64,000 nucleotides of DNA from Acidobacteriaceae bacterium (lineage in GTDB: Bacteria > Acidobacteriota > Terriglobia > Terriglobales > Acidobacteriaceae), in NCBI GenBank assembly GCA_035944135.1, contig DASZBM010000007.1:62001-126000 (forward strand). The letters run 5' to 3'. The position numbers were made by a program, and so were the translations under genes. Positions 1-64,000 of this stretch are shown here, piece after piece (the stretch's first letter is position 1; each line of letters opens with the position of its first letter). The notes beneath the pieces are model-generated. The model saw only the letters and a list, made by a program, of their open reading frames with translations. It did not search any database and was not told the DNA's origin.

Positions 1-1
1 G

Positions 2-550
2 ATCCTTGTGCACCAGAACCAGATGGCGGATGCCGCCGGGCTGGAGCGCATCGAGAATGATGAAGAGCTTGACCGGCTGCGCTACTCGCATCAGCTGATT
101 GAGGTCGCGGGATCTCCGGCCTTGCACGTGAATCCGGAGCTTCCGGAGAACCGCCGCTTTGCGCGGCCATGGACGGCGAAGTTTGCGAGCGACATTGCGC
201 GCGCCTATTATGCGCGATTTGGCCAGCCGCTGGAATTGAACTCGGCGGTGCGCACGATCTCTTATCAGCTTCGGCTGCAGCACGTGAACGGCAATGCGGC
301 CGCGATCGAAGGAGAAACTGCATCACCGCATTTGACCGGCCAGGCGATTGACTTCGGAAAGAAGGGCATGACAGTAGCGCAGATCGCGTGGATGCGGTTG
401 TATCTCGCGCCGCTGATGAACGCGGGTATGATCGACGTGGAAGAGGAATTCCAGCAGGCGTGCTTCCACATCAGCGTCTATCGCAAATACACGGGCGGAT
501 CGACCGCGGACCTGGCGCAGGCGCAGTCGCACACCGGGGTCAATAACTAA
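2..550 (+). CDS. M15-like peptidase fold protein (DUF5715-like), 5' truncated
   Basis: The reading frame is open to the left edge of the window, so the N-terminus lies outside. The visible part carries the metal-site pattern of the VanY/DacB M15 peptidase fold: a SxHxxGxAxD-type motif (SPHLTGQAIDF, about residues 106-116 of the visible part, His and Asp ligands) and a later H-x-x-V motif (CFHISVY, His about 154). An Arg about 25 residues before the first motif also fits. Proteins of this kind (DUF5715 group, common in Acidobacteriota) are inferred to act on peptidoglycan or cell-wall peptides in the periplasm. No signal peptide can be judged because the start is missing. A stem-loop at 582-615 follows the stop. 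The family call is moderately sure; the enzyme activity is inference. Confidence 0.7.
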   Translation: MLVHQNQMADAAGLERIENDEELDRLRYSHQLIEVAGSPALHVNPELPENRRFARPWTAKFASDIARAYYARFGQPLELNSAVRTISYQLRLQHVNGNAAAIEGETASPHLTGQAIDFGKKGMTVAQIAWMRLYLAPLMNAGMIDVEEEFQQACFHISVYRKYTGGSTADLAQAQSHTGVNN

Positions 551-581
551 TCGGCATCGAGCCATTGAAGGCAAATAGAAA

Positions 582-615
582 GGCGCGGCTCCCATGGAGA
601 CCGCGCCGGAATTTT
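582..615. terminator. Rho-independent terminator between convergent genes
   Basis: The stem is GGCGCGGCTCC (582-592) with GGAG (596-599), a bulged A, then CCGCGCC (601-607), followed on the plus strand by GGAATTTTT. It sits between the stop of the M15-like gene and the stop of the minus-strand DUF6496 gene, where a shared terminator is expected. Confidence 0.75.
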
Positions 616-621
616 TCGCGC

Positions 622-987
622 TTACTTGTTCGGATTGTCCGGAACCTTCGCGCCTTTTTTGCGAGCTTCCGAAAGTCCGATTGCAATGGCCTGTTTCGGA
701 TTCGTGACCTTCTTGCCGCTGCGGCCGCTCTTCAGCTTGCCCTGATGCATCTCGTGCATCTCGCGCTTCACCTGTTTGCCAGCGCCTTTCGAGTACTTGC
801 GGCCAGAGCTCTTCTTCGAGGAACTCTTCTTCGAAGAGGATTTCTTCGCAGAAGACTTTTTCGCGGAGCTCTTTTTGGGGCCCGACTGCTTAGTACTTCG
901 ACTGCTCTTCTTCTTGCTGGAGGACTTCTTGGCTGAGGCTTTGCGGCCCGAGGATTTCTTCTTGCTGCTGGATTTCTTGGTTGCCAT
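622..987 (-). CDS. Lys/Ser-rich DUF6496 histone-like protein
   Basis: A 121-residue, strongly basic protein. Residues 1 to about 75 are a low-complexity run of KKSS, AKKSS and SGRK units like the tails of eukaryotic H1 and bacterial Hc1-type proteins. Residues from about 80 to the end form a short conserved block (KREMHEMHQGKLKSG, then NPKQAIAIGLSEARKKGAK) that I recognise as the DUF6496 type found in small nucleoid or stress-associated proteins. The start at 987 is favoured because GGGAGG lies about 10 bases upstream; longer frames to 1131 lack such a site. Its likely role is DNA compaction or binding of nucleic acid, which is inference from composition. It is a single gene, converging on the M15-like gene. 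Confidence 0.8.
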   Translation of the reverse strand: MATKKSSSKKKSSGRKASAKKSSSKKKSSRSTKQSGPKKSSAKKSSAKKSSSKKSSSKKSSGRKYSKGAGKQVKREMHEMHQGKLKSGRSGKKVTNPKQAIAIGLSEARKKGAKVPDNPNK

Positions 988-1099
988 TTGGGTTACTACC
1001 TCCCGTGAAGTTGGAGCACTGCTGCACCAACTTCGTTGCATCGCCGGATCTTCGTTCGTTGAGCCTGACCCTGCGTCGCGATTGGAGTGTACTTCGGAA

Positions 1100-2605
1100 T
1101 TAACGTTTGCGGCGAAGAAGAACCAGCGCAATCAACACGCCCGCACCAGCGAAGCTAATGCTTGCGAGAGTCCCGAGAATCCAGTCGAACGTGCGGCTGC
1201 GCGTGTGGTGAAGCTTGCCCGCCCGCCACGCAGCGTAGCTGAGCTGCAGATCGTCGGCGAGCCCGGGAATCGTGATCGCGCTGAACGCGCCGTCGGCGCC
1301 GGGCTCAGCGGGAAGTGAGCCGAAGATGCGCTCGGCGTCTGGCGGCGCGCCGTTGCGGTCTTTAGGGATGGCAGCGAGGAGTGCGTTCACTTCCGAATCG
1401 CGCGGATCGTCGAAGAGCGTCTCGTCAGCCGTGTTCGGGAACAGCGTCGTCCTCCCGGTTATGCGATGCTCGATGGCGGCGACGCCGTCCTGACAGACAC
1501 CAAGCGTGTAATACCCGCCGAAGGGAAGATCGGGATGGCGCTCATGCTGATGCATGTATGCAATGGTCAGCAGGCCCGCGAGGCGCGTAACTTCGACGGC
1601 CTGCGAGCCGGTGTAGGTGTGGGCCGCGCGCTTGAGCACCCATGCCTGGTCGAGTGTGTCCATGGTGCGCCACTCGCTCTTGCCGTCAATGCCGTAGTAA
1701 TAGCTGATGTCGGCGTTGATCTTCGGTCCGCGAATCTGCCATTCGTACTCGGCATGTGCAACAGGAACAAGCAGTGGTCGCGCGCCGATGCCGAACGGAC
1801 CGCCGGTAATCGGAACAGCGAAGCCGGTATTGACCCAGAAGGGCATCATCACGTCGGCGCCCTTGTAGTGGAGGTGCCCGAAGTTGGCGAAGTATCGCGC
1901 ATCGATCACAGTGACAGTGTGACCTGTGGCTGCGAGCGCAGCGATGAGGTCCTGCGGAGTTGCCGCGGCCTGTCCGGTGATCGTAACGGTCATGGGTTTC
2001 GCGCCGGCGAGTCCGCTCGCCGCCAGTCGGTTCAGCACGTCGGCGAGGCGCTGGCTTGCGGCGTGCTCGGGTGCAAGGTTGTTGGGGCCGTCGCCGCGTG
2101 TCACATCTGGCGCAAGCTGCGTGACGATCCCTTCAGTTGTGAACGGCGAAAAGGTGGATGGCTCATCGAGCGAGACCGTCTGCTCACGATCAAGAGCATA
2201 GGGACCGAGGTCGAGGAACTTCTGAGTGTCAGCAGGCGACTGATTCTTTGCAACGAGTTTGTCGATCCCGCCCACGGTCGGCGTGATCGCGCGCATGGAC
2301 CATCCAGGGAAGCGATCGAGGCCCTGCCAGTTCTTCCCCAGAATCAACTTGCGAAAATCATCGATGAGAGCAGGCGTGAGCAGCGCAGCTCCGTGCTTGC
2401 CGCCGTGCGACTGTCCCTGGAGCTCTTTCAGCAGCGCTTCGGTGAAGCCGGGCCTCGCAGAGAGCTCGCGCATCGTCTGCGATAGAAGGATGGTGTTCGG
2501 GGGCATCGGCGATTCGGGCGGTGTGTAGCGCCGCATGCACCCGGCCATGAGCAGTGTCGCCACAAGAAGAATGGCCCTTCGTCTTCGTCCGGTGAACCTC
2601 CGCAT
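1100..2605 (-). CDS. Unknown lipoprotein with C-terminal membrane anchor
   Basis: A 501-residue protein. The N-terminus is a lipoprotein signal (RRRR cluster, hydrophobic stretch, LLMAGC lipobox with Cys about 23). The long middle region (about 45-470) has no motif I recognise with certainty. It contains an alternating hydrophobic segment suggestive of a mixed alpha/beta domain (TVTITGQAAATPQDLIAALA) and a His/Tyr-rich part. The last about 25 residues are a transmembrane helix followed by RRKR, so the C-terminus would be cytoplasmic and the protein tethered at both ends. This is unusual for a lipoprotein. The gene is divergent from the secreted repeat protein at 2660, with only about 54 bases between starts. 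I do not assign a function. Confidence 0.75.
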   Translation of the reverse strand: MRRFTGRRRRAILLVATLLMAGCMRRYTPPESPMPPNTILLSQTMRELSARPGFTEALLKELQGQSHGGKHGAALLTPALIDDFRKLILGKNWQGLDRFPGWSMRAITPTVGGIDKLVAKNQSPADTQKFLDLGPYALDREQTVSLDEPSTFSPFTTEGIVTQLAPDVTRGDGPNNLAPEHAASQRLADVLNRLAASGLAGAKPMTVTITGQAAATPQDLIAALAATGHTVTVIDARYFANFGHLHYKGADVMMPFWVNTGFAVPITGGPFGIGARPLLVPVAHAEYEWQIRGPKINADISYYYGIDGKSEWRTMDTLDQAWVLKRAAHTYTGSQAVEVTRLAGLLTIAYMHQHERHPDLPFGGYYTLGVCQDGVAAIEHRITGRTTLFPNTADETLFDDPRDSEVNALLAAIPKDRNGAPPDAERIFGSLPAEPGADGAFSAITIPGLADDLQLSYAAWRAGKLHHTRSRTFDWILGTLASISFAGAGVLIALVLLRRKR

Positions 2606-2659
2606 GCGTTGAGACTACACTGCGCTCTCCCGAGATCGGCTGGTAGACTGGCTCGCGAT

Positions 2660-3889
2660 ATGACTCACCGGGTCCTCGGCGCGCTCTGTTTTGTTGCAAT
2701 CTTTGGCTGCGTTGATATCGCTGCGGCGGGCGCGCAGAACAACGAGGCGCTCGGCGCTGTCACGGGCCACGTCCAGTGTTCGGACACACAGCAGCCCGCG
2801 CGGCTGGCGCACGTTGTGCTTCAACCGGTCGTGGACCTAAACTCGCCGGTGCTCAGGAAGGACGACCGTGGGTATCACCCCGAAGGAACTTTTCAGCTGC
2901 AGACCGTGAGCCTCGACGGTTCGTTTACCATTCCCGCGGTACCGCCGGGTCGTTACTATGTGATCGCGGAGCAGGATGGCTATATTACCCCGCTCGCACT
3001 GTTTACGCGTGCGCAACTCAACGATCCGGACGAGGCGCTGAAGCAGAAGATAGCGCGCTACATGACAACGATCTCGGTCACGGCCGGGCACACCACTCAG
3101 GCCGATGTCACGGTTATTCGCGGTGCTGTCATCGCCGGAATGGTGCGCTTTGAGGATGGATCACCAGGCATCAATGTCGGGGTGCAGCTATTGCAGCGCA
3201 GTGACAAGGGTGAATGGCAGACTGTGCGTACTGGAAGACTCGCCAGTCACGGCATGGGTGGCACGAGCTATACGAATGACCAGGGAGCGTATCGCTTCAG
3301 CGGACTTGCAGCTGGTGAGTACATGGTGCGTGCCAATGTCGAGCTGAACAAGGTTACTGTCAGTTACATCTTTGCCTCCGGCGGCAGTACAGGCTACGGT
3401 GATGGCTATCATCTCCGTGTCTATCCCGGCGACGCGTTTCGTCCTGGCGACGCCAAGCCGGTGAAGGTCGAGGAGGGCGAAGACGCGACAAGTGTCGACG
3501 TTGATATACCGCTGTCGAAGCTATACACGCTCAGCGGAACCGTGATTCAACCGAACTCCGAGTTGCCTGTGAACTCGGCCCGCCTGACGCTTGTATTTGC
3601 CGATACGGGCGAGGAACTCACGTTCACGGACGTGGAGTCTGACGACGGGAGCTTTCGCTTTGACTTTGTACCGGGGGGTAACTACATCTTGCGCGCAACC
3701 AATATTGCGAACGTTGAGCGCACTGACGTGCCCAATTGCAAGGGTTGCATTCCGCCAACACACCTGGAGCTGAAGGGTCTCGCCACATTTGGCGATGCGT
3801 CTCTTCCGATTCAACTGACCAGTGACCAGAGCGCTGTGGTGGTACAGGCGACACAATCAAAGAAAACGGCAACCGCGCCTGCTCAGTAA
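2660..3889 (+). CDS. Secreted carboxypeptidase-regulatory-like repeat protein
   Basis: A 409-residue protein with a Sec signal peptide (cleavage expected after about residue 25, AAAGAQ). Three related beta-sandwich units are visible by their shared pattern 'G-S/A-F/Y-x-F/I-x-x-V/L-x-x-G-x-Y-x-V/L-R/x-A'. They are GSFTIPAVPPGRYYVIAEQD (about 90-110), GAYRFSGLAAGEYMVRAN (about 215-235) and GSFRFDFVPGGNYILRATN (about 335-355). This is the CarboxypepD_reg / transthyretin-like fold that is greatly expanded in secreted Acidobacteriota proteins and often precedes TonB-receptor barrels. Here no barrel follows, so it is a stand-alone surface or periplasmic protein. The start at 2660 was chosen because the preceding codons of the longer frame do not belong to a signal peptide. 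The specific ligand is unknown. Confidence 0.8.
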   Translation: MTHRVLGALCFVAIFGCVDIAAAGAQNNEALGAVTGHVQCSDTQQPARLAHVVLQPVVDLNSPVLRKDDRGYHPEGTFQLQTVSLDGSFTIPAVPPGRYYVIAEQDGYITPLALFTRAQLNDPDEALKQKIARYMTTISVTAGHTTQADVTVIRGAVIAGMVRFEDGSPGINVGVQLLQRSDKGEWQTVRTGRLASHGMGGTSYTNDQGAYRFSGLAAGEYMVRANVELNKVTVSYIFASGGSTGYGDGYHLRVYPGDAFRPGDAKPVKVEEGEDATSVDVDIPLSKLYTLSGTVIQPNSELPVNSARLTLVFADTGEELTFTDVESDDGSFRFDFVPGGNYILRATNIANVERTDVPNCKGCIPPTHLELKGLATFGDASLPIQLTSDQSAVVVQATQSKKTATAPAQ

Positions 3890-3902
3890 GGAGGCGGGTC
3901 CT

Positions 3903-5381
3903 CTATGCGTCGAGCTTCTTTACGACGAGCTCATTGAGCAGCGCCGGGTTCGCTTGGCCCTTCGAGAGCTTCATCACCTGGCCGACGAAGAACGCTGCCA
4001 CGGTGCGCTTGCCGCCCTTGAACTGCGCAACCTGCGCGGGGTTCGCGGCGATGACCTCGTCGATCATCTTCTCGATGGCGGAGCTGTCGGTGATCTGCTG
4101 CGGCTTGTCGCGGTCGTAGACAAAGGCGAAGTCGCGGCCCTCGGCAAAACAGGTGTCGAGGAGCTGCTTGAGCTGCTTCGAGCTGATGGCGCCGCCTTCG
4201 GTGAGGTCGGCGGCGAGCACGACACCGTCGAGCGAAATGGGACTCTTATCGAGCGTGATGTCGGCTGCGCGGAGACGCATGGTGATCTCGCTCAGCAGGA
4301 TGGACGCGACGCGCCTGGGTGACTTCGCGCGCTTGGCGGCCTGCTCAAACAAATCGCCGAGTTCGCGGTCTGTTGTAAGCGTTGCGGCATCCTGTGCGCT
4401 CAAGCCGAACTCAGTTGTGAGACGCGCGCGGCGTGCCTCCGGCAGCTCCGGCATTCCAGCGAGGATGTCCTTCTTCCATGCATCGCCGACGATCAGCGCC
4501 GGAAGATCAGGCTCCGGGAAATAGCGGTAGTCGTGCGCCTGCTCTTTCGAGCGCATGGAATACGTGCGGCCCTCGGCATTGTTCCAGAGGCGCGACTCCT
4601 GCACGACGCGGCCGCCCTCCTCAATCACGCCGATCTGCCGCTCGATCTCGTACTCCAGCGCGGCGCGGATGTAGCGGAAGCTGTTGACGTTCTTGACCTC
4701 AGCCTTGGTGCCGAATTTGTCAGAGCCCTTGGGCATCACGCTGACGTTGGCGTCGCAGCGCAGCGAGCCCTCTTCCATGTTGCAATCGCTGACGCCGGTG
4801 TAAAGCAGGATTTCCTTCAGGCGCGTGAGGTACTCGAAGGCTTCGTCGGGCGTGCGGATGTCGGGCTCGGAGACGATCTCGATGAGTGGCGTGCCACAGC
4901 GGTTGAGGTCGATGTAGGTGCGTGTGCCGGAGTCCGCGAAGCCGTCATGCAGGCTCTTGCCGGCGTCCTCTTCCATGTGCAGACGCGTGATGCCGATTCG
5001 TTTCGGATTGCCATCAGCGTCAGGCACAGTCAGTGAGCCATGTTCGGCGAGTGGTTTATCGAACTGCGATATTTGATAGCCCTTGGGCAGGTCGGGGTAG
5101 AAGTAGTTCTTGCGCGCGAAGATGCTGCGTGTGTTGATGGTGCAGCCAAGCGCTTCGGCCGCGAGCGTCGCGAACTCGACTGCCTGGCGGTTGAGCACGG
5201 GCAGAGCGCCGGGCAGACCCAGGCAGACCGGGCAGATGTGCGTGTTGGGCTCGCCGCCGTACTCGTTCTTGCAGCCGCAGAAGGCCTTGGTCTTCGTCAG
5301 CAGTTGGACGTGGACCTCAAGACCAATCACGGGTTGGTATTTGGCAATCACCTCGGGCGCGAGACCGGCAAGAGCGGGCAT
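3903..5381 (-). CDS. gatB: Asp-tRNA(Asn)/Glu-tRNA(Gln) amidotransferase subunit B
   Basis: A 492-residue protein of the GatB family, close to the usual 475-485. The N-terminal catalytic cradle starts with YQPVIGLEVHVQLLTKTKAF, followed by the zinc-site cysteines (FCGCKNEYGG and HICPVCLGLPG). The kinase-like core has KGYQISQFDKPL, RIGITRLHMEEDAGKS and DLNRCGTPLIEIVSEPD. The C-terminal YqeY/tail domain ends in NPALLNELVVKKLDA. GatB activates misacylated Glu-tRNA(Gln) or Asp-tRNA(Asn) for amidation by ammonia from GatA. gatA and gatC are not in the window, so the genes are not in one operon here. The gene converges on 2660-3889 with a 13-base gap and diverges from the channel gene at 5461. Confidence 0.97.
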   Translation of the reverse strand: MPALAGLAPEVIAKYQPVIGLEVHVQLLTKTKAFCGCKNEYGGEPNTHICPVCLGLPGALPVLNRQAVEFATLAAEALGCTINTRSIFARKNYFYPDLPKGYQISQFDKPLAEHGSLTVPDADGNPKRIGITRLHMEEDAGKSLHDGFADSGTRTYIDLNRCGTPLIEIVSEPDIRTPDEAFEYLTRLKEILLYTGVSDCNMEEGSLRCDANVSVMPKGSDKFGTKAEVKNVNSFRYIRAALEYEIERQIGVIEEGGRVVQESRLWNNAEGRTYSMRSKEQAHDYRYFPEPDLPALIVGDAWKKDILAGMPELPEARRARLTTEFGLSAQDAATLTTDRELGDLFEQAAKRAKSPRRVASILLSEITMRLRAADITLDKSPISLDGVVLAADLTEGGAISSKQLKQLLDTCFAEGRDFAFVYDRDKPQQITDSSAIEKMIDEVIAANPAQVAQFKGGKRTVAAFFVGQVMKLSKGQANPALLNELVVKKLDA

Positions 5382-5460
5382 GGTTTGAGTTTATCAATGC
5401 GCACCCCTCGCTGGCGGGCCGCCGCTGCATCTCATAGCTTCAGTTTCGCGGAGGCGGTGA

Positions 5461-6402
5461 ATGCCAGAGCAGTCGACGAGCGCGTCAGGACCAGAGCAGG
5501 CCGGCGAAGAACATCGCAAGGAGAGCGGCTGGGCCGGACAGAACGCAGGCGCGGCGAACAGCGACAGCAGTGGAGGCGGTAATGGAGGCGGTGGCGACAC
5601 CGGCGGATCGCGCCAGAAGAACCTGGAGCGGCCCACTGCAGAAGACATCTACGAGCAGGTCGCCCTTAATGCGAAGACGGAGCTGAAACGATCAACGCTG
5701 TCGCTCGCGATCTCTGGGTACGCCGGCGGCATCTTCATGGGGCTTTCGGGGCTGGGTACGGCGCTGGTGCTCGGCCTGTTCGGCACGTCGCCCAGGACGC
5801 ACTTCATCGCAGCCATGTTTTATCCGATCGGCTTCATCGTGGTGATCATCGGACGGGCGCAGCTCTTCACGGAGAACACTCTGTATCCGGTTGCGCTTGT
5901 TCTCTCGGAGAAGCGCGAACTGTGGAATACGCTGCGGCTGTGGTGCACGGTGCTTCCAGCCAACGTGCTGGGTGCGCTGACGTTTGCGGCGCTGGCGACA
6001 CGCACCGGCGCGCTTATGCCGGAGACTCGACAGGCGCTGATGCAGCTCGGTCTGCAAGCCGCGCACACCGCGCCGGGAACGATTTTCTGGAGCGCTGTCA
6101 CCGCGGGCTGGATCATCGCGACGGCCGCATGGCTCGTCTCCGGATCGCATTCGATTACGGGTTCAGTGATGATCCTGTGGATTCTCACTTACGTGGTGGG
6201 TCTGGGGAACTTCGCTCATTGCATCGCGACCTCGGGTGAAATTTTCTCCGCCGTGCTGGGTCACCAGCTTGGCACAGGCAGCTACTTTCACTGGCTTTGG
6301 ATTGCTGTCGCCGGAAACGTATGCGGGGGCGTGTTCATGGTCACGCTGCTGGAGTACGGACAGGCGATCCTGGCCAAGGGAGACACACCGGTCGAGCCGT
6401 AG
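5461..6402 (+). CDS. Formate/nitrite transporter (FNT) family channel
   Basis: A 313-residue protein. The first about 60 residues are a hydrophilic, Gly/Ser-rich cytoplasmic extension (GGGNGGGGDTGGS). Six hydrophobic helices follow from about residue 75. The FNT family signature is visible in the first helices (AISGYAGGIFMGLSGLGTAL), in LFTENTLYPVA (the Omega-loop region) and in NFAHCIATSGEIF with the conserved pore His. FNT channels move small monovalent acids such as formate, nitrite or hydrosulfide across the inner membrane; this subgroup is the YfdC-like type, for which the substrate is not known. A GGAGGCGG ribosome site sits just before the ATG. mfd follows after 50 bases and could be co-transcribed. 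Confidence 0.88.
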   Translation: MPEQSTSASGPEQAGEEHRKESGWAGQNAGAANSDSSGGGNGGGGDTGGSRQKNLERPTAEDIYEQVALNAKTELKRSTLSLAISGYAGGIFMGLSGLGTALVLGLFGTSPRTHFIAAMFYPIGFIVVIIGRAQLFTENTLYPVALVLSEKRELWNTLRLWCTVLPANVLGALTFAALATRTGALMPETRQALMQLGLQAAHTAPGTIFWSAVTAGWIIATAAWLVSGSHSITGSVMILWILTYVVGLGNFAHCIATSGEIFSAVLGHQLGTGSYFHWLWIAVAGNVCGGVFMVTLLEYGQAILAKGDTPVEP

Positions 6403-6452
6403 CCGAGGGCGAGCGTTCGCCGCGACAGGCGCCGGGCTACACTGGAGACTGC

Positions 6453-9400
6453 ATGATTCTTCCGTTCGTCCGCGAGTTGGTCGCGGACCTTGAACGATCT
6501 CCAGTCTTTGAGCGTGTGCGTCGCCATCTAGCGGGCGGCACGGGCCGGAGACGTGTGTCCGGACTGACCGCGACCGCGCGGGCTCTCTATCTTCCCTACT
6601 TCGTGAAGGCCGCTGAGGCGCCAGCGCTCGTGCTTGTGGCGGACAACAAGGCCGCCGAGGCGCTGCATGCAAATGTGCTCGCGGCCTGCCAGTTGAGCGG
6701 CGCGCTGAGTGCCGAAGAGGTGCTGCGGCTTCCCGCGCACGATGTGCTTCCGTTTGAAAATCTCTCGCCGCATCCGGAGATCCAGGAGCAGCGCGCAGCT
6801 ACGCTCTGGAAGATTGCAAGCGGGCAGGCACGGCTCGTGATCGTGCCGATTGAGGCTGCATGCATGCGGCTGTTTGCGCGCGATCATTACGCTGCGCTCG
6901 CTCTGATGCTGCGTCGCGGTGAGGAACACATACCGGAGATGCTGGTCGATCATTTGATCTCGGTCGGCTACACGCGCGTGGATGTCGTCGACATGCCGGG
7001 GCAGGTGACGATTCGCGGCGGCATTCTGGATGTGTATGGGCCCGAGATGGAGCGGCCGGTGCGCATCGACTTCTTCGGTGACGAGATCGAGTCGATTCGG
7101 CGCTTTGATCCGGAGACCCAGCGCTCTTCGACGTCGATCGACGAGGCGCTGCTGCTTCCGCTCACAGAGACACCCGCGACCGAGAAGCTGCTCGAGGCGA
7201 TCAATGCACGGCTGACGCGCAGCGGAAGTGCGGGCGCTGCGCTGGAGGGCGGTGATACTCCAGCGGAGTTGCAGACGCATGTCGGTGGCAATGCGCGTGA
7301 GGCGACGATCTTTCCCGGGTGGGAGTTTTACGCGCCAGTCGCCGGAGCGCGGTCGTCGCTGCTGGAACTGATGGGGCAGCACACGCGGGTATTCGTGGAA
7401 GAGCCCGCGATGGTGCTGAACCAGGGCGAGCGCTGGTGGAACAAGGTCGAGCAGCGGCATGAACGCTCCGGCATCGGGTCGCTGGTGCGCGCGGAGGATC
7501 TGTATCTCTCGCCGTGGGAGCTTGAGGACAGATTGCGTGCATTCTCGGGCTGTGATCTCGATCAACTCGGCGCGGTAGACGTGCTCGAGAGCACGCGGAG
7601 CGACGCGAGCGAGATCGAGTTTGCGACGCGGCCAACGCTGCGCTTTCATGGATCGATTCCGAGTTTCATCGATGAGTTGAAGAAGCTGATGGAGAGTGAG
7701 GCGCGCGTGCTCGTGGCTGCTCCCAATCAGGGTGAGCTGGAGCGGCTTGCCGGGCTACTGCAGGAATACAACGTGCCGTACCGCATCGGCTGGCGCACGG
7801 ACCACGGCGCGTCGGCGACCGTGTTTTCGGAGTCGAGCTATCTCGCCGGCGACCTGCGCACGCCAGTGCTGGTGCGCGCCGCGATTGCGAATGGCGTGCA
7901 GGTGCTCGATCTCGATCGGGCGACTGCTCGGCAGTTTGTACTCTTCGGCGCGAATGATCTGAACGACGAGGTCGACGTGCACGCGCGCCCCGTGCGCCGC
8001 GGCAAGACCTCGGCGTTTGTCTCGGACCTGCGCGATCTTGCGGTGGGCGATTATGTCGTGCACGTCGAGCATGGAATCGCGCGCTACGACGGCCTGCGTG
8101 TCATTGACGAAAAAACGAGCAGCGACGGCGATGGGAGTTCGCAGCTTGAGCTGATGATCCTCACCTTTGCCGAGGACGCGAAGCTGTATGTTCCGCTCAC
8201 ACGCCTCGATCTGATTCAGAAATATCGCTCAACGGAAGCAGGACCCGCGCCGCAGTTGAATCGGCTTGGAAATCCTTCGTGGTCCAAGACCAAGGCGCGC
8301 GTGAAGAAAGCCATGGAGGACATGGCTGAGGAGCTGCTAAAGCTCTACGCGCAGCGCAAGGCCGCGATGGGCACAGCGTTTTCGCCCGACAACAACATGA
8401 TGCGCGAGTTCGAGGACGCGTTCGACTACAACGAGACGGACGACCAGATCAGTGCGATTGCGGACATCAAGTCGGACATGGAGTCGACGCAGCCGATGGA
8501 TCGCCTGCTCTGCGGCGACGTGGGCTACGGCAAGACCGAGGTGGCGATGCGCGCGGCGTTCAAGGCCGTGCAGGATTCAAAACAGGTTGCTGTGCTCACC
8601 CCGACGACGGTGCTCTGTTTCCAGCACTTCGAAAGCTTTAAGCGGCGCTTCGCAAACTTCCCTGTCACCGTCGAGATGATCTCGCGTTTCCGCACGGCCA
8701 AGGAGCGCAAGGAGATTCTGGAGCGTGTGGCCGATGGTAAAGTCGACATCCTGATCGGAACGCACGCGATTCTTGCGCAGGGATTGAAGTTCCAGGACCT
8801 CGGATTGCTGGTGGTGGATGAGGAACAGCGCTTTGGCGTGCGGCATAAGGAGCGCCTGAAGCAGATGCGCGCCGCGATCGATGTGCTGTCGATGTCGGCG
8901 ACGCCGATTCCGCGCACGCTGCATATGAGTCTGGTTGGATTGCGCGACATGAGTGTCATTGAGACGCCGCCGAAGGACCGTATGGCAATTCAGACGGTCG
9001 TGGCGAAGTTCGACGAGAAGCTGATTCGCACAGCGATTGAAGTGGAGCTGGAGCGCGGCGGGCAGACGTATTTTGTGTCGAACCGCGTTGAGACGATCTA
9101 CGAGATGGCGACGAAGATTCGCGAGCTCGTGCCGCAGGCGCGCGTCGTTGTGGGCCATGGCCAGATGCCGGAGGCGGAGCTCGAGCGCGCGATGCTCGCG
9201 TTCATGAACGGCGAGTACGACGTGCTGTGCGCGACGAGCATCATCGAAAACGGCCTTGATATTCCGCGCGCAAACACGATCATCATCAACCGCGCAGACC
9301 GTCACGGATTGAGCGAGCTATATCAGCTTCGCGGACGCGTAGGGCGGTCGAATCGGCGCGCCTATGCGTACCTTCTGATTCCGCCGGAGCAGCAGTTGAC

Positions 9401-10421
9401 GGAGATTGCGCGGCGCCGGCTTGCAGCATTGAAAGAGTTCTCGGATCTCGGTGCGGGATTCAAAATCGCCGCGCTGGACCTGGAGCTGCGCGGCGCGGGC
9501 AACATGCTCGGCGGCGAGCAATCTGGCCACATCGAGGCGATCGGCTTTGAGCTCTACACGCAGATGCTTGAAGAGGCCGTGAGCAAGCTGAAAGGCGAAG
9601 GCCACGAGGAGCGCCTGCAGGTCACGATCAACCTCGGCATCTCGCTGCGCATCGACGAGAGCTATATCGCTGAGGAGAATCAACGACTGCGCATGTACAA
9701 GCGCATCGCCGGCGCGAACACGGACGCGATGCTCACTGAGATTCGTGACGAGTTGCAGGATCGTTACGGGCAGCCTCCGGAAAACGTGCAGCACCTGATG
9801 GCAGTCGGCGAAATTCGGCTGATCTGCGAGCGGCTGTCAATCGCGCAGATCGAACGCAAGCGCGTGGCGGTGGAGGAAAAGGCCGAGGCGAAGAAGGGTG
9901 CTCCCGCTCCGCAACAGAAGCCACCCGCCCGCCCGCAGACAGTGCATTGGGCGGGACGGGAAGTCGCGCGACCGACCAACGCGTGGCAGCCGTCGACGAT
10001 GCTGAATCGGACGCAGCAACCGCTGGCCGGCCGCCATGGACAGGCGCCGCAGGTCGCATCCCTACAGTTTTCCTCGCGAGCAGCGCTGAATCGCAGCGGC
10101 GAATCGAACGCCGCGAAGGCTGCTCGTGATGCCATAGCAACGCGCGCAACAAACTCGCCGCTCGCGCAGGCGGGCAAGATGAAGCCGATGCGCGACATGC
10201 TCTTCATCACCTTCAGCGAGAAGCTGCACGCCGCGCCGGCGGAGGCTGGGAAAGGCATCAACGTCGGCGTGCTGATGAAGCTTGTCTCGCGCAACGCGAA
10301 GAATGGCGCGCAGCTTACACCGCAGGGTGTGCTGCGCTGGCCGTTGTCGGGGTCGAATGCGGAGACGGTGCTCAAGGAAACGCGCGAGTTGCTGGCGCAA
10401 CTAGGCGGCGCAACGGACTGA
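6453..10421 (+). CDS. mfd: Transcription-repair coupling factor Mfd
   Basis: A 1322-residue SF2 translocase that removes stalled RNA polymerase at lesions and recruits UvrA. The UvrB-like N-terminal module spans about 1-350 (LPAHDVLPFENLSPHPEI, GGILDVYGPEMERPVRIDFF). The CarD-like RNA-polymerase-interaction domain is at about 510-590 (GDYVVHVEHGIARYDGL). The helicase motifs are Walker A CGDVGYGKTEVA (about 690), VDEEQRFGVRHKE (about 788), SATPIPRTLHMSL (about 813) and LYQLRGRVGRS (about 960). The start at 6453 is preferred because the longer frame (from 6297) overlaps the previous gene. E. coli Mfd is 1148 residues. Here a Pro/Gln/Ala-rich insertion of about 100 residues (about 1140-1245) interrupts the C-terminal UvrA-binding domain, which resumes with KPMRDMLFITF. 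Confidence 0.97.
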   Translation: MILPFVRELVADLERSPVFERVRRHLAGGTGRRRVSGLTATARALYLPYFVKAAEAPALVLVADNKAAEALHANVLAACQLSGALSAEEVLRLPAHDVLPFENLSPHPEIQEQRAATLWKIASGQARLVIVPIEAACMRLFARDHYAALALMLRRGEEHIPEMLVDHLISVGYTRVDVVDMPGQVTIRGGILDVYGPEMERPVRIDFFGDEIESIRRFDPETQRSSTSIDEALLLPLTETPATEKLLEAINARLTRSGSAGAALEGGDTPAELQTHVGGNAREATIFPGWEFYAPVAGARSSLLELMGQHTRVFVEEPAMVLNQGERWWNKVEQRHERSGIGSLVRAEDLYLSPWELEDRLRAFSGCDLDQLGAVDVLESTRSDASEIEFATRPTLRFHGSIPSFIDELKKLMESEARVLVAAPNQGELERLAGLLQEYNVPYRIGWRTDHGASATVFSESSYLAGDLRTPVLVRAAIANGVQVLDLDRATARQFVLFGANDLNDEVDVHARPVRRGKTSAFVSDLRDLAVGDYVVHVEHGIARYDGLRVIDEKTSSDGDGSSQLELMILTFAEDAKLYVPLTRLDLIQKYRSTEAGPAPQLNRLGNPSWSKTKARVKKAMEDMAEELLKLYAQRKAAMGTAFSPDNNMMREFEDAFDYNETDDQISAIADIKSDMESTQPMDRLLCGDVGYGKTEVAMRAAFKAVQDSKQVAVLTPTTVLCFQHFESFKRRFANFPVTVEMISRFRTAKERKEILERVADGKVDILIGTHAILAQGLKFQDLGLLVVDEEQRFGVRHKERLKQMRAAIDVLSMSATPIPRTLHMSLVGLRDMSVIETPPKDRMAIQTVVAKFDEKLIRTAIEVELERGGQTYFVSNRVETIYEMATKIRELVPQARVVVGHGQMPEAELERAMLAFMNGEYDVLCATSIIENGLDIPRANTIIINRADRHGLSELYQLRGRVGRSNRRAYAYLLIPPEQQLTEIARRRLAALKEFSDLGAGFKIAALDLELRGAGNMLGGEQSGHIEAIGFELYTQMLEEAVSKLKGEGHEERLQVTINLGISLRIDESYIAEENQRLRMYKRIAGANTDAMLTEIRDELQDRYGQPPENVQHLMAVGEIRLICERLSIAQIERKRVAVEEKAEAKKGAPAPQQKPPARPQTVHWAGREVARPTNAWQPSTMLNRTQQPLAGRHGQAPQVASLQFSSRAALNRSGESNAAKAARDAIATRATNSPLAQAGKMKPMRDMLFITFSEKLHAAPAEAGKGINVGVLMKLVSRNAKNGAQLTPQGVLRWPLSGSNAETVLKETRELLAQLGGATD

Positions 10422-10428
10422 CGGCCGC

Positions 10429-10599
10429 TCAACGCCGGCGGAACACCATCAGCACAATAAAAATCAGCACGAGCACAGCGATGCCCGGGAAGATGAAGAA
10501 GTGTCCGCCACTCGTGACGCCGGCGACCACACAGCCGGTCAGAGCGGTTGAGGAGAGCAGCAGAACGGTGAGCAGGGTGAGCGCAGCGGGTCGTGGCAT
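10429..10599 (-). CDS. Short lipoprotein with C-terminal membrane helix (56 aa)
   Basis: A 56-codon reading frame, ATG at 10599 to TGA at 10429. Residues 1-22 form a lipoprotein signal (hydrophobic stretch then ALTGC, Cys 22), a short Gly-rich link (GVTSGGHFF) follows, and residues about 36-52 are a strongly hydrophobic helix (IAVLVLIFIVLMVF) ended by RRR. An AGGGA element lies 8-12 bases before the ATG. The arrangement is exactly that of the 501-residue lipoprotein at 1100-2605 in miniature (lipobox at one end, helix plus Arg cluster at the other). It ends 8 bases from the stop of mfd on the opposite strand. The function is unknown. It is supported by composition and layout only, but a random frame is unlikely to show both signals. 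Confidence 0.65.
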   Translation of the reverse strand: MPRPAALTLLTVLLLSSTALTGCVVAGVTSGGHFFIFPGIAVLVLIFIVLMVFRRR

Positions 10600-10742
10600 C
10601 TGCATTCCCTGTCTGATGCGGGATCGACTAGGCGCGGCGTCTCCGCCCGGCCGGTTGCGCGAAGACGGTCTTGAAGGAGGCGCCGGAGTTGCTGGCGATG
10701 CTGAATACAGAATCCGGTGGTCACTGAGTCCTGCTCAACTCG

Positions 10743-12095
10743 TTAGTGAACAATTTCACCTGTTGGGGAAATTAGCGAGCCATCGCATCCTCCGGTTACT
10801 TCCTGATAGTCCGTGCATCGTTTGGCACTGAACGTATTCGTGGGCCATTTGAGGATGGGGTGCAGGCTCGCCCAGCGCCACAGGATCATCGAGTGATCGG
10901 GCAGTATGATCCACCAATCACCACTGCCGGTCTCCAAGAGGACATCCTCATTCTGCGAGGCGCGGGATCGCTGTACCAAGGCGTCGTGTCCGGTTAAGTG
11001 CATATCCTGAGCAAATATCCGCATCGCTTTGTCGGTCATGGATGTGCCGTGCACATAGACGATATATGCCCCTTGCTCTGGGTGAGCACGGAGGAAACCC
11101 GCGAGCCACGGAACCGCAAGTACTGTATTCGCGTAGTGATTGGTTTTGTCGAAGACCTCATCGACCCCGAGCGTCTGGCCCTGTTCACGCAACAGGTGTG
11201 CTTCGATTGTGAAGTGGGGCGGAAATTCTGGCCTCCACAAGATCACCTGAAGATTCTCGTCTACTTTCTTGCCCTGATTCGGCACTTCGTTGAAGGGTAG
11301 ATCGTTATACGTGTTGATGTCGGCATACCTTATCGTGAAGTGCTGTCGCAGCTTTGCAAGTGACGTAGCGTCCTTGTCTTGGACACCGATCATGTTCCAG
11401 TCCTTCTCGAGCGCCGAGGACATATACAGCCCCATTTGGGGAGCCAGACCGACGAACGTGTCGGTATCGCGTAACCGCTCTCTGTTCGTGAAATTCTTTG
11501 GTAGCAGGTCATACAGCGCCTCTGAAATATGAGAATTAAAGGTCTCTGCGCATGGCGCACTGCCCAAGCCGACACACCAAGGCAGCATCAATGGGTTTTG
11601 TGATCGTGAAGTCGCGGTCATTGTGTCGCCATTTTCTAGATGAATATCGATCTTCATCCCCGGATAATCGTCCGTGTGGCGTCCTTCATAGACGTCGTCG
11701 AGCCGTGATTGGAGAGTCGAGAGATCAGCAAATTTTTCTCGGAAGAATTGTTTTTGAGCTGGTGTACCCTGATCGAACCAGAGCATACTCGCGTTCCGTC
11801 CAGCCACTTCTACATGACTCCGCAGCCAAGCTGTACTGATCCCAAGATTTGAGGCAGAGGGTTTAGCGAGTGCGGGTTCCTGAAGCGCACTGACGAGTCG
11901 AGCTAGTGCGATTGGACTGACGGCAATCCCCTTCTCCTTGGTTTCCGTTGCTGAACTGTGGATGTGTATCTCCGATTTAGCGGGTGTACCGAGCCCACCC
12001 CAAGAGCCGATCACGTGGATAGACCGGACGTTCTGGGCGGTCATTGTGCAGACGAAAAATAGGAATATCACTGCGGGTATCCGGTCGTATTTCAC
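10743..12095 (-). CDS. Unknown secreted protein, lower GC than neighbours
   Basis: A 450-residue protein starting at the GTG at 12095, where AGGAGAGCC stands immediately upstream; the ATG at 12119 has no such site and lies closer to the divergent gene. The N-terminus is a Sec signal (KYDRIPAVIFLFFVCTMTAQ). The mature part begins with the pattern of a short beta hairpin (SIHVIGSWGGLGTPAKSEI) and has four Cys in the second half (CVGLGSAPC, and CTDYQEVTGGC at the C-terminus), which could form disulfides. I recognise no family. Codon usage and base composition are clearly less GC-rich than the flanking mfd and DUF885 genes, so recent acquisition is likely. The start codons of this and the divergent gene at 12134 are only about 40 bases apart. 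Confidence 0.72.
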   Translation of the reverse strand: MKYDRIPAVIFLFFVCTMTAQNVRSIHVIGSWGGLGTPAKSEIHIHSSATETKEKGIAVSPIALARLVSALQEPALAKPSASNLGISTAWLRSHVEVAGRNASMLWFDQGTPAQKQFFREKFADLSTLQSRLDDVYEGRHTDDYPGMKIDIHLENGDTMTATSRSQNPLMLPWCVGLGSAPCAETFNSHISEALYDLLPKNFTNRERLRDTDTFVGLAPQMGLYMSSALEKDWNMIGVQDKDATSLAKLRQHFTIRYADINTYNDLPFNEVPNQGKKVDENLQVILWRPEFPPHFTIEAHLLREQGQTLGVDEVFDKTNHYANTVLAVPWLAGFLRAHPEQGAYIVYVHGTSMTDKAMRIFAQDMHLTGHDALVQRSRASQNEDVLLETGSGDWWIILPDHSMILWRWASLHPILKWPTNTFSAKRCTDYQEVTGGCDGSLISPTGEIVH

Positions 12096-12133
12096 GGCTC
12101 TCCTGGATCTGCTCAGCAACTACACTGGGACAC

Positions 12134-13900
12134 ATGCGGCACTTTACCATTGCTTCGCTGGCCCTCAGCCTTTTTGCGGCTCCCATGTTCGCACAACATC
12201 CTTCCGCCGATGGCGCAGGCCAGACATTCAACACGCTGTCCGAGCAGTACTTCGAGCAGGTGTACTTCAAGTACGCGCCGACCGCAGGCACGACGGCGGG
12301 TCTGCATCAGTACGACACGCAGCTTGAGGACTACTCGGCGGCGGGGATTCAGAAGGAGATTGCGGCGCTGCATGAGTGGGAGCGAAAGATTGCGGCGATC
12401 GATGGCTCGGCGCTGGACGCGGAGCCTGCGGCGGACCGCGACATTCTGCTGGGCTCTATCCGTGGCCAGCTCCTCCAGCTCGAGGTAATTCGCGGGTGGG
12501 AGAAGAATCCGGATAACTATTCAACCGGCGTGACGAACGCGATCTTCACGATCATGGAGCGGCCGTATGCTCCCGTGGATACGCGGCTGCGCGCGGCGGT
12601 GGAGCGCGAGAAGCTGATTCCGCAGGTGTTCGCTGAGGCACGGAAGAATCTGAAGAACCCGCCGCGCATCTACACGGAGATTGCGCTCGAGCAGATCGAT
12701 GACGACGTCAGTTTCTTCCAGAATGATGTTCCAAAGGCTTTCGACGCGGCAACAGATGCGCAGACGAAGGCGGAGTTCGCGAAGACGAATGCGGCGGTGA
12801 TTGAGGCGATGAAATCGTATGCGGCGTGGATGAAGAGCGATCTTCTGCCGCGCTCCAATGGCGATTTTCGCTGGGGCGCGGACAACTTCCGCAAGGCGCT
12901 TGCGGACAACGAGATGGTTGATATCCCGTTGGATAAGCTGCTGCAGATCGGCTACGACGACCTGCACAAGAACCAGGCGGAGTTCGCGCGCGTAGCGAAG
13001 GAGATCGATCCGACGAAAACGCCGCAGCAGGAGTTGGCGGAGTTGGCCGCAATTCATCCAGCCCCGGCCGATCTCCTCAAAGCGTTCCACGACCGTTTCG
13101 ATTCGGAGATCAGCTTCATCCGCGCGCACAACATCATCACGATTCCCAGCGATGTGCAGCCGACGCTCGAAGAGACGCCGCCGTTTATGCGTGCGACGAC
13201 GCAGGCTTCGATGGATCCACCGGGACCGTTTGAGACGCATTCGACAAAGGCGTACTTCAACGTCACGCTGCCGGAGTCGAACTGGCCCGCGCAGAAGACG
13301 AGCGAATACATGGCTGCGTTCAACATTGGCACCATCGTGTCTACGAGCGTGCATGAGGCTTATCCCGGTCACTATGTGCAGTTTCTGTGGACGCCGCAGT
13401 TCCCTTCCAAAATCCGCAAGATTATCGGCGCGAACACGAACATCGAAGGCTGGGCACACTACTGCGAGCAGATGATGCTGGACGAGGGTTACAACGCACC
13501 GGGTGTCGGTGCTAAGGATGAACATGAAGCGAAGCTGATTCGGCTCGGTCAGCTGCAGGACGCTCTGCTACGCGACGCGCGTTTCATCGTCGCCATCCGG
13601 ATGCATACAGGTGTTGGCGGTGAGCTCACGATTCCCGAGGCTGAGGACTTTTTCGTGAAGGAGGGATATCAGGCGCGGCCGATCGCCGAGGTGGAGACGA
13701 AGCGCGGCACATCGGATGCGCTCTATCTGTATTACACACTCGGCAAGCTGGAGATCCTGAAGCTGCGCGCGGATGTCGAGAAGCGGCAGGGCGCAGAGTT
13801 TTCTTTACAACGCTTTCATGATGACTTCATGCGCCAGGGATTTGCGCCGATCAAGGTAATCCGGAAAACAATGTTGCATGATGACTCGCCTGTGCTCTAG
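12134..13900 (+). CDS. DUF885 family secreted metallopeptidase-like protein
   Basis: A 588-residue protein with a Sec signal peptide (FTIASLALSLFAAPMFAQ). The C-terminal half has the DUF885 hallmark VHEAYPGHYVQ (His about 406, Glu 407, His about 412), a HExxxxH zinc-type site, then NIEGWAHYCEQMMLDEGY, which supplies a further Glu, as in M1/M32-like gluzincins. The N-terminal half is helical and Glu/Ala-rich. Members of this family are predicted zinc carboxypeptidases of the periplasm; substrate specificity is not established for most. The gene is transcribed away from 10743-12095. Downstream is a short dyad (AGCGAACAAGTTCGCT) without a T-run. Confidence 0.88.
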   Translation: MRHFTIASLALSLFAAPMFAQHPSADGAGQTFNTLSEQYFEQVYFKYAPTAGTTAGLHQYDTQLEDYSAAGIQKEIAALHEWERKIAAIDGSALDAEPAADRDILLGSIRGQLLQLEVIRGWEKNPDNYSTGVTNAIFTIMERPYAPVDTRLRAAVEREKLIPQVFAEARKNLKNPPRIYTEIALEQIDDDVSFFQNDVPKAFDAATDAQTKAEFAKTNAAVIEAMKSYAAWMKSDLLPRSNGDFRWGADNFRKALADNEMVDIPLDKLLQIGYDDLHKNQAEFARVAKEIDPTKTPQQELAELAAIHPAPADLLKAFHDRFDSEISFIRAHNIITIPSDVQPTLEETPPFMRATTQASMDPPGPFETHSTKAYFNVTLPESNWPAQKTSEYMAAFNIGTIVSTSVHEAYPGHYVQFLWTPQFPSKIRKIIGANTNIEGWAHYCEQMMLDEGYNAPGVGAKDEHEAKLIRLGQLQDALLRDARFIVAIRMHTGVGGELTIPEAEDFFVKEGYQARPIAEVETKRGTSDALYLYYTLGKLEILKLRADVEKRQGAEFSLQRFHDDFMRQGFAPIKVIRKTMLHDDSPVL

Positions 13901-14039
13901 GCTGTCCACCGCAGCGAACAAGTTCGCTGGGGACCCCGGGCTGAGGCGCGCACGATGATAGTTTCGCGGCCTCACGGCGAAATTTTGCATCGAAGCGTTG
14001 GTAGGATTACTGCAGTCATTCAGGAGTAGGAACAACACA

Positions 14040-14918
14040 ATGCCATCCATGAAGGTGCGCAAGGCTGTCTTTCCGGCAGCCGGATTTGGCACTCGCTTTT
14101 TGCCCGCCACCAAAGCAACTCCCAAGGAGATGCTTCCGCTCGTTGACAAGCCTCTGATCCAGTACGGAGTAGAGGAAGCTGTTGCCGCCGGTTGCACAGA
14201 GATCATCATCGTTACCGGCCGCGGCAAGTCGTCGCTCGAAGATCACTTCGACAAATCGTATGAGCTGGAGACAGCGCTGGAGGCGCGCGGCAAGACCGCG
14301 CTGCTGGAGATGGTGCGCGGCGTCTCGCATCTGGCGAAGATCAGTTACACGCGCCAGCCGGATGCGCTGGGGCTGGGCCACGCGGTGCTGCAGGCCAAGC
14401 AGCTTGTCGGCAACGAGCCGTTCGCGGTGATTCTGCCTGACGATGTCGTGGACGCGCAGGTTCCCTGCCTCAAGCAGATGGTCGATGCGTTCGAGCAGAC
14501 ACAGGCATCGATTCTTGCGTCCGAGATCGTGGAAGGCGCGGCCATCTCTTCCTACGGCTGCCTGGACTGCGAGCAGGATCCGGACGATCCGCGGCTGCTG
14601 GACGTACGCAACATGGTGGAGAAGCCGAAGCCGGAGGAGGCGCCGAGCCAGCATGCCATCATTGGGCGGTACATCCTCACGCCGCGCATCTTCGAGATGC
14701 TGGAGAAGGTGACACCGGGTTCCGGTGGCGAGATTCAGCTTACGGACGGCATCAAGGCGCTGCTGGAGTACGAGAAGGTCTACGGCTTCACGTATGAGGG
14801 CACGCGTTACGACGCCGGCGACAAGCTCGGATTCCTCAAGGCGACGGTAGAGTTCGCGCTGCGGCGCGATGATCTCGGACCGCGCTTCAGACGATGGCTG
14901 CAGCAGCAGACGTTCTAA
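14040..14918 (+). CDS. galU: UTP-glucose-1-phosphate uridylyltransferase
   Basis: A 292-residue nucleotidyltransferase, the normal length for bacterial GalU. It makes UDP-glucose from UTP and glucose-1-phosphate for polysaccharide and glycolipid synthesis. The nucleotide-binding N-terminus AAGFGTRFLPATKATPKEML is textbook, followed by PLIQYGVEEAVAAG, the QPDALGLGHAVLQAK loop, the metal-binding VILPDDVVDAQ and the product-site block GSGGEIQLTDGIKALL, then GTRYDAGDKLGFLKA. An AGGAG site lies 10-14 bases before the ATG. It is followed by the GH15 gene in the same direction (74 bases), which would place glucan or trehalose turnover next to UDP-glucose formation; co-transcription is possible but not shown. 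Confidence 0.96.
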   Translation: MPSMKVRKAVFPAAGFGTRFLPATKATPKEMLPLVDKPLIQYGVEEAVAAGCTEIIIVTGRGKSSLEDHFDKSYELETALEARGKTALLEMVRGVSHLAKISYTRQPDALGLGHAVLQAKQLVGNEPFAVILPDDVVDAQVPCLKQMVDAFEQTQASILASEIVEGAAISSYGCLDCEQDPDDPRLLDVRNMVEKPKPEEAPSQHAIIGRYILTPRIFEMLEKVTPGSGGEIQLTDGIKALLEYEKVYGFTYEGTRYDAGDKLGFLKATVEFALRRDDLGPRFRRWLQQQTF

Positions 14919-14992
14919 GTCATTCAGCGCAAACGAAGAGGCTGGTTCTCTGCATCCTAGGTCTTCAGGGCACTTACTGAGCTCTGGCATCT

Positions 14993-17419
14993 ATGGACAA
15001 GGGGATTGAACAACCAGACATCACGCGTCCGCGCAAGCGGAAGAAGGCTCGGGGCCAGCCCGGCGCAAAGCCGCGCTGGGCATCCGGCGCGAAGACCATG
15101 GTCGGCACGGCGGTTCTTCCCGAGAGCCGCATCTGGTACACCATCAACGACGGCACAATCGCCGAGGTCTACTTCCCGGATGTCGATCAGGCGAACACCC
15201 GCTCGGTGCGTTTCGTCGTCACGGGTGAAGACGGCTTTTTTTCTGACGAGATGTGGGACGCGGAGCACAAGGTCGAATGGCTCGACACCGGCGTCCCCGG
15301 CTGCCGCATCGAATCGGCCTGCAAATCGGGCGCCTATCGACTGACGAAAGAGATCATTCCCGATCCGATGCGCGACGGGCTGCTTCTGCGCGGCCGCTTC
15401 CTCCCGGCCGAGAAGCAGCAACTGCGGCTTTATCTGGTCATCGACGCACACATCGGTGATCGTGGTGCGAACAATGAAGCCTGGGTCGGCGAGTACAAAG
15501 GCGAGCCCATGGTGTTTGCACAGCGGGGAGCCCTGTGCCTGGCGTGCGGCAGCTCACCGCGCCCGCTGCAGTGCAGCGTCGGATACATCGGCAAGTCCGA
15601 CGGCTTCACCGTTCTGCGCCGAGGCGAACCATTGCCCGAATCCAACTACGCACCCAATGGCAACATCGGCCTAACAATTGAGATCGATTACAAAAGCACA
15701 GGGGACGGCAGCTTCCTCATCTCCCTGGCTGGTGGTGATGATTCGGCGGAAGCAGGTCGCCAGACGCGTGCCGGGCTTCTGCAAGACTACGGTGCAGCAC
15801 GCGAGCTCTTCCTGCGGCAGTGGCGCGAGCAGCAGAGGCGATACCGCGACCTCAAAGATCTCTCCGGCCAACGCCTCGATATGTATCGTGTCAGCACCGC
15901 GGTGCTTGAGACGCATCAATCCAAGCGCTTTCCGGGCGGCTTCATCGCAGGCCTTTCTGTTCCCTGGGGCTTCGCCCGTGGTGACAAGGACATCGGTGGG
16001 TATCACGTTCTCTGGCCGCGCGACTCGGTCGAAACGGCGATGGGCAAACTCGCCAGCGGTGACGCTCACGCAGCGCGGTCGTCGCTTTTCTTCCTCGCCT
16101 GCACGCAGAACGCGGACGGCAGCTGGAGCCAGAACATGTGGCTGGACGGAACGCCGCACTGGACCGCGATCCAGATGGACGCGATTGCGTTGCCGATTTT
16201 GCTTGCGGACAAGATGCGCCGCGATCATGCGCTCGACGGCTACGACCCGGTCCCGATGGTGCGCAACGCAACGCGGTTTCTGCTGCGCCACGGGCCGGTG
16301 ACCCAGCAGGACCGATGGGAGACGACGCCCGGATATTCGCCCAACACAATGGGTGCCGAGGTCGCGGCATTGCTCATGGCCGCGGATTTCGCGGAGCTCG
16401 CGGGCAAACACGATCACGCCGAGTTCATTCGCGAAACTGCCGATGCATGGAACGATTCCATCGACGAGCTGACCTACGTCGAGGACACGCCGCTTGCACG
16501 CAAGCATGGCGTGCGCGGCTACTACGTGCGGATGACTCCGCCGCAACGGATCGAGACTCGCGAGGTCGGCCATCTCCGCGTTCGCATGCCGAACGTTGTA
16601 TCGGGTCCGCTCAGCCGTCGCGCGATCGATATTGTGAGTCCGGGTTTTTTGACGCTGGTTCGTCTCGGCCTGCGCGCGCCGGACGATCCACGCATTGTCG
16701 ACACGCTGAAGGTGATCGATGCGACGTTGCGTAGAGAGACGAAGACCGGGCCGGGCTGGAGGCGCTCGACCGATGACGGCTATGGTGAGAAAGCCGACGG
16801 GAGGCCCTACGACAAACGCGGCATTGGCCGCTGCTGGCCGCTGCTTGCCGGAGAGCGCGGGCATTATGAGCTCGCTGCGGGCCGCGCGGACGTGGCACTT
16901 GAGCTGCTGAAGACCATGGCGCGACAGACGAGCGAGTGCGGAATGATCCCCGAACAGGTCTGGGATGCGGAAGACATCCCGGAGCGCTTCCTCTTCAATG
17001 GACATCCGTCCGGCTCCGGCATGCCGCTGGCGTGGGCGCATGCGGAGTACATCAAGCTGCTGCGGTCGCTGCACGAAGGCGCCGTGTGGGACTGCATACC
17101 GGCGCTTCAGCAGCGATACATTCACGAGCGCCACACGGCGAGCTTCCAAATCTGGACGCCGGAGCAGCGGCGCGGCTGGCTCACGCACGGCAAAGATCTT
17201 CGCCTTGATCTTCCCGTGGCTGCGCAGGTGAATTGGAGCTCGGGCAGAGACAGCGGTACAGCAGAGACATGCGACACGGGCCTCGGCCTGCATTATGCAA
17301 CGCTGCCCACCCGCGAGCTGCGAGCGGGCGCGGTGATTCGGATTTCGCTCGAGCGAAAGAGCAAGTCGAAAGACAAGACTGAGATTCCGTCATCGTTCAT
17401 CGTGCGCGTGAAGCCGTGA
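14993..17419 (+). CDS. GH15 glucoamylase / glucodextranase-like enzyme
   Basis: An 808-residue protein. A basic N-terminal tail is followed by a beta-sandwich domain at about 30-280 of the glucodextranase-N type (LPESRIWYTINDGTIAEVYF). The (alpha/alpha)6 catalytic barrel runs from about 290 to 690. Within the barrel, GGYHVLWPRDSVETAMG (about 335-351) is the substrate-binding strand of GH15 and MIPEQVWD (about 650) holds one catalytic Glu. No signal peptide is present, so the enzyme is probably cytoplasmic. This fits a role in turnover of glycogen or alpha-glucan/trehalose-type substrates rather than in secreted starch digestion. The exact linkage cleaved cannot be told from sequence. It follows galU. 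Confidence 0.9.
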   Translation: MDKGIEQPDITRPRKRKKARGQPGAKPRWASGAKTMVGTAVLPESRIWYTINDGTIAEVYFPDVDQANTRSVRFVVTGEDGFFSDEMWDAEHKVEWLDTGVPGCRIESACKSGAYRLTKEIIPDPMRDGLLLRGRFLPAEKQQLRLYLVIDAHIGDRGANNEAWVGEYKGEPMVFAQRGALCLACGSSPRPLQCSVGYIGKSDGFTVLRRGEPLPESNYAPNGNIGLTIEIDYKSTGDGSFLISLAGGDDSAEAGRQTRAGLLQDYGAARELFLRQWREQQRRYRDLKDLSGQRLDMYRVSTAVLETHQSKRFPGGFIAGLSVPWGFARGDKDIGGYHVLWPRDSVETAMGKLASGDAHAARSSLFFLACTQNADGSWSQNMWLDGTPHWTAIQMDAIALPILLADKMRRDHALDGYDPVPMVRNATRFLLRHGPVTQQDRWETTPGYSPNTMGAEVAALLMAADFAELAGKHDHAEFIRETADAWNDSIDELTYVEDTPLARKHGVRGYYVRMTPPQRIETREVGHLRVRMPNVVSGPLSRRAIDIVSPGFLTLVRLGLRAPDDPRIVDTLKVIDATLRRETKTGPGWRRSTDDGYGEKADGRPYDKRGIGRCWPLLAGERGHYELAAGRADVALELLKTMARQTSECGMIPEQVWDAEDIPERFLFNGHPSGSGMPLAWAHAEYIKLLRSLHEGAVWDCIPALQQRYIHERHTASFQIWTPEQRRGWLTHGKDLRLDLPVAAQVNWSSGRDSGTAETCDTGLGLHYATLPTRELRAGAVIRISLERKSKSKDKTEIPSSFIVRVKP

Positions 17420-17463
17420 GCGTCGAGACCGCGTCTGCCAGACTCTGCTAGCTTGGAGTTGTT

Positions 17464-18576
17464 GTGACGACGCGCGGGAGGCTGCAGGTGTTTGGCGGTG
17501 GGAGAATCTGGTGCTCAACGACAGTGCAGCGCGCGGCTGTTGTAGGCGTGTTGCTGGCTTGTTCGTTCTCGGGCATCGGCCAGCAACGACAGCAGCATCG
17601 GCCGATGGAAGTTCCCAGCCCTACGCAGAACACGATTGAACCTGCGCGCACACGGCTCATCCTGAAGGACGGAACTTATCAGCTTGTGCTGAGCTACCAG
17701 GTCGTCGGCAACGTGGTGCACTATCGCAGTGCGGAGCGCGAAGGTGAAGAAGAAGAGATTCCACTCGCGCTGGTCGATCTGCCCGCGACCGAGAAGTGGA
17801 AGAAAGACCACGAGCCCGGGGCGCGCAAGGCGGAGCAGTCGCATGCGCCGGTGATCAGTCCGGAGCTCGCGAAGGAGGAAGCCGCACGCGCCGCGCTGAC
17901 GCCGGAGATTGCGCCTGACCTGCACCTGCCCGAAGAGGACAGCGTGCTCGCGCTCGATACGTTCCGCGGCACGCCGGAGCTGGTGCCGATGCCGCAGTCT
18001 GCCTCCGACCTGAACAAGGAGACGGCGCACGCGGTGCAGAAGGGCGCGATCAATCCGGCCTCTGCTCCGCATCGCATCACGGATATTCCGCGGGAACGCG
18101 CCGATATTCAGCTTCATGTGCCTGATCCGGTTTTCTATGTGCGCGTCAATGGCGGCAATCCGGATGACGCTGTTTACACCAGCGGCGGCACGTTCACGGT
18201 CGACACGCACGGCGCAAGCGGACGCGCCACGCCTTCTGGTGGCGATCCGAACAATGGGTATGTGATTGAACGCGTGGATGTGCGTCAGGACGCGCGCATC
18301 GTGGACAGCCTACGAATCGCGTGGCTCGGCACTGGCCGCACGCAGCGCGACATTGTGGAGACGCGTGCGGAGATTTTGCCCGGCGGGCACTGGATGAAAC
18401 TCACGCCGCTTCAGCCGTTGGATTTCGGCGAGTATGCGCTGATCGAGGTGCTCGGAGCCAACGCGGTGAATCTTGATGTGTGGGACTTCGGCGTGCACTC
18501 GGACGCGCCTGAAAATATCGAGGCGATTCATCCGGAGGCGAGGCGGCCGCCCACTCTGGAGCACAGGTCGAGATGA
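17464..18576 (+). CDS. Unknown secreted Pro/Glu-rich protein
   Basis: A 370-residue protein starting with GTG at 17464 behind a GGAG element. An N-terminal hydrophobic segment (AAVVGVLLACSFSGIG) is a probable signal peptide. Residues about 55-105 hold a motif common in Acidobacteriota secreted proteins (LILKDGTYQLVLSYQVVGN, then VHYRSAEREGEEEEIPLALVD), which reads like a short all-beta unit with an acidic tail. The C-terminal half contains a second beta-rich region ending in FGEYALIEVLGANAVNLDVW. I cannot name a family or give a function. The gene lies 44 bases behind GH15 and may be in its transcript. It converges on the cyclase gene; a terminator hairpin lies between. Confidence 0.75.
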   Translation: MTTRGRLQVFGGGRIWCSTTVQRAAVVGVLLACSFSGIGQQRQQHRPMEVPSPTQNTIEPARTRLILKDGTYQLVLSYQVVGNVVHYRSAEREGEEEEIPLALVDLPATEKWKKDHEPGARKAEQSHAPVISPELAKEEAARAALTPEIAPDLHLPEEDSVLALDTFRGTPELVPMPQSASDLNKETAHAVQKGAINPASAPHRITDIPRERADIQLHVPDPVFYVRVNGGNPDDAVYTSGGTFTVDTHGASGRATPSGGDPNNGYVIERVDVRQDARIVDSLRIAWLGTGRTQRDIVETRAEILPGGHWMKLTPLQPLDFGEYALIEVLGANAVNLDVWDFGVHSDAPENIEAIHPEARRPPTLEHRSR

Positions 18577-18634
18577 GTTCCGACTCAGCGATTGGAGTGA
18601 ATAGTGAGTAGTGAATAGTGAATAAGGCGAGAAC

Positions 18635-18649
18635 GAAGGCACTGCCTTC
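18635..18649. terminator. Hairpin between convergent genes, flanked by GTGA/TCAC repeats
   Basis: GAAGGC (18635-18640), loop ACT, GCCTTC (18644-18649). It is surrounded by repeats of AGTGA on the left (18590-18622) and of TCACT/CTCAC on the right (18651-18675), which can extend the pairing imperfectly. There is no long T-run. It lies between two gene ends, so a bidirectional transcription stop is the likely role. Confidence 0.5.
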
Positions 18650-18681
18650 CTAACTCACTAACTCCTCACTCGCTAACTTCT

Positions 18682-19794
18682 TCACGCCGTGGCATGCCGT
18701 GAGGTCTTCGACATCGGCATCGACGCCAGCGAGTCGGGATCAGCTATAGCAATTTGGTCGCGACCCCGCGCCTTGGCGTGATACATCATCGTGTCGGCGG
18801 AGCGAATGATCGAGTGCAGCGTATCTCCATCCTGTGGATACGTCGCGAGTCCGAAGCTTGCGGTCAGCCGCAGCCCGAGCCCTTCGCCGCTCAGGAAGGC
18901 ATTGGTGATGATCGCTTCGCGAAGCTTCTCCGCCACTTCGGTCGCTGCGGGTTTGTCGAGTCCGCGCAGCAGCGCGACGAACTCATCACCGCCGTACCGG
19001 AAGCCGGCATGTGCAGGTCCAAGTGTGCGCTTGATCACGTTGCCGACCTCTGCAAGCAGGCGTGAGCCAACCAGGTGGCCGTGCGTGTCGTTCACGCTCT
19101 TGAAATGATCGAGGTCGAGAAACAGCAGGCTGAAGTGCGGCTTGATCGGGATAACGCGCGGATCATTCTCCGCAGCGATCTCGTTCTCGAGCATCGTGTA
19201 CAGATAGCGCGAGTTGAACAGCCCTGTGCAGTCGTCCGTGATGGTCAGGTGCTGTACCAGCTTGACGTAACGCGCGTTCGCCAGCGCGATCGCTGCGTAG
19301 TCGCAGAGCACGCGAAGGAACGAGATCGACGCCTCCGGCAGCAGGTCAAGCTTGCTGTTGTGCAACTGCAGCACGCCCAGCGTGCGTCCGCCGTGGCGCA
19401 GCGGAAGGCAGGCGATCGACAGCAGGTGCATCTCCGGATGCTGACGCGCGAAGACGGACCAGTCCGGATCGGCGGTCACATCGGGGATCACGAGCGGATT
19501 GCCCGTGAGTGCAACGTAACCGGAGATGCCTTCGCCCATCTTTATGCGAAGGTCCCCGATATTTTCTGTATCGATGCCGGCGTGGAGCGCGTAGTAGAGC
19601 TCGTTGGCCTCTTCATCAAGCATGAGCAGCGACCACTGCTCAGGCCCGAAGTACTCTTCCATCTGCGAGAGAATCGCCCGCAGCAGCGGCTCCAACTCAA
19701 GGTTGGCCGTCAGCGCACGCGCAACTTCGTGGAAGACGCGCAGGTGGTCCAGCTGCCTGCTGTCCATTAGCTCGGGATGCCGACTGTTTGTCAC
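18682..19794 (-). CDS. GAF-GGDEF diguanylate cyclase
   Basis: A 370-residue protein beginning at GTG 19794, which has AGGAAGGAAC directly upstream; the longer frame to 19899 lacks a ribosome site. A GAF sensor domain covers about 10-165 (ELEPLLRAILSQMEEYF, then IKMGEGISGYVALTGNPLVI). It is linked to a GGDEF domain (about 195-350) with the DDCTGLFNSRYLYTML start, LLFLDLDHFKSVNDTHGH and an intact RYGGDEFV active site. The enzyme should make cyclic di-GMP from two GTP. The RxxD inhibitory site expected five residues before GGDEF is absent (GPAH there), so product inhibition through that site is unlikely. There is no membrane segment; it is cytoplasmic. The GAF ligand is unknown. Confidence 0.93.
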   Translation of the reverse strand: MTNSRHPELMDSRQLDHLRVFHEVARALTANLELEPLLRAILSQMEEYFGPEQWSLLMLDEEANELYYALHAGIDTENIGDLRIKMGEGISGYVALTGNPLVIPDVTADPDWSVFARQHPEMHLLSIACLPLRHGGRTLGVLQLHNSKLDLLPEASISFLRVLCDYAAIALANARYVKLVQHLTITDDCTGLFNSRYLYTMLENEIAAENDPRVIPIKPHFSLLFLDLDHFKSVNDTHGHLVGSRLLAEVGNVIKRTLGPAHAGFRYGGDEFVALLRGLDKPAATEVAEKLREAIITNAFLSGEGLGLRLTASFGLATYPQDGDTLHSIIRSADTMMYHAKARGRDQIAIADPDSLASMPMSKTSRHATA

Positions 19795-19960
19795 GTTCCT
19801 TCCTGGGTATCGGGTCAGGACGTACTCATCATCAGTCTGACAAGCATAGCGCAAGAATGTACCGGTCTCTTGCCTATTTGCCAGTGTACGCGTTTGCATA
19901 CTAGGTGCATCGGCGTATCAGGATGAAACGCGAGGATTGTTTTGATTAAGAACAAGCGAA

Positions 19961-21058
19961 TTATCCGCCGATATGCACCATGGATCGCGACGGCTTCAGG
20001 AAGCCGGGCTCGCCGATGTGATGCCGAGACTCCTTGCGATCAACAATCTTGCGAATGCGTTCGCGCAACTGATCATCGTTCGCACCGCTCCGCATCGGCC
20101 CCACAAGATCGTGGTCACTCTGCGAGAAGAGGCACGTCCTGACTTTGCCGTCTGATGTGACGCGAATGCGGCTGCAGTGTCCGCAGAAAGGATGGGAGAC
20201 AGGCGCGATGATTCCAATCTCCCCGATGCCGTCGTCGAAGGTGAACCGCCGCGCAGTCTCGGACGCGTGATTTGCCGGCAGTGCGACGAGCGGGCGTACA
20301 TGGTTGAGACGATGGATGATCTCGTCCATGCGTACGACGGCCTCCGGCGTCCAGGTGCGGTCCTCTTCGAGCGGCATCCACTCGATGAAGCGCACGATGA
20401 CGCCTTCAGCGCGCGAGAACTCCGCGAAGGCCTCGACCTGGTTGTCATTGAAGCCGCGAAGCAGAACCGCGTTCACCTTCACCGGACCGAGGCCCGCATC
20501 CTGCGCGGCGCGGATGCCATCACGCACACGCTCGAAGCTGCCGGGAACGCGCGTGATACGCGCAAAGGTCTCGGCGTCGACGGCATCCATGCTGACCGTC
20601 ACGCGGTTCAGCCCGGCGCGCTTGAGGTTCTTCGCCATTCCGGCGAGCAGGTGGCCGTTGGTGGTCAGCGCGATGTCGAGAGGATCGGGCGTGAAAGCCG
20701 CGTGCATGCCGGCGATCTCGCCGATGAGCTCGACGAGGCCCCGGCGCAGCAGTGGCTCGCCGCCGGTGAGCCGCACCTTTTCCACGCCGAGAGAGACGAA
20801 CAGCCGCACCATCCTGCTGTACTCTTCGATCGGCAGCTCGGTGTACTGGGCTCCCTCGTTGCCGGTGCGGCAGTAGACACACTTGTAGTTGCAGCGGTCT
20901 GTGACGGAGAGCCGCAGGTCGGTGATGGCTCGCCCGTGCTTATCGCGCAGCCTCGTCCCAGGCTCGGCTGGATCCGGCCGAACGCTCCAGGGCTCCGCCT
21001 GGAAGGCAGGGCTCGGGTCTTGCACCGGATTCAGGATGGGCGGCAGCGCAGCGGCCAT
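19961..21058 (-). CDS. moaA: GTP 3',8-cyclase (molybdenum cofactor synthesis)
   Basis: A 365-residue radical SAM enzyme that starts molybdopterin synthesis from GTP. The N-terminal cluster motif is CNYKCVYC (C-x3-C-x2-C), preceded by DKHGRAITDLRLSVTDR. KVRLTGGEPLLRRGL is the SAM GGE motif. The second iron-sulfur site is CGHCSRIRVTSDGKVRTC (C-x2-C-x13-C), and the chain ends in the Gly-Gly tail required in MoaA. The start is uncertain: ATG 21058 gives a short N-terminal arm, while ATG 21118 would add 20 residues that look non-coding. GGAAAC/GTTTCC (21061-21066 and 21085-21090) can form a hairpin just before the chosen start. No other moa gene is in the window. Confidence 0.95.
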   Translation of the reverse strand: MAAALPPILNPVQDPSPAFQAEPWSVRPDPAEPGTRLRDKHGRAITDLRLSVTDRCNYKCVYCRTGNEGAQYTELPIEEYSRMVRLFVSLGVEKVRLTGGEPLLRRGLVELIGEIAGMHAAFTPDPLDIALTTNGHLLAGMAKNLKRAGLNRVTVSMDAVDAETFARITRVPGSFERVRDGIRAAQDAGLGPVKVNAVLLRGFNDNQVEAFAEFSRAEGVIVRFIEWMPLEEDRTWTPEAVVRMDEIIHRLNHVRPLVALPANHASETARRFTFDDGIGEIGIIAPVSHPFCGHCSRIRVTSDGKVRTCLFSQSDHDLVGPMRSGANDDQLRERIRKIVDRKESRHHIGEPGFLKPSRSMVHIGG

Positions 21059-21184
21059 AAGGAAACAGTACTTCTTCAGATGCAGTTTCCGGAAGCCCAT
21101 TCCCGGCATCCATGTCATACTGAGGGCAACTTACAGAGGAACCATCCAGGTCCGCACCCCCCAGCGGCAGGCTGCGCTGTTCCC

Positions 21185-21199
21185 TCCTGCGAGGCAGGA
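21185..21199 (+). promoter_or_regulatory. Hairpin overlapping the ribosome site of the 21205 gene
   Basis: TCCTGC (21185-21190), loop GAG, GCAGGA (21194-21199), six bases before the GTG start at 21205. The GAGGCAGGA stretch is the only candidate Shine-Dalgarno sequence, so it would be partly paired in the RNA. This could lower or regulate translation; that is inference from the sequence alone. Confidence 0.4.
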
Positions 21200-21204
21200 A
21201 TCTC

Positions 21205-21651
21205 GTGCGGACGACCTCCATTACGGCATGGCTGGGGCACCACGCCTGGCCCCTCTGGCTGCTTCTCGCGGCCGCGGTGCTGTGTATTGTCCTGCTACGA
21301 CTGTCTGCCTGGTCCCGTGAGCACACGCTGCGCCGCAAGCGCGCCGGCGTAACGCATGAGACCTTCACCGCACAGCTTCAGCAGTACGGCTTCGATCCGG
21401 TCATCACCTCGTCTACATTCCGCTACCTGCGCGAGGTACAACTCGTGCCGTTTCCGGTACTTCCGGGCGACGATCTGGAAAAAGACCTGGGCCTGACGCC
21501 GGAGGATGTCGAGCAGACCGTCCGCGATCTATCGCTCGCCTTGCGGCGGGAGTACAGCCCGGGTCTCCAGCCCACTCCGCTCGTCACGGTCGAGGACCTG
21601 ATACGCCTTCTCCAGGCCGAGCCGCGGATTATCAGAACGGAGATTGCCTAG
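21205..21651 (+). CDS. Unknown small membrane-anchored protein
   Basis: A 148-residue protein with a GTG start. One N-terminal transmembrane helix (about 14-33, PLWLLLAAAVLCIVLL) is followed by a basic stretch (RKRAG) and a cytoplasmic helical domain of about 100 residues with two acidic/Leu-rich segments (DDLEKDLGLTPEDVEQTV, and VTVEDLIRLLQAEPRI). The middle segment 'TPEDVEQTVRDL' suggests a short helix-turn fold, but I recognise no family. It is divergent from moaA with about 145 bases between starts. A role with moaA is not supported by anything visible. Confidence 0.68.
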   Translation: MRTTSITAWLGHHAWPLWLLLAAAVLCIVLLRLSAWSREHTLRRKRAGVTHETFTAQLQQYGFDPVITSSTFRYLREVQLVPFPVLPGDDLEKDLGLTPEDVEQTVRDLSLALRREYSPGLQPTPLVTVEDLIRLLQAEPRIIRTEIA

Positions 21652-21719
21652 ACCGTGGGCAGACTCAAATCGCCCGATCCAGCCAGGCGGCAGCGCATGC
21701 GTGAATCTCGGCAGCGCGG

Positions 21720-21887
21720 CTAAATCCCGACGCCGAACTCCATCTCCTGCGTCTGGTCTCCCGAGTGGGAGTAAACGTCGTACGGCGTGCGGCGATGGAA
21801 CTTGTACCGCTCGCGCAGTTCTCGTCCCACGACCACACCGATGGCCAGCACGGTAATCCCGGCTGAAACCAGTCCTACGTTGCGCAT
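21720..21887 (-). CDS. Small single-span membrane protein (55 aa)
   Basis: A 55-residue protein from ATG 21887. Residues about 4-22 form a membrane helix (VGLVSAGITVLAIGVVVG), followed by a charged, Tyr-containing tail (RELRERYKFHRRTPYDVY). GGAGGGG lies about 13 bases upstream of this ATG. A longer frame from 21953 exists, but its extra residues lack hydrophobic or conserved character. The function is unknown. It stands alone on its strand between the 21205 gene and the FmdB-type gene. Confidence 0.55.
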   Translation of the reverse strand: MRNVGLVSAGITVLAIGVVVGRELRERYKFHRRTPYDVYSHSGDQTQEMEFGVGI

Positions 21888-22102
21888 AAAGGTCCGGCCC
21901 CCCTCCGAGGCGTCCTCGTGAGCGGCACCGCGGAGTGAGTGATTACATCTCATGCGAAGGATAATAGCGCACCCCTGTTAACGTTGGGTATTCCCGCCTT
22001 CTGCCACCTCTGTGCAAGTAACCCAGAAGTCAACATCCGGCGTTTGAATCAGATGCCGGGAGCGCTGCTCGCGGCGAAACTCTTGCAATCAGAACCCGCA
22101 AA

Positions 22103-22447
22103 TCAGCTCTTTGACGTGGTCGCAGGCGTCGATGATGTCGACGTCGAACTCGATGAGCCAGCACCCGAGCTCTCACTGGAGCTCTTCGCCGGGGCCGTGC
22201 TCTCAGCCGGCTTGGAAGTCTCACCACCCGACTTGGCCGTGTCGCCGTTCGAGGACGCAGCCGGCTTCGCCGAAGAGTAGAGGTCCTTGTACCATCCGCC
22301 ACCCTTGAATTGGACGGCAGGGGCGGTCAGGGTGCGCTCGATCGGGCCACCGCAGTGCGGGCATACGGTCAACGGAGCGTCGGAGAACTTCTGGATCTTT
22401 TCGGTGCGGCGTCCGCACTCTTTGCATTCGTACTCGTAAAGCGGCAT
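22103..22447 (-). CDS. FmdB-type zinc-ribbon protein
   Basis: A 114-residue protein with the FmdB/CxxC regulatory-type zinc ribbon at the N-terminus: PLYEYECKECG, then LTVCPHCGGPIERTL (two CxxC knuckles, residues about 8-11 and 29-32), ending in VQFKGGGWYKDLY, the usual end of this domain. The remaining about 50 residues are a low-complexity Ser/Thr/Ala/Lys tail (SSSSTSTSSTP). The start at 22447 is supported by AGAAGGA 6-12 bases upstream and by the fold beginning at residue 2. Such proteins are putative regulators or zinc-binding adaptors; no target is known here. Confidence 0.9.
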   Translation of the reverse strand: MPLYEYECKECGRRTEKIQKFSDAPLTVCPHCGGPIERTLTAPAVQFKGGGWYKDLYSSAKPAASSNGDTAKSGGETSKPAESTAPAKSSSESSGAGSSSSTSTSSTPATTSKS

Positions 22448-22547
22448 TGCGGGTCCTTCTGGGCTTGAAAACGTTCGCTGTTTTAAGAATACAGTCTGGC
22501 GCGATCGGGCTGCCAATGAACCGGTGCAGCCGATGTATGCTCCGGGC

Positions 22548-23993
22548 ATGCTCCGTCGGCTGTTGGTGCTCATTACTGTGATGCTCTCCGCGCTCTCCGC
22601 CATCGCGCAATCGCCCGCGTCCACTCCGCCGATGGGCTGGAACAGTTGGGACGCCTACGGGCTCACCATCACCGAAGCGCAGTTCCGCGCCAACGTCGAG
22701 GTCCTGCACGACAAGCTGCTGCCCTTCGGCTGGCGCTACGGAGTCATCGATGAGGGCTGGTTCTTCGAAAACCCGCAGGACAGGCCGAAGCCCGAGACGC
22801 TGCGGTATGCGATCGATCAGTACGGGAGGTATGTGCCCGTGCCGGCAAGGTTCCCGTCGGCTGTCGGAAAGCCAATGGTCTTTGGCGATGGATACGCGGG
22901 GCCGAAGCCTAGGCTCGCCGCGACCATCGAGGAGACAAGCTTCAAACCGCTCGCAGACTGGGTGCATGCGAAAGGTCTGCTGTTCGGCATTCACATCGTG
23001 CGCGGGATCCCACGCGCTTCGGTCGAACGCAACCTACCCATCGCCAACTCGAGCTTCCACGCCGAGGATGCAGCCGACACCAGCGACGCCTGCCCGTGGG
23101 ACCCGACCAACTGGGGCGTGAAGGACAACGCTGCCGGCCAGGCCTGGTATGACGCCCTCCTCCAGCAGTACGCCGATTGGGGCGTCGACCTACTGAAGGT
23201 GGACTGCATCGCCGACCACCCTTACAAGGTCAGCGAGATCCGCCAGATTCGCAGAGCCATCGATAAGACCGGCAGAAACATGGTGCTCAGCCTCTCACCC
23301 GGCCCCACGAACCCCTCGCACGCCACCGAGGTCGCCTCGCTCGCCAACATGTGGCGCATCTCGAACGATTTCTGGGACCTCTGGAGCGGTGGCAACTTCG
23401 CCGATGGCTTCCCGCAGTCGCTCAAGGGCCAGTTCGACCGGCTCGCCACGTGGTCGCAGTTCGACTTCAAGCCCGGCCAGTGGCCCGACGCCGACATGCT
23501 CCCGCTCGGCGAACTGCGGCCCTCTCCCGGATGGGGCGATCCTCGCCACACCCGCCTGACACCGGACGAGCAGAAGACGCTGATCACTCTCTGGTCGATC
23601 ACGCAAAGCCCTCTGATCCTTGGCGCGAATTTGACGATGCTCGATCGAGAGACCCTGAAGCTGCTGACGAATCGCGGAGTTTTGGACCTCGATCAATACA
23701 CATCGGTGCGCGGCAAACCTGTGGACGGCCTCGCAACCGGCGATCTGCGCGTGTGGCGAGTTAAATTGAAGCCGGGTTTGGATTACACACCGGCGTTTGC
23801 TGTGGCCTTATTCAACCTGAGCGACGCTCCGATGAAGATCGACCGCCCGCGCACTGAGCTTGGTTTCTCGGGCGAGGTCAAGGGCCCACTTGCGGAGCTG
23901 TTCGATGTCTGGGCACACACTACCTTGTGGCGCAACGACCGTGTGAAGCTCACCATTCCACCCCACGGCTGCGTGCTGCTGGAGGGGAGCTAG
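22548..23993 (+). CDS. GH27 alpha-galactosidase, secreted
   Basis: A 481-residue glycosidase with a Sec signal peptide (LLVLITVMLSALSAIAQ). The GH27 TIM-barrel start PPMGWNSWDAYG is at about residues 28-39. The catalytic nucleophile strand is DLLKVDCIAD (Asp about 218). The acid/base region is MWRISNDFWD (about 267-276), where the Asp follows the conserved R-I-S. PLILGANLTMLDRETLKLL and the beta-sandwich C-terminal domain (about 390-481) complete the family plan. It removes terminal alpha-linked galactose from oligo- or polysaccharides in the periplasm or outside. No sugar transporter is adjacent. It diverges from the zinc-ribbon gene. Confidence 0.93.
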   Translation: MLRRLLVLITVMLSALSAIAQSPASTPPMGWNSWDAYGLTITEAQFRANVEVLHDKLLPFGWRYGVIDEGWFFENPQDRPKPETLRYAIDQYGRYVPVPARFPSAVGKPMVFGDGYAGPKPRLAATIEETSFKPLADWVHAKGLLFGIHIVRGIPRASVERNLPIANSSFHAEDAADTSDACPWDPTNWGVKDNAAGQAWYDALLQQYADWGVDLLKVDCIADHPYKVSEIRQIRRAIDKTGRNMVLSLSPGPTNPSHATEVASLANMWRISNDFWDLWSGGNFADGFPQSLKGQFDRLATWSQFDFKPGQWPDADMLPLGELRPSPGWGDPRHTRLTPDEQKTLITLWSITQSPLILGANLTMLDRETLKLLTNRGVLDLDQYTSVRGKPVDGLATGDLRVWRVKLKPGLDYTPAFAVALFNLSDAPMKIDRPRTELGFSGEVKGPLAELFDVWAHTTLWRNDRVKLTIPPHGCVLLEGS

Positions 23994-24215
23994 TCGCACC
24001 GTTGTCACGTTACTTCCCGGCCAATAGGCAGTTACCAGAGCTGCGCGCAAGATTACCAAGTGAATCTTCACGCTTTGCCAGTCAGCCCTTAGTTTTGATT
24101 TCAAGAAGCGCCAGACAGGAAAGAGACATTGAGAGCCCATCCTTTTCCCGGGTCAAAAAGGGCACTCGCAGTCCGAATCTGTTCGAGGTGCTCGCGCAAG
24201 CGCAGACCTGATCAC

Positions 24216-24412
24216 GGGGGCTCTGAAAAGAGCTGATCCGGGTACTGTGCACCATGCTGGAAGGCGAAACAGCCTGAGCATGCGGGGGGCGAGGCAGGAA
24301 CCCGCGTTCTCTTGGGGGAGAGAACGCGGGGCTCGCCTACACCGGTCTGTACATCTGTTGGCTCTTACTTTTGCAAGGGGCTGTCCTGCCGGGACGGCCC
24401 CTTGCATTTGTG
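24216..24412 (+). ncRNA. Candidate structured RNA upstream of ruvB
   Basis: The 510-base gap between GH27 and ruvB (23994-24503) has no credible coding frame but a series of strong stems. AAGAGC (24228-24233) can close with GCTCTT (24361-24366). CATGCT (24253-24258) pairs AGCATG (24277-24282), with AGGC/GCCT inside. GGCGAG (24288-24293) pairs CTCGCC (24332-24337). Nested inside that pair, CCCGCGTTCTCT (24301-24312) pairs AGAGAACGCGGG (24319-24330). A last 14-bp stem GCAAGGGGCTGTCC (24373-24386) / GGACGGCCCCTTGC (24392-24405), followed by ATTTGTG, looks like a terminator. A closed body of about 140-180 nt plus terminator suits a free-standing small RNA (6S-like size) or a long ruvB leader. I could not match it to a named RNA family. 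Confidence 0.5.
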
Positions 24413-24503
24413 TGCCGGCCCCTTGGCTTTGCTGGCTCACTTTGCACAGGCGGCCTCAAGCCATGCATTGTATTAGCGCTATCTTCGCCGTATCCTCGCC
24501 TCA

Positions 24504-25589
24504 GTGCCCGCTCCGTTCCAGATTCCGCAACGAAAATCCGGATCGAAGGACCGCGCCGAGAACGCGGACCGTATTGTCTCGGCCGGTCCGGTCGACGACG
24601 ACTCCCAGTTTGAACTCAAGCTGCGGCCCAAGCGTCTGGCGGAATTCATCGGCCAGTCCAAGGCCAAGGAGCAGCTCTCCATCGCGCTCGAAGCCGCCAA
24701 AGCCCGCGGCGAAGCCCTCGATCACGTCCTCATCTTCGGCCCACCCGGTCTCGGCAAGACCACGCTGGCGACGATCATCGCGAACGAGCTCGAGGTCGCC
24801 TTCCAGCAAACCTCCGGTCCGGCGCTGCAGATCCAGGGTGATCTGACCGCCATCCTCACCAACCTGCGCGAAAAGCAGGTGCTCTTTCTGGACGAGATTC
24901 ACCGTCTCCAGCCCGTCCTCGAGGAAAAGCTGTACACCGCGCTCGAGGACTACCAGATGGACATCATCATCGGGCAGGGGCCGAGCGCGCGCACGCACAC
25001 CCTGGAGCTGAAGCCGTTCACGCTGGTAGGCGCAACCACGCGGCCCGGCCTGCTGAGCTCGCCGCTGCGGTCGCGCTTCGGAATTCTGCTGCGGCTCGAG
25101 TTCTATACCGAGGACGATCTGCGCTTCATCGTCACGCGCTCGGCTGAAGTTCTTGGTGTGCCGATCGATGAAGACGGGGCGGCCGAAATTGCAGTGCGCT
25201 CCCGCGGAACCCCACGTATCGCAAATCGCCTGCTCCGCCGCGTGCGCGACTTCGCCGAGGTGCGTGCCGCCGGCCGCATCGACCGCGAGACCGCGATGCG
25301 CGCGCTTGAACTGCTCGAGGTCGACGCGCATGGCTTCGATGAGCTCGACCGCCGCCTGCTGCGAACAATCATTGAGAAGTACGACGGCGGCCCGGTAGGC
25401 CTGAACACCCTGGCGGCCGCGCTCGCCGAAGAGCAGGACGCGCTCGAAGAGGTTTACGAGCCGTTCCTGATTCAGATTGGCTTCCTCGACCGCACGCCTC
25501 GCGGACGCGTCGCGACGCGCCGGGCATACGAGCACCTCGGCATCGAGATGCCGCGCCGTAACCCGCCAGCTCCGACGCTCTTCCAGTAA
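24504..25589 (+). CDS. ruvB: Holliday junction branch migration helicase RuvB
   Basis: A 361-residue AAA+ motor with GTG start. The motifs are [18 protein letters not shown] at the N-terminus, Walker [12 protein letters not shown] (about 79-89), Walker B FLDEIHRL (about 131-138), sensor 1 [10 protein letters not shown] and arginine finger SPLRSRFG (about 190-197). A winged-helix DNA-binding C-terminus follows ([16 protein letters not shown], then [19 protein letters not shown]). It drives branch migration of four-way junctions together with RuvA. ruvA lies 21 kb away in another operon (46663-47259) and no ruvC is visible, so the ruv genes are dispersed. The strongly folded region upstream may be a separate RNA or a leader of this gene. 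Confidence 0.97.
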
Positions 25590-25616
25590 CGGCGTGAGAA
25601 CGGATGCTAGGCTCAG

Positions 25617-26702
25617 GTGGTGAGAGGACGCGCGGCAGGACTAATTAGCGGGGCCATCGTGCTGGTGGGATGCGCGAGCCCCGGGCCGCCAAGGCCGCCG
25701 TCGTTGCAGCTCCCTCAGCCAGTTCGCGACCTCAGTGCAACGCGCGAAGGCGATCAGGTTACGCTTCGCTTCACACTGCCCCAACGCACCACCGACAGTC
25801 TGCCGATTCGTGAGGGGCTGCTGAAGGCGTCCGTCTGCCGCGGTGCAGAGGCACAGCCTTGTGTTCCGGTCCCGTCGCTCAAGGACGTTGGCATCAGCGT
25901 GTCGCCCCGCACCACCGCAGCGGATCGCGCTATCACATGGCAGGATCAACTCCCTGCAGCCGAGTCGACCGGCGAGCCGCGATTGTTGCTCTATCGCGTG
26001 CGACTCAGCAACCTCGAAGACAAAACCGCCGGATGGTCGGAACCGGCGCTCACCGCCGCGGGCGCGGCGCCGCCGGCTGTTCAGGGCCTCACCGCCGAAG
26101 AAACGCGCGCGGGCATCCTGCTGCATTGGCAGTCCGCCGAAGGCCCGTCTGGCGGAAATGTTCTGCTGCGCCGCGAGCTGGTCTCGCCGCCGATGAAGGC
26201 TAAGCGCGAGGATCTGGAGCCGGTCTGGCTCGACAGCCACGCGACGGGTGCAGCTTCGACCATCGACAGCACGGCCGCTGAGGACACGCCATACCGGTAC
26301 ATTGCGGTCCGGCGAAAGACCGTAACCCTCGGTCAGCAGACCGTGAAGATCGACAGCGCGGCGTCGGCTCCCGTGGTCATCACCTGGCACAACGCGTTCC
26401 CGCCGCCGGCTCCGTCCGGGTTGAGTGCGGCGCCGTTTGCCGAGGCTGGAGCCTTCGCCGTAGACCTTGTCTGGGAGCCCGTGGAGGAGCCCGGCCTGAA
26501 GGGATACGTCGTCACGCGGCAGGCGATCGATGCCGCCGGCACGCCGCTCGGCTCCCCCGAGCGCCTGACGCCCCAGCCGGTCGAACTCCCCGCCTTCCAC
26601 GACGCGACCGCGAAGCAGGGAGTTCGCTATCGCTATACCGTCCAGGCAGTTTCCAAGAAGAGTGTCGAGGGCCAGACCGCAACCGTGGACGCTGTGCCAT
26701 AA
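25617..26702 (+). CDS. Fibronectin type III-like lipoprotein
   Basis: A 361-residue protein, starting at one of two adjacent GTG codons (25617 or 25620). The lipobox is VLVGCAS (Cys about 19), followed by a Pro-rich linker. Three Fn3-like beta-sandwich units are suggested by repeated strands: PVRDLSATREGDQVTLRFTL (about 35-55), AVQGLTAEETRAGILLHWQ (about 155-175) and APSGLSAAPFAEAGAFAVDL (about 262-281), the last one with the Y-x-V-x-A ending RYRYTVQAVSKKSVEG. The protein is expected on the periplasmic side of a membrane as an adhesion or scaffold protein. It follows ruvB by 27 bases. A copy of the dispersed repeat lies directly behind its stop. Confidence 0.8.
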   Translation: MVRGRAAGLISGAIVLVGCASPGPPRPPSLQLPQPVRDLSATREGDQVTLRFTLPQRTTDSLPIREGLLKASVCRGAEAQPCVPVPSLKDVGISVSPRTTAADRAITWQDQLPAAESTGEPRLLLYRVRLSNLEDKTAGWSEPALTAAGAAPPAVQGLTAEETRAGILLHWQSAEGPSGGNVLLRRELVSPPMKAKREDLEPVWLDSHATGAASTIDSTAAEDTPYRYIAVRRKTVTLGQQTVKIDSAASAPVVITWHNAFPPPAPSGLSAAPFAEAGAFAVDLVWEPVEEPGLKGYVVTRQAIDAAGTPLGSPERLTPQPVELPAFHDATAKQGVRYRYTVQAVSKKSVEGQTATVDAVP

Positions 26703-26721
26703 AGGGCACACCCATGATTGG

Positions 26722-26790
26722 ACACAGGTCCGAGCCTAAGTCCTGTCGTCTGAAGATTTTGCGCAGTTTTGCCCGGGCGGGGGTTCCCCG
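26722..26790 (+). repeat. Dispersed intergenic repeat, copy 1
   Basis: This segment matches, in reverse orientation, the segment at 53286-53354. Shared are ACAGGTCCG, a CCTAA(A) block, the 17-base exact core TCTGAAGATTTTGCGCA (26750-26766), and a G-rich tail. It occupies nearly the whole gap between the stops of the Fn3 lipoprotein and mutY. Placement between convergent genes fits a non-coding interspersed repeat. Confidence 0.75.
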
Positions 26791-26797
26791 ACAATTC

Positions 26798-28177
26798 TCA
26801 ACTGATCTGCAGCCGTGGGAGGCTCATCACGCCCAGCCGCTGAAGCACCTTGCGTGTCAGGCCGGTGAGCGGCAGAAAGGCCAGCCGCGACGTTGGCATC
26901 CACTCCAGGTCAGACTTGCTGGCCGGAATCTGGCTGAGCAGCGCACCTTCAGGAGCAGTGAGGCGCGGGTCGGCATCGATTCCCGGGATGTCCGCATCCT
27001 CGGGTACAAACAGGCCTTCTTCGTAGACCTTCCTCGCCGCGCCATCCGCGGAGGGCCGAGGATTGGTCGTAATCGAGACCAGCTCGTCATCCCCGGACCC
27101 GGATAATTCGGACTCCTCTTCGCCGGCGACATGGATCGCGTGCGGAGCGACTCCAGGCGCGCTCTCCGCGAAGATCTGGACGTAGTAGTTGGTGTTGGTG
27201 ATGGAGTGGCGGAGGCGCAGCACGGGTTCGCGTCCATCAGTGGCCTCCAGCGGAAGCGGCGGCAGCTCCAGCATCTTCGGCATCAGCGCGGCGTCGGGCG
27301 GGCGGCGCAACAGCAGGACCTCGGTTGCGGTGCCGCGCTTGCGAAGCGTGAGCAGGTGGGCGACGATGCGGCTCTGCGGCTTGTCGCGCGAGGCCGTAGC
27401 ATGCTCGCCGCGCGTGCGGCAGAAGCTCATCACCGGGCACTCGAGGCACAGCGGCTGGCGCGGCAGGCAGATTGTGGCGCCGAGCTCCATCATGGCCTGG
27501 TTGTGGTCGCCGGGAGGGTTGCTGCGCTCCTTCCTCTTAGCGGGCGGAGGGACGAGCGTCTGCGCGGCCGCGGAAAGACGAGCGCGCGCTTTGCCGGAGC
27601 GATCTTCAGCGAGGCCGAGGATGCGCAGCAGGACGCGCTCGACGTTTCCATCCAGCACGGCGACGGATTCACCGAAGGCAATGCTGGCGATGGCGGCCGC
27701 GGTGTATTCGCCGACACCGGGCAGCGTGCGCAGACCGTGCGCAGTGCGCGGGAGACGTCCGCGGAACTCGCGCTGAACGAACTGCGCGGCGCGATGCAGG
27801 AGGTGAGCGCGGCGGTAATAGCCCAGACCGCTCCAGAGCGCGAGGACGTCCTCTTCGCTCGCCTCGGCAAGCGCTTCCAGGGTGGGAAAGCGGCGCATGA
27901 ATTCGTTGTAGCGTTCGACGACCGTGGCGACCCGCGTCTGCTGCAGCATGATCTCGGAGAGCCACGTTCCGTAAGGATTGCGGATGCCGCGCCAGGGAAG
28001 GTCGCGCGCATGCTGCCGATACCAGGAGAGGAGCGCGCGGCGGAAGGGCTCGGCCTCAAACGGGAGGGCGGGCGGTGCAGGCCGCGCACCAGATAGATTT
28101 GCAGCGACACTCTCGCCGGAACGGGGGCGGGGTGTGCGACGGGTCAGCGGATTGGGTACAGGCGTGCGCGTGATCAT
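26798..28177 (-). CDS. mutY: A/G-specific adenine glycosylase
   Basis: A 459-residue base-excision enzyme that removes A paired with 8-oxoG. The six-helix core has EIMLQQTRVATVVERY (catalytic Glu), LRTLPGVGEYTAAAIASIAF (helix-hairpin-helix) and VLDGNVERVL (catalytic Asp). The [4Fe-4S] loop is CLPRQPLCLECPVMSFC (C-x6-C-x2-C-x5-C). The C-terminal NUDIX-like 8-oxoG reading domain starts at about 275 (SRIVAHLLTLRKRG) and ends with RLAFLPLTGLTRKVL. Between its strands there is an acidic insertion (about 350-420, with EEESELSGSGDDELV) that makes the protein about 100 residues longer than usual. The N-terminal about 40 residues are a Pro/Arg-rich tail. The gene is transcribed alone, toward ruvB. Confidence 0.96.
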   Translation of the reverse strand: MITRTPVPNPLTRRTPRPRSGESVAANLSGARPAPPALPFEAEPFRRALLSWYRQHARDLPWRGIRNPYGTWLSEIMLQQTRVATVVERYNEFMRRFPTLEALAEASEEDVLALWSGLGYYRRAHLLHRAAQFVQREFRGRLPRTAHGLRTLPGVGEYTAAAIASIAFGESVAVLDGNVERVLLRILGLAEDRSGKARARLSAAAQTLVPPPAKRKERSNPPGDHNQAMMELGATICLPRQPLCLECPVMSFCRTRGEHATASRDKPQSRIVAHLLTLRKRGTATEVLLLRRPPDAALMPKMLELPPLPLEATDGREPVLRLRHSITNTNYYVQIFAESAPGVAPHAIHVAGEEESELSGSGDDELVSITTNPRPSADGAARKVYEEGLFVPEDADIPGIDADPRLTAPEGALLSQIPASKSDLEWMPTSRLAFLPLTGLTRKVLQRLGVMSLPRLQIS

Positions 28178-28239
28178 GCGTGGGCAGAGAACAGCGAAAT
28201 GGATTGCATGTATCGGTCAAGTCAGCCGCTAGCCTGGTT

Positions 28240-28923
28240 CTAGCAGTTTTCGTACTTCCAGTTGCGGCGTTTGCCCTCGGATATCCACTCGACGGCCGTG
28301 GCAACGCGCTTGTCGCGGGTTTCGTCCCGCTTGGCTTCGGAGATCCACTCGCAGTACTCGCGCTGGCAGCCGGGAGGCATGGCGGCAAACTGGGTAGCTG
28401 CTGCCTTGTTCTTCTTGAGCGCAGCGGTGAGTGCGGGTGGGACCTCAGGTGGTGGTTTGGGGGCGGCGTTCCTGGGCCGCGAGTAGTTCTGGGTGCGCGC
28501 GCCGGTCTCGATCTCGGCAGCGGCGGAGCGGATGTATTTCGTGAATTCGCGGTCAGAGGGAAGGTCTTTGACGGAGGTCAGCTTGCCAAGCACGCCCATC
28601 GCTTTTCGGTCATAGAGACCGTCTTCGCGCAGGTCGGCGGCGGCTTCCTTGCCCCATAGACCGAAGCTGCAGTGTTGCTTGAAAGCGGCCATGTTGCCGA
28701 GCATGAGCCCTCGATAGATGAAGAATGGCATGGACCACTTGATGTCTTCTTCGACATCCGGGAGCGCTTTGTGAACGAGCTCGCGGATATGCGTGAGGAT
28801 TGGTTGCGCGAAGGGAGCCGCGGACGCGATGTACGCATCGACTCTGGGTGAATAGAAGCTGTTGTGCGCAACCGGCCCGGCCGCCTTGCGCGAAGGCGGG
28901 GACTTCACTTGGGTGGGAGCCAT
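28240..28923 (-). CDS. YdeI/OmpD-associated family protein
   Basis: A 227-residue soluble protein. The N-terminal domain (about 20-125) is DUF1801/YdhG-like (SPRVDAYIASAAPFAQPILT, then DVEEDIKWSMPFFIYRG, and KQHCSFGLWGKE). The C-terminal region has the YdeI bacteriocin-protection/OmpD-associated motif, PPALTAALKKNKAAATQFAAM followed by CQREYCEWISEAKRDETRDKR. Such proteins are widespread but of unknown biochemical role; they have been linked to stress and peptide resistance. The start is at 28923 (MAPTQ); an alternative ATG at 28935 adds four residues. It lies between mutY and the polyketide operon on the same strand with gaps of about 60 and 20 bases, and may be read through from the polyketide genes. 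Confidence 0.85.
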   Translation of the reverse strand: MAPTQVKSPPSRKAAGPVAHNSFYSPRVDAYIASAAPFAQPILTHIRELVHKALPDVEEDIKWSMPFFIYRGLMLGNMAAFKQHCSFGLWGKEAAADLREDGLYDRKAMGVLGKLTSVKDLPSDREFTKYIRSAAAEIETGARTQNYSRPRNAAPKPPPEVPPALTAALKKNKAAATQFAAMPPGCQREYCEWISEAKRDETRDKRVATAVEWISEGKRRNWKYENC

Positions 28924-28942
28924 GCGGAACAGCATACGCGCG

Positions 28943-30154
28943 TCACGCTGCCGTGCAAGTGTTTTCGTGCGACGCCGGGAACGGCTGCGCAGGAACCTGG
29001 TGCTGGGAGGCGAGTCGAGTGCAGGAGGCTACGGAGCGGAGCACGCCGGGTAGGACGCACGCCGCCGCGGAGAGGATGGAGCGTTGCGGCTGGGTTACCA
29101 GCGCACGGGAGAGCATGGTGGCGAGGGAAATCTGGCGGTGAAGCTGGCCGTAAAGCTCGGCATGAAACTCGTGGGACGAGTGACCTGCGAGCAGGGCGCG
29201 TGCGGCAAGGCGTCCGCTGTGCAGCGCGATTGCGAGGCCGTCGCCGGTGAAGGACGGGATGACCGCTGCCTGGTCGCCGATGGCGAAGAGGTCCTCGGCG
29301 ATGGCTTGCCGCAGCAGATGCCCGTACGGGATCGGGCTGATCGCGAGCGGCCGCTCGAGTAGCGGATGTGCGCCGGCCAGGCGCGTGCGAAGGTGCGGGT
29401 TTCGCGTGAGGACTCCAGTGATGGCGGACCAGTCGCGGCCGAGGTCGCGCACGTGACTACGCTGGATGACGAAGCACAGGTTGGCCCTGTCGCCTTCCGC
29501 TCTTTTTCCAGCAGTGTCTTCGACCAGCGAAAGGCCGCCGTAGCCGCCGCGGAAGAGTGCGAGCTCAATCGTGTCCCGGATGGCGTCGCTCTGCTCAGGT
29601 GCGAGGCGCAGGTACATCTTGAGGCCGACAAGATCGGTGTGCGTGCCCTCAGGGCGAGGAAGCCCGCGGAGATCGTGCTTGCCGGTGGCGAGCAGAATGT
29701 GCCGCGCGCTGAGCGTGTAGCTGCGGCTCGGGCCGGAGACGCCGACCTGCCAGAGATTGCCGCTGCGGTGAAGCGCCTGGGCCGTGTGACCGCGCAGGAC
29801 CAGCGCTCCGGCGGCAGAGGCGCGGCGCAGAAGCGCATCGTCCAGCGCACGACGGGTAAGTGATTGCGCAGCGAAGGGGAGAGTTGCAGAGGGAACGCCG
29901 AAACCGCCGGCGAGCCGGACGCGGTGAATGGGAACAGCTCCAAGCGCGGCGACGTTGAGCCCGAGAGCCTCGAGGCTGGAGAGCGCTTCGCCGGAGAGAA
30001 AATCACCGCAGACTTTGTGGTGCGCGTGCAGCGTGCGCTCGAGCAGTACGACACGGCGACCAGCCAGCGCGAGCTCGATGGCGGCGGCGGCGCCCGCCGG
30101 CCCCCCGCCGAGAATGACGGCATCGAGATCGGCGGTTGGATTCGAAACGGTCAT
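28943..30154 (-). CDS. FAD-dependent oxidoreductase of polyketide operon
   Basis: A 403-residue flavoprotein of the geranylgeranyl-reductase / PHBH-like group. The N-terminal dinucleotide fold is AVILGGGPAGAAAAIELALAG followed by the Glu end of strand 2 (VVLLERTLHAHHKVCGD). The GD motif near the C-terminus is EDLFAIGDQAAVIPSFTGDG. The SLTRRALDDALLRRA helix is typical of this group. It likely oxidises, hydroxylates or reduces the product of the upstream polyketide synthase and methyltransferase. The start at 30154 overlaps the methyltransferase stop by four bases (ATGA), so the genes are translationally coupled. No membrane segment is seen. The precise reaction is not known. Confidence 0.88.
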   Translation of the reverse strand: MTVSNPTADLDAVILGGGPAGAAAAIELALAGRRVVLLERTLHAHHKVCGDFLSGEALSSLEALGLNVAALGAVPIHRVRLAGGFGVPSATLPFAAQSLTRRALDDALLRRASAAGALVLRGHTAQALHRSGNLWQVGVSGPSRSYTLSARHILLATGKHDLRGLPRPEGTHTDLVGLKMYLRLAPEQSDAIRDTIELALFRGGYGGLSLVEDTAGKRAEGDRANLCFVIQRSHVRDLGRDWSAITGVLTRNPHLRTRLAGAHPLLERPLAISPIPYGHLLRQAIAEDLFAIGDQAAVIPSFTGDGLAIALHSGRLAARALLAGHSSHEFHAELYGQLHRQISLATMLSRALVTQPQRSILSAAACVLPGVLRSVASCTRLASQHQVPAQPFPASHENTCTAA

Positions 30155-30960
30155 GAGACTTGTCGGATGCGCGCAACGCACAGGCGGTTCATCGCGTGCG
30201 ACTCGATTTCCGCACCAGAAATGTTTGCCTCATCAAGCATGCGCTGCCAGTCGGCGGGAACAAACGCGCGGCGCAGCGAGACCGGACCGTCGTGGAAGAT
30301 GAAGTGGTGCCAGCCGAAGATGATGGGGAGAAAGCGGAATAGGAATGCGGCGCGGCGGCTGCGGTGCACATCGTTGATGAACCAGCCGAGACGGGCGTTC
30401 TGCTCGCTCCAGCGCAGGAAATGCACGATTTCGGGCGAGCTGAGATGGTGCGTGAACAGCGCGCTGATGATGACGTCGGGCCGAACTTCCGGCGCGTACG
30501 AGAAGACGTCTGCGGTCAGCCACGTGATGTTTCCACTCCAGCGAGCAAGCTCGCGGGCGCGGGCGTTGGACGCGACTGAGGTTCTATCGCCAAACTCACG
30601 GGCCGCGCGCTCCGAGTAAGGGTTCAGATCGATGCCGGTGAGCTCGACGGGAAGATCGCGCTCATGGGCCCAGAGAGCGACCGTGCGCAGCATGTCGCCG
30701 CCACCGCAACCGACGTCGAGGATGCGCAATGGCTGGGCGGTGTCGTGGCGTTTGGCCACGCGGGCAAGGAACTCCAGGGTGGGCTTGTATGCGTGGGTGA
30801 TGCGGTTCACCTCGCCGAGGTCGCGGAGGCAGTCGCGGAACTCTTCGTAGCTGCAAGGCTGGTCCATCAGCTCGGGCAGCTCGGCAGGCTCCGCGCGGCG
30901 GGCATACGTGAGTTCGGGCAGTGGAGTGACGGGGGCCGGCGTGATGGAATCAGGCTGCAT
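30151..30960 (-). CDS. Class I SAM methyltransferase of polyketide operon
   Basis: A 269-residue enzyme. The SAM-binding motif I is LRILDVGCGGGDMLRTVAL (about 80-98), motif II is LTGIDLNPYSERAARE (about 108-123), and ITWLTADVFSY supplies the third strand motif. The C-terminal half has RAAFLFRFLPIIFGWHHF, a hydrophobic patch that could contact a lipid-like substrate. The start (30960) lies inside the polyketide synthase end (30950), an 11-base overlap, and the stop overlaps the oxidoreductase start. It is expected to methylate an OH or carbon of the polyketide product. A quinone-type (UbiE/UbiG-like) reaction is an alternative, but the operon context favours the polyketide. Confidence 0.88.
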   Translation of the reverse strand: MQPDSITPAPVTPLPELTYARRAEPAELPELMDQPCSYEEFRDCLRDLGEVNRITHAYKPTLEFLARVAKRHDTAQPLRILDVGCGGGDMLRTVALWAHERDLPVELTGIDLNPYSERAAREFGDRTSVASNARARELARWSGNITWLTADVFSYAPEVRPDVIISALFTHHLSSPEIVHFLRWSEQNARLGWFINDVHRSRRAAFLFRFLPIIFGWHHFIFHDGPVSLRRAFVPADWQRMLDEANISGAEIESHAMNRLCVARIRQVS

Positions 30961-32044
30961 GGAAGAGCATCGTCTCTGCGGTGAGGCCGGGGCCGAAGCT
31001 CATTGCACAGCCGCGTTCGCCAGGTTGGGCGGTGCGCATGATGTCGTCCAGAACAAACATGACGGTCGCAGAGCTCATGTTGCCGAAGCGCTCGAGTACG
31101 GAGCGCGAGGAGGTGAGGGCTTCCGGCGGAAGGCCTAGCCCGCGCTCCACGCCGTCGAGGATGGTGCGGCCGCCAGGATGCACGCCCCAGAGCGTGATGT
31201 CGTCGGCGGTGAACGGGCCGACGATGTCCTCGCTGCAGGATTCGAGGCCCTTCGCGATTGCTGAAGGCACCTGGCCGGAGAGGAACATGTCAAAGCCGAG
31301 TCCGCGGATCTTCCAGGTGATGAGCTCGCGCGTCTCCGGGATCGTGACCGCGCGGAAGCTGTCGAGCGCAAGCCCGATGGGTTCGGCGGAGAGGATGCTG
31401 GCCGCGCAACCGTCGGCGAACAGCAGGAAGCTGAGCACCTGCTCGAGATCGTGGGATTCCTGCAAGTGCAGCGAACAGAGCTCGAGGTTCACCATCAGGA
31501 CACGCGCATGGGGTTCGGAGCGGATGATGTGACGCGCCGTTTTGAGGCCGTTGATCGCGGCGTAGCATCCCATGAAGCCGATCATGGTGCGCTCGACGGA
31601 GGGGCAGAGCCCGAGATGGTCGACGACGTCGAAGTCCAGTCCCGGCGCGTACAGACCGGTGCAGGTGGTGACGACGACGTGCGTAATGGAGCGGCGCTCC
31701 GCGGGGGTGAGCTCGAGGCGGTCTACGGCCCGGCGCATGAGCACGGGAGCGAAGCGCTCGAAGATTTCCATGCGGTTCGAGGTGTCGGGGAAGCTGCCGC
31801 GGGTGTAGAAGCGGTGCGCGTTGATCCAGAACTCGGAGGTGTGATCTTCAGGTGCGTCGCGGTGCGGCGAGAGGATGGAGTAACGGTGCTGAATTCCCGA
31901 TCGCGAAGCCATGCGGTTGAAGAGGGCGCGCATGCGCGGGTCGGGCGACTCGGAGAGCAGGTTGTCGGCAAAGTCTACGAACGCAGTGTGGACGTCGTGG
32001 TCGGGGACAGCAGTTGCGATGCGGTTCAGGTAAACGTCGTTCAC
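30950..32044 (-). CDS. Type III polyketide synthase
   Basis: A 364-residue homodimeric thiolase-fold enzyme of the chalcone/stilbene synthase family. The catalytic triad is visible: Cys about 160 in GFMGCYAAING, His about 289 in GVHPGGRTILDGVE and Asn about 322 in RFGNMSSATVM. VTTCTGLYAPGLDFDVVD and MSFGPGLTAETMLF are family hallmarks. It extends an acyl-CoA starter with malonyl-CoA and cyclises the chain to a resorcinol, pyrone or naphthol. GTG 32044 is preferred: AAGGATGG precedes it, while the TTG at 32086 has no ribosome site. It heads the operon with the methyltransferase and oxidoreductase. Starter and product cannot be told from sequence. Confidence 0.95.
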   Translation of the reverse strand: MNDVYLNRIATAVPDHDVHTAFVDFADNLLSESPDPRMRALFNRMASRSGIQHRYSILSPHRDAPEDHTSEFWINAHRFYTRGSFPDTSNRMEIFERFAPVLMRRAVDRLELTPAERRSITHVVVTTCTGLYAPGLDFDVVDHLGLCPSVERTMIGFMGCYAAINGLKTARHIIRSEPHARVLMVNLELCSLHLQESHDLEQVLSFLLFADGCAASILSAEPIGLALDSFRAVTIPETRELITWKIRGLGFDMFLSGQVPSAIAKGLESCSEDIVGPFTADDITLWGVHPGGRTILDGVERGLGLPPEALTSSRSVLERFGNMSSATVMFVLDDIMRTAQPGERGCAMSFGPGLTAETMLFHAA

Positions 32045-32182
32045 AGCACCATCCTTGCAGGGTTGGATGCGAAGCTTGTCCTGCAATTGTCAGCAGAACG
32101 TTGCGTATCCGACCAAGGTACGCGAGCGGCGCTGGCGATGGGCGAAGTGGAACTTTTTCCTTTACATCCCATCTAATTGGAT

Positions 32183-32211
32183 AGGAGATTTTTGCTCCTG
32201 ATGGATAGGAG
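32183..32211 (+). promoter_or_regulatory. Leader with alternative pairing at the ribosome site of 32221
   Basis: Two near-identical units, TTGGATAGGAGATTTTT (from 32178) and ATGGATAGGAGTTTTTT (from 32201), flank CTCCT (32195-32199). CTCCT can pair with AGGAG of copy 1 (32183-32187) or AGGAG of copy 2 (32207-32211). Copy 2 is the Shine-Dalgarno sequence, nine bases before the ATG. Switching between the two would open or close translation; this is inference. Confidence 0.4.
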
Positions 32212-32220
32212 TTTTTTACG

Positions 32221-33123
32221 ATGACAACGCCAAGGCAGATGACAACGATGCTCGCTGCGGCCACTCTGTTTGCGGCGACCGCAGTTTGCTCTGCGCAAAC
32301 CGCGAATCAGCCGGGCCCGGTGAACTCGACCGTACAGGAACAGCAGGCAGCGCCGATTGAGCATGCCTATGCAAACCAGAACACATATCACTACGCATAT
32401 CCCCAGCGGGTGGGGCCGCCGCAGATCTCGCCGGTGACCATCGGCCCGGGGCAGGAGATTTCCCCGACGACCGGAGAGGCGCAGGCCACACCGATCGAGG
32501 GAGTGATCCTGCGGGTGGGGCCGCAGAGCAAGGTGCGGGAGGTGAGCTCCGACGCCCAGAAGCTGGAACTGCGCGTGGAGCACGGGCTGGCGAACGTCAA
32601 CGTGCACAAGCCGGCGAAGGACACGATTATCCTGGTGGACCTGCCGGGCGGGCAGACGCAGATCCTGAAGGATGGCCTTTACACCTTCAACGCGGAGACC
32701 AACACCGCGCGCGTACTGAAGGGCGAGGCGCTGGCGTTCCCGGCGGGCGGTGCCGCAGACGCCAAGCCGATGAAAGTCAAGGAGAACAACAAGATCGTCT
32801 ACAGCGGGACCAAGGAGCGTCCGCACGAATTCGTTCCTTATGAGGCAAGCGCAGACATCCTGCCGGGACGCGGCTACGGCGAGCGCGGCGGTGGCATGGC
32901 GCCGGGTTTCGGCTACGGGCCGTATGGTGACGGCTTCTACCCGTACTACGCTTATGGCTATCCGGGCTGGGGATATCCCTACTATCCGTATGGCTATTAC
33001 CCTTACGGTTATGGCTTCTACCCATACGGCTACGGGTTCTATCCCTACGGCTTCGGGCTGGGCTTTACCTACTTTGGTGGTGGATATGGCTTCCATGGCG
33101 GTGGTTTCCGCGGCCGGAGGTAA
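32221..33123 (+). CDS. Secreted protein with Gly/Tyr-rich repeat tail
   Basis: A 300-residue protein with a Sec signal peptide (LAAATLFAATAVCSAQ). The middle part (about 75-205) is all-beta in character (IEGVILRVGPQSKVREVSS, then KLELRVEHGLANVNVHKPAK, then TQILKDGLYTFNAETNTARV), like a FecR-type or DUF3471-like sheet; I do not name it. From about 220 to the end the chain is a low-complexity Gly/Tyr/Pro/Phe run with tandem units of the form 'Y-P-Y-G-Y-G-F', ending GGGFRGRR. Such tails are typical of surface or matrix proteins that stick or self-associate. A strong terminator follows at 33145. The function is unknown. Confidence 0.75.
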   Translation: MTTPRQMTTMLAAATLFAATAVCSAQTANQPGPVNSTVQEQQAAPIEHAYANQNTYHYAYPQRVGPPQISPVTIGPGQEISPTTGEAQATPIEGVILRVGPQSKVREVSSDAQKLELRVEHGLANVNVHKPAKDTIILVDLPGGQTQILKDGLYTFNAETNTARVLKGEALAFPAGGAADAKPMKVKENNKIVYSGTKERPHEFVPYEASADILPGRGYGERGGGMAPGFGYGPYGDGFYPYYAYGYPGWGYPYYPYGYYPYGYGFYPYGYGFYPYGFGLGFTYFGGGYGFHGGGFRGRR

Positions 33124-33144
33124 TTACTGAAGTCTCACGTGAGA

Positions 33145-33169
33145 GGCGGCCAGCCCTGGCCGCCTTTTT
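33145..33169 (+). terminator. Rho-independent terminator
   Basis: GGCGGCCAG (33145-33153) pairs CTGGCCGCC (33156-33164), followed by TTTTT (33165-33169). It lies 21 bases after the stop of the Gly/Tyr-rich secreted protein gene. Confidence 0.85.
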
Positions 33170-33467
33170 CTTTCGCCTGGGGCGAGTTGTGTCGGGTGGC
33201 GTACGGTGTGCCGACGGCTCTGGGTGCTATGTTTCGGGGTGGCCGCCAAGGAGCAGCGCGAGCCGGGTCGAGCCCGGCCGGCCGCATTGAAGACATCCGG
33301 TGGGGATGTCTTCTTCGCGAGCTTGCGCTCTGTGAGCACATCGGTTGCCGATTCCGGTTACCGGCGATACATCCTTTTCGTGGAATAGAAACATCCCTCT
33401 AAACGGCAGGGCTTCTTGAGTCTGGCCATGCCGTACGCACCACTTTCTTGTCCGAGGCCAGTCCGCG
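33170..33467 (+). other. Non-coding gap with stem-loops before the XRE-cupin gene
   Basis: About 300 bases without a credible gene. GCCGGG/CCCGGC forms a short hairpin around 33261-33278. A 10-bp stem, GAAGACATCC (33289-33298) / GGATGTCTTC (33304-33313), is the strongest element. CCGGTTACCGG forms a small dyad near 33353. It may be the 5' leader or promoter region of the regulator gene at 33468. No known RNA family is recognised. Confidence 0.4.
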
Positions 33468-34388
33468 ATGGAATCATCCAATCCCCTCAACAGCCAACGT
33501 CGGCTGGAGGTCGTTTTCCCGGCTAGCGCAGGGCAACCCTCGCCGTCGTCAATTCCGGGCCCTCACAATGGTCGGATCGAACTCTCACCTCAGGCGATGC
33601 GCATGCTGGAGACCAGACCTCCGCATAAGCGAATCCAGGACGCTGAACCTTCGGGCGCAGTGGGCTTGGCGGAGCGCGTTGACGGAGCTTCCGATATCGG
33701 TGTGCCGCCCGAAGCAGCCGAGGCCCTGATCGAAGGCAAGCGAATCGGCGAACGGATCAAGTTTCTGCGGCAGCGCAAACACATGGGTCTGGTGGAGCTC
33801 GGACGCTATACGGGCCTGTCCGCCAGCTTCCTTTCCCAATTGGAGACGGGGCGGGTGGTCCCTACATTGCGGAACCTCGCGCGCATTGCGATGGTCTTCT
33901 CGCGGGACCTGAGCTACTTCTTCGAGCCGGAACGGCCGGAACTGTTCAAGATTCAGCGCGCAACGGATCGGCAGCGGCTGCCGCAGACCGGAGCCGCAGA
34001 CCCGGACTACTTCTTCGAGAGCCTGGGACAGGTGCCGGCGGAGCAGATGATTGCGCCGTATGTGGCGGAGTTTCTGCCCGGCAACGGACGCCGCACGCCG
34101 ACTCCTCACCAGCACACGGGCGCCGAGTTCCTGTACATGCTGAGCGGACGCCTGCGTCTTCTGCACGAGGGCCGCTCGGAAATCCTGGAGCGCGGGGATG
34201 CGGTCTACTTCGATCCGGCGGTCAAGCACAGCTATGAGCGGATCGGGGACGAGCAGTGTACAGCCCTGATCCTGACCATGCCGGAGGGAATGCGCTCCAG
34301 CCAGGCGCCCATCCGAATGGCTCCGCAGACACAGAGCGCAGCCAACGGTACAATCGCCAAGAAGCGCGCCCGCCAAGCCGGGGATTAG
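33468..34388 (+). CDS. XRE-family regulator with C-terminal cupin domain
   Basis: A 306-residue transcription factor. A long N-terminal arm (1 to about 88) of low conservation comes first; the true start could be the ATG at about 33597. It is followed by a helix-turn-helix of the Cro/C1 type (about 92-150: IGERIKFLRQRKHMGLVELG, then TGLSASFLSQLETGRVVPTL). A cupin beta-barrel lies at about 205-275 (TPHQHTGAEFLYMLSGRLRL, then GDAVYFDPAVKHSYERIG), with His and Glu residues that could bind a metal or small ligand. HTH-cupin regulators usually control amine, polyamine or sugar metabolism and repress or activate nearby genes. The target here is not evident. Low-complexity GIAKK-type residues end the chain. 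Confidence 0.9.
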   Translation: MESSNPLNSQRRLEVVFPASAGQPSPSSIPGPHNGRIELSPQAMRMLETRPPHKRIQDAEPSGAVGLAERVDGASDIGVPPEAAEALIEGKRIGERIKFLRQRKHMGLVELGRYTGLSASFLSQLETGRVVPTLRNLARIAMVFSRDLSYFFEPERPELFKIQRATDRQRLPQTGAADPDYFFESLGQVPAEQMIAPYVAEFLPGNGRRTPTPHQHTGAEFLYMLSGRLRLLHEGRSEILERGDAVYFDPAVKHSYERIGDEQCTALILTMPEGMRSSQAPIRMAPQTQSAANGTIAKKRARQAGD

Positions 34389-34397
34389 CGCAGCCAG

Positions 34398-34988
34398 CTA
34401 GACAGCGTTTACCGGAAGAAACAGCCTTTCGACCTCCAGCCAGTCGTGTACCCGGCGGAAGCCGGTGACGTTGACGTTCGCCGGTGAGTTGAACAGGATG
34501 CCTTCGCCATGGAACAGGCGAAGCTGGCGCGGGTTGTCGTCGATGAGGAAGTCGCCGCGCAGGATGCTCTTATTGCCGCAAAAGACGATGTGCGATGGCG
34601 GAATGAATGGGAAGTGCTGCTTCAGCCAGTGGAACTTGGCATTGAAGCTGGATGGCACTTCCATCGCTGCTGTGGCGATGTAGATTTCGTAGTGCTCCTG
34701 CAGGCGCTCCAGAACGCGCTGGGCATGCGGCATGACGCGCAGGACGGCAAAGAAATCCTCCGACATCATGTAATCGGCAAGAGCCTGCTGGCGTTCGGGC
34801 GGAACGAAATCCCAGAGCCACTGGCCCTGGAGATCGGCGCGCGTGATTCGCTCGGCGAAATCGCGGTTGTAGCGCATCAGGTGCTCGCCGAGCGCGTCGG
34901 CGATAACCTCATCCATGTCCACGCAGATGATGCGACGGGCTGGTTTAGGTTCAAGGCGTCGGGACCCGTTGGGTTGCTGAACGCTCAT
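34398..34988 (-). CDS. 5'(3')-deoxyribonucleotidase-like HAD phosphatase
   Basis: A 196-residue HAD-superfamily enzyme of the NT5C type. Motif I is ICVDMDEVIADALGEH (Asp nucleophile and second Asp, about 22-26). The HAD cap segment WLWDFVPPERQQALADYM follows. The second and third motifs are YIATAAMEVPSS and NKSILRGDFLIDDNPRQL (the IDDNP metal site, about 150). It dephosphorylates deoxynucleoside monophosphates in this family, controlling nucleotide pools; it could also act on other phosphates. The gene starts inside the stop of the zinc-ribbon gene (four-base ATGA overlap), so the two are co-translated. Confidence 0.88.
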   Translation of the reverse strand: MSVQQPNGSRRLEPKPARRIICVDMDEVIADALGEHLMRYNRDFAERITRADLQGQWLWDFVPPERQQALADYMMSEDFFAVLRVMPHAQRVLERLQEHYEIYIATAAMEVPSSFNAKFHWLKQHFPFIPPSHIVFCGNKSILRGDFLIDDNPRQLRLFHGEGILFNSPANVNVTGFRRVHDWLEVERLFLPVNAV

Positions 34989-35776
34989 CTACGCGGCTCC
35001 GCGGCGGCGTGGGATTGTGCAGAGGAGAGCCGTTCGCCGGCCTCCCAGGAGCGCGGCGTGTCGCGGCGCGGATCCCAGAACAACATGCGGCCACAGGTCT
35101 CGCAGGTGAAGATCTGGTCCTCGTGCTCGCTGCCGGTGAGGTCGTTCCAGCGCTGCGGGCGAACCATCATCTGGCAGGCGGAGCACTTGTGATCGATCGC
35201 TTCGGAAAGCCCGGTGCCTCGCGATTTCGCGACGCGGTCGTAATTGGCCAGCGGGGCCTCGCTGATCTGTGAGCGCAGATTTTTGCGTTCGGCTTCAATG
35301 GCCTCAAGACCGGTACGCGTGCGGTCCACTGTGGCTGCGGCACGCACACGTTCTTCGTCGAGCGCGGTCCGGGTCTTCTCCACGCCTGCTGCAGCAGTCT
35401 CTTCCGCGCCCTCGAGCGACTCGGTCCGTTCGAGCGAGGCGAGTTCTTCGTCCTCCAACTTGCGAATGGCGGATTCGGCGAAGCTGATCTCGTGCTCGAG
35501 GGCGGTGATCTGCGCAGCGCTGGTCGCGGTCTCCATCTGCCTGCGGAGGCGCGCGATCTTGCTGCGATGTCCGTCGGTATCGGACTCCTGGCTGCGGCGA
35601 AGTTTTTCTTCGCGCGCGAGGTCCTGGCGAATCTTCGCGAGCGCCTGCTCTGCGGACTTGAACGCGGCTTCGGCAGCGGCGACGCGACGCGGAGCCTCGG
35701 CCTGCTCCTGGCGAAGACGCTGCAGTTCCAGGTCCTGCGCCTGAAGGATGACGAGATGTTCGAGGTCGGGATTCAT
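34985..35776 (-). CDS. Coiled-coil protein with C4 zinc ribbon
   Basis: A 263-residue cytoplasmic protein. Residues about 5-190 are a long Ala/Glu/Arg-rich coiled coil (QDLELQRLRQEQAEAPRRV and similar heptads). The C-terminal C4 zinc-ribbon has CSACQMMVRPQRW and FTCETCGRMLFWDP (two CxxC pairs, about 203-238). This is the zf-RING_7 / CT398-like domain order, known as a protein of unknown role in many bacteria and linked to secretion or flagellar and sigma-54-related functions in some. The start at 35776 is the ATG just before the first coiled-coil heptads; an upstream longer frame is not supported. It heads a two-gene operon with the nucleotidase. Confidence 0.88.
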   Translation of the reverse strand: MNPDLEHLVILQAQDLELQRLRQEQAEAPRRVAAAEAAFKSAEQALAKIRQDLAREEKLRRSQESDTDGHRSKIARLRRQMETATSAAQITALEHEISFAESAIRKLEDEELASLERTESLEGAEETAAAGVEKTRTALDEERVRAAATVDRTRTGLEAIEAERKNLRSQISEAPLANYDRVAKSRGTGLSEAIDHKCSACQMMVRPQRWNDLTGSEHEDQIFTCETCGRMLFWDPRRDTPRSWEAGERLSSAQSHAAAEPRR

Positions 35777-35933
35777 TGCTTGGGAGTCTTTCCGAGGGCA
35801 GCGCTCTGCAACAATTGCAAGGGGCGAGCCAAACATTAAGCGTAGCACCTTCGTCGAACGACTATCTTGTTGTGGACGTCGAGCGGATTTCCTGAATCTG
35901 CGTCGCGACCCGTAGTATCCAACTACCGACCGA

Positions 35934-37598
35934 ATGGCCACCGCTACCTTATCTGAGGTCGAGAGCGCTTCGCAGCCAATGGACCCGCATGCGGCGTGGC
36001 GTCCACGCGTGAATCCGTGGATCGTCGCCATGACCGTGACGCTGGCGACGTTCATGGAGGTGCTGGATAGCTCCATCGCCAACGTCTCCCTGCCGCATAT
36101 TGCAGGCGGGCTGGGCTCCACACAGGAAGAGGCGACATGGGTGATCACCGCCTACCTCGTCGCGAACGCGATCATCCTTCCGGCCGGCGCGTACATGACG
36201 ACGTTCATCGGACGCAAGAAGTTCTACATGATCTGCGTGCTGTTGTTCGGCGTGAGTTCGGCGATGTGCGGCTTCGCGCCGTCACTTCCGCTGCTGATCT
36301 TCTTCCGCGTGCTGCAGGGCATCGGCGGCGGCGGTCTGGCGCCCAGCGAACAGGCAATCCTTGCCGACACCTTTCCGCCCAACAAGCGCGGGCAGGCGTT
36401 TGCGATGTACGGCCTGGCTGTCGTGTGCGCGCCCGCGATTGGCCCGACGCTGGGCGGCTACATCACGGACAACTTCAACTGGCGCTGGATCTTCTTCCTG
36501 AATATTCCGGTATGCCTGCTGTCGCTCTTTCTCACTTCGCGCATCGTTGAAGATCCGCCGTGGATCGAGAAAGAAGTGAAGGAATCGCAAAAGGGCGGCA
36601 TCAAGCTGGACCTGATCGGCTTCTCGCTGCTCGCACTGACGTTTGGCTCGCTGGAGTTCCTGCTCGATAAAGGCCAGGAGGACGACTGGTTCTCTTCTCA
36701 CGTCATCACGTTGTTCGCGGTGATGACAGTCGTCGCGTTCGTGGTCATGATCTGGTGGGAGCTGCGACAGCTCCGCGTGGGTCACCGGCCCATCCTGAAC
36801 CTCACGCTCTTCAAGCGCCGAAGTTTTGCCATCAGCTTCACGCTGATGTTTGTGCTCGGGTTCGCGCTCTATGGCACGACGATCCTGATTCCGCAGTTTG
36901 TGCAGACGCTGCTCGGGTACACAGCGGAGCTCTCGGGGAAAGTCCTGTCTCCGGCCGGCTTCATGATGATGGCGATGATGCCGGTGGTTGGTGTGCTGTC
37001 GGGCAAGGTGGACGCGCGCAAGCTGATCGGCTATGGCTTTTTCATGCTCACGATGGCGCTGCTCTACATGGGCAAGATGAACCTGGGCCTGAGCTACGGC
37101 GAGCTCGTGTTCATGCGATGTTTCCAGGCGTCAGGCTTGGCGTTCCTGTTCATTCCGATTAACACGATCTCGTACATCGGCGTGAAGCAGACGGAGAGCA
37201 ACGATGTGTCGGGCCTGATGAATCTCGCGCGCAACATCGGAGGCTCGTCGGGCACGGCGTTCATGGCGACGATGCTGATACGCCGCACTGCCGCGCACGA
37301 GACCTCAATGGTCCGCAACATGACCGCGGGCAGCGCCGGGTTCACGCGGCAGGTGACGGCGCTTGCGGGCAGATTCGCCGCGGGCAATGGCAAGGGAGTA
37401 ACCGGAGGTCCGTTCGGCGGAGCGTCGCTGGGTGCGATTCACCAGGCGCAGGCGTTCATCTACAACCAGATGCACAGGCAGGCCGCGATGCTCGCCTACA
37501 TCGACATCATCCGCTACCTGACGCTCTTCTGCGCGTTCATGATCCCCGTGCTGTTCTTCATTCCGAAGCCGCCGAAGGGAATGCACGCGGGCCACTAG
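35934..37598 (+). CDS. DHA2-family MFS drug efflux transporter
   Basis: A 554-residue, 14-helix inner-membrane transporter of the EmrB/QacA type. The first helix and motif D1 region is MTVTLATFMEVLDSSIANVSLPHIAG (about 32-57). Motif A after helix 2 is FIGRKKFYM. Motif C, typical of drug-proton antiporters, is AVVCAPAIGPTLGGYITDNFNWRWIFFLNI. Twelve further hydrophobic helices alternate with short loops. Its substrate is not evident; EmrB homologues export hydrophobic drugs or toxic compounds, usually with an EmrA-like adaptor, and no adaptor gene is adjacent here. It diverges from the zinc-ribbon operon and converges on HU, with a strong terminator between them. Confidence 0.93.
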   Translation: MATATLSEVESASQPMDPHAAWRPRVNPWIVAMTVTLATFMEVLDSSIANVSLPHIAGGLGSTQEEATWVITAYLVANAIILPAGAYMTTFIGRKKFYMICVLLFGVSSAMCGFAPSLPLLIFFRVLQGIGGGGLAPSEQAILADTFPPNKRGQAFAMYGLAVVCAPAIGPTLGGYITDNFNWRWIFFLNIPVCLLSLFLTSRIVEDPPWIEKEVKESQKGGIKLDLIGFSLLALTFGSLEFLLDKGQEDDWFSSHVITLFAVMTVVAFVVMIWWELRQLRVGHRPILNLTLFKRRSFAISFTLMFVLGFALYGTTILIPQFVQTLLGYTAELSGKVLSPAGFMMMAMMPVVGVLSGKVDARKLIGYGFFMLTMALLYMGKMNLGLSYGELVFMRCFQASGLAFLFIPINTISYIGVKQTESNDVSGLMNLARNIGGSSGTAFMATMLIRRTAAHETSMVRNMTAGSAGFTRQVTALAGRFAAGNGKGVTGGPFGGASLGAIHQAQAFIYNQMHRQAAMLAYIDIIRYLTLFCAFMIPVLFFIPKPPKGMHAGH

Positions 37599-37619
37599 AG
37601 AGCGCCGCCAGAAAACACG

Positions 37620-37646
37620 AAGGCCGAAGCGTGAAGCTTCGGCCTT
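37620..37646. terminator. Bidirectional terminator between MFS and HU genes
   Basis: AAGGCCGAAGC (37620-37630), loop GTGAA, GCTTCGGCCTT (37636-37646). It ends with short T/A runs on both sides, as expected between two convergent genes. Confidence 0.85.
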
Positions 37647-37666
37647 TGCATGAAGTAAAACAAAAA

Positions 37667-37963
<297 letters not shown>

Positions 37964-38159
37964 TGAGGGACTCCTTTTTTTTGAAACAGATTTTAGGGGG
38001 CTGATGAGGACGACCCATTGGATAAAGACATCCGCCGGGGCCCCCGGGACCCGCTTGCCGCCTTCTGCACCGCACCAAATCGTCAGTGTTTATGCGGGTG
38101 CGGAGAACCGCGCCGTGATTCACCATCGCCCTTTAGCGAGTGTTTGTCAATGAGAAAAC

Positions 38160-38231
38160 ACCTGTTTCCACAGGTATTTTTAGGGTTTTCAGCCGAAAGT
38201 ACCCAGAATTGGCCCATTTTCGGCGGAAAAC
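38160..38231. terminator. Pair of hairpins between DUF2461 and HU genes
   Basis: ACCTG (38160-38164) / CAGGT (38171-38175) is followed by ATTTTTA on the plus strand. A larger stem, GTTTTC-A-GCCGAAA (38185-38198) / TTTCGGC-G-GAAAAC (38218-38231), has an 18-19 base loop. They lie 25-95 bases after the stop of the minus-strand DUF2461 gene and probably end its transcript; the first hairpin may also affect HU promoter choice. Confidence 0.5.
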
Positions 38232-38255
38232 GAGGGTAGAAATGCAACTGGAGTG

Positions 38256-38996
38256 TCAGAGAAAGGCGTTCGCCCGGATGCGACGAAGAGGCTCGGAAGA
38301 GGCCGGGGCGCTGGACAGTATCGCTTCGTTGAGTGTGTCGACAAGAGGCGCCATCAGCCGGAAGCGAGCGATGACCTCGCGCGCGAGAGTCGTTCGAAGC
38401 GCCAGCGCCGGCGGAAGCGAGCAGCGCACGCCCCAATTGCGCGCGCGCAGCAGTTCGTCCGCGGGGTGACAGGCGGGGAAGCCCTTGGGCATGCGGCTCA
38501 GCGCCTCCGGGTCGATCGGGTGCATTGCGGGCGCGCGTGAGGAACGAGGCTTGAGCAGCTTGTTGAGCTGCTTGTTGTAATCGCGATGATTTTCCGCCAT
38601 CCAGCGTCGCAACGCGAGCAGTTGCTCGCGCTCGGGCATGTAGACGCCGCCGGCGACATAGCAGCCTTTGGGATCGATGTGCAGGTAGAAGCCGCCGCCT
38701 GAAGTCTTCTCCATGCCGCGGCGCGACCACCAAGCCGCCACGTGTGTCTTGTACGGACGCTTGTCCGGCGAAAATCGAATGTCGCGGTAGATGCGCATCA
38801 TCGATCTGTGCGCGGGGCGCATGTGCTCGGGCGCATAGTCGGCCATGGACTGCGTGATCTCGTCAACGAGGGCGAGCATTGGCACCTTGAGCTCGGTCTC
38901 GTAGACGCGCTTGCGGTCGTTGAACCAGTTGCGGTCGTTGTGCCGCGCCAGGCCGCGTAGAAACGTCATCGCAGCCGGCGTGAAATGCGTGGGCAT
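38256..38996 (-). CDS. DUF2461 domain protein
   Basis: A 246-residue cytoplasmic protein of the DUF2461 (TIGR02453) family. Recognisable blocks are FLRGLARHNDRNWFNDRKR at the N-terminus, the MMRIYRDIRFSPDKRPYKTH core, and GGGFYLHIDPKGCYVAGGVY, and the chain continues with a Lys/Arg-rich C-terminus. The function is unknown in the family; some members are found near DNA repair or stress genes. The start at 38996 (MPTHFTP) is the ATG next to the first conserved block; an ATG at 39047 would add residues with no similarity to the family. It diverges from the secreted protein gene at 39090. Confidence 0.88.
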   Translation of the reverse strand: MPTHFTPAAMTFLRGLARHNDRNWFNDRKRVYETELKVPMLALVDEITQSMADYAPEHMRPAHRSMMRIYRDIRFSPDKRPYKTHVAAWWSRRGMEKTSGGGFYLHIDPKGCYVAGGVYMPEREQLLALRRWMAENHRDYNKQLNKLLKPRSSRAPAMHPIDPEALSRMPKGFPACHPADELLRARNWGVRCSLPPALALRTTLAREVIARFRLMAPLVDTLNEAILSSAPASSEPLRRIRANAFL

Positions 38997-39089
38997 GCAG
39001 GTGAGGATAGCCGAGCAGAGAGCTGTGCGGGCTGTGGACGCCTCCAACAGAACGGGCGCACAATGGTTGCGCAGTCGCGGGAGGGTCCT

Positions 39090-39683
39090 ATGCGGTTCGA
39101 TGTGATAGCGGTAGCCGGGTTGATGATGGCGGTAGGCGTGGCGCAGGCTCAGCAGGTGAAGGCGCCGGAGCCGCAGGTGCCGACAGAGCAGCAGAAGAAG
39201 GCGATGGTCGTGCTGCAGGGCAGGGAAACCGCGCTGCAGGGGTCATGCCCTGGTGCGCTGCGAGCGTCCCAACAGGCGACCGGCGGCGCAACCGTGTGGA
39301 CGACGGCGCTCGAGGATCAGAAGGACGCCGCAAAGGTCAGGCCCAGCGGCCTTGGGGTGCACGTCGATTTTCAGGTCGCCCACAATGCCGTCAAGCAACT
39401 AGAACTGCGCGTCAGCTATGAGCCGCTCGGGCTCAAGCGGGTGCCGGTTGCGCCGGGAACGAATGGGTCCGCGACCGCGACGTCTGAGCGCGAGAAGAAC
39501 TTCAACCTGGATCGCGAAGCGGCGATGAAGGTTGACGCCGATCTCCTGGTCGGCCCGGCGGCGACGATCACGAGCGTGCATTTGATGAGCGCAACGTTTG
39601 CGGACGGAAGCGTTTGGCGGGCGCCCACACCGGATTCCTGCAGCGTCGTTCCCAGTCGCTTCGTCCTCGTCAAGTCCAAGTAG
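39090..39683 (+). CDS. Unknown secreted protein
   Basis: A 197-residue protein with a Sec signal peptide (FDVIAVAGLMMAVGVAQAQ, cut at about residue 20) and a GGGAGGG site before the ATG. The mature part has one Cys near the middle and one near the C-terminus (DSCSVVPSRFVL). It contains alternating beta-type segments, for example VKQLELRVSYEPLGL and AATITSVHLMSATFADG. I know no family. It converges on the SpoIIE gene with a 21-base gap and may be a periplasmic protein. The evidence is a good signal peptide, a ribosome site and codon use like its neighbours. Confidence 0.65.
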   Translation: MRFDVIAVAGLMMAVGVAQAQQVKAPEPQVPTEQQKKAMVVLQGRETALQGSCPGALRASQQATGGATVWTTALEDQKDAAKVRPSGLGVHVDFQVAHNAVKQLELRVSYEPLGLKRVPVAPGTNGSATATSEREKNFNLDREAAMKVDADLLVGPAATITSVHLMSATFADGSVWRAPTPDSCSVVPSRFVLVKSK

Positions 39684-39704
39684 CGCGACCGAATCTACAA
39701 GTTG

Positions 39705-41795
39705 CTAAAGCTGGCGTGCGAGCAGCAGCGTCATGTCATCCGGCTGCTCGTGATTGCCGATCCACTCCTGCAAGCACTGCAGCGTGTTGCTCGCCAATGT
39801 TGGCAGCGGCTCGGTGCAGTGTTGGCGGATGTAAGAGAAGAGGCGGTCTTCGCCGAACTGCTCATCATTTTGCTCGGGCTCGGTGAGGCCGTCAGAGAAG
39901 GCCATCAGCAGGTCGCCCTGCTGAAGTTCGAGGGCCTCCTCCTGGTACTCGGCGCCGTTGAGCAGACCGACAGGAGGGCCGCCGCAGTCCAGGTGCTTCA
40001 ACTTGCCGTCGCAGGAGAGAATGATGGGCGGCGGGTGTCCGGCGTTCGAGTAAGTCAGTTTGCGCGTGGCGGCGTCGTAGTAGGCCAGGAAGAGTGTCGC
40101 GTACTTCTCGGGTGGCGTGCTGGTGAAGAGGTGCTTGTTGAGGAGCTCGAGTAGCGTCGCGGGTGAGGAACGCACCGGCTCGCTTGCGGCCCGGTTGGTG
40201 GAGCTGAGTCCGAAGGCGCGGACGGCGGAGTGCAGGGAGGCCATGAGCAGAGCGGCGGAGATACCCTTGCCGCTGATGTCGCCGAGCGCAAGGTAGAGAT
40301 CATCCCGGTGACGACCGAAGATAAAGTCGAAGTAGTCGCCGGAGACCGTGCGCGCAGGCTGGCACACAGCATGGATCTCAAAGCCGGGTAGCGCGACGGG
40401 AGAATGCGGAAAGAGATTCGCCTGCACCTCGCGCGCGATCGAAAGTTCCGACAACAGGCGCTCTTTCTCCCGCTGCTGCGCCATCAGGTCCACGATCGAC
40501 GCGGTCATGCCGTTGAACGAATTCGCCAGCGCTCCGAGCTGGTCCTTGCGCTTGATGACGATGCGATGCTCGAAGTTGCCGTGATCGATCTCGCGTGTGC
40601 CGCGGTAGAGCTCGGCAACCGAGCGCGTGATCGTGCGGCTGAGGCCGGCGGCCATCAGCAGCGCGAAAAGCTCAAGAAGCGCAAAGAAGATCGCTATCGC
40701 GATGAGCACGACGCGCACGACTGTGCCGAGCCCGTTCGTAGAGGAGAACAAGAGACCGTAAAGAATCGACGGCCGCGAAAAGACAGCGATGACAGAGCGG
40801 ACCCTGTCACCTGTCTGCCAGGAGGTGACGTTCAACGGAGCGCTGAAGAAGACTGGAGCATCGAAGAAGTGAGTGCGTCGTGGGAGAGGCCCGGAGTCAA
40901 TCGTGTCGAAGTGTTCCGCGCCCGCTTCGGCTGCATCAGGAATGTCAACCTTCGGGCTTCCGACAACGACGTTGTCCTCGTCGTCCTTGACGTTTACGTT
41001 CACTCTGCCCTTGCCGTTGGGACCGTTCTTGCCCATCCACCCGGGGACGACGAGGATGCGGCCAAGGCTGTTGACGCTTGCCTTCAGAGTCGACTCATCA
41101 AGGAGACGCGTGCCGAGTACTGATAGCTCCCGGCCTGACTGCGGGATCACGACGAAGGTGCACAAATACAGCTTTCCGTTCAGCACAACGATGCCGTGGT
41201 AGCCGTTGTGCAGCCACGAAGGCATCGGCTGCCCGAAAAAGGGATTGCCAGGTGCAGCCTCCGGTGTGGCCGGCTGAAACGTGTCGCCTTTGAGCACAGC
41301 AAGCGAGATGGGCAGCGGACTCACCACAACGGGTTCCGCCGACTGCTTGCCGCGAGGCGTCTTGGCACTCGAGAGCAGCGCCAGCCCGGCGGTCTCATCG
41401 CGGAGCTCAATGGAGGCTCGGTCGAGCAGTGTGATTGCATTGTTCGTCGCAAACTGCCCGGCGAATACGTATGAGGCGATACAGAAAAGCGTGAGGCAGA
41501 GGACAACCGGAGCAAGACTCATCAGCGCATAGGTGAGGATGAGCCGGTTGCGCACCTTCCACAGAAAGCGGCGCGTCGTCCAGCGGTACAGCAGGATAAC
41601 GAGCAGCGGAAAGAGAATGACCGAGCAGAGAAAAATCGGGCCAATCACCACGAGCTCAAGAACGTGAGAGATCTGACCAAGCAGGGCCAGCATGACGATC
41701 AGCGCAGTCAGGACGAAGCTGACGCGGCCAATGCGGCTCCGGCGTTTGAACCATGCCCGGAAACCGGTGCCGGATTGTGGTGTTGAGGCGCTCAT
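39705..41795 (-). CDS. SpoIIE-type phosphatase with membrane sensor and HAMP
   Basis: A 696-residue membrane protein. Transmembrane helices lie at about 25-70 and 85-110. A periplasmic sensor segment (about 112-355) ends at another helix (about 358-385), followed by a HAMP-type linker (about 386-440, LSRTITRSVAELYRGTREI) and a short coiled coil (QQREKERLLSELSIAREVQ). The catalytic PP2C/SpoIIE domain (about 450-695) has VSGDYFDFI and LALGDISGKGISAALLMA, with the two metal Asp residues, and PDDMTLLLAR at the end. It should dephosphorylate an anti-anti-sigma-type protein and so trigger a stress sigma factor; no partner gene is in the window. The ligand is unknown. Confidence 0.93.
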   Translation of the reverse strand: MSASTPQSGTGFRAWFKRRSRIGRVSFVLTALIVMLALLGQISHVLELVVIGPIFLCSVILFPLLVILLYRWTTRRFLWKVRNRLILTYALMSLAPVVLCLTLFCIASYVFAGQFATNNAITLLDRASIELRDETAGLALLSSAKTPRGKQSAEPVVVSPLPISLAVLKGDTFQPATPEAAPGNPFFGQPMPSWLHNGYHGIVVLNGKLYLCTFVVIPQSGRELSVLGTRLLDESTLKASVNSLGRILVVPGWMGKNGPNGKGRVNVNVKDDEDNVVVGSPKVDIPDAAEAGAEHFDTIDSGPLPRRTHFFDAPVFFSAPLNVTSWQTGDRVRSVIAVFSRPSILYGLLFSSTNGLGTVVRVVLIAIAIFFALLELFALLMAAGLSRTITRSVAELYRGTREIDHGNFEHRIVIKRKDQLGALANSFNGMTASIVDLMAQQREKERLLSELSIAREVQANLFPHSPVALPGFEIHAVCQPARTVSGDYFDFIFGRHRDDLYLALGDISGKGISAALLMASLHSAVRAFGLSSTNRAASEPVRSSPATLLELLNKHLFTSTPPEKYATLFLAYYDAATRKLTYSNAGHPPPIILSCDGKLKHLDCGGPPVGLLNGAEYQEEALELQQGDLLMAFSDGLTEPEQNDEQFGEDRLFSYIRQHCTEPLPTLASNTLQCLQEWIGNHEQPDDMTLLLARQL

Positions 41796-41891
41796 GAAAG
41801 ATGCCCTGGAGTAGTGCAGATGAGTTTAGCGTAGCCCCGTTGCAGGATACGTACTCGGCGCGCAAAATGGTTCCCTTCAAGGAGATGACAT

Positions 41892-42371
41892 GTGAGTGCC
41901 CCATCGGAATTGCAGCGCTTCGCTTTTCTCGTCGGCCGGTATCGCTGCCAGGCAGAGCTGAAATTGCCCGCCGAAGAATCGCAGCGGTTCGACGCGCTGT
42001 GGGAAGGTCGCTGGGCCCTCGACGGTCACGCGATTGTCGATGAGTACCGGATGTTCGGCGCGAACGGAGAGACGCTTGTGCTCGGCGTGAACATCCGCGC
42101 ATACGACGTTGCGAAGAAGCAGTGGAACATCAAATGGCTGGACGCGCTCTTGGGAAGATGGACCGATTTGGGCTCGCAGGAGCTTGGTGGAGTGCACTTT
42201 GAGGGAGCTTCGGTGAGCTATCAGTTCAGGGAGCCGATGGTGGGGCACACGTTCACTCGCGCAACCTACACCGACATCTCCGATCAGCACTTCACGTGGC
42301 GAGGTGAGAGTTCTGAGGATGGTAAAGAGTGGACGGAGTTCATGGTCGTGGAGTGCGAGCGGGAAGCATAG
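41892..42371 (+). CDS. DUF1579-like lipocalin-type protein
   Basis: A 159-residue soluble protein with GTG start; AAGGAG lies 8-13 bases upstream, and the ATG just before it would run into a TGA. The fold is suggested by FAFLVGRYRCQAEL at the N-terminus, RWALDGHAIVDEYRMFGANG and repeated beta strands to the end. This resembles the DUF1579 family of small beta-barrel (lipocalin-like) proteins of unknown function. It diverges from the SpoIIE gene and converges on the M28 peptidase; a hairpin separates it from the latter. Confidence 0.7.
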   Translation: MSAPSELQRFAFLVGRYRCQAELKLPAEESQRFDALWEGRWALDGHAIVDEYRMFGANGETLVLGVNIRAYDVAKKQWNIKWLDALLGRWTDLGSQELGGVHFEGASVSYQFREPMVGHTFTRATYTDISDQHFTWRGESSEDGKEWTEFMVVECEREA

Positions 42372-42388
42372 GTCGTGGGCTAAAGCAG

Positions 42389-42414
42389 AACGGCGGAGAT
42401 CTCTCTCCGCCGTT
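42389..42414. terminator. Hairpin between convergent genes
   Basis: AACGGCGGAG (42389-42398) pairs CTCCGCCGTT (42405-42414) with a six-base loop. It lacks a clear T-run on either side, but its position between the stops of two convergent genes supports transcription termination. Confidence 0.65.
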
Positions 42415-42433
42415 CGAGTTGCGTGCAAACTGA

Positions 42434-44260
42434 TTAGTGCTGCTGCGGCGGAGCAGGCTTGCCGTCATCCGGCGGAGGCACCTGCGCATTGGGGTAGAGA
42501 TTTGGAATCGGCGCCGAGAGCTCATGCTCGCGCTCCGGGTGCGGGAAAGGCTTACGCGGCATCATCGCGTCGCGCTGGCTCGTGTTCCACAGGAAGATTG
42601 CCTCGACGATCGCTGACTGCTCAAGGTCAGCCTGGTGCAGCCGGTCGAACGTGTCCATGTCCGAGTGGTGCGTGCGTGTCTCGTAGTCCATCGGATCCTG
42701 GATGAATTGGAAGCCTGGCAGGCCGACAGCATCGAAGCTCAGGTGGTCCGTGCCGCCGGTGTTCCGGTAGCTGATCGTCGTCACGCCAAGATCCCGGAGC
42801 GGCGCGATCCACTGTGCAAAGATCGGGCCAATCGGGAAGTTCTCCTGCGTGTACACGCCTCGAACTTTACCGGTGCCGTTGTCGAGGTTGTAGTAGGCGT
42901 CCAGCGTCTCCCACTCCTTCGTTGTCGTCAGGGGACCGCGCTCGCGCCGCATGAATGCTGGCAGACCGCTCGTGTCAGGATGCGCGGGCTCGGCGAAGGT
43001 GCCGAAGTGCTGCTTCACGTAACCCTGCGATCCGTACAGACCTTCTTCTTCTCCGGACCACAGCGCAATGCGAATCGTCCGGCGCGGGTGAACGTCCAGC
43101 GCCTTCAGGATCCGGACAGCCTCCATCGCGACAATCGTGCCCGCGCCGTTGTCGGTCGCTCCCGTGCCTGAAATCCAGCTGTCGAGATGGCCGCCGACCA
43201 TTACCACCTGGTCCTTCAATTTCGGATCGGTTCCCGGAATCTCCGCGACGGTGTCGAATCCGTGCTCGTGATCGCCAGTGATCTTTGTGTCAATGTTCAC
43301 CTCGAGCGTGACCGGCACATGGGCCTCGGCGAGATGCGCGAGCCGGTTGTAGTGCTCGATCATCATCACGGCGTTCGGAATCTTGACCGCGTTCTCCGGC
43401 TTCTGCGCATCGCGAACAAGGTTTGCGCCGTTGTCGTCGAAGATGATGCCGGTGCCGCCTCCATCGCCGCCATCGCGTGTGGGCGTGATGATCGCAATCA
43501 CGCCTTCATCGCTAAACAATTTCAAAGCCTGCTGACGCAACCGCAGCAGACGGGTGCGCTCGGCCATGCGCTGCTCAATTGTCTGTGGCGGGCCAGCCTG
43601 CGCACGCCGTGGGCCCTGCTGCTCCGCGCTTTCCATGTCCTTCAACTCTTCATCGGTGTAGCGATGAAACAGCGGCTCAGTGATGTCCGGCGTCGGCCGC
43701 ATAGCGCCCAGCAGAACGATCTTCCCCTTCAGCTTGCCCTTCCACTTGTTCAGATCGGCAGCATCCGTCAGCACGACGTACGCAATCTCGCCCGTGACGG
43801 CGCCGTTCGTCGCCGGAGACCACGGCGCGGCCTGCATCCACAGCGGCTCAGGATCCGGCGAGACCATGCGCGCCCAGGTGTTGATCTGCTGCCACCCCAT
43901 GCCGAAGTCGCCCCAGTCCTCCAGGTGCGCGTTCGAAAGGCCGATGGCGGTCAGCGTATCGCGCGTCCACTCGTTCGCCTTCTTCATGTTTGGCGAGCCG
44001 GTCAGGCGCGGCCCAATCCCGTTCGCCAGCGCATCGCCGAACTGCATCACCTTGCCGTGCTGGAAGCCCTCCTCGCGGATGCGGGCATACATGTTCAGAT
44101 CAATGTCTTCCGTCGCCGGCTGCGGTCCGTAGTAGCTCGGAACAGGCTTCTCGGCAGCTTCCGGAGCCGCAGACCGCTTCTTCTGGGCATGGGCGGAGCA
44201 ACACAGGATGAGAGCGGCCGCGCAGGCGGTCACGGCCGAAGAACAGCGCACGAAGGACAT
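42434..44260 (-). CDS. Secreted M28-family metallopeptidase
   Basis: A 608-residue exopeptidase. A Sec signal peptide (VTACAAALILCCSAHAQ) is followed by a domain with an inserted PA-like region (about 130-310: GEIAYVVLTDAADLNKWKGK, then RLRQQALKLFSDEGVIAIIT). The M28 zinc core is MVGGHLDSWISGTGATDNGAG (His and Asp ligands, about 355-375), IALWSGEEEGLYGSQGYVK (catalytic Glu and metal Glu) and GTDHLSFDAVGLPGFQFI (His ligand). It is expected to release N-terminal amino acids from peptides in the periplasm or outside. A flexible His/Pro-rich C-terminus is present. A ribosome-site match, AGGAGTTTGC, precedes the start. Confidence 0.93.
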   Translation of the reverse strand: MSFVRCSSAVTACAAALILCCSAHAQKKRSAAPEAAEKPVPSYYGPQPATEDIDLNMYARIREEGFQHGKVMQFGDALANGIGPRLTGSPNMKKANEWTRDTLTAIGLSNAHLEDWGDFGMGWQQINTWARMVSPDPEPLWMQAAPWSPATNGAVTGEIAYVVLTDAADLNKWKGKLKGKIVLLGAMRPTPDITEPLFHRYTDEELKDMESAEQQGPRRAQAGPPQTIEQRMAERTRLLRLRQQALKLFSDEGVIAIITPTRDGGDGGGTGIIFDDNGANLVRDAQKPENAVKIPNAVMMIEHYNRLAHLAEAHVPVTLEVNIDTKITGDHEHGFDTVAEIPGTDPKLKDQVVMVGGHLDSWISGTGATDNGAGTIVAMEAVRILKALDVHPRRTIRIALWSGEEEGLYGSQGYVKQHFGTFAEPAHPDTSGLPAFMRRERGPLTTTKEWETLDAYYNLDNGTGKVRGVYTQENFPIGPIFAQWIAPLRDLGVTTISYRNTGGTDHLSFDAVGLPGFQFIQDPMDYETRTHHSDMDTFDRLHQADLEQSAIVEAIFLWNTSQRDAMMPRKPFPHPEREHELSAPIPNLYPNAQVPPPDDGKPAPPQQH

Positions 44261-44363
44261 CTAGCAAACTCCTGGAGGTGCAGTGAAGATGGAAATCTTG
44301 CAGATGAGGAGTTTACGTGGTGCCTTGGAAAAAGTCTCGGAAAACCTGAGGATGCTCTGTGGC

Positions 44364-44678
44364 TTAGCTCTGCTGCGCGTGGCGGCGGCGCATCCGGCGG
44401 GCATACAGGAAGCCGAGATAGCTGAGCGCCGCGATCAACACAACCACCCCAACCGGGAAACCGACATCGCGGTAGGCGATTGCGAAGTCCGGATTGTGCC
44501 CGCTGGAAATGCGGTAAACCAGCAGTGTCATGATGCTGAAAAACGTAGTCGCAAAAAACGCTGCAAAACCCGTCGCCATTCCCATCAAAAGCGAAGAAAA
44601 CCAGCCAAGATCGCCAAGCGGAATGCCGAGGAAGACGCCTTCGCGGCGCGCGCGCGCAACATCGTGAATACTTTCCAT
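44364..44678 (-). CDS. Small two-helix membrane protein
   Basis: A 104-residue protein starting at ATG 44678. Two transmembrane helices lie at about 28-50 (WFSSLLMGMATGFAAFFATTFF, then SIMTLLVYR) and about 75-97 (VGVVVLIAALSYLGFLYA), ending in RRMRRRHAQQ on the cytoplasmic side. The upstream frame to 44912 is rejected as it overlaps the divergent gene. The start codon is only 19 bases from that of the gene at 44698, on the other strand. It is conserved in look, but I know no name for it. Confidence 0.7.
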   Translation of the reverse strand: MESIHDVARARREGVFLGIPLGDLGWFSSLLMGMATGFAAFFATTFFSIMTLLVYRISSGHNPDFAIAYRDVGFPVGVVVLIAALSYLGFLYARRMRRRHAQQS

Positions 44679-44697
44679 CTCAAGTAGAATAAACCTG

Positions 44698-45633
44698 ATG
44701 GCAGAAGGCCTGCAGGGCGTACTAACAACCAACACAGTTCGGCGCGAGGAACTGGTGCGGGCGGCCCAGGTGGCCCGCGAGGCAGAGGTGCGGCAGTCGG
44801 CTAACGGCCTGCGTTTTGCTACATTTGGCGAGACTGGTGTCCCGGGTACCGATCTCGATCGCATGCTCGAAGCCGTCCCGCCGGCCATCGGCGCGGCCCT
44901 GGGAGCGAACACCTACTACTTTGTGCCGCTGGCTCTGCGAGAGTCCCCCGAGCCGGGTCAAGCGGATGAACCGGAAGGTTTCGCAAAGAAAGCCTCACAG
45001 TCTCCGGAGCTGGCCATGGTGGCGCGCGCCTGGACCGACGAGCTCGGCGAGTCGGCGATCTGTCACCGCAATGTGGAGCTCGGCAGCGGCCACCGTGGCG
45101 TCTTCATCTCGACCCGCCTGATGGGCGACCGCTTCGCCCTGAGCTTTGAGTTCTTCATCAACGTCGCGCACGCGTTCGTCGATGCTGCAGGTGTCCCCGA
45201 GAGCTTCGCGGCGCTGGCCTGGCAGCAGGCAATCGACGGTGTCCGCGGCGAGACCAGCCTCGACGCCTGGGAGTCGCGCAATCTCGCTTTCGGCCGCGAG
45301 CCCAACGCAAACGGCGACGAACCCAAACGGCGCATCCAGACCTACACCGCAAAGTCGCGGCCATTTTCGACCGGGAACGCGCCAGCCTCCGCTTCAGCCC
45401 AGCCGGTCATCGATGAGAAGGAGCGCGGAATCTACCTGGAAGCGGCGTTCTCCGATGCCGTGGCCATCTACCTGCTCTCCTTGGCACTCGACTTCGACTA
45501 CTCCGAGCTGCGTGAGCGCGAGTACCCGCTTCTGGCCCCGGCAGCTCTCGCGGCGCGCCTCAAGCTGGTAGCCGAGCTTTTCCCGCCGAACCAAGGCTAT
45601 CAATTCAGCGTCCGCTATCGCCGGCGCGCCTGA
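44698..45633 (+). CDS. Unknown conserved cytoplasmic protein
   Basis: A 311-residue soluble protein without signal peptide or membrane helix. It is rich in Ala/Glu helices and includes the segment VPLALRESPEPGQADEPEGF, a disordered linker about two thirds along (PFSTGNAPASASAQPV), and RGIYLEAAFSDAVAIYLLSL near the C-terminus. I recognise no fold. A TAGAAT element (44685-44690) stands only seven bases before the ATG, which could mean a leaderless transcript. It is transcribed away from the small membrane protein at 44678 and toward the PhyH gene (107 bases). No function is assigned. Confidence 0.65.
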   Translation: MAEGLQGVLTTNTVRREELVRAAQVAREAEVRQSANGLRFATFGETGVPGTDLDRMLEAVPPAIGAALGANTYYFVPLALRESPEPGQADEPEGFAKKASQSPELAMVARAWTDELGESAICHRNVELGSGHRGVFISTRLMGDRFALSFEFFINVAHAFVDAAGVPESFAALAWQQAIDGVRGETSLDAWESRNLAFGREPNANGDEPKRRIQTYTAKSRPFSTGNAPASASAQPVIDEKERGIYLEAAFSDAVAIYLLSLALDFDYSELREREYPLLAPAALAARLKLVAELFPPNQGYQFSVRYRRRA

Positions 45634-45740
45634 CACCGCGCTGTTCCTTAGCCCCTGCATGTAAACCGTCAGATACCGGTTTCATCTGGATTTTCGTCTT
45701 CATTCACGACTATGATGTTGTTCTGACGGAGGGAATCACC

Positions 45741-46652
45741 ATGGCTGCCGTGGCATCGCTTCCTGAGTTGTGGTCCTGCGGAATCCATCTGGATGACGAA
45801 TACGTCGGCCTGATGCGAGAGACTCAGAGCACCGCGTCGATCGCCCATTTGCAGGAACAGATGCAGACCGACGGCTACCTTCTGCTGCGTGGCCTGCTTG
45901 ACCCGCAAAAGGTTCTCGCCGCGCGACGCCGCGTAATGCAGCAACTCTCCGACGCCGGCCAGCTCGACCCCGAGAAGCCGATGATGGACGGAGTTCCCCG
46001 CCCCGGCGCAAAGCTGTACTTCCAGCCCGAGCTCGCGCAGAAGAACAACCCCGAGCTGCAGGAGCTGCTCTACGCCGAAGACGGCGAGCTGATGTCCTTC
46101 TTCCATCGTTTCCTCGGCGGCGCCGTGCGTCACTTTGACTTCACATGGTTGCGCTGTATCTCGCCTGGCCCTGGCACGCCGTCGCATTGCGACATCGTCT
46201 ACATGGGCCGCGGCACGCGCCGCCTCTACACCGCATGGGTCCCGCTTGGAAAAGCCGACTTCGAAACCGGCGGCCTGATGGTCTTGGAGGGCAGCCACAC
46301 CAACGCCCGCTTGCAGCAGACCTACGGACAGCGCGACGTTGACAGCTATTGCGAGAACCGCACAGAAGACAAGGCGCGCACCTCCAATGGCTACAACGGC
46401 TTCCTCTCGCCCGACTCAAACAAGGTCCGCCGTCAGCTTGGCGAGCGTTGGCTTGTCGCGGAATACCAACCAGGCGACGCGGTCGTCTTCTGCATGGATT
46501 TAGTCCATGGTGGATTGGACAACCGCTCCAATCGCCTGCGCCTGTCCTCCGATTCGCGCTACCAACTCGCCAGCGAGCCTGTAGACGAGCGCTGGATCGG
46601 CGAAAACCCGCCCGGCCACGGCTCTGCAGGCAAGCGCGGGCGCGTTTGTTGA
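45741..46652 (+). CDS. Phytanoyl-CoA dioxygenase family protein
   Basis: A 303-residue Fe(II)/2-oxoglutarate dioxygenase of the PhyH type. The jelly-roll metal triad is His 149 and Asp 151 (SHCDIVY) and His 256 (DLVHGGLDN). An Arg at about 265-267 (NRLRLSS) is the 2-oxoglutarate anchor. LQEQMQTDGYLLLRGLLDP at about 37-55 is the usual N-terminal segment, and ETGGLMVLEGSH is the conserved loop. The fold suggests hydroxylation of a small molecule or lipid; the substrate is not known. GGAGGGAATCACC precedes the ATG. Lys/Arg-rich residues end the chain. It converges on ruvA. Confidence 0.88.
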   Translation: MAAVASLPELWSCGIHLDDEYVGLMRETQSTASIAHLQEQMQTDGYLLLRGLLDPQKVLAARRRVMQQLSDAGQLDPEKPMMDGVPRPGAKLYFQPELAQKNNPELQELLYAEDGELMSFFHRFLGGAVRHFDFTWLRCISPGPGTPSHCDIVYMGRGTRRLYTAWVPLGKADFETGGLMVLEGSHTNARLQQTYGQRDVDSYCENRTEDKARTSNGYNGFLSPDSNKVRRQLGERWLVAEYQPGDAVVFCMDLVHGGLDNRSNRLRLSSDSRYQLASEPVDERWIGENPPGHGSAGKRGRVC

Positions 46653-46662
46653 GCAGCTACAA

Positions 46663-47259
46663 CTAGCGCACCGCAGACATCGACGCCCGGAACAGCTTCT
46701 CGAAATCCCCCGCTACCGCGCTGTCCTTCGCCGCGGCTTCGACCGCCTTCTGCGCCACCGGCCGCGGATAGCCCAGGTTCACCAGCGCGGACAACACATC
46801 ATCCGCCACCGCCCCGAGCGACGGCGCCGCAGTCTGCTGCGGGGCGACGCCCGTCATGTCGTCCAGCTTGTCCTTCAGCTCCAGCACCACGCGCTCCGCG
46901 GTCTTCTTCCCGATCCCTGGAATCTTCGTCAGCGTCGCATGGTCTCCACCGCGAATGGCTCCCACCAGCCGCTCAGCCGAAATCCCGCTGAGAACCGTCA
47001 GCGCCAGCTTCGGCCCAATCCCCGAGATCGTCAGCAGCTTCTCGAACAGCCGCTTCTCCGTCAGTTCGGAGAACCCGAACAGCGCCAGCGCATCCTCGCG
47101 CACATGGGTATGCACATGCAGCTTCGCCTCCGCCCCTTGGTCGCCGAGGTCCGTGAACGTCGTCACCGAGATGGCGAGCTCATAACCAACGCCGTTGCAA
47201 TCAAGAATGACCGAGCTGGGCGACTTCGAAAGAATCTGTCCGCGAAGATGTGCAATCAC
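46663..47259 (-). CDS. ruvA: Holliday junction DNA helicase subunit RuvA
   Basis: A 198-residue protein, the normal RuvA length. It has an OB-fold N-terminal domain (MIAHLRGQILSKSPSSVIL, then GVGYELAISVTTF), two helix-hairpin-helix motifs (LTISGIGPKLALTVLSGI, about 70-87; LTKIPGIGKKTAERVVLELK, about 107-126), and a C-terminal domain III (ALVNLGYPRPVAQKAVEAAA) that contacts RuvB. It holds four-way junctions for RuvB-driven branch migration. It is the last gene of the accD-methyltransferase-folC-acyltransferase-ruvA operon, 17 bases behind the acyltransferase. Confidence 0.97.
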   Translation of the reverse strand: MIAHLRGQILSKSPSSVILDCNGVGYELAISVTTFTDLGDQGAEAKLHVHTHVREDALALFGFSELTEKRLFEKLLTISGIGPKLALTVLSGISAERLVGAIRGGDHATLTKIPGIGKKTAERVVLELKDKLDDMTGVAPQQTAAPSLGAVADDVLSALVNLGYPRPVAQKAVEAAAKDSAVAGDFEKLFRASMSAVR

Positions 47260-47276
47260 GAATGCGATTGTATCGG

Positions 47277-48101
47277 CTAGCCGTGGTGCGCGACGTACGT
47301 CTCATGAATCACCGCCCGCAGCCGCTTTGTCAGTGCATCCGCATCCCGTGTCGTCAGCCCGGCCGTCGAGATCGGCTCTCCGATCACCAGCTTCAACGGC
47401 CGCGGCCGCAGCGTGTAGGTGTGAATCGGCAGCAGCTCATATGTTCCGATCAACGTCAGTGGCACCAGCGGCACCTGCGCCTTGATCGCCATCCATGCCG
47501 CGCCCGACACCATCGGCTTCAGCTCGCCGGTAGCCGAGCGCCCACCCTCCGGAAACAGCATCAGCGGCATACCTGCTTCCAGCGTCTTCACCCCGCGCAT
47601 CAGGCTCGCCACACCCGCGCGCGCCGAGCTCTGATCAATCGGCACCTGTCCCGACCTCTGGAGATACCACCCAATGAACGGCAGCTTCCACAACGACGCC
47701 TTCGCCAGAATCCGGAACTGAAACGGCAGCTTCGCAAACAGCATTGGCGTGTCGTAATAGCTCAGATGATTCGACGCATACACCGCCAGCGGCCGGTGGC
47801 TGCCTTCGCGCCGCAGCGGCTGCAGCCTCTCCATCCCCTCGACTACAACCGGTGACAGCGCAACTCGCAGCAGCACCCGCGCCCACACTCGCGCGATATC
47901 GTGCTGCTGTCGGCCGGACCTGTCCCAAAGGCCCGCAACCAGCGAGATGGACCCGAAGAACGCCGTTGCGACCCCAATCAGAGGCCACACAAGCAGGTAC
48001 GTCAGCCAGCGAAGCCCGACGCCCACAACCTTGCGCGGAGCTTCGGTCGCCGCGACGTGCTCTTCCGGCTGCAGGAATTCGTTGGACGGCATCTGCTCCA
48101 T
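47277..48101 (-). CDS. 1-acylglycerol-3-phosphate acyltransferase (PlsC-like)
   Basis: A 274-residue membrane-associated acyltransferase. An N-terminal hydrophobic segment (about 25-55, TYLLVWPLIGVATAFFGSI) is followed by the catalytic H-x4-D motif NHLSYYD (about 115), FPEGGRSATGEL (glycerol-phosphate-binding motif) and VPLVPLTLIGTYELLP. It transfers an acyl chain to lysophosphatidic acid in phospholipid synthesis; another acyl acceptor is possible. It lies one base after folC and 17 bases before ruvA, on the same strand. The co-location with accD links malonyl-CoA supply and lipid assembly in one transcript. Confidence 0.92.
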   Translation of the reverse strand: MEQMPSNEFLQPEEHVAATEAPRKVVGVGLRWLTYLLVWPLIGVATAFFGSISLVAGLWDRSGRQQHDIARVWARVLLRVALSPVVVEGMERLQPLRREGSHRPLAVYASNHLSYYDTPMLFAKLPFQFRILAKASLWKLPFIGWYLQRSGQVPIDQSSARAGVASLMRGVKTLEAGMPLMLFPEGGRSATGELKPMVSGAAWMAIKAQVPLVPLTLIGTYELLPIHTYTLRPRPLKLVIGEPISTAGLTTRDADALTKRLRAVIHETYVAHHG

Positions 48102-48102
48102 C

Positions 48103-49530
48103 TTATTGTGACCGGGCGAGCAGTTGAGCGCGAATCTCCGCCACCAGGAACAGCGAGCCGGTCGCCACGATCACACCCTCTGCCGGCGTGATCGTCTCCG
48201 CCTGCCGGATCGCACTGGCTGCATCCGGCGCGCTCACGGCGAGAATCTCCAGCCGCTCGGCTACAGCAAGGATCTCCTCCACGCGCGCCGCGCGTGGGCT
48301 GTCGATATGCGTGACCAGGATATGGTCGCGGCCGCGTGTCGGGTCAGCAGAGGACGCGTCAAATAGCGGGAACAGAATCTGCGCCATCTCGGCAATCGGT
48401 TTGTCCGCAAGGCACGAGAAGATCAACGTTCGTGGCATCTCCTCCGCAAGCTGCGAAAGCGCAGCCCGCAGCGCCCACGCACCGGCAGGGTTATGCGCAA
48501 CATCCAGCAGAACCGGCGCATGCCCCGCGGAGGATCGAATCCATTCCAGCCGTCCCGGCCATTGCGTCTTGCGAATCCCCTCCTCAATGGCTTCGTTCGA
48601 GATCTCAATCCTATGATTCGCTCGAAGTTCCAGCGCAGCCGCAATCGCGAGCGCCAGGTTCCGCTGCTGATGTTGCCCCGCCAGCGGGGAATCCACGTGA
48701 ATTACTTTGCCATCAATGGATATCGCATACTTGTTGCGCCAGGGCGAGTCCGGAGATGCTTTGATATCAATAGAATCGCTGACCGTGCCCAGATAGCCTC
48801 GCGGCGGCAGGCAACGCGATGCATCCACACCGCGAACATTGAGTGCTACAGCCGCTTCGCCGATAGCCGCATTGGCCTCAGGATGTTGTGACAGCGTGAC
48901 CAGCACACCATCCTGCCGCAAAATCCCAGCCTTCTCTGTGGCAATCGATCTCAGCGTGTTCCCCAGGAACTCAACATGATCCAGGCCAATGTCCGTGATA
49001 ATCGACACCATCGGCTCAACAACGTTGGTCGCATCGAGTCGGCCGCCCAGCCCAACCTCGAGCACGGCGATATCAATTCGTTGCTCCGCGTAGAAGCAGA
49101 ACGCAATCGCAGTCAGAAGCTCGAAAAAGCTCGGCGGATAGGGAAGCTCGCCTTCATTCACGAGCTTCGCCGCCGTCTCATCCACGAGCGTAAACAGAAG
49201 CGCGAAATCAGCGTCGGAGATCTCAGTAAGCTGCGATGGATTGCCGGTCGAGAGCCGAATGCGCTCGTTCACGCGCAAGAGGTGCGGCGATGTATAAAGC
49301 CCGGTGCGCAGGCCGGCTGCGTTCAGGATCGAGGCCAGCGTCGCGGCCGTTGAGCCCTTGCCGTTCGTGCCCGCGATCAGCACGGAGCGAAACCCGCGAT
49401 GCGGATCGCCGAGCGCGTGCAGCAGTATACGAATGTGTTCCAGCGACCACTTGCGCGGCACACCGGCTTTGCCTGTGCGGAGCTCGGGACCCATCGTCGC
49501 CAGCCGCGCCAGCACTTCGTCGTAGGTCAT
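48103..49530 (-). CDS. folC: Folylpolyglutamate/dihydrofolate synthase
   Basis: A 475-residue Mur-ligase-fold enzyme (usual length 420-450). The P-loop is VLIAGTNGKGSTAATLASIL (about 47-66), followed by TGLYTSPHLLRVNERIRLS, the family motif for the Mg/substrate loop. The core has FELLTAIAFCFYAEQRIDIA, then LEVGLGGRLDATNVV. The C-terminal Rossmann-like domain has LLDVAHNPAGAWALRAAL. The enzyme adds glutamate to folates and may also make dihydrofolate. Its ATG overlaps the stop of the methyltransferase by four bases (ATGA). accD-folC adjacency is known in many bacteria; here a methyltransferase gene is placed between them. Confidence 0.96.
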   Translation of the reverse strand: MTYDEVLARLATMGPELRTGKAGVPRKWSLEHIRILLHALGDPHRGFRSVLIAGTNGKGSTAATLASILNAAGLRTGLYTSPHLLRVNERIRLSTGNPSQLTEISDADFALLFTLVDETAAKLVNEGELPYPPSFFELLTAIAFCFYAEQRIDIAVLEVGLGGRLDATNVVEPMVSIITDIGLDHVEFLGNTLRSIATEKAGILRQDGVLVTLSQHPEANAAIGEAAVALNVRGVDASRCLPPRGYLGTVSDSIDIKASPDSPWRNKYAISIDGKVIHVDSPLAGQHQQRNLALAIAAALELRANHRIEISNEAIEEGIRKTQWPGRLEWIRSSAGHAPVLLDVAHNPAGAWALRAALSQLAEEMPRTLIFSCLADKPIAEMAQILFPLFDASSADPTRGRDHILVTHIDSPRAARVEEILAVAERLEILAVSAPDAASAIRQAETITPAEGVIVATGSLFLVAEIRAQLLARSQ

Positions 49531-50408
49531 TTGTTCATTGTCTCGCGAGCTGCCCCGACCTGCGCATGACACAGCCGCCCCGCACGCCCACGCAGATGCA
49601 GTCCGTCTTTGCGGCCGGCAAGATACCGCGCATTGAGCGCCGGCGAATCGAGATCTTCAACCACTGCCAGGTTGTAACGAGCCAGCTCCTCGGCGAGCGA
49701 CTCTGGCGTGAAGAAGATCTGGAAGGGTTCACCCGCCTGCGCCAATCGAGCGGAGAGCGAATCGAGCATTAGCTGCTCAACCGGCGGCAGCGCCTCGCGC
49801 GGAAGTGAGTAATCGAACACCAGGCTTGACCCCGCAGGCAAGCGGCCGAGAACACGTGCACTCGCAGCGAATGCCTCCGCCGTGAGATACGGCACAACAC
49901 CAAGCCATGCAATCGCTGTAGGCACATTGAAATCGAAGCCGGCATGCAAAAGCTGCTGTCGAAGCGACTGACGCTCGAAATCTACCGGAACAAAATGCAG
50001 GTTATCCGGAACCGTCAGCTCCGCCGCAGTCAGCAGTTCGCGCTTCCAGGATTGCGTCGCAGGATGGTCGACCTCGAACACGCGAAGATTCGAAAAAGGG
50101 TTGCGGAGCGCGAACGTATCAAGCCCGGCACCGAGAATCAACGCTTGCTGCACGCCTTGCTCGCGAACGCCATCAGCCAGCACATCCTCTGCAAACCGCG
50201 CGCGGCACACCATAAACGCTCGCATCGCGGCGGAGAACGGTTTACGCGATGCTGCCGGTGTGCGCTGCAGCTCGAGCCGAATCTCCGGCGGCAGAATCCT
50301 GACTGCGAAGGGATCTTCGAAGACAAGCGGGCGTTCGTCGTGGAGCTGGTGCGCCGCGCGCCGCATGGCCACACGAAGCGCGGTGCGTGAAGGCCGTGCC
50401 TCGTCCAC
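49527..50408 (-). CDS. Leucine carboxyl methyltransferase-like SAM methyltransferase
   Basis: A 293-residue enzyme of the LCM/TIGR00027 family. The SAM-binding block is VQQALILGAGLDTFALRNPF (about 86-105), followed by RVFEVDHPATQSWKRELL and FVPVDFERQSLRQQL. FDYSLPREALPPVEQ and the LAEELARYNLAVVED helix match the family layout. Members methylate the carboxyl group of small molecules or polyketide-like products. The substrate is unknown. The gene is packed between accD (2-base gap) and folC (ATGA overlap), so it is co-expressed with fatty-acid and folate functions. Confidence 0.87.
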   Translation of the reverse strand: MDEARPSRTALRVAMRRAAHQLHDERPLVFEDPFAVRILPPEIRLELQRTPAASRKPFSAAMRAFMVCRARFAEDVLADGVREQGVQQALILGAGLDTFALRNPFSNLRVFEVDHPATQSWKRELLTAAELTVPDNLHFVPVDFERQSLRQQLLHAGFDFNVPTAIAWLGVVPYLTAEAFAASARVLGRLPAGSSLVFDYSLPREALPPVEQLMLDSLSARLAQAGEPFQIFFTPESLAEELARYNLAVVEDLDSPALNARYLAGRKDGLHLRGRAGRLCHAQVGAARETMNK

Positions 50409-50410
50409 TG

Positions 50411-51310
50411 CTAATCGGCTGCGGCGGCGGTCGTGTCCGCGGGAGCTGCGCTTTCCAGTTCCACAACCTCGCGGTGGCTCATCCAGTCGATCGCATTCGC
50501 AAGATACGCCTTAAGCTCTTTGCGCGACACAATCGCATCCAGGAATCCGTGCTCCAGAAGGAACTCCGAGCGTTGGAATCCCTCAGGCAGCTTCTGCCGG
50601 ATTGTCTGCTCAATCACGCGCGGCCCGGCGAAGCCGATCAGCGCGCCCGGTTCCGCAATATTCAGATCGCCTAGCATCGCAAAACTGGCTGTCACGCCGC
50701 CAGTTGTCGGGTCGGTCATCAGCGAGATGTAGGGAATCCGTGCTTCGTCCAGCTTCGCCAGGGCAGCAGAGATCTTGGCAAGCTGCATAAGCGAGGCGAT
50801 GCCCTCCATCATGCGCGCGCCGCCAGACGCTGACACGATAATCAGCGGTGTGCGGCTCTCCAAAGCGCGGTCTACGGCGCGTGCAATGGTTTCGCCCACC
50901 ACCGCGCCCATCGATCCGCCAATAAAGCTGTACTCCATCGCGGAGACAACGACATCCAGCCCATTGATCTTGCCAACCGCATTCACGATGGCGTCATTCA
51001 GGCCGGTCTTCTTCTGCGCCTGTTGCAGGCGTGCCTTGTATGGCTTCAGATCAGAAAAGTTGAGCGGGTCGGTCGAGCGCAGGTCGCCGTCCACAAGCTC
51101 ATAGCCGGGGTCAAGAAGCATCTCGATCCGTTCACGCGCGCCTATCTTGAAATGATTGCTGCAGTAAGGACAAACCTGCAGGTTAGCCTCAAGGTCCGCA
51201 TTCCAGATGGGCTTGCCGCATTGCGGGCACTTGGTCCAGAGCCCCTCCGTTCGAACCTCGTGGTCGGAGGGCGGGACAATCTCGTGTTCGTCGCGCTTGA
51301 ACCAGGTCAT
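50411..51310 (-). CDS. accD: Acetyl-CoA carboxylase carboxyltransferase subunit beta
   Basis: A 299-residue protein. It has an N-terminal zinc ribbon (KCPQCGKPIWNADLEANL, then VCPYCSNHFKIGARER), the crotonase-fold carboxyltransferase core (MEYSFIGGSMGAVVGETIAR, then ASGGARMMEGIASLMQLAKI) and TDPTTGGVTASFAMLGDL. GLDAIVSRKELK-type sequence near the C-terminus matches the family end. With AccA it transfers CO2 from biotin to acetyl-CoA, giving malonyl-CoA for fatty acids and, here, also for the type III polyketide synthase. ATG 51310 has AAGGAGCC 6-13 bases upstream; longer frames to 51685 run into non-coding sequence. It is the first gene of the five-gene operon. Confidence 0.96.
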   Translation of the reverse strand: MTWFKRDEHEIVPPSDHEVRTEGLWTKCPQCGKPIWNADLEANLQVCPYCSNHFKIGARERIEMLLDPGYELVDGDLRSTDPLNFSDLKPYKARLQQAQKKTGLNDAIVNAVGKINGLDVVVSAMEYSFIGGSMGAVVGETIARAVDRALESRTPLIIVSASGGARMMEGIASLMQLAKISAALAKLDEARIPYISLMTDPTTGGVTASFAMLGDLNIAEPGALIGFAGPRVIEQTIRQKLPEGFQRSEFLLEHGFLDAIVSRKELKAYLANAIDWMSHREVVELESAAPADTTAAAAD

Positions 51311-51380
51311 CGATCGGCTCCTTGGTCGGCTGGATGCCCATCTGAGATTGTAACGCCATGGGCGAAGTAGGAGCTGACGA

Positions 51381-53282
51381 ATGAACTGGTTAGCTGTGGG
51401 CTTGCTGGCCTGTTTCGCAATCGCTGGCTGGAGCCAAACCGGTGCCCGGAAAAGGATTGAGCCGGGATGGCCGGAGTACGGCGGAACGCTCGAAGGCCAG
51501 CGGTACTCGGCTGCAGCGCAGATCAACCGCCGCAATGTCGCGCAGCTCCGGCAGGTCTGGTCGCTGGACGTCCGCCAGTACGAAGGAGACAGGCCGCGCG
51601 GCAGCTTCGAGGCGACTCCGGTGCTCTGGCGAGGAGCGCTCTTCCTGACGACGCCCAAGGATGTGGTGCTTGCTGTCGATGCCACGACCGGAAAGGTACT
51701 GTGGACATTCGACCCCGGTGTGAAGGATGCAGATGTCCACTACATCGGGACCTCTCGCGGCGTGGCGGTGTGGCATGACCGGCACGGCGGTGCAACGTGC
51801 TCCGATCGCGTGCTCGTGGCTACATTGGATCGGCGGCTGATTGCCCTCGATGCGCGAACCAGCGCAACGTGCAAGGGGTTTGGCAACGCCGGCGCAGTCG
51901 ACCTTAGCGTTGGTCTGTACCTGCCGAACAAGGACTATCTGTACTACACGTCGCCGCCGGTGGTGGTTGGAGATCGAGTGATCCTCGGCTCATCGATCGC
52001 GGACAACCAGAACATCGACACGCCTTCCGGTGCGGTACGCGCGTTTGATGTGCGTTCCGGTAAACCGTTGTGGGAGTGGGAGCCCTTGGCTTCGGTGAAC
52101 GGGCCGGGGCCGCACAAGAGTGGAGCGGGAAATGCCTGGGCGCCGCTGGCCGCGGACGCCGAGCATGACTTGGTGTTCGTACCGACGAGCAGTCCCTCAG
52201 TGGACTACTTCGGCGGCATGCGGCCCGGCGATAACCGCGATGCCGACTCCATCGTGGCGCTGCGAGCGTCAACGGGCGAGAAGGTGTGGGCGTTTCAGCT
52301 TGTTCACCACGACCTCTGGGACTACGACACGGCGTCGCAGCCGCTCCTGTTCATGTGGCACCGAAAGGTGCCTGCGGTTGCAGTGATGAATAAGACGGGC
52401 ATGATTTATGTGTTCAATCGCCTCAATGGCGAGGCGCTGTTCCCCATCGAAGAACGTTCCGTTCCGCAGAGCGATATCGCGGGAGAGCAGACCTGGCCGA
52501 CGCAGCCGTTTTCTGCAGTCGAGCCGCTGTTATCCATGCAGTTCAAAGTGGATCAGATGGCAGCCACTGATGCTTCCGATCAGGATTTTTGTGAGCGGCT
52601 CATGAAAGACGTCCGGTACGAAGGCCCGTTCACGCCTCCTTCGATGGCGGGGACGGTGATCTATCCGGCGTCGCTGGGTGGGCCGAACTGGGGGTCCGGG
52701 GCTTTTGATCCGACGACCGGTGTGATGTACGTGCGGGTGAACTCGATGGCGTACCTGGTGTGGCTGAGCGAGGGCGCACCGAAGGGTGCAGAGAAGAGCT
52801 CAACGAGCCCGCGAGATCAGCTGAAATCAGGCCTGTTTCGGCCGCCGGATGCAGCGCTGGGGGGTGGGGGGATGTTGATGGGGGGAACGCCGTATGCCGT
52901 AAATATGGCGGCGCTGGTCGGGCCGAATGGGACGCCGTGTGGTGGCGCGCCTTATGGGCGGGTTGTAGCGACCGACCTGAACACGGGGAAGCAGGTGTGG
53001 TCGGTGACGCATGGGAGGATGGCGGGGCGGGCGGGGTCGATTGGGATGGGTGGGCCAGTGGTGACAGCGGGTGGGCTGGTGTTTGTGGGTGCGTCGAGGG
53101 ATGCGTTCCTGCGGGCCTACGACGCGGCGACCGGACGGGAGTTGTGGGAGGGGCAGTTGCGGGCTCCGGCAACCGGGACGCCGATGACCTACCTGGTGAA
53201 GAGGCGGCAGTTTCTGGTCGTGGCGACGGGCTCGGATGATGGCAAGCAGCCGGATCGATTGGTGGCATTTGGGTTGAAATGA
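51381..53282 (+). CDS. PQQ-dependent quinoprotein dehydrogenase, secreted
   Basis: A 633-residue beta-propeller dehydrogenase. It has a Sec signal peptide (LAVGLLACFAIAGWSQ), the start-type motif WPEYGGTLEGQRYSAAAQIN at the N-terminus, and repeated propeller blades with tryptophan-docking-type repeats (TTPKDVVLAVDATTGKVLWT, then DFRSGK-like YAVNMAAL). The PQQ-pocket part is GAGNAWAPLAADAEHDLVFV and SPSVDYFGGMRPGDNRDADS, close to glucose-type (Gcd-like) quinoproteins. No haem CxxCH is present, so electrons leave to a separate acceptor. The substrate is a sugar or alcohol, not settled. The last about 400 bases are very G-rich. A copy of the dispersed repeat follows its stop. Confidence 0.88.
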   Translation: MNWLAVGLLACFAIAGWSQTGARKRIEPGWPEYGGTLEGQRYSAAAQINRRNVAQLRQVWSLDVRQYEGDRPRGSFEATPVLWRGALFLTTPKDVVLAVDATTGKVLWTFDPGVKDADVHYIGTSRGVAVWHDRHGGATCSDRVLVATLDRRLIALDARTSATCKGFGNAGAVDLSVGLYLPNKDYLYYTSPPVVVGDRVILGSSIADNQNIDTPSGAVRAFDVRSGKPLWEWEPLASVNGPGPHKSGAGNAWAPLAADAEHDLVFVPTSSPSVDYFGGMRPGDNRDADSIVALRASTGEKVWAFQLVHHDLWDYDTASQPLLFMWHRKVPAVAVMNKTGMIYVFNRLNGEALFPIEERSVPQSDIAGEQTWPTQPFSAVEPLLSMQFKVDQMAATDASDQDFCERLMKDVRYEGPFTPPSMAGTVIYPASLGGPNWGSGAFDPTTGVMYVRVNSMAYLVWLSEGAPKGAEKSSTSPRDQLKSGLFRPPDAALGGGGMLMGGTPYAVNMAALVGPNGTPCGGAPYGRVVATDLNTGKQVWSVTHGRMAGRAGSIGMGGPVVTAGGLVFVGASRDAFLRAYDAATGRELWEGQLRAPATGTPMTYLVKRRQFLVVATGSDDGKQPDRLVAFGLK

Positions 53283-53285
53283 GGG

Positions 53286-53354
53286 CGGGTGCCCCTCCCC
53301 CTAATATTGCGCAAAATCTTCAGAACAGAGACTTTTAGGTCCGGACCTGTGGCG
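53286..53354 (-). repeat. Dispersed intergenic repeat, copy 2
   Basis: The reverse complement of this segment matches 26722-26790: (CC)ACAGGTCCG, CCTAAAA, TCTGAAGATTTTGCGCA (exact 17 bases at 53309-53325), then a GGGGGAGGGG-type tail. It follows the quinoprotein stop directly. ACTTTTAG (53331-53338) can pair CTAAAAGT (53374-53381) just beyond it. Confidence 0.75.
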
Positions 53355-53416
53355 AACAAAGAGACAGGTGTGTCTAAAAGTGCTCAGGACCCCCCCAGTC
53401 TGTTTGACACGGTTTG

Positions 53417-53432
53417 ATGTAGCATGCTACAT
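53417..53432. promoter_or_regulatory. Perfect 16-bp palindrome, PadR-type operator candidate
   Basis: ATGTAGCATGCTACAT is a perfect palindrome of the form ATGT-N8-ACAT, the published PadR-family recognition pattern. It lies 36 bases before the GTG start of the gene at 53468. No PadR gene is in the window, so the regulator would be encoded elsewhere. Confidence 0.5.
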
Positions 53433-53467
53433 AGTGGTCGCATGAAGCGTGAGGCAAGCAGAGTCCT

Positions 53468-54706
53468 GTGACCTCGAAGGTACGTTTGCTGGCGATCGGC
53501 CGTACTGTCGTGGTTGTGGTCTTTGCCCTGTTCTTCGTTGCATTCTGTTTTGCTCAGTTGCAGGAGCATCTGTTGCGGCACCGCGCGGAGCGGCTGCTTG
53601 CGGACTTCCAGTCGATCCGGCTGCACCAGAGTAAGTGGGCGGACGCGCAGCGTTTGATGAATCGATGGGGAGCGTGGGGGCACTCTGACGGGCAATGCAC
53701 CTCCGAAGACTGCGATTACACAATCACCCTCACGGATGCTGTGACGGATCTGGAGGGAGGCGTTCATTCAAAATGGACTTGGTGGTGGCTCCCCTGGGTG
53801 TTCCGTTCGTACGAACTGCTAGGCGGGAAAGGTGCTGTCATGCGCGTTGCCTTCGTGGTGCAGGACGGCACCATATGGCGCAGCGGCGTGTGGCTGGGCT
53901 TCGATGTTCCGCCACGGACCGTGAACAAGGAAGACGACTATGGATATTGGATCGGGGTGTCAGCGAAAGCCAGCGATTCTCTTCGCCAAAGGTGGGACTT
54001 CGTGCGCGGTCGTTCTGTTGGTCCGTGGGTTTTGGGAACGGACGATCAGCTCGCGCAACACCCAAACTACAAGGCGGGAAGACCGGGCGGATGTGAGATG
54101 TGTTTAATGGCGGAAGTGACGTTCACGCCTGCGATCTCGCCCGAGGAGTTGAAGCGTGTCACGGACTACAACCTATCCTGCATAACGCGCTTTCATCGTT
54201 GCGTGAACATTCCGGACGTTCTGCCGATTGCGCGGGACTGGCATCTTTATCCGACGACTGAACCACCTTATAAGGACGTGCCACCGCCGCCGCATTCATG
54301 CGACATCCCGCTGTTCGTGGTGGCCCGGGACGCGGAGCGAATCTTACTTGTGGATGTGCTGTCGGTCGGAACGACGAAGCAAGACGTCTATGGGGAGTCG
54401 CGGGACATCGAGACTGCAAAGGTGCGGCTGATGCAGCCAATCAAGGGGACGATTCCACTGGCTCCAGGAGCTGTGTTTACGGTAGAGCCTGACCCAGGAG
54501 ACGTGCAGGTATCGCATGCGGCTGAGAGTTTGATAGCCGGGAAACGATACATTCTTGTTCCCTGGTATGGGGCAAACTTCGTAATGACGGAGTTGGACTT
54601 CTGTGGCGTGTTTGAAGATTCTCCGCTCGCGCAGGCACAGCTTAGGAAGGGTTTCGCGCAGAACGACACGCTGCGGCACAGGGGCGCATTTGGCGGCATT
54701 TGGTGA
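53468..54706 (+). CDS. Unknown membrane-anchored Cys-containing protein
   Basis: A 412-residue protein with GTG start. One N-terminal transmembrane helix (about 11-29, VVVVVFALFFVAFCFAQ) follows a short basic cytoplasmic part. The rest is extracytoplasmic, with about ten Cys, many in pairs (CTSEDC, CEMC, CITRFHRC), and Trp/Pro-rich segments such as WTWWWLPWVFRSYELLG. The C-terminal third has alternating strands (ILLVDVLSVGTTKQDVYG, then AKVRLMQPIKGTIPLAPGAV) suggesting an all-beta domain. I know no family. The palindrome before it points to repression by a PadR-like factor. Base use is somewhat lower in GC than its neighbours. Confidence 0.7.
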   Translation: MTSKVRLLAIGRTVVVVVFALFFVAFCFAQLQEHLLRHRAERLLADFQSIRLHQSKWADAQRLMNRWGAWGHSDGQCTSEDCDYTITLTDAVTDLEGGVHSKWTWWWLPWVFRSYELLGGKGAVMRVAFVVQDGTIWRSGVWLGFDVPPRTVNKEDDYGYWIGVSAKASDSLRQRWDFVRGRSVGPWVLGTDDQLAQHPNYKAGRPGGCEMCLMAEVTFTPAISPEELKRVTDYNLSCITRFHRCVNIPDVLPIARDWHLYPTTEPPYKDVPPPPHSCDIPLFVVARDAERILLVDVLSVGTTKQDVYGESRDIETAKVRLMQPIKGTIPLAPGAVFTVEPDPGDVQVSHAAESLIAGKRYILVPWYGANFVMTELDFCGVFEDSPLAQAQLRKGFAQNDTLRHRGAFGGIW

Positions 54707-54727
54707 TTGTGGTGCCGTTATGCAAAC

Positions 54728-55444
54728 CTAACGCGTCGGTGAAGCGGGCACTTTCAGGAAATCTGCCGGTGGCAGAACGGTGCGGGTGAAGCGGGCGGAG
54801 TAGATTTCGCCGGTGAAGAAGTCGCGCTTGTCGATGCGTGTGCCGACCGAGGTGGTGCCGGGCGGCAGCGGCGCGAGGGTGATGGTGATCTGGCCTTGGA
54901 GCTCGCCATCGACATATCCGCGGAGGGTTTTGCCGTCGTAGGTGGCGGCGACGGCGTACCAGCGATCGAGCGGATGGAGATGCGGGGCGTCGCAGGCGAG
55001 AATGACGCCATGCTGTTCGGGGCCGCCGCGGAGATCGATGCCGACGGTGTCGAGACACCATTGGTTGTTGACGATGCGGATCTCGAACATGCGGCGCGAT
55101 GGCGAGTTCTGGTCCTGCATGTGGAAGAAGCGCTGGGCCGGGGCGCCTTTCGAAGATGGGCGGAAGAGGACTTCGAAGGTATAAGTGGAGTCACCGGTGA
55201 GCGGAGCGGTGTTCAGGAAGAGCGCATCGCCGGTGGGGTTGCCGGTGTCTGGATCACTGTTTGTGTTTCCGTGGCCCTCGAAATGGATGGCCTTGCCGAT
55301 GGATGTGTCGACGACCTGCGGATTGCCGATGGTGGTGACGGGTGTGCCGCCGATTCGGGTGAGGTTGTCGAAGCGCCAGCTGATCGCTTGCTGAGCGGAG
55401 CAAGGAATGGCGAGGGAAAGAATTGCGGCGGCGAGGAGCTTCAT
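54728..55444 (-). CDS. Secreted LamG-like (concanavalin-fold) protein
   Basis: A 238-residue protein. It has a Sec signal peptide (MKLLAAAILSLAIPCSAQQ), cut at about residue 18, then one jelly-roll domain with the LamG/Concanavalin-A-like pattern: FEVLFRPSSKGAPAQRFFHM, then RWYAVAATYDGKTLRGYVDG, then GEIYSARFTRTVLPPADFL. This fold binds sugars or acts as a spacer in secreted enzymes; here it stands alone. It ends 21 bases from the stop of the convergent gene at 54706. The start at ATG 55444 is used; GTG 55450 is the alternative. It is upstream of no other same-strand gene but follows the sulfatase (117 bases). Confidence 0.82.
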   Translation of the reverse strand: MKLLAAAILSLAIPCSAQQAISWRFDNLTRIGGTPVTTIGNPQVVDTSIGKAIHFEGHGNTNSDPDTGNPTGDALFLNTAPLTGDSTYTFEVLFRPSSKGAPAQRFFHMQDQNSPSRRMFEIRIVNNQWCLDTVGIDLRGGPEQHGVILACDAPHLHPLDRWYAVAATYDGKTLRGYVDGELQGQITITLAPLPPGTTSVGTRIDKRDFFTGEIYSARFTRTVLPPADFLKVPASPTR

Positions 55445-55567
55445 GTGCACACCAGCATACGGAAGCGCTCACGCAACAGGTGAGCTGTTCGTAGCACCTC
55501 GTTCCCGGCGGCACGTATTTACGCTTGTTCGAACCCGCCCGCAGCCAACGCGCTGAGTCCAAGCCGT

Positions 55568-57145
55568 CTACTTCGACCGCGTCGCCTTGACCATTGTGAG
55601 ACCCGTGTCATAGTCGAGTTCGCGCGGCAGATACCCGTCATCTTCCCGTTGACGCGTCATTCCCGCGTTCTCCCATTTCTCCGGAAACTCGGGCCGCCAG
55701 GCCCTGCGGCCCCAGTAGTATCCGCGAAACGGGTCGCGAGACGTGTTCATCCAATCCAGCAACTTGTCGTGCAACCCATTCCGGATTGCAGCGTGTTCTC
55801 CGGAGTCGATCAGATTATTCATCTCACTCGGGTCGGTCTGCAGATCGTACAGTTCGTCGGTCACGAGCAGGTTTATGGAGAGTTTGTAACGTCCGTCGCA
55901 AACGCAGCGGATCGGTTGATATCCACCGAATCCGTCGTGATCGACCTCGTAGCGTCCCCACTCGATGAACACTTCGTCGCGCACCTTCGCCGCCGGGTCT
56001 CGAAGCAGGGCCAGCATGCTGTTTCCCTGGAGAGTCTTCGGGATATCGAAGCCGAAGAATTCCATCAATGTGCCGTTGAGGTCGATGTGTGACACGAGAC
56101 TGCTTGAGGTGCTTTTCGGTGGCGTATGTCCGGGCCAGCTCACCAGAAAGGGGACGTGCGTGATCTCCTCGTACATCACCGGACCCTTATCTGTCAGCCG
56201 ATGAGATTCGAGAAACACGCCATGATCCGACGTATAGATGATGAGCGCACCGGGAGCAGACTTCTCGATTTCATCCAACAGCCGGCCGATTTCGTGATCG
56301 ATGAATGTATGGGCACCAAAGAATTGGGGCATGTGAATGGGTGGTTGCGTTTTGTTGAGGCGGCCATCCGCCCAAATCCGTTGTTCAACCGGCTTGTTCT
56401 CCAGGGAATCGTCCACGTTGACGCTGCGCGGGAACTGATATTGCTCGTACATGTCGATATATTCGCGCGGGCATAAGGAAGGACCGTGTGGCTCGTCGTA
56501 TGCGGCGACGAGGAGATAGTCTTCACCGGTGTGATTGGTCAGAAAATCAACAGCGCGATTCGTGACGCGGTGGCCATAACATTTGTCGGCGGTCCAGGAG
56601 CCGTCTCGCGCAGTTTTCGGATCTCTCGAACGCACCCTGTCTTCGGGCGAAAGCTCATTGAGATAGGTGCGCATGTCATACCAGTAAGCCGGATCCCAGC
56701 CCGGTGCGGGAATGCCCGTGTCGAAGTAATCGGTCCCGCTGAGATGCCATTTGCCCATGAAGGCGCAATGGATTCCCTTGTCGTGCAGCCGCTTGCCGAT
56801 GGAGTGCTCGGTCTCCCCGACCGGCATACTGTTTCCCCAGACTCCGTTGGAGTGCGGATATAGGCCGGTCCAGATAGAGGAACGGGCCGGTGCGCACACC
56901 GGCTGGCAATTGTAGGCCTTGTCGAACCGGCAGCCCGCAGCCGCGAGCCGGTCGAGATTCGGGGTCTTGAGGCCAGTGTCCCGGTAGCAATGCAACATGT
57001 CGTAGCGAACCGACTCACCGAGGATGATGACCACCTGCCGCGGATTCGCGGACTTGCTTCTGCCTGCAGCAACTGACTTATTGTTCTTGACCAAGGAAGC
57101 GACTCCACTCGCGCCAGCCGATTTTACGAAGTCCCTGCGATTCAT
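55568..57145 (-). CDS. Tat-type sulfatase
   Basis: A 525-residue alkaline-phosphatase-fold hydrolase. The N-terminus is a Tat-like signal (MNRRDFVKSAGASG). The active-site motif QPVCAPARSS (Cys 84, C-x-P-x-R) is to be converted to formylglycine. Other metal and substrate residues are in KWHLSGTDYF, DYLLVAAYDEPHGPSL and IIYTSDHGVFLESHRL, and a C-terminal subdomain with RCVCDGRYKLSIN and QTDPSEMNNLID is typical of sulfatases. The first metal-ligand position reads GESVRYDML instead of the usual Asp-Asp pair, as in a subset of sulfatase relatives. It likely cleaves sulfate esters of polysaccharides in the periplasm. No maturase (anSME) gene is adjacent. It is transcribed alone. Confidence 0.9.
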   Translation of the reverse strand: MNRRDFVKSAGASGVASLVKNNKSVAAGRSKSANPRQVVIILGESVRYDMLHCYRDTGLKTPNLDRLAAAGCRFDKAYNCQPVCAPARSSIWTGLYPHSNGVWGNSMPVGETEHSIGKRLHDKGIHCAFMGKWHLSGTDYFDTGIPAPGWDPAYWYDMRTYLNELSPEDRVRSRDPKTARDGSWTADKCYGHRVTNRAVDFLTNHTGEDYLLVAAYDEPHGPSLCPREYIDMYEQYQFPRSVNVDDSLENKPVEQRIWADGRLNKTQPPIHMPQFFGAHTFIDHEIGRLLDEIEKSAPGALIIYTSDHGVFLESHRLTDKGPVMYEEITHVPFLVSWPGHTPPKSTSSSLVSHIDLNGTLMEFFGFDIPKTLQGNSMLALLRDPAAKVRDEVFIEWGRYEVDHDGFGGYQPIRCVCDGRYKLSINLLVTDELYDLQTDPSEMNNLIDSGEHAAIRNGLHDKLLDWMNTSRDPFRGYYWGRRAWRPEFPEKWENAGMTRQREDDGYLPRELDYDTGLTMVKATRSK

Positions 57146-57344
57146 CCGGTCTCCCGCTTACTTCCTAAATCTACTCACGATGTACACAAAACGACTGTAC
57201 GTGTTGAAGAACGGGCAGGGAATGATGATCGGATTCCAGCTGCCGCATGTGTTGTTGTCGCTCACACCGCCGGCAAGGACGTTCGCTGAAACCGTTGCAA
57301 GCCGAATGTGACAGGTCGAATTGTCGAGGCGCGGAGAGCTGTGC

Positions 57345-59420
57345 TTATGCCAGCAACGGCGTCAACACCGGGGTTCGTGTGATGAGGATCACGCTGATGT
57401 CATCTTCCTGACCGAATGCCTGGGCAGCGGTGGCCACTTCAACTGCGTTTGAGGAAGAACTGATCAGGTTCTGCAGACGATCGAAGCCGAACAGTTCGCC
57501 CTTGCCGTTGGTGGCTTCGGCTGTGCCGTCTGATACCAGCACAAGGCGGTCATCTTCCTCCAGGTGAAACTGCATTGTGGATGGCTCCAATGCATCGATC
57601 ATGCCCAGCGGAAGGGCGCCTTCCATGGGCAGCGGAACACCGTTGAGGTAAGGCGCAAGGTGTCCGGCGTTGGCGAGATCGGCGCGGCCGTCCTTCGCGA
57701 TGCGAAGAGCCAGGCAGGTGGCTTGTGCATCGGCGCGGCCTGCGAGACGGCGGTTCAGAGTTTCGAGGATGTACGCTGGGTCGTTGTTTTCATCGGCGGT
57801 GCTTCGGAGGGCGCCCACAAGCAACGCGACAAGCATGCCGGCTTTGAGGCCTTTGCCGGTTACATCGCCCGCTACGATGAGCAGGCTGTCGTCGGCCTGG
57901 TTGGGAATGATCTGGAAGAAGTCTCCACCGACTTCGCGTGCGGGACGGTATTCGCTTTCGATGACGAGGCCGGGCAGCACCGTGCGGGCTTCGGGCAGAA
58001 TGACCTGCTGGACCTCTTGGGCGTTCTTGATATCGATGGCTGTTTCGCGCTGCCGTTGCAGCGACTGAAGCAGGCGCCGGATGAGGAGCACTGAAATGGC
58101 GGCGATATTAAGGAGATTGGCGATGTTGGAGTAAAACAACATGACACCATGCACAATCACCCAGCCGTGAAAATGCAGCTTGATGAGTACCGCCTGTAAT
58201 TGGCCGAAGATCAGAAAAACAACCGCAGGAATTACAAACCATCCCTCGCGTCTGTGCGCCCTTAAGCCCGACCACACGATGACGAGCAGCATGACAATGA
58301 GGAAGAGTGCGCAGGGTAATGACAGAGTTTCGACCACCGCGCTGACGGAGTGCGGCACAAATTCAAAAAGGAGATCGTGCCCGAATAGCCCGACCGTCAT
58401 GTAGATGCATGTTCCGATAGCTAATGCCTTGGGAGCCCAGGCCGGTTTCCGTTGAAACCAAAGCCACCAGACCATTCCCCATGCGCCGAGAATGAGCGGA
58501 GCCGAGAATGCTTCCAGTTCGACGAAGAACATTCGAAGGCTGACGAGTTGCGTGAAGTTGGCAAGGAAAAATACGAACTCGTTGATGACATCGAGTAGAA
58601 GAGCGCCTGCAACCCAGAGATAAACGCGATCCGAGCGGTCGAAGAAGACGAGACTGGCGATGACGATGGCCATAAAGAGGCCAAGGCAAACATCGAAGGG
58701 CGGGAAAGCCTGCAGGCGAAGATTCTGCAGAAGCGAAATGTCAGCGGCGGCGTTGACTGCAGACGATTCTCCGAGAAGCGGAGCGTAGTGGAGTCCGCCA
58801 ACAAAGGGGTGGTATGCGAGCCTGACCGGGCTCAACCAGAAGCGAAGGGCGAGCGTTACTTGCTGCGGAGTTCCAGTTGCGCGAAATAGAGAGAAGGTGG
58901 CGGGTTGAGTGAAGTAGACGGTCGGGTCATTCTGGTTGCGGAAGTCTCCCCAACTGCCCATCAGATTTCCGTCTGAAAATATCTGGTAGCCATCATCCGC
59001 GCCATCCACCCAGCCGAAGGTGGCAAAGGATATCGGCGTGCCCGGCAGAGCCAGTACGGGAACGCGGATGCGGTACCACGCCCAGCCCCAGTCGTTCAGG
59101 TGGCCTGTTGCTGTCCAGCCACGGACATATCGCGGATCGTTTGTGAAGGGGTCTGCCGATCCGTTCGGCGTGAGATCGACGTTCTCCCAGCGTGAATCAT
59201 CGAAGGAAGGATCAGCCCACAGCGGCTTGTGTGTGACTGGATCGAGGGGCGAGTCGCCGATCTGGAATTTCCATGGACCGGTGAGAGTGATCGTGGGGTT
59301 GCCGATTTGAGCAGGTGTCTGCGATAGCGCAGGCTTCACGCCAACAAGCGACAGGACAATGAGCAAGCCGCACGATGCAACGAAGGTCGGCGATGGCCTT
59401 GGAATTCGATGACGTCTCAT
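57345..59420 (-). CDS. SpoIIE phosphatase with 7TM and carbohydrate-like sensor
   Basis: A 691-residue protein. A signal peptide (1 to about 33) is followed by an extracytoplasmic jelly-roll at about 40-200 that resembles the GH2-type sugar-binding fold (GPWKFQIGDSPL, then DWGWAWYRIRVPVL, then FGWVDGADDGYQIFSDG). Seven hydrophobic helices span about 235-450 (7TM-DISM-like). A coiled linker (LLQSLQRQRETAIDIKNAQE) leads to a PP2C/SpoIIE domain at about 470-685 with VGGDFFQI and LIVAGDVTGKGLKAGMLVALL. The protein should sense an outside ligand and switch a partner (anti-sigma) system by dephosphorylation. The start at 59420 opens the signal peptide. It follows the VOC gene on the same strand by 56 bases. 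Confidence 0.92.
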   Translation of the reverse strand: MRRHRIPRPSPTFVASCGLLIVLSLVGVKPALSQTPAQIGNPTITLTGPWKFQIGDSPLDPVTHKPLWADPSFDDSRWENVDLTPNGSADPFTNDPRYVRGWTATGHLNDWGWAWYRIRVPVLALPGTPISFATFGWVDGADDGYQIFSDGNLMGSWGDFRNQNDPTVYFTQPATFSLFRATGTPQQVTLALRFWLSPVRLAYHPFVGGLHYAPLLGESSAVNAAADISLLQNLRLQAFPPFDVCLGLFMAIVIASLVFFDRSDRVYLWVAGALLLDVINEFVFFLANFTQLVSLRMFFVELEAFSAPLILGAWGMVWWLWFQRKPAWAPKALAIGTCIYMTVGLFGHDLLFEFVPHSVSAVVETLSLPCALFLIVMLLVIVWSGLRAHRREGWFVIPAVVFLIFGQLQAVLIKLHFHGWVIVHGVMLFYSNIANLLNIAAISVLLIRRLLQSLQRQRETAIDIKNAQEVQQVILPEARTVLPGLVIESEYRPAREVGGDFFQIIPNQADDSLLIVAGDVTGKGLKAGMLVALLVGALRSTADENNDPAYILETLNRRLAGRADAQATCLALRIAKDGRADLANAGHLAPYLNGVPLPMEGALPLGMIDALEPSTMQFHLEEDDRLVLVSDGTAEATNGKGELFGFDRLQNLISSSSNAVEVATAAQAFGQEDDISVILITRTPVLTPLLA

Positions 59421-59476
59421 AACTCTCGCGGGAAATGAGAGCACTATACACGCCGGTCGTCGCGGCTCGGTATGGG

Positions 59477-59839
59477 TTAGTCGCCGATGGGCTGCCAAAG
59501 CTCGATGCGATTTCCTTCGGGATCGGTGATCCAGCCAAACTTTCCGAAGTCGTAGCTGTCGCGCTTCGGATCGACGGTGACCCCTTCGGCGATCAGGCGG
59601 TCGAGCAAACCATCGAGGTCGTCGACCTGCAGATTGAGCATGGCTTTTTGTGCCGGAGGGAAGTAGGCGTCGTCTTGTTTGAACAAGGCGAAGATGACCT
59701 GGGCGCCCTGGGTCGGCGCAGGGAATCGAAACGCTCCGTCGGACTTTACGACACCGAGATGCTGCTCGTACCACGCGTACAGAGCTTTCGGATTGTTGGC
59801 GCGCAGGAATATTCCGCCAAATCCAGTGATGGAAGCCAT
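59477..59839 (-). CDS. VOC family (glyoxalase-like) protein
   Basis: A 120-residue protein of the vicinal-oxygen-chelate fold: FGGIFLRANNPKALYAWYEQ at the N-terminus, followed by AMLNLQVDDLDGLLDRLIAE, and the closing module GKFGWITDPEGNRIELWQP, in which the last Glu is a metal ligand in family members. Such proteins catalyse isomerisation, ring cleavage or antibiotic modification, or only bind. The specific role is unknown. It lies between arsR and the SpoIIE gene on the same strand and could be read together with arsR (67 bases gap); a link with arsenic (glyoxalase-like C-As lyase) is a possibility but not shown. Confidence 0.85.
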   Translation of the reverse strand: MASITGFGGIFLRANNPKALYAWYEQHLGVVKSDGAFRFPAPTQGAQVIFALFKQDDAYFPPAQKAMLNLQVDDLDGLLDRLIAEGVTVDPKRDSYDFGKFGWITDPEGNRIELWQPIGD

Positions 59840-59906
59840 AGGGTCTCCTCGGACGAAGATGTCTCCAGAGCTTACGCCGGCAGGGTCACGGTGCGGGGGG
59901 AAATTT

Positions 59907-60335
59907 TCATTTCATCTCGCAACCTGCCGCTGCAGATGCACGCCTCTGCGATAAGCGCGTGGGCAGTGGAGCTCCCTCGAGATCGTATCTGGCCGGCGCA
60001 CAGCAGGCCTTTGCGAGCCGCGCGCGGTCTGCCTGCATCGCCTTATCTTCCTTCAGCCAGTCGAGCGTCTGGCGGAGAATCTGCGTAGCTCCTGCGTGTG
60101 GCGGCATCACAATCCTGTAGTGCATCCACTTGCCTTCGCGCCGCGCTGAGACGATGCCCGCATTCCGCAGATAGGCGAGGTGCCGGGAGATTTTCGGCTG
60201 AAGTCCGCCAAGGATCTCAACGAAATAGCAGACGCAAACCTCCTGATCCGCCATGAGGTTGAGCAGCCGGAGGCGCGTGTTATCTCCGAGCGCCTGGAAG
60301 AACTGCTGCATGTCGAAAGCTGCCTTGGGAGCCAT
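59907..60335 (-). CDS. ArsR/SmtB-family arsenic-type repressor
   Basis: A 142-residue winged-helix metalloregulator. FFQALGDNTRLRLLNLM opens the HTH domain, followed by EVCVCYFVEILGGLQPKISR (metal-binding Cys 34 and Cys 36 in the VCVC motif, and the recognition helix), then LRNAGIVSARREGKWMHYRI (wing). The C-terminus has further cysteines (AKACCAPARYD, GCEMK). It is expected to bind arsenite or antimonite and release the operator, de-repressing arsM and arsC. The start lies about 80 bases from that of arsM on the other strand; the operator candidate is between them. It is downstream of no other gene. Confidence 0.92.
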   Translation of the reverse strand: MAPKAAFDMQQFFQALGDNTRLRLLNLMADQEVCVCYFVEILGGLQPKISRHLAYLRNAGIVSARREGKWMHYRIVMPPHAGATQILRQTLDWLKEDKAMQADRARLAKACCAPARYDLEGAPLPTRLSQRRASAAAGCEMK

Positions 60336-60351
60336 ACATTATATATACGCC

Positions 60352-60397
60352 TTGACGAATTTGTTCCGCAACCCATATATTCACCATGGCGAATATG
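60352..60397 (+). promoter_or_regulatory. arsM promoter with ArsR operator over the -10 box
   Basis: TTGACG (60352-60357) and TATATT (60376-60381) are separated by 18 bases, a good sigma-70-type promoter for arsM. ATATTC (60377-60382) and GAATAT (60391-60396) form an inverted repeat with an 8-base spacer that covers the -10 box, a likely ArsR binding site. arsR starts divergently at 60335 and would be under the same control. Confidence 0.7.
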
Positions 60398-60415
60398 TCG
60401 CTGGAGGTTGTTGTC

Positions 60416-61324
60416 ATGGAGCAGATTCTTGATTCGGTGCGGTCGAAGTATGGAGCTGTAGCGGAGAGCAGTCTTTCAACCAACGATGCAGGCGTGAAGG
60501 CCGTCGCTGAGGCGTTCGGCTACACGGCGGAGGAACTGACCTCGATCCCGGCAGAGGCAAACATGGGCTTGTCGTGCGGGAATCCCACGGCAACCGCGAA
60601 TCTGCGTCCCGGCGAGGTGGTGGTAGACCTGGGCTCCGGCGGCGGTTTGGATGTCTTTCTCGCGGCGAAGAAGGTTGGGCCGGAGGGCCGCGCTATCGGG
60701 ATCGATATGACACCGGCGATGATTGAACGGGCACGTGCGAACGCGGCAGGGGGTGGATATACGAACGTTGAGTTTTACGAATCGACGATCGACCGCATAC
60801 CGCTTCCTGATGCCTCGGTTGATTGTGTCATCTCGAACTGCGTCATCAACCTGGCGCCGGACAAATCTGCCGTGTTTCGTGAGATTGCGCGAGTGCTCAA
60901 GCCGGGCGGACGCTTTGCTGTGAGTGACATTGCTCTGAAGGGCGAGTTGCCGCAGGCCGTGGCGCGCAGCATGGCAGCCTACGTGGGCTGCATTGCGGGA
61001 GCGATCAGGATTGAAGAGTACCGCGCCGGGTTGCTGGCCGCAGGGTTCGAGCACGTCGAAATCGTAGACAGCGGAAGTGACCTCAATGCGTATGCGAAGG
61101 TCGAGAATCAGTCCGGCTGCTGCTCGCCTGGCATGGATGGAAGTTCGTGCTGCTCACCGGCAGGGGATACGCCGACGCTCCATGCTGAATTATCGGACTT
61201 GCTCTCGAAGTACGACGTGAACACGGCAGCCGCAAGCGTGAAGGTCTACGCGATCAAGCCGACGAAGGATCCCGAAGCCGCTGCGACACCTGCCGCATGC
61301 TGCGGGCCATCGTGCTGCGCATAG
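60416..61324 (+). CDS. arsM: Arsenite S-adenosylmethyltransferase
   Basis: A 302-residue SAM-dependent enzyme that methylates arsenite. SAM motif I is [18 protein letters not shown] (about 68-85). Three cysteines at conserved ArsM positions are Cys 54 ([11 protein letters not shown]), Cys 142 ([12 protein letters not shown]) and Cys 192 (YVGCIAGA). A Cys-rich tail ([16 protein letters not shown], and CCGPSCC at the end) may hold further arsenic. The ATG at 60416 is preferred because GGAGG lies 9 bases upstream; the ATG at 60386 would sit inside the operator. It is 10 bases before the reductase gene, same transcript. Together they convert arsenate to methylated, volatile or excreted forms. Confidence 0.95.
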
Positions 61325-61334
61325 GAGCCCGGAG

Positions 61335-61766
61335 ATGCTGAAGGTTATTTTCGCGTGTGTTCATAACGCAGGGCGGTCGCAGATGGCCGCCGCGTTCTTC
61401 AACCAGCTTGCCGATTCGGATAAGGCGCGGGCCATATCGGCGGGCACGCAACCGGGCGAGCGCGTTCACCCCGAGGTGCGGGCAGTTATGCAGGAGGTTG
61501 GAATCGATCTCAGCGATGCGAAGCCTCAAAAGCTTACGGAGGAGTTGGCAAAAGACGCGCAGCTTCTCATCACCATGGGCTGCGGTGACCAGTGCCCGTT
61601 TGTTCCCGGCCTGCGTCGCGACGACTGGCCGCTGCGGGATCCGAAGGGCTTGCCTGTCGAGGAGGTTCGCGCGGTTCGTGACGAGGTGAAGCGCCGCGTG
61701 GAAGAGTTGATAGTGAGAGAGAAAGTTAGTGAGGCGATGGTTTCGTCTGCGCAACAAAGCGCTTGA
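61335..61766 (+). CDS. arsC: Thioredoxin-coupled arsenate reductase (LMW-phosphatase type)
   Basis: A 143-residue protein of the low-molecular-weight tyrosine-phosphatase fold. The P-loop is CVHNAGRS (Cys 8, C-x5-R with Arg 14), followed by AISAGTQPGERVHPEV. The Cys pair CGDQC (about 83-87) fits the relay cysteines of the thioredoxin-coupled ArsC (pI258 type). DDWPLRDPKGLPVEEV holds the acid Asp. It reduces arsenate to arsenite for ArsM. It follows arsM with a 10-base gap, and a terminator follows 84 bases downstream. No ArsB/Acr3 efflux gene is in the window. Confidence 0.92.
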   Translation: MLKVIFACVHNAGRSQMAAAFFNQLADSDKARAISAGTQPGERVHPEVRAVMQEVGIDLSDAKPQKLTEELAKDAQLLITMGCGDQCPFVPGLRRDDWPLRDPKGLPVEEVRAVRDEVKRRVEELIVREKVSEAMVSSAQQSA

Positions 61767-61849
61767 CGAACCTTCGTGTCAGGCCACCAGATAATTCCCG
61801 ATCGAGGCAAAGGACCGGACGCCTGGACAGCTGGTGCAATCGCAACAAC

Positions 61850-61879
61850 AAAGAGGCCGCGATTGCTCGCGGCCTCTTT
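61850..61879. terminator. Bidirectional terminator, arsC and sulfotransferase genes
   Basis: AAAGAGGCCGCGA (61850-61862), loop TTGC, TCGCGGCCTCTTT (61867-61879), followed by GTG on the plus side and preceded by ACA on the minus side. It is placed between two convergent gene ends and has a T-run in both readings. Confidence 0.85.
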
Positions 61880-61896
61880 GTGTGAGTTGAAGTTGT

Positions 61897-64000
61897 TTAC
61901 CACTGAACGCCGGGGTACATGCTGGGGACGCGGAAGCCGCGGTAGGCGTTTGCGCCGCTCAGGTGCATGTGCCAGACGGTGGTGGGGTTGGTGTTGTCGG
62001 GCGTGATCTCGAAGATGTCGGAGGCCGCCGCGAGGCCGGAGATGTCGTACTCGTAGTTACCGTTCGCCAGCTGCTCTGCGTTGCCACCCCAGAAGTTATA
62101 GAGGCTGGTTGGCAGAATCTGGTGGAAGGTGAGTGTGGCCGTCATAGCGGTCTCGTTGATCTGGAAGACCGGAATGGTGGAGTAGCAGGCGGGTTCGGAG
62201 CCGGTGCCACACTGGCCGCCATCCGGGAAGATGCGATCGTCTCCGTTGTCCATGAGGATCAGCGAGAAGATGCCGGCACTGGTGGGCCCGACGATGTGGG
62301 GCATGTGCTGCGCGTACTGCCAGTCGGTCGGATCCGTGCCGCCCTGGAGGGTGAAGTCGCCGCCCTCACCGAGGCGCCAGAGAACTTTGCCGGAGCCGGC
62401 GCCGTCCTCGTAGTCGACCTTGACGACCCAGTTCTGATGCCGGATGGACACGAGGATGTTGTGGTCGTCCGGGGAGTAGACGATGGCGTTGGTGTGCGTC
62501 CAGTCCGGGAATTGCATCGGATGACGGTTCACATCGAAGTGATCAAACTCGTTCCAGACCCAGGCGGGCTGAAGATTCTGATCGAGATCGATGATGACAT
62601 CACCGAGCACGTTGGTATTTCCGGGATAGCCGGGGAGATTCGTGAACGTTTGTGTTGTGTTGGCGAGGACCAGGATGTGCCCGTTGGGCAGCGGCGTTAC
62701 CTCGTGGTGGAACTGCTGCAGGATGATGTTGTAGCCGGCGGCTTTGAGTTCATCGGTGAGATCCGCGGCCGAGATTTCGCGAACGATGTTGCCTGCGAGA
62801 TCGATCTCGCGGATGGCGACAACGGTGCCCGGACCAGGAGCGCTGCCGCTGATGATCGGGTACGACGAGCCTTGGCCGATGCCGATCACGAAATTGCCGT
62901 TAGGCAGTTGCTTGACGCCCTCGATGTCATCGGTGGATGGCGAGTTTGGCAGGGTATAGGACCAGACAACGTTGCCCTGCAGATCGGTGGTTGCAATCCC
63001 GACCATGGAGCCGGCCAGAAGCGTGAGCTCCTCAAGCCCCGACTGTGGGGTAAGGCCGGCAGTGGTGGTGACGGTGAGGTTCGGCGACAGCAGCGGCTTC
63101 CCGGTGGTGAAGGTGTGATCGATGTCGGTGGCCGAGATGCCGTTCTGAAGCTGGACTGAGGCCTGCATGTGGTAGGCGGTATTGCCCTGCATGCCGGCAA
63201 CATAGATGCTGACGGAGCCGCCAGCCTGCGTGGTGGATTGCGTCCAGGTCTGCAGGCCGTAGTTGGTGTCCTTGCCGAAGTTGACGGTAACAGAGCCGGG
63301 AAACGGCAGAGTCATCGTGTAGAGAGCCACCTGCGGGTTGTTGCTGCTGGTGACTGTTCCCTGCGCGAGCACCGCGGAGATGCCGGTGAGTGAGACGGTC
63401 TGTGCGGTGCCTGCCGGGACGTTGCCAAGGCCAAGATTCAGCGTGGCTGTCTGCGGTGTGCTACCGGAGGCTGTGGTGGGCGCATAGCTCACCGACTCCG
63501 AGCAACTGGCGCCCGCAGCAAGGCTTGTGCCGCATGAGCCGGCGGCGATGGAGTAGCTGGGATCGCCCGATACCGAGGGATTGAGCGTGACGGCCGCTGT
63601 TCCTGTATTGGTGACCGTCACGACCGTTTTGGTCAGCGTGGAGCCGACAAGGTTGCCGCCAAAGTCATAACTGGTGGCGCTGAGCGAGGCATTGGAGACG
63701 ACGTTCGCCGCTGCGGTGATGGCCAGAGGAGTCGCGCCGGTGTGGGTCAGCGAGCCGTCCGCGCCCGTGACGGTGATGGAGGCCGAGGAGGTTGTTGCTG
63801 TCGAGCTGGCTGCGCTCAACTGGAACTGCGCGAGCTGACCCGGAGCAACCGAGAGTGAGGCAGGCGTGGCAGTGACGCCCGCCGGAAGTCCGGTGAGCGA
63901 AACACTGACGGGATCGGTGAAGCCGTTTACCGGGTTGACCGTGACCGTGAACGAGCGAGGCGTGCCGCCGGCCTGTAGCGAGAGAGCGGCGGGCGCACTG
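61897..64000 (-). CDS. Secreted arylsulfotransferase-type protein, 5' truncated
   Basis: The frame is open to the right edge, so the N-terminus is outside. About 700 residues are visible. The N-terminal part is a set of Ig-like repeats rich in Ser/Thr/Ala (FTVTVNPVNGFTDPVSVSLT, then SLSATSYDFGGNLVGSTLT, then QTATLNLGLGNVPAGTAQTV). The C-terminal about 400 residues form a beta-propeller of the aryl-sulfate sulfotransferase (ASST, PF05935) type: NLTVTTTAGLTPQSGLEELT, then FHHEVTPLPNGHILVLANTT, then HTNAIVYSPDDHNILVSIRH. The family transfers sulfate between phenols. The catalytic His cannot be fixed by eye. It is probably a surface or periplasmic protein. Confidence 0.75.
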   Translation of the reverse strand, partial: SAPAALSLQAGGTPRSFTVTVNPVNGFTDPVSVSLTGLPAGVTATPASLSVAPGQLAQFQLSAASSTATTSSASITVTGADGSLTHTGATPLAITAAANVVSNASLSATSYDFGGNLVGSTLTKTVVTVTNTGTAAVTLNPSVSGDPSYSIAAGSCGTSLAAGASCSESVSYAPTTASGSTPQTATLNLGLGNVPAGTAQTVSLTGISAVLAQGTVTSSNNPQVALYTMTLPFPGSVTVNFGKDTNYGLQTWTQSTTQAGGSVSIYVAGMQGNTAYHMQASVQLQNGISATDIDHTFTTGKPLLSPNLTVTTTAGLTPQSGLEELTLLAGSMVGIATTDLQGNVVWSYTLPNSPSTDDIEGVKQLPNGNFVIGIGQGSSYPIISGSAPGPGTVVAIREIDLAGNIVREISAADLTDELKAAGYNIILQQFHHEVTPLPNGHILVLANTTQTFTNLPGYPGNTNVLGDVIIDLDQNLQPAWVWNEFDHFDVNRHPMQFPDWTHTNAIVYSPDDHNILVSIRHQNWVVKVDYEDGAGSGKVLWRLGEGGDFTLQGGTDPTDWQYAQHMPHIVGPTSAGIFSLILMDNGDDRIFPDGGQCGTGSEPACYSTIPVFQINETAMTATLTFHQILPTSLYNFWGGNAEQLANGNYEYDISGLAAASDIFEITPDNTNPTTVWHMHLSGANAYRGFRVPSMYPGVQW

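Follow-up and report, generated by a model that had tools for sequence, protein, structure and literature searches.

A hierridin-type phenolic-lipid operon predicted from sequence in a family of Acidobacteriota

The three genes investigated here, within a window of 64,000 nucleotides from an Acidobacteriaceae genome (contig DASZBM010000007.1; the window is the whole stretch analysed), probably constitute a hierridin-type phenolic-lipid operon in the order hidC>hidA>hidB, a reading given a probability of about 0.7 on sequence comparison. It is most likely that the locus is a further member of an already-known three-gene set, not a new pathway, and that its enzymes would assemble and modify a phenol or quinone with a fatty chain. 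A partly characterised operon type is now extended to one family within the Acidobacteriota, which are common soil bacteria, and the findings suggest exchange of the set with Alphaproteobacteria. Searches of the open-access literature gave no account of the operon in this phylum; one report names two t3pks clusters for Granulicella WH15 but gives no details (PMC7074687). The features of the locus are as follows.

30950-32044, minus strand: type III polyketide synthase (PKS) gene, GTG start, 364 aa; HidC-like and predicted to make long-chain alkylresorcinols (or pyrones).
30950-30960, minus strand: 11-base overlap of the PKS end with the methyltransferase start, from open reading frame coordinates.
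30151-30960, minus strand: class I SAM methyltransferase (MT) gene, 269 aa; HidA-like, a relative of NCBIfam PRK06202.
30151-30154, minus strand: ATGA overlap of the MT stop with the FAD start, from open reading frame coordinates.
28943-30154, minus strand: FAD protein gene, 403 aa; HidB-like, group A monooxygenase/halogenase fold.
28240-28935, minus strand: DUF1801/OmdA-domain gene, 7 bases downstream of the FAD gene; a syntenic neighbour with no evident part in the pathway.

The three open reading frames and both overlaps are present as the initial annotation had described them, and the GTG start of the PKS agrees with the start in relatives (MTTAYLNR...). A promoter scan of the locus gave no sigma-70 site, against a chance expectation of 0.5, too low for the absence to be informative. 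The order PKS-MT-FAD on one strand is found in 36 of the 39 loci of the window's own family, contiguously in 19 and with an insertion of one or two genes between MT and FAD in 17; the remaining loci have PKS-MT (two) or a PKS alone at a contig end (one). The ATG that creates the 11-base overlap is likewise kept in 36 of the 37 other own-family loci with both PKS and MT. Since 36 of 39 loci keep all three genes in the same strand and order, the arrangement is not due to chance. The initial annotation had named two observations that would count against it, separation of the genes in relatives and a PKS placed among enzymes of unrelated products, and neither was found.

The proposed type III PKS with an intact Cys-His-Asn triad is borne out by both chalcone-synthase domains (Pfam Chal_sti_synt_N, 7e-21; Chal_sti_synt_C, 1e-27) and by Cys160, His289 and Asn322 in alignment with PKS18 and plant synthases. 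In the acyl tunnel, judged from alignment alone, Cys190 lies opposite Cys205 of PKS18 and Ala133 opposite a Met of resveratrol synthase, small residues that fit a long tunnel. Three other residues, Cys128, His193 and Met253, are invariant in the own family (39/39), in Alphaproteobacteria (9/9), in Deinococcus (2/2) and in the hid-order rows (71/71, counting L051 and L086, which are one locus); among 19 rows of srs-like and other PKSs, His193 and Met253 occur in none and Cys128 in two. These residues are not exclusive to the operon: two Acidobacteriota PKSs that lack such MT and FAD partners, L077 and L078, have them as well. Bit scores of the window PKS are 185-222 with 14 hid-type loci from other Acidobacteriota families and 98-134 with 18 further type III PKS loci.

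The second gene is confirmed as a class I SAM methyltransferase (Pfam Methyltransf_23/25, about 3e-7), and the ICMT domain (PF04140) is absent from it at E 0.001. Own-family and hid-order MTs are homologous (E 3e-39), and PRK06202 is matched by the MTs of the window, Aphanothece, Gimesia, Roseomonas and the window MT's own paralogue. For the window (131.9 bits), Aphanothece (226.3) and Gimesia (224.8) these matches are below the curated cut-off of 243. The structural model (pLDDT 89.2) resembles ChlM, Coq5, NovO, CouO and several O-methyltransferases to much the same degree; judged from this model, methylation may be on the oxygen of a phenol group or on a carbon of the ring (O- or C-methylation).

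An FAD oxidoreductase as third gene is supported by Pfam (DAO, 3e-9; FAD_binding_3, 2e-8). Its model (pLDDT 81.6) aligns over 337-371 residues, at Z 29.4-35.5, with the 50 matches listed, which are halogenases, aromatic hydroxylases and a few other flavoproteins, and the group A flavin monooxygenase/FAD halogenase fold spans most of the chain. The flavoproteins of the window's family are nearer to hid-order (E 4e-34) than to srs-like ones, to which they are also related (E 1e-26). However, hid-order FAD proteins match the srs-like ones as well as they match the own family (E 3e-34), therefore the flavoprotein does little to favour hid over srs.

In the comparisons, HidA/B/C and SrsA/B/C were represented by loci with the same gene sets. 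Known hid operons have the order hidA>hidB>hidC or, in some cyanobacterial clusters, hidC>hidA>hidB (PMC8086630), and hierridin-like operons with the same cassette have been described in Cyanobacteriota and Planctomycetota (PMC8086630, PMC10896814). The hidABC genes are reported to make hierridin B, the PKSs of Gimesia, Rhodopirellula and Stieleria make pentadecyl- and/or heptadecylresorcinols, and the Gimesia MT and FAD pair adds one methyl (PMC10896814). As in the hidABC operon of picocyanobacteria and the MT-oxidoreductase-PKS operon of Planctomycetota, homologous MT, FAD oxidoreductase and PKS genes stand together in the window, the homology being strongest for MT and PKS; the order PKS-MT-FAD equals hidC>hidA>hidB, whereas that of Cyanobium hidABC is rotated relative to it. 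The PKSs also differ in that the hid-order enzymes form a clade (99/99) that excludes the window's family, the branching order between the clades being unresolved, and the three compared are 36-39% identical to the window PKS, so that the product could differ. Nor does the window PKS fall inside the clade with the picocyanobacterial (HidC-like) enzymes, in a tree without the cyanobacterial hidC>hidA>hidB enzymes. PMC8086630 puts Azotobacter ArsB and ArsC, which are long-chain alkylresorcinol/pyrone synthases, close to HidC.

Outside the phylum, the nearest PKSs among the plasmid records searched are on alphaproteobacterial plasmids (56% identity). Alphaproteobacterial operons found by tblastn encode the same three families, with PKSs 45-56% identical to that of the window, in the order PKS-MT-FAD in seven of the nine loci fetched; in the other two, L198 and L196, the methyltransferase is moved or inverted. 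Their hosts, of a different phylum from that of the window, include Acetobacteraceae, Methylobacterium, Microvirga, Paracoccus, Mesorhizobium, Sphingobium and others. In the available part of one report, all Acetobacteraceae type III PKS clusters have an MT and an FAD monooxygenase, and the metabolite is given as unknown (PMC8776678). In the literature read, no enzyme with a known product was found on this alphaproteobacterial/acidobacterial PKS branch. These relatives, with the same partners, rule out the operon as an invention of the own family.

Own-family and alphaproteobacterial proteins are joined in the PKS, MT and FAD trees alike. Their PKSs form one clade (100/99), in which the own family nests among the alphaproteobacterial plasmid enzymes, therefore horizontal transfer of the operon between the two groups is suggested. 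In the FAD tree this nesting is weak (86), and L193, on a long branch, falls outside the joint clade; the MT tree has them as sister groups (own family and Alphaproteobacteria, 87 and 85) and so does not show nesting. A first PKS tree held 65 of the 80 named loci and 10 outgroup loci, leaving out 12 PKS-alone loci, two of odd order and L086 (a repeat of L051). In it L054 was sister to the own family (82), a grouping lost once Alphaproteobacteria were added. The later PKS tree held 19 of the 39 own-family, eight of the nine alphaproteobacterial and 19 of the 71 hid-order rows with plasmid L199; the outgroup selected for it is not split off by a single branch, because Nocardia L200, with an end branch of 3.0, groups with L054, which is taken as a long-branch artefact. 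The MT and FAD trees held 18 of the 39 own-family rows, the MT of L193 and the FAD proteins of two Deinococcus loci being left out as below the score limits set.

For the hierridin-type reading, the PKS would condense a long-chain fatty acyl thioester with three malonyl units and close the ring to a 5-alkylresorcinol. The MT would methylate this at one of its two candidate positions and the flavoprotein, from its group A monooxygenase fold, would hydroxylate the ring, in either order, giving a methoxyhydroquinone lipid that could be oxidised to an alkylbenzoquinone and would sit in the membrane. The earlier proposal is supported as to a real, conserved three-gene operon with a class I methyltransferase, and a methylated, oxidised phenolic lipid is a plausible product.

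It is unlikely that the PKS instead makes alkyl alpha-pyrones by lactonisation, which the MT would convert to methyl ethers and the flavoprotein hydroxylate on chain or ring. The sequence does not separate lactonisation from aldol closure here, one of the closest solved structures is that of the alkylpyrone synthase PKS18, which has the same aligned tunnel residues, and Myxococcota type III PKS clusters are annotated as alkylpyrone clusters in PMC12766979; however, resorcinols are the products of the relatives that have been assayed, whose MT and FAD partners are homologous (PMC10896814), and the flavoprotein fold would better fit hydroxylation of a phenol ring. A flavoprotein that halogenates or reduces the phenol, giving a halogenated or reduced product in place of a hydroxylated one, is quite improbable. 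Although FAD halogenases such as ChlB4 and PltA are the top structural matches, aromatic hydroxylases come close to them in score. FAD halogenases have a conserved catalytic lysine, and none is conserved at the usual place here, Lys47 in a KxCG motif being the sole invariant lysine among 38 aligned FAD proteins. A reductase would accord with the geranylgeranyl-reductase-like structure 3oz2 (Z 31.7) and with the best NCBIfam match, the geranylgeranyl reductase family, whose cut-off is not reached, and a halogenase with the chlorination of hierridin C, for which the mechanism is not known (PMC8086630).

It is very improbable indeed that the genes form an alkylquinone operon of the srs type or, as the initial annotation had proposed, a version of it that arose independently. 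The likeness to srs stands for enzyme logic and for gene order, which the window shares with the srs-like clusters L067 and L068 elsewhere in the phylum, and the flavoproteins are related; it fails for kinship. The defining feature of the srs-type operon is a methyltransferase of the ICMT family, to which SrsB belongs. L067 and L068 carry this domain (PF04140, 7e-29 and 1e-26), missing from the window MT, and the window PKS falls outside their clade (100/100), so that srs-type membership is ruled out. The FAD and PKS trees, being rooted on srs-like rows by choice, alone cannot show hid to be nearer than srs. An independent origin is likewise ruled out, as the PKS and MT have closer, common kin in one cassette, that of the hid-like operons. 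Membership is thus contradicted, although a chemistry logic common with srs may still apply. In PMC9927152 and PMC8730385, srsABC-type and mycobacterial/Streptomyces polyketide-quinone (PkQ) clusters combine a type III PKS, a methyltransferase and an oxidoreductase, and the quinone lipid is an electron carrier.

The same genome carries a second, split copy, PKS-MT-DUF2306-FAD-YceI. For this arrangement and the gene losses described below no published account was found, nor any paper on YceI together with a type III polyketide (open-access literature). The YceI genes of 15 split loci and of L062, L067 and L071 served to build a YceI HMM, so its recovery of these genes is not an independent test. 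It is conceivable, if unlikely, that the product is a polyketide quinone serving as a second membrane electron carrier, with the two loci pooling enzymes, the YceI-type lipid-binding protein and DUF2306 membrane protein of the split locus carrying or reducing the finished lipid, and the losses in G435 and G450 a trace of this pooling. The split copy, with its DUF2306 and YceI genes, offers a specific starting point for finding out how lipids of this kind are transported or used. In two congeners the split copy lacks its PKS, and one of them also lacks the FAD gene at the first copy. These losses look as if the two copies had one common pathway, an idea that they make directly testable.

The initial annotation was correct in its coordinates for three overlapping minus-strand genes and in describing an intact Cys-His-Asn triad, as Cys160, His289 and Asn322 of the synthase align in the expected motifs. 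The operon and its two neighbours are as follows.

30950-32044, minus strand: type III polyketide synthase (PKS), GTG start
30151-30960, minus strand: class I methyltransferase (MT), overlapping the PKS gene by 11 bases
28943-30154, minus strand: flavoprotein (FAD), overlapping the MT gene by 4 bases
28240-28935: DUF1801/OmdA-domain gene, 7 bases past the end of the operon
32221-33123: divergent gene sharing the intergenic region with PKS; Gly/Tyr-rich tail, weak FecR match below the cut-off

The DUF1801 neighbour is shared with four congener loci (L160, L162, L163 and L164), two of which (L163 and L164) also have mutY in the stretch.

This operon is a member of an already known operon type. 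A cassette of MT-FAD-PKS is the hidABC order reported for picocyanobacteria and a planctomycetal operon (PMC10896814), and the window order, hidC>hidA>hidB, matches the second arrangement described among hierridin-like clusters (PMC8086630). Loci with the hierridin operon gene set (hid-type or hid-order) were used as stand-ins for HidA/B/C themselves, and loci with an ICMT methyltransferase (srs-like) for SrsA/B/C. Acidobacteriaceae proteins, window included, matched the hid-order profiles with E-values of 3e-39 for MT and 4e-34 for FAD. In the PKS, Cys128, His193 and Met253 are invariant in the family (39/39), in alphaproteobacterial (9/9), Deinococcus (2/2) and hid-order (71/71) sequences; in 19 srs-like or other PKSs, position 193 is Thr or Ala, 253 is Ile, Val or Leu, and Cys128 is present in two. 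The same signature occurs in two loci without this MT-FAD pair (L077 and L078).

Kinship with the srs pathway, of which the operon had been thought an independent version, is not supported. Clusters of the srs-like kind do occur in Acidobacteriota, where L067 and L068 contain PKS, ICMT-domain methyltransferase and FAD protein in that order, but their PKSs belong to the other clade and no ICMT match was found in the window MT by Pfam domain search. Membership of the srs type was therefore rejected, and independence is contradicted by the likeness of MT and PKS to the hid-type cassette. Bit scores of the window FAD protein range from 50 to 93 with 14 hid-type loci of Acidobacteriota and from 24 to 47 with six srs-like loci, the family profile likewise being nearer to hid-order than to srs-like (1e-26). 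Since FAD profiles of hid-order loci also match those of srs-like loci (3e-34), however, the flavoprotein alone is poor evidence, and on sequence comparison the case for hid over srs is carried by MT and PKS.

Cys190 of the window PKS aligns with PKS18 Cys205, a position that is Phe in chain 1tee, whereas PKS18 residues 144 and 148 are aligned with Thr129 and Ala133; these positions presumably line a long acyl tunnel. The modelled FAD protein (pLDDT 81.6) has a group A monooxygenase/halogenase fold, matching the halogenases ChlB4 (Z 35.5) and PltA (Z 35.3), a GG-reductase-like protein (Z 31.7), 3-hydroxybenzoate 6-hydroxylase (30.4) and p-hydroxybenzoate hydroxylase (30.3). The MT model (pLDDT 89.2) has a class I fold, for which the best match is not telling. 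Based on homology to enzymes with reported products (PMC10896814), the PKS would make a 5-alkylresorcinol, the MT would methylate it and the flavoprotein would hydroxylate the ring. The methyl group may be placed on O, as by HidA, or on C, as is probably the case for the Gimesia enzyme, the authors leaving the role of the Gimesia flavoprotein open (PMC10896814). A methylated, oxidised phenolic lipid, as first suggested, is plausible as a chemical class through hid homology, without the srs kinship or independence attached to it. It could serve in membrane protection or in electron carriage, the latter as reported for polyketide quinones of Actinomycetota (PMC9927152; PMC8730385).

With the window PKS as query, matches were present in 94 of 297 Acidobacteriota genomes at E 1e-20. 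At E 1e-50 these 297 gave two separate groups, nine own-family genomes (59-68 % identity, the window itself aside) and 14 of other families (35-42 %). A survey of 200 own-family genomes identified the PKS in 32, twice in five, at 57-69 % identity. Gene order was counted by profile HMMs. PKS-MT-FAD was found in 36/39 own-family loci, the rest being PKS-MT (L163 and L180) and PKS alone at a contig end (L181). The 14 loci of other Acidobacteriota have MT-FAD-PKS (12), FAD-PKS at a contig start (one) and PKS-MT-FAD (one, L054). Among the best 80 public loci for a hid-type query, several interrupted by contig ends, the orders were MT-FAD-PKS (59), PKS alone (12), FAD-PKS (4), FAD-MT-PKS (2), MT-PKS (2) and PKS-MT-FAD (1); these are chiefly from Planctomycetota, also from Cyanobacteriota, Gemmatimonadota, Hydrogenedentota and others. 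The last, Gemmataceae locus L142, has this order yet lies within the MT-FAD-PKS clade, and L054 is outside the main PKS-MT-FAD branch; given these two, the PKS-MT-FAD order probably arose more than once.

Outside the phylum, the closest relatives found lie on plasmids of Alphaproteobacteria; a search of plasmid records gave PKS matches in 191 of them (best, Methylobacterium oryzae, 56.3 %). PKS-MT-FAD is present in 7/9 fetched loci (L189-L194 and L197); MT is inverted behind FAD in L198, and upstream on the opposite strand in L196. On a Microvirga plasmid (L191), the FAD gene at 6790-7479 is short (690 bases), annotated as an NAD-binding protein and apparently a truncated copy. Two Deinococcus loci (L195 and L203) have PKS, MT and oxidoreductase ordered as in the window, the oxidoreductases scoring weakly against the FAD profile (65 and 49 bits). 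In the PKS tree (63 sequences, 12 of them outgroup, the alphaproteobacterial ones a partial sampling from plasmids only), the family is one clade (100/99), separate from the hid-order clade (99/99) and from 11/12 outgroup sequences (100/100), and nested among alphaproteobacterial sequences (joint clade 100/99). Mutual branching of the joint clade, hid-order clade, Deinococcus and L054 lacks resolution. Quick trees also joined family and alphaproteobacterial sequences (FAD 98, without L193; MT 99). Support for the family by itself was 89 and 85, respectively; the nesting is weak in the FAD tree and absent from the MT tree. For the PKS tree, transfer from Alphaproteobacteria, sampled here from plasmids, is the simplest explanation. 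Acetobacteraceae type III PKS clusters are reported all to contain a methyltransferase and FAD monooxygenase, the product being unknown (PMC8776678).

A paralogous operon is present elsewhere in the window genome, in L009 (G000:C2:476000-490000).

3582-8840: PKS-MT-DUF2306-FAD-YceI, with an opposite-strand gene between DUF2306 and FAD

Its proteins are 66 % (PKS), 50 % (MT) and 48 % (FAD) identical to those of the window. Such split loci form one PKS sub-clade of 17 sequences (SH-aLRT 99), all own-family. The DUF2306 membrane protein is between MT and FAD in 17/17 (by Pfam in L009, by similarity in the rest); in 10/17 the interval also contains an opposite-strand gene that matches no Pfam family. 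YceI follows FAD in 15/17 by HMM, or 16/17 if L170, partially matched by tblastn, is counted. The same HMM found no YceI in 22/22 contiguous-class loci (about 7 kb of the window included) and detected it in one of 94 hid-type loci, a total that includes duplicates and loci with PKS alone. This conservation of YceI and DUF2306 reflects common descent inside a single class and does not amount to many independent events. There are three YceI matches in the window genome, two above the cut-off. YceI also lies no more than a few kb from the PKS gene in 4/19 other type III PKS loci of Acidobacteriota (L062, L067 and L071 by tblastn; L079 weakly), which hints at a wider tie of YceI with these lipids. 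The second copy and its neighbours, which were not found in print, deserve a test. A third type III PKS of this genome (L010, G000:C1, 4981-6069), of the srs-like clade and 30.5 % identical to the window PKS, had no methyltransferase or FAD partner found alongside.

Genes have been lost between copies. In the congener G435, the contiguous locus (L163) is without FAD and the split locus (L205) retains MT-DUF2306-FAD-YceI with no PKS in the stretch, the genome having a single PKS match at E 1e-50. The split locus of G450, also a congener, likewise has no PKS in the stretch (L206), and the contiguous locus of that genome (L162) is complete. In G463 there is an additional pair of FAD and YceI genes (L207); neither PKS nor DUF2306 was found in its stretch, and an MT-like match of 60 residues is doubtful. 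These gene sets, known from two or three genomes, suggest that the PKS of one locus may supply the enzymes of the other.
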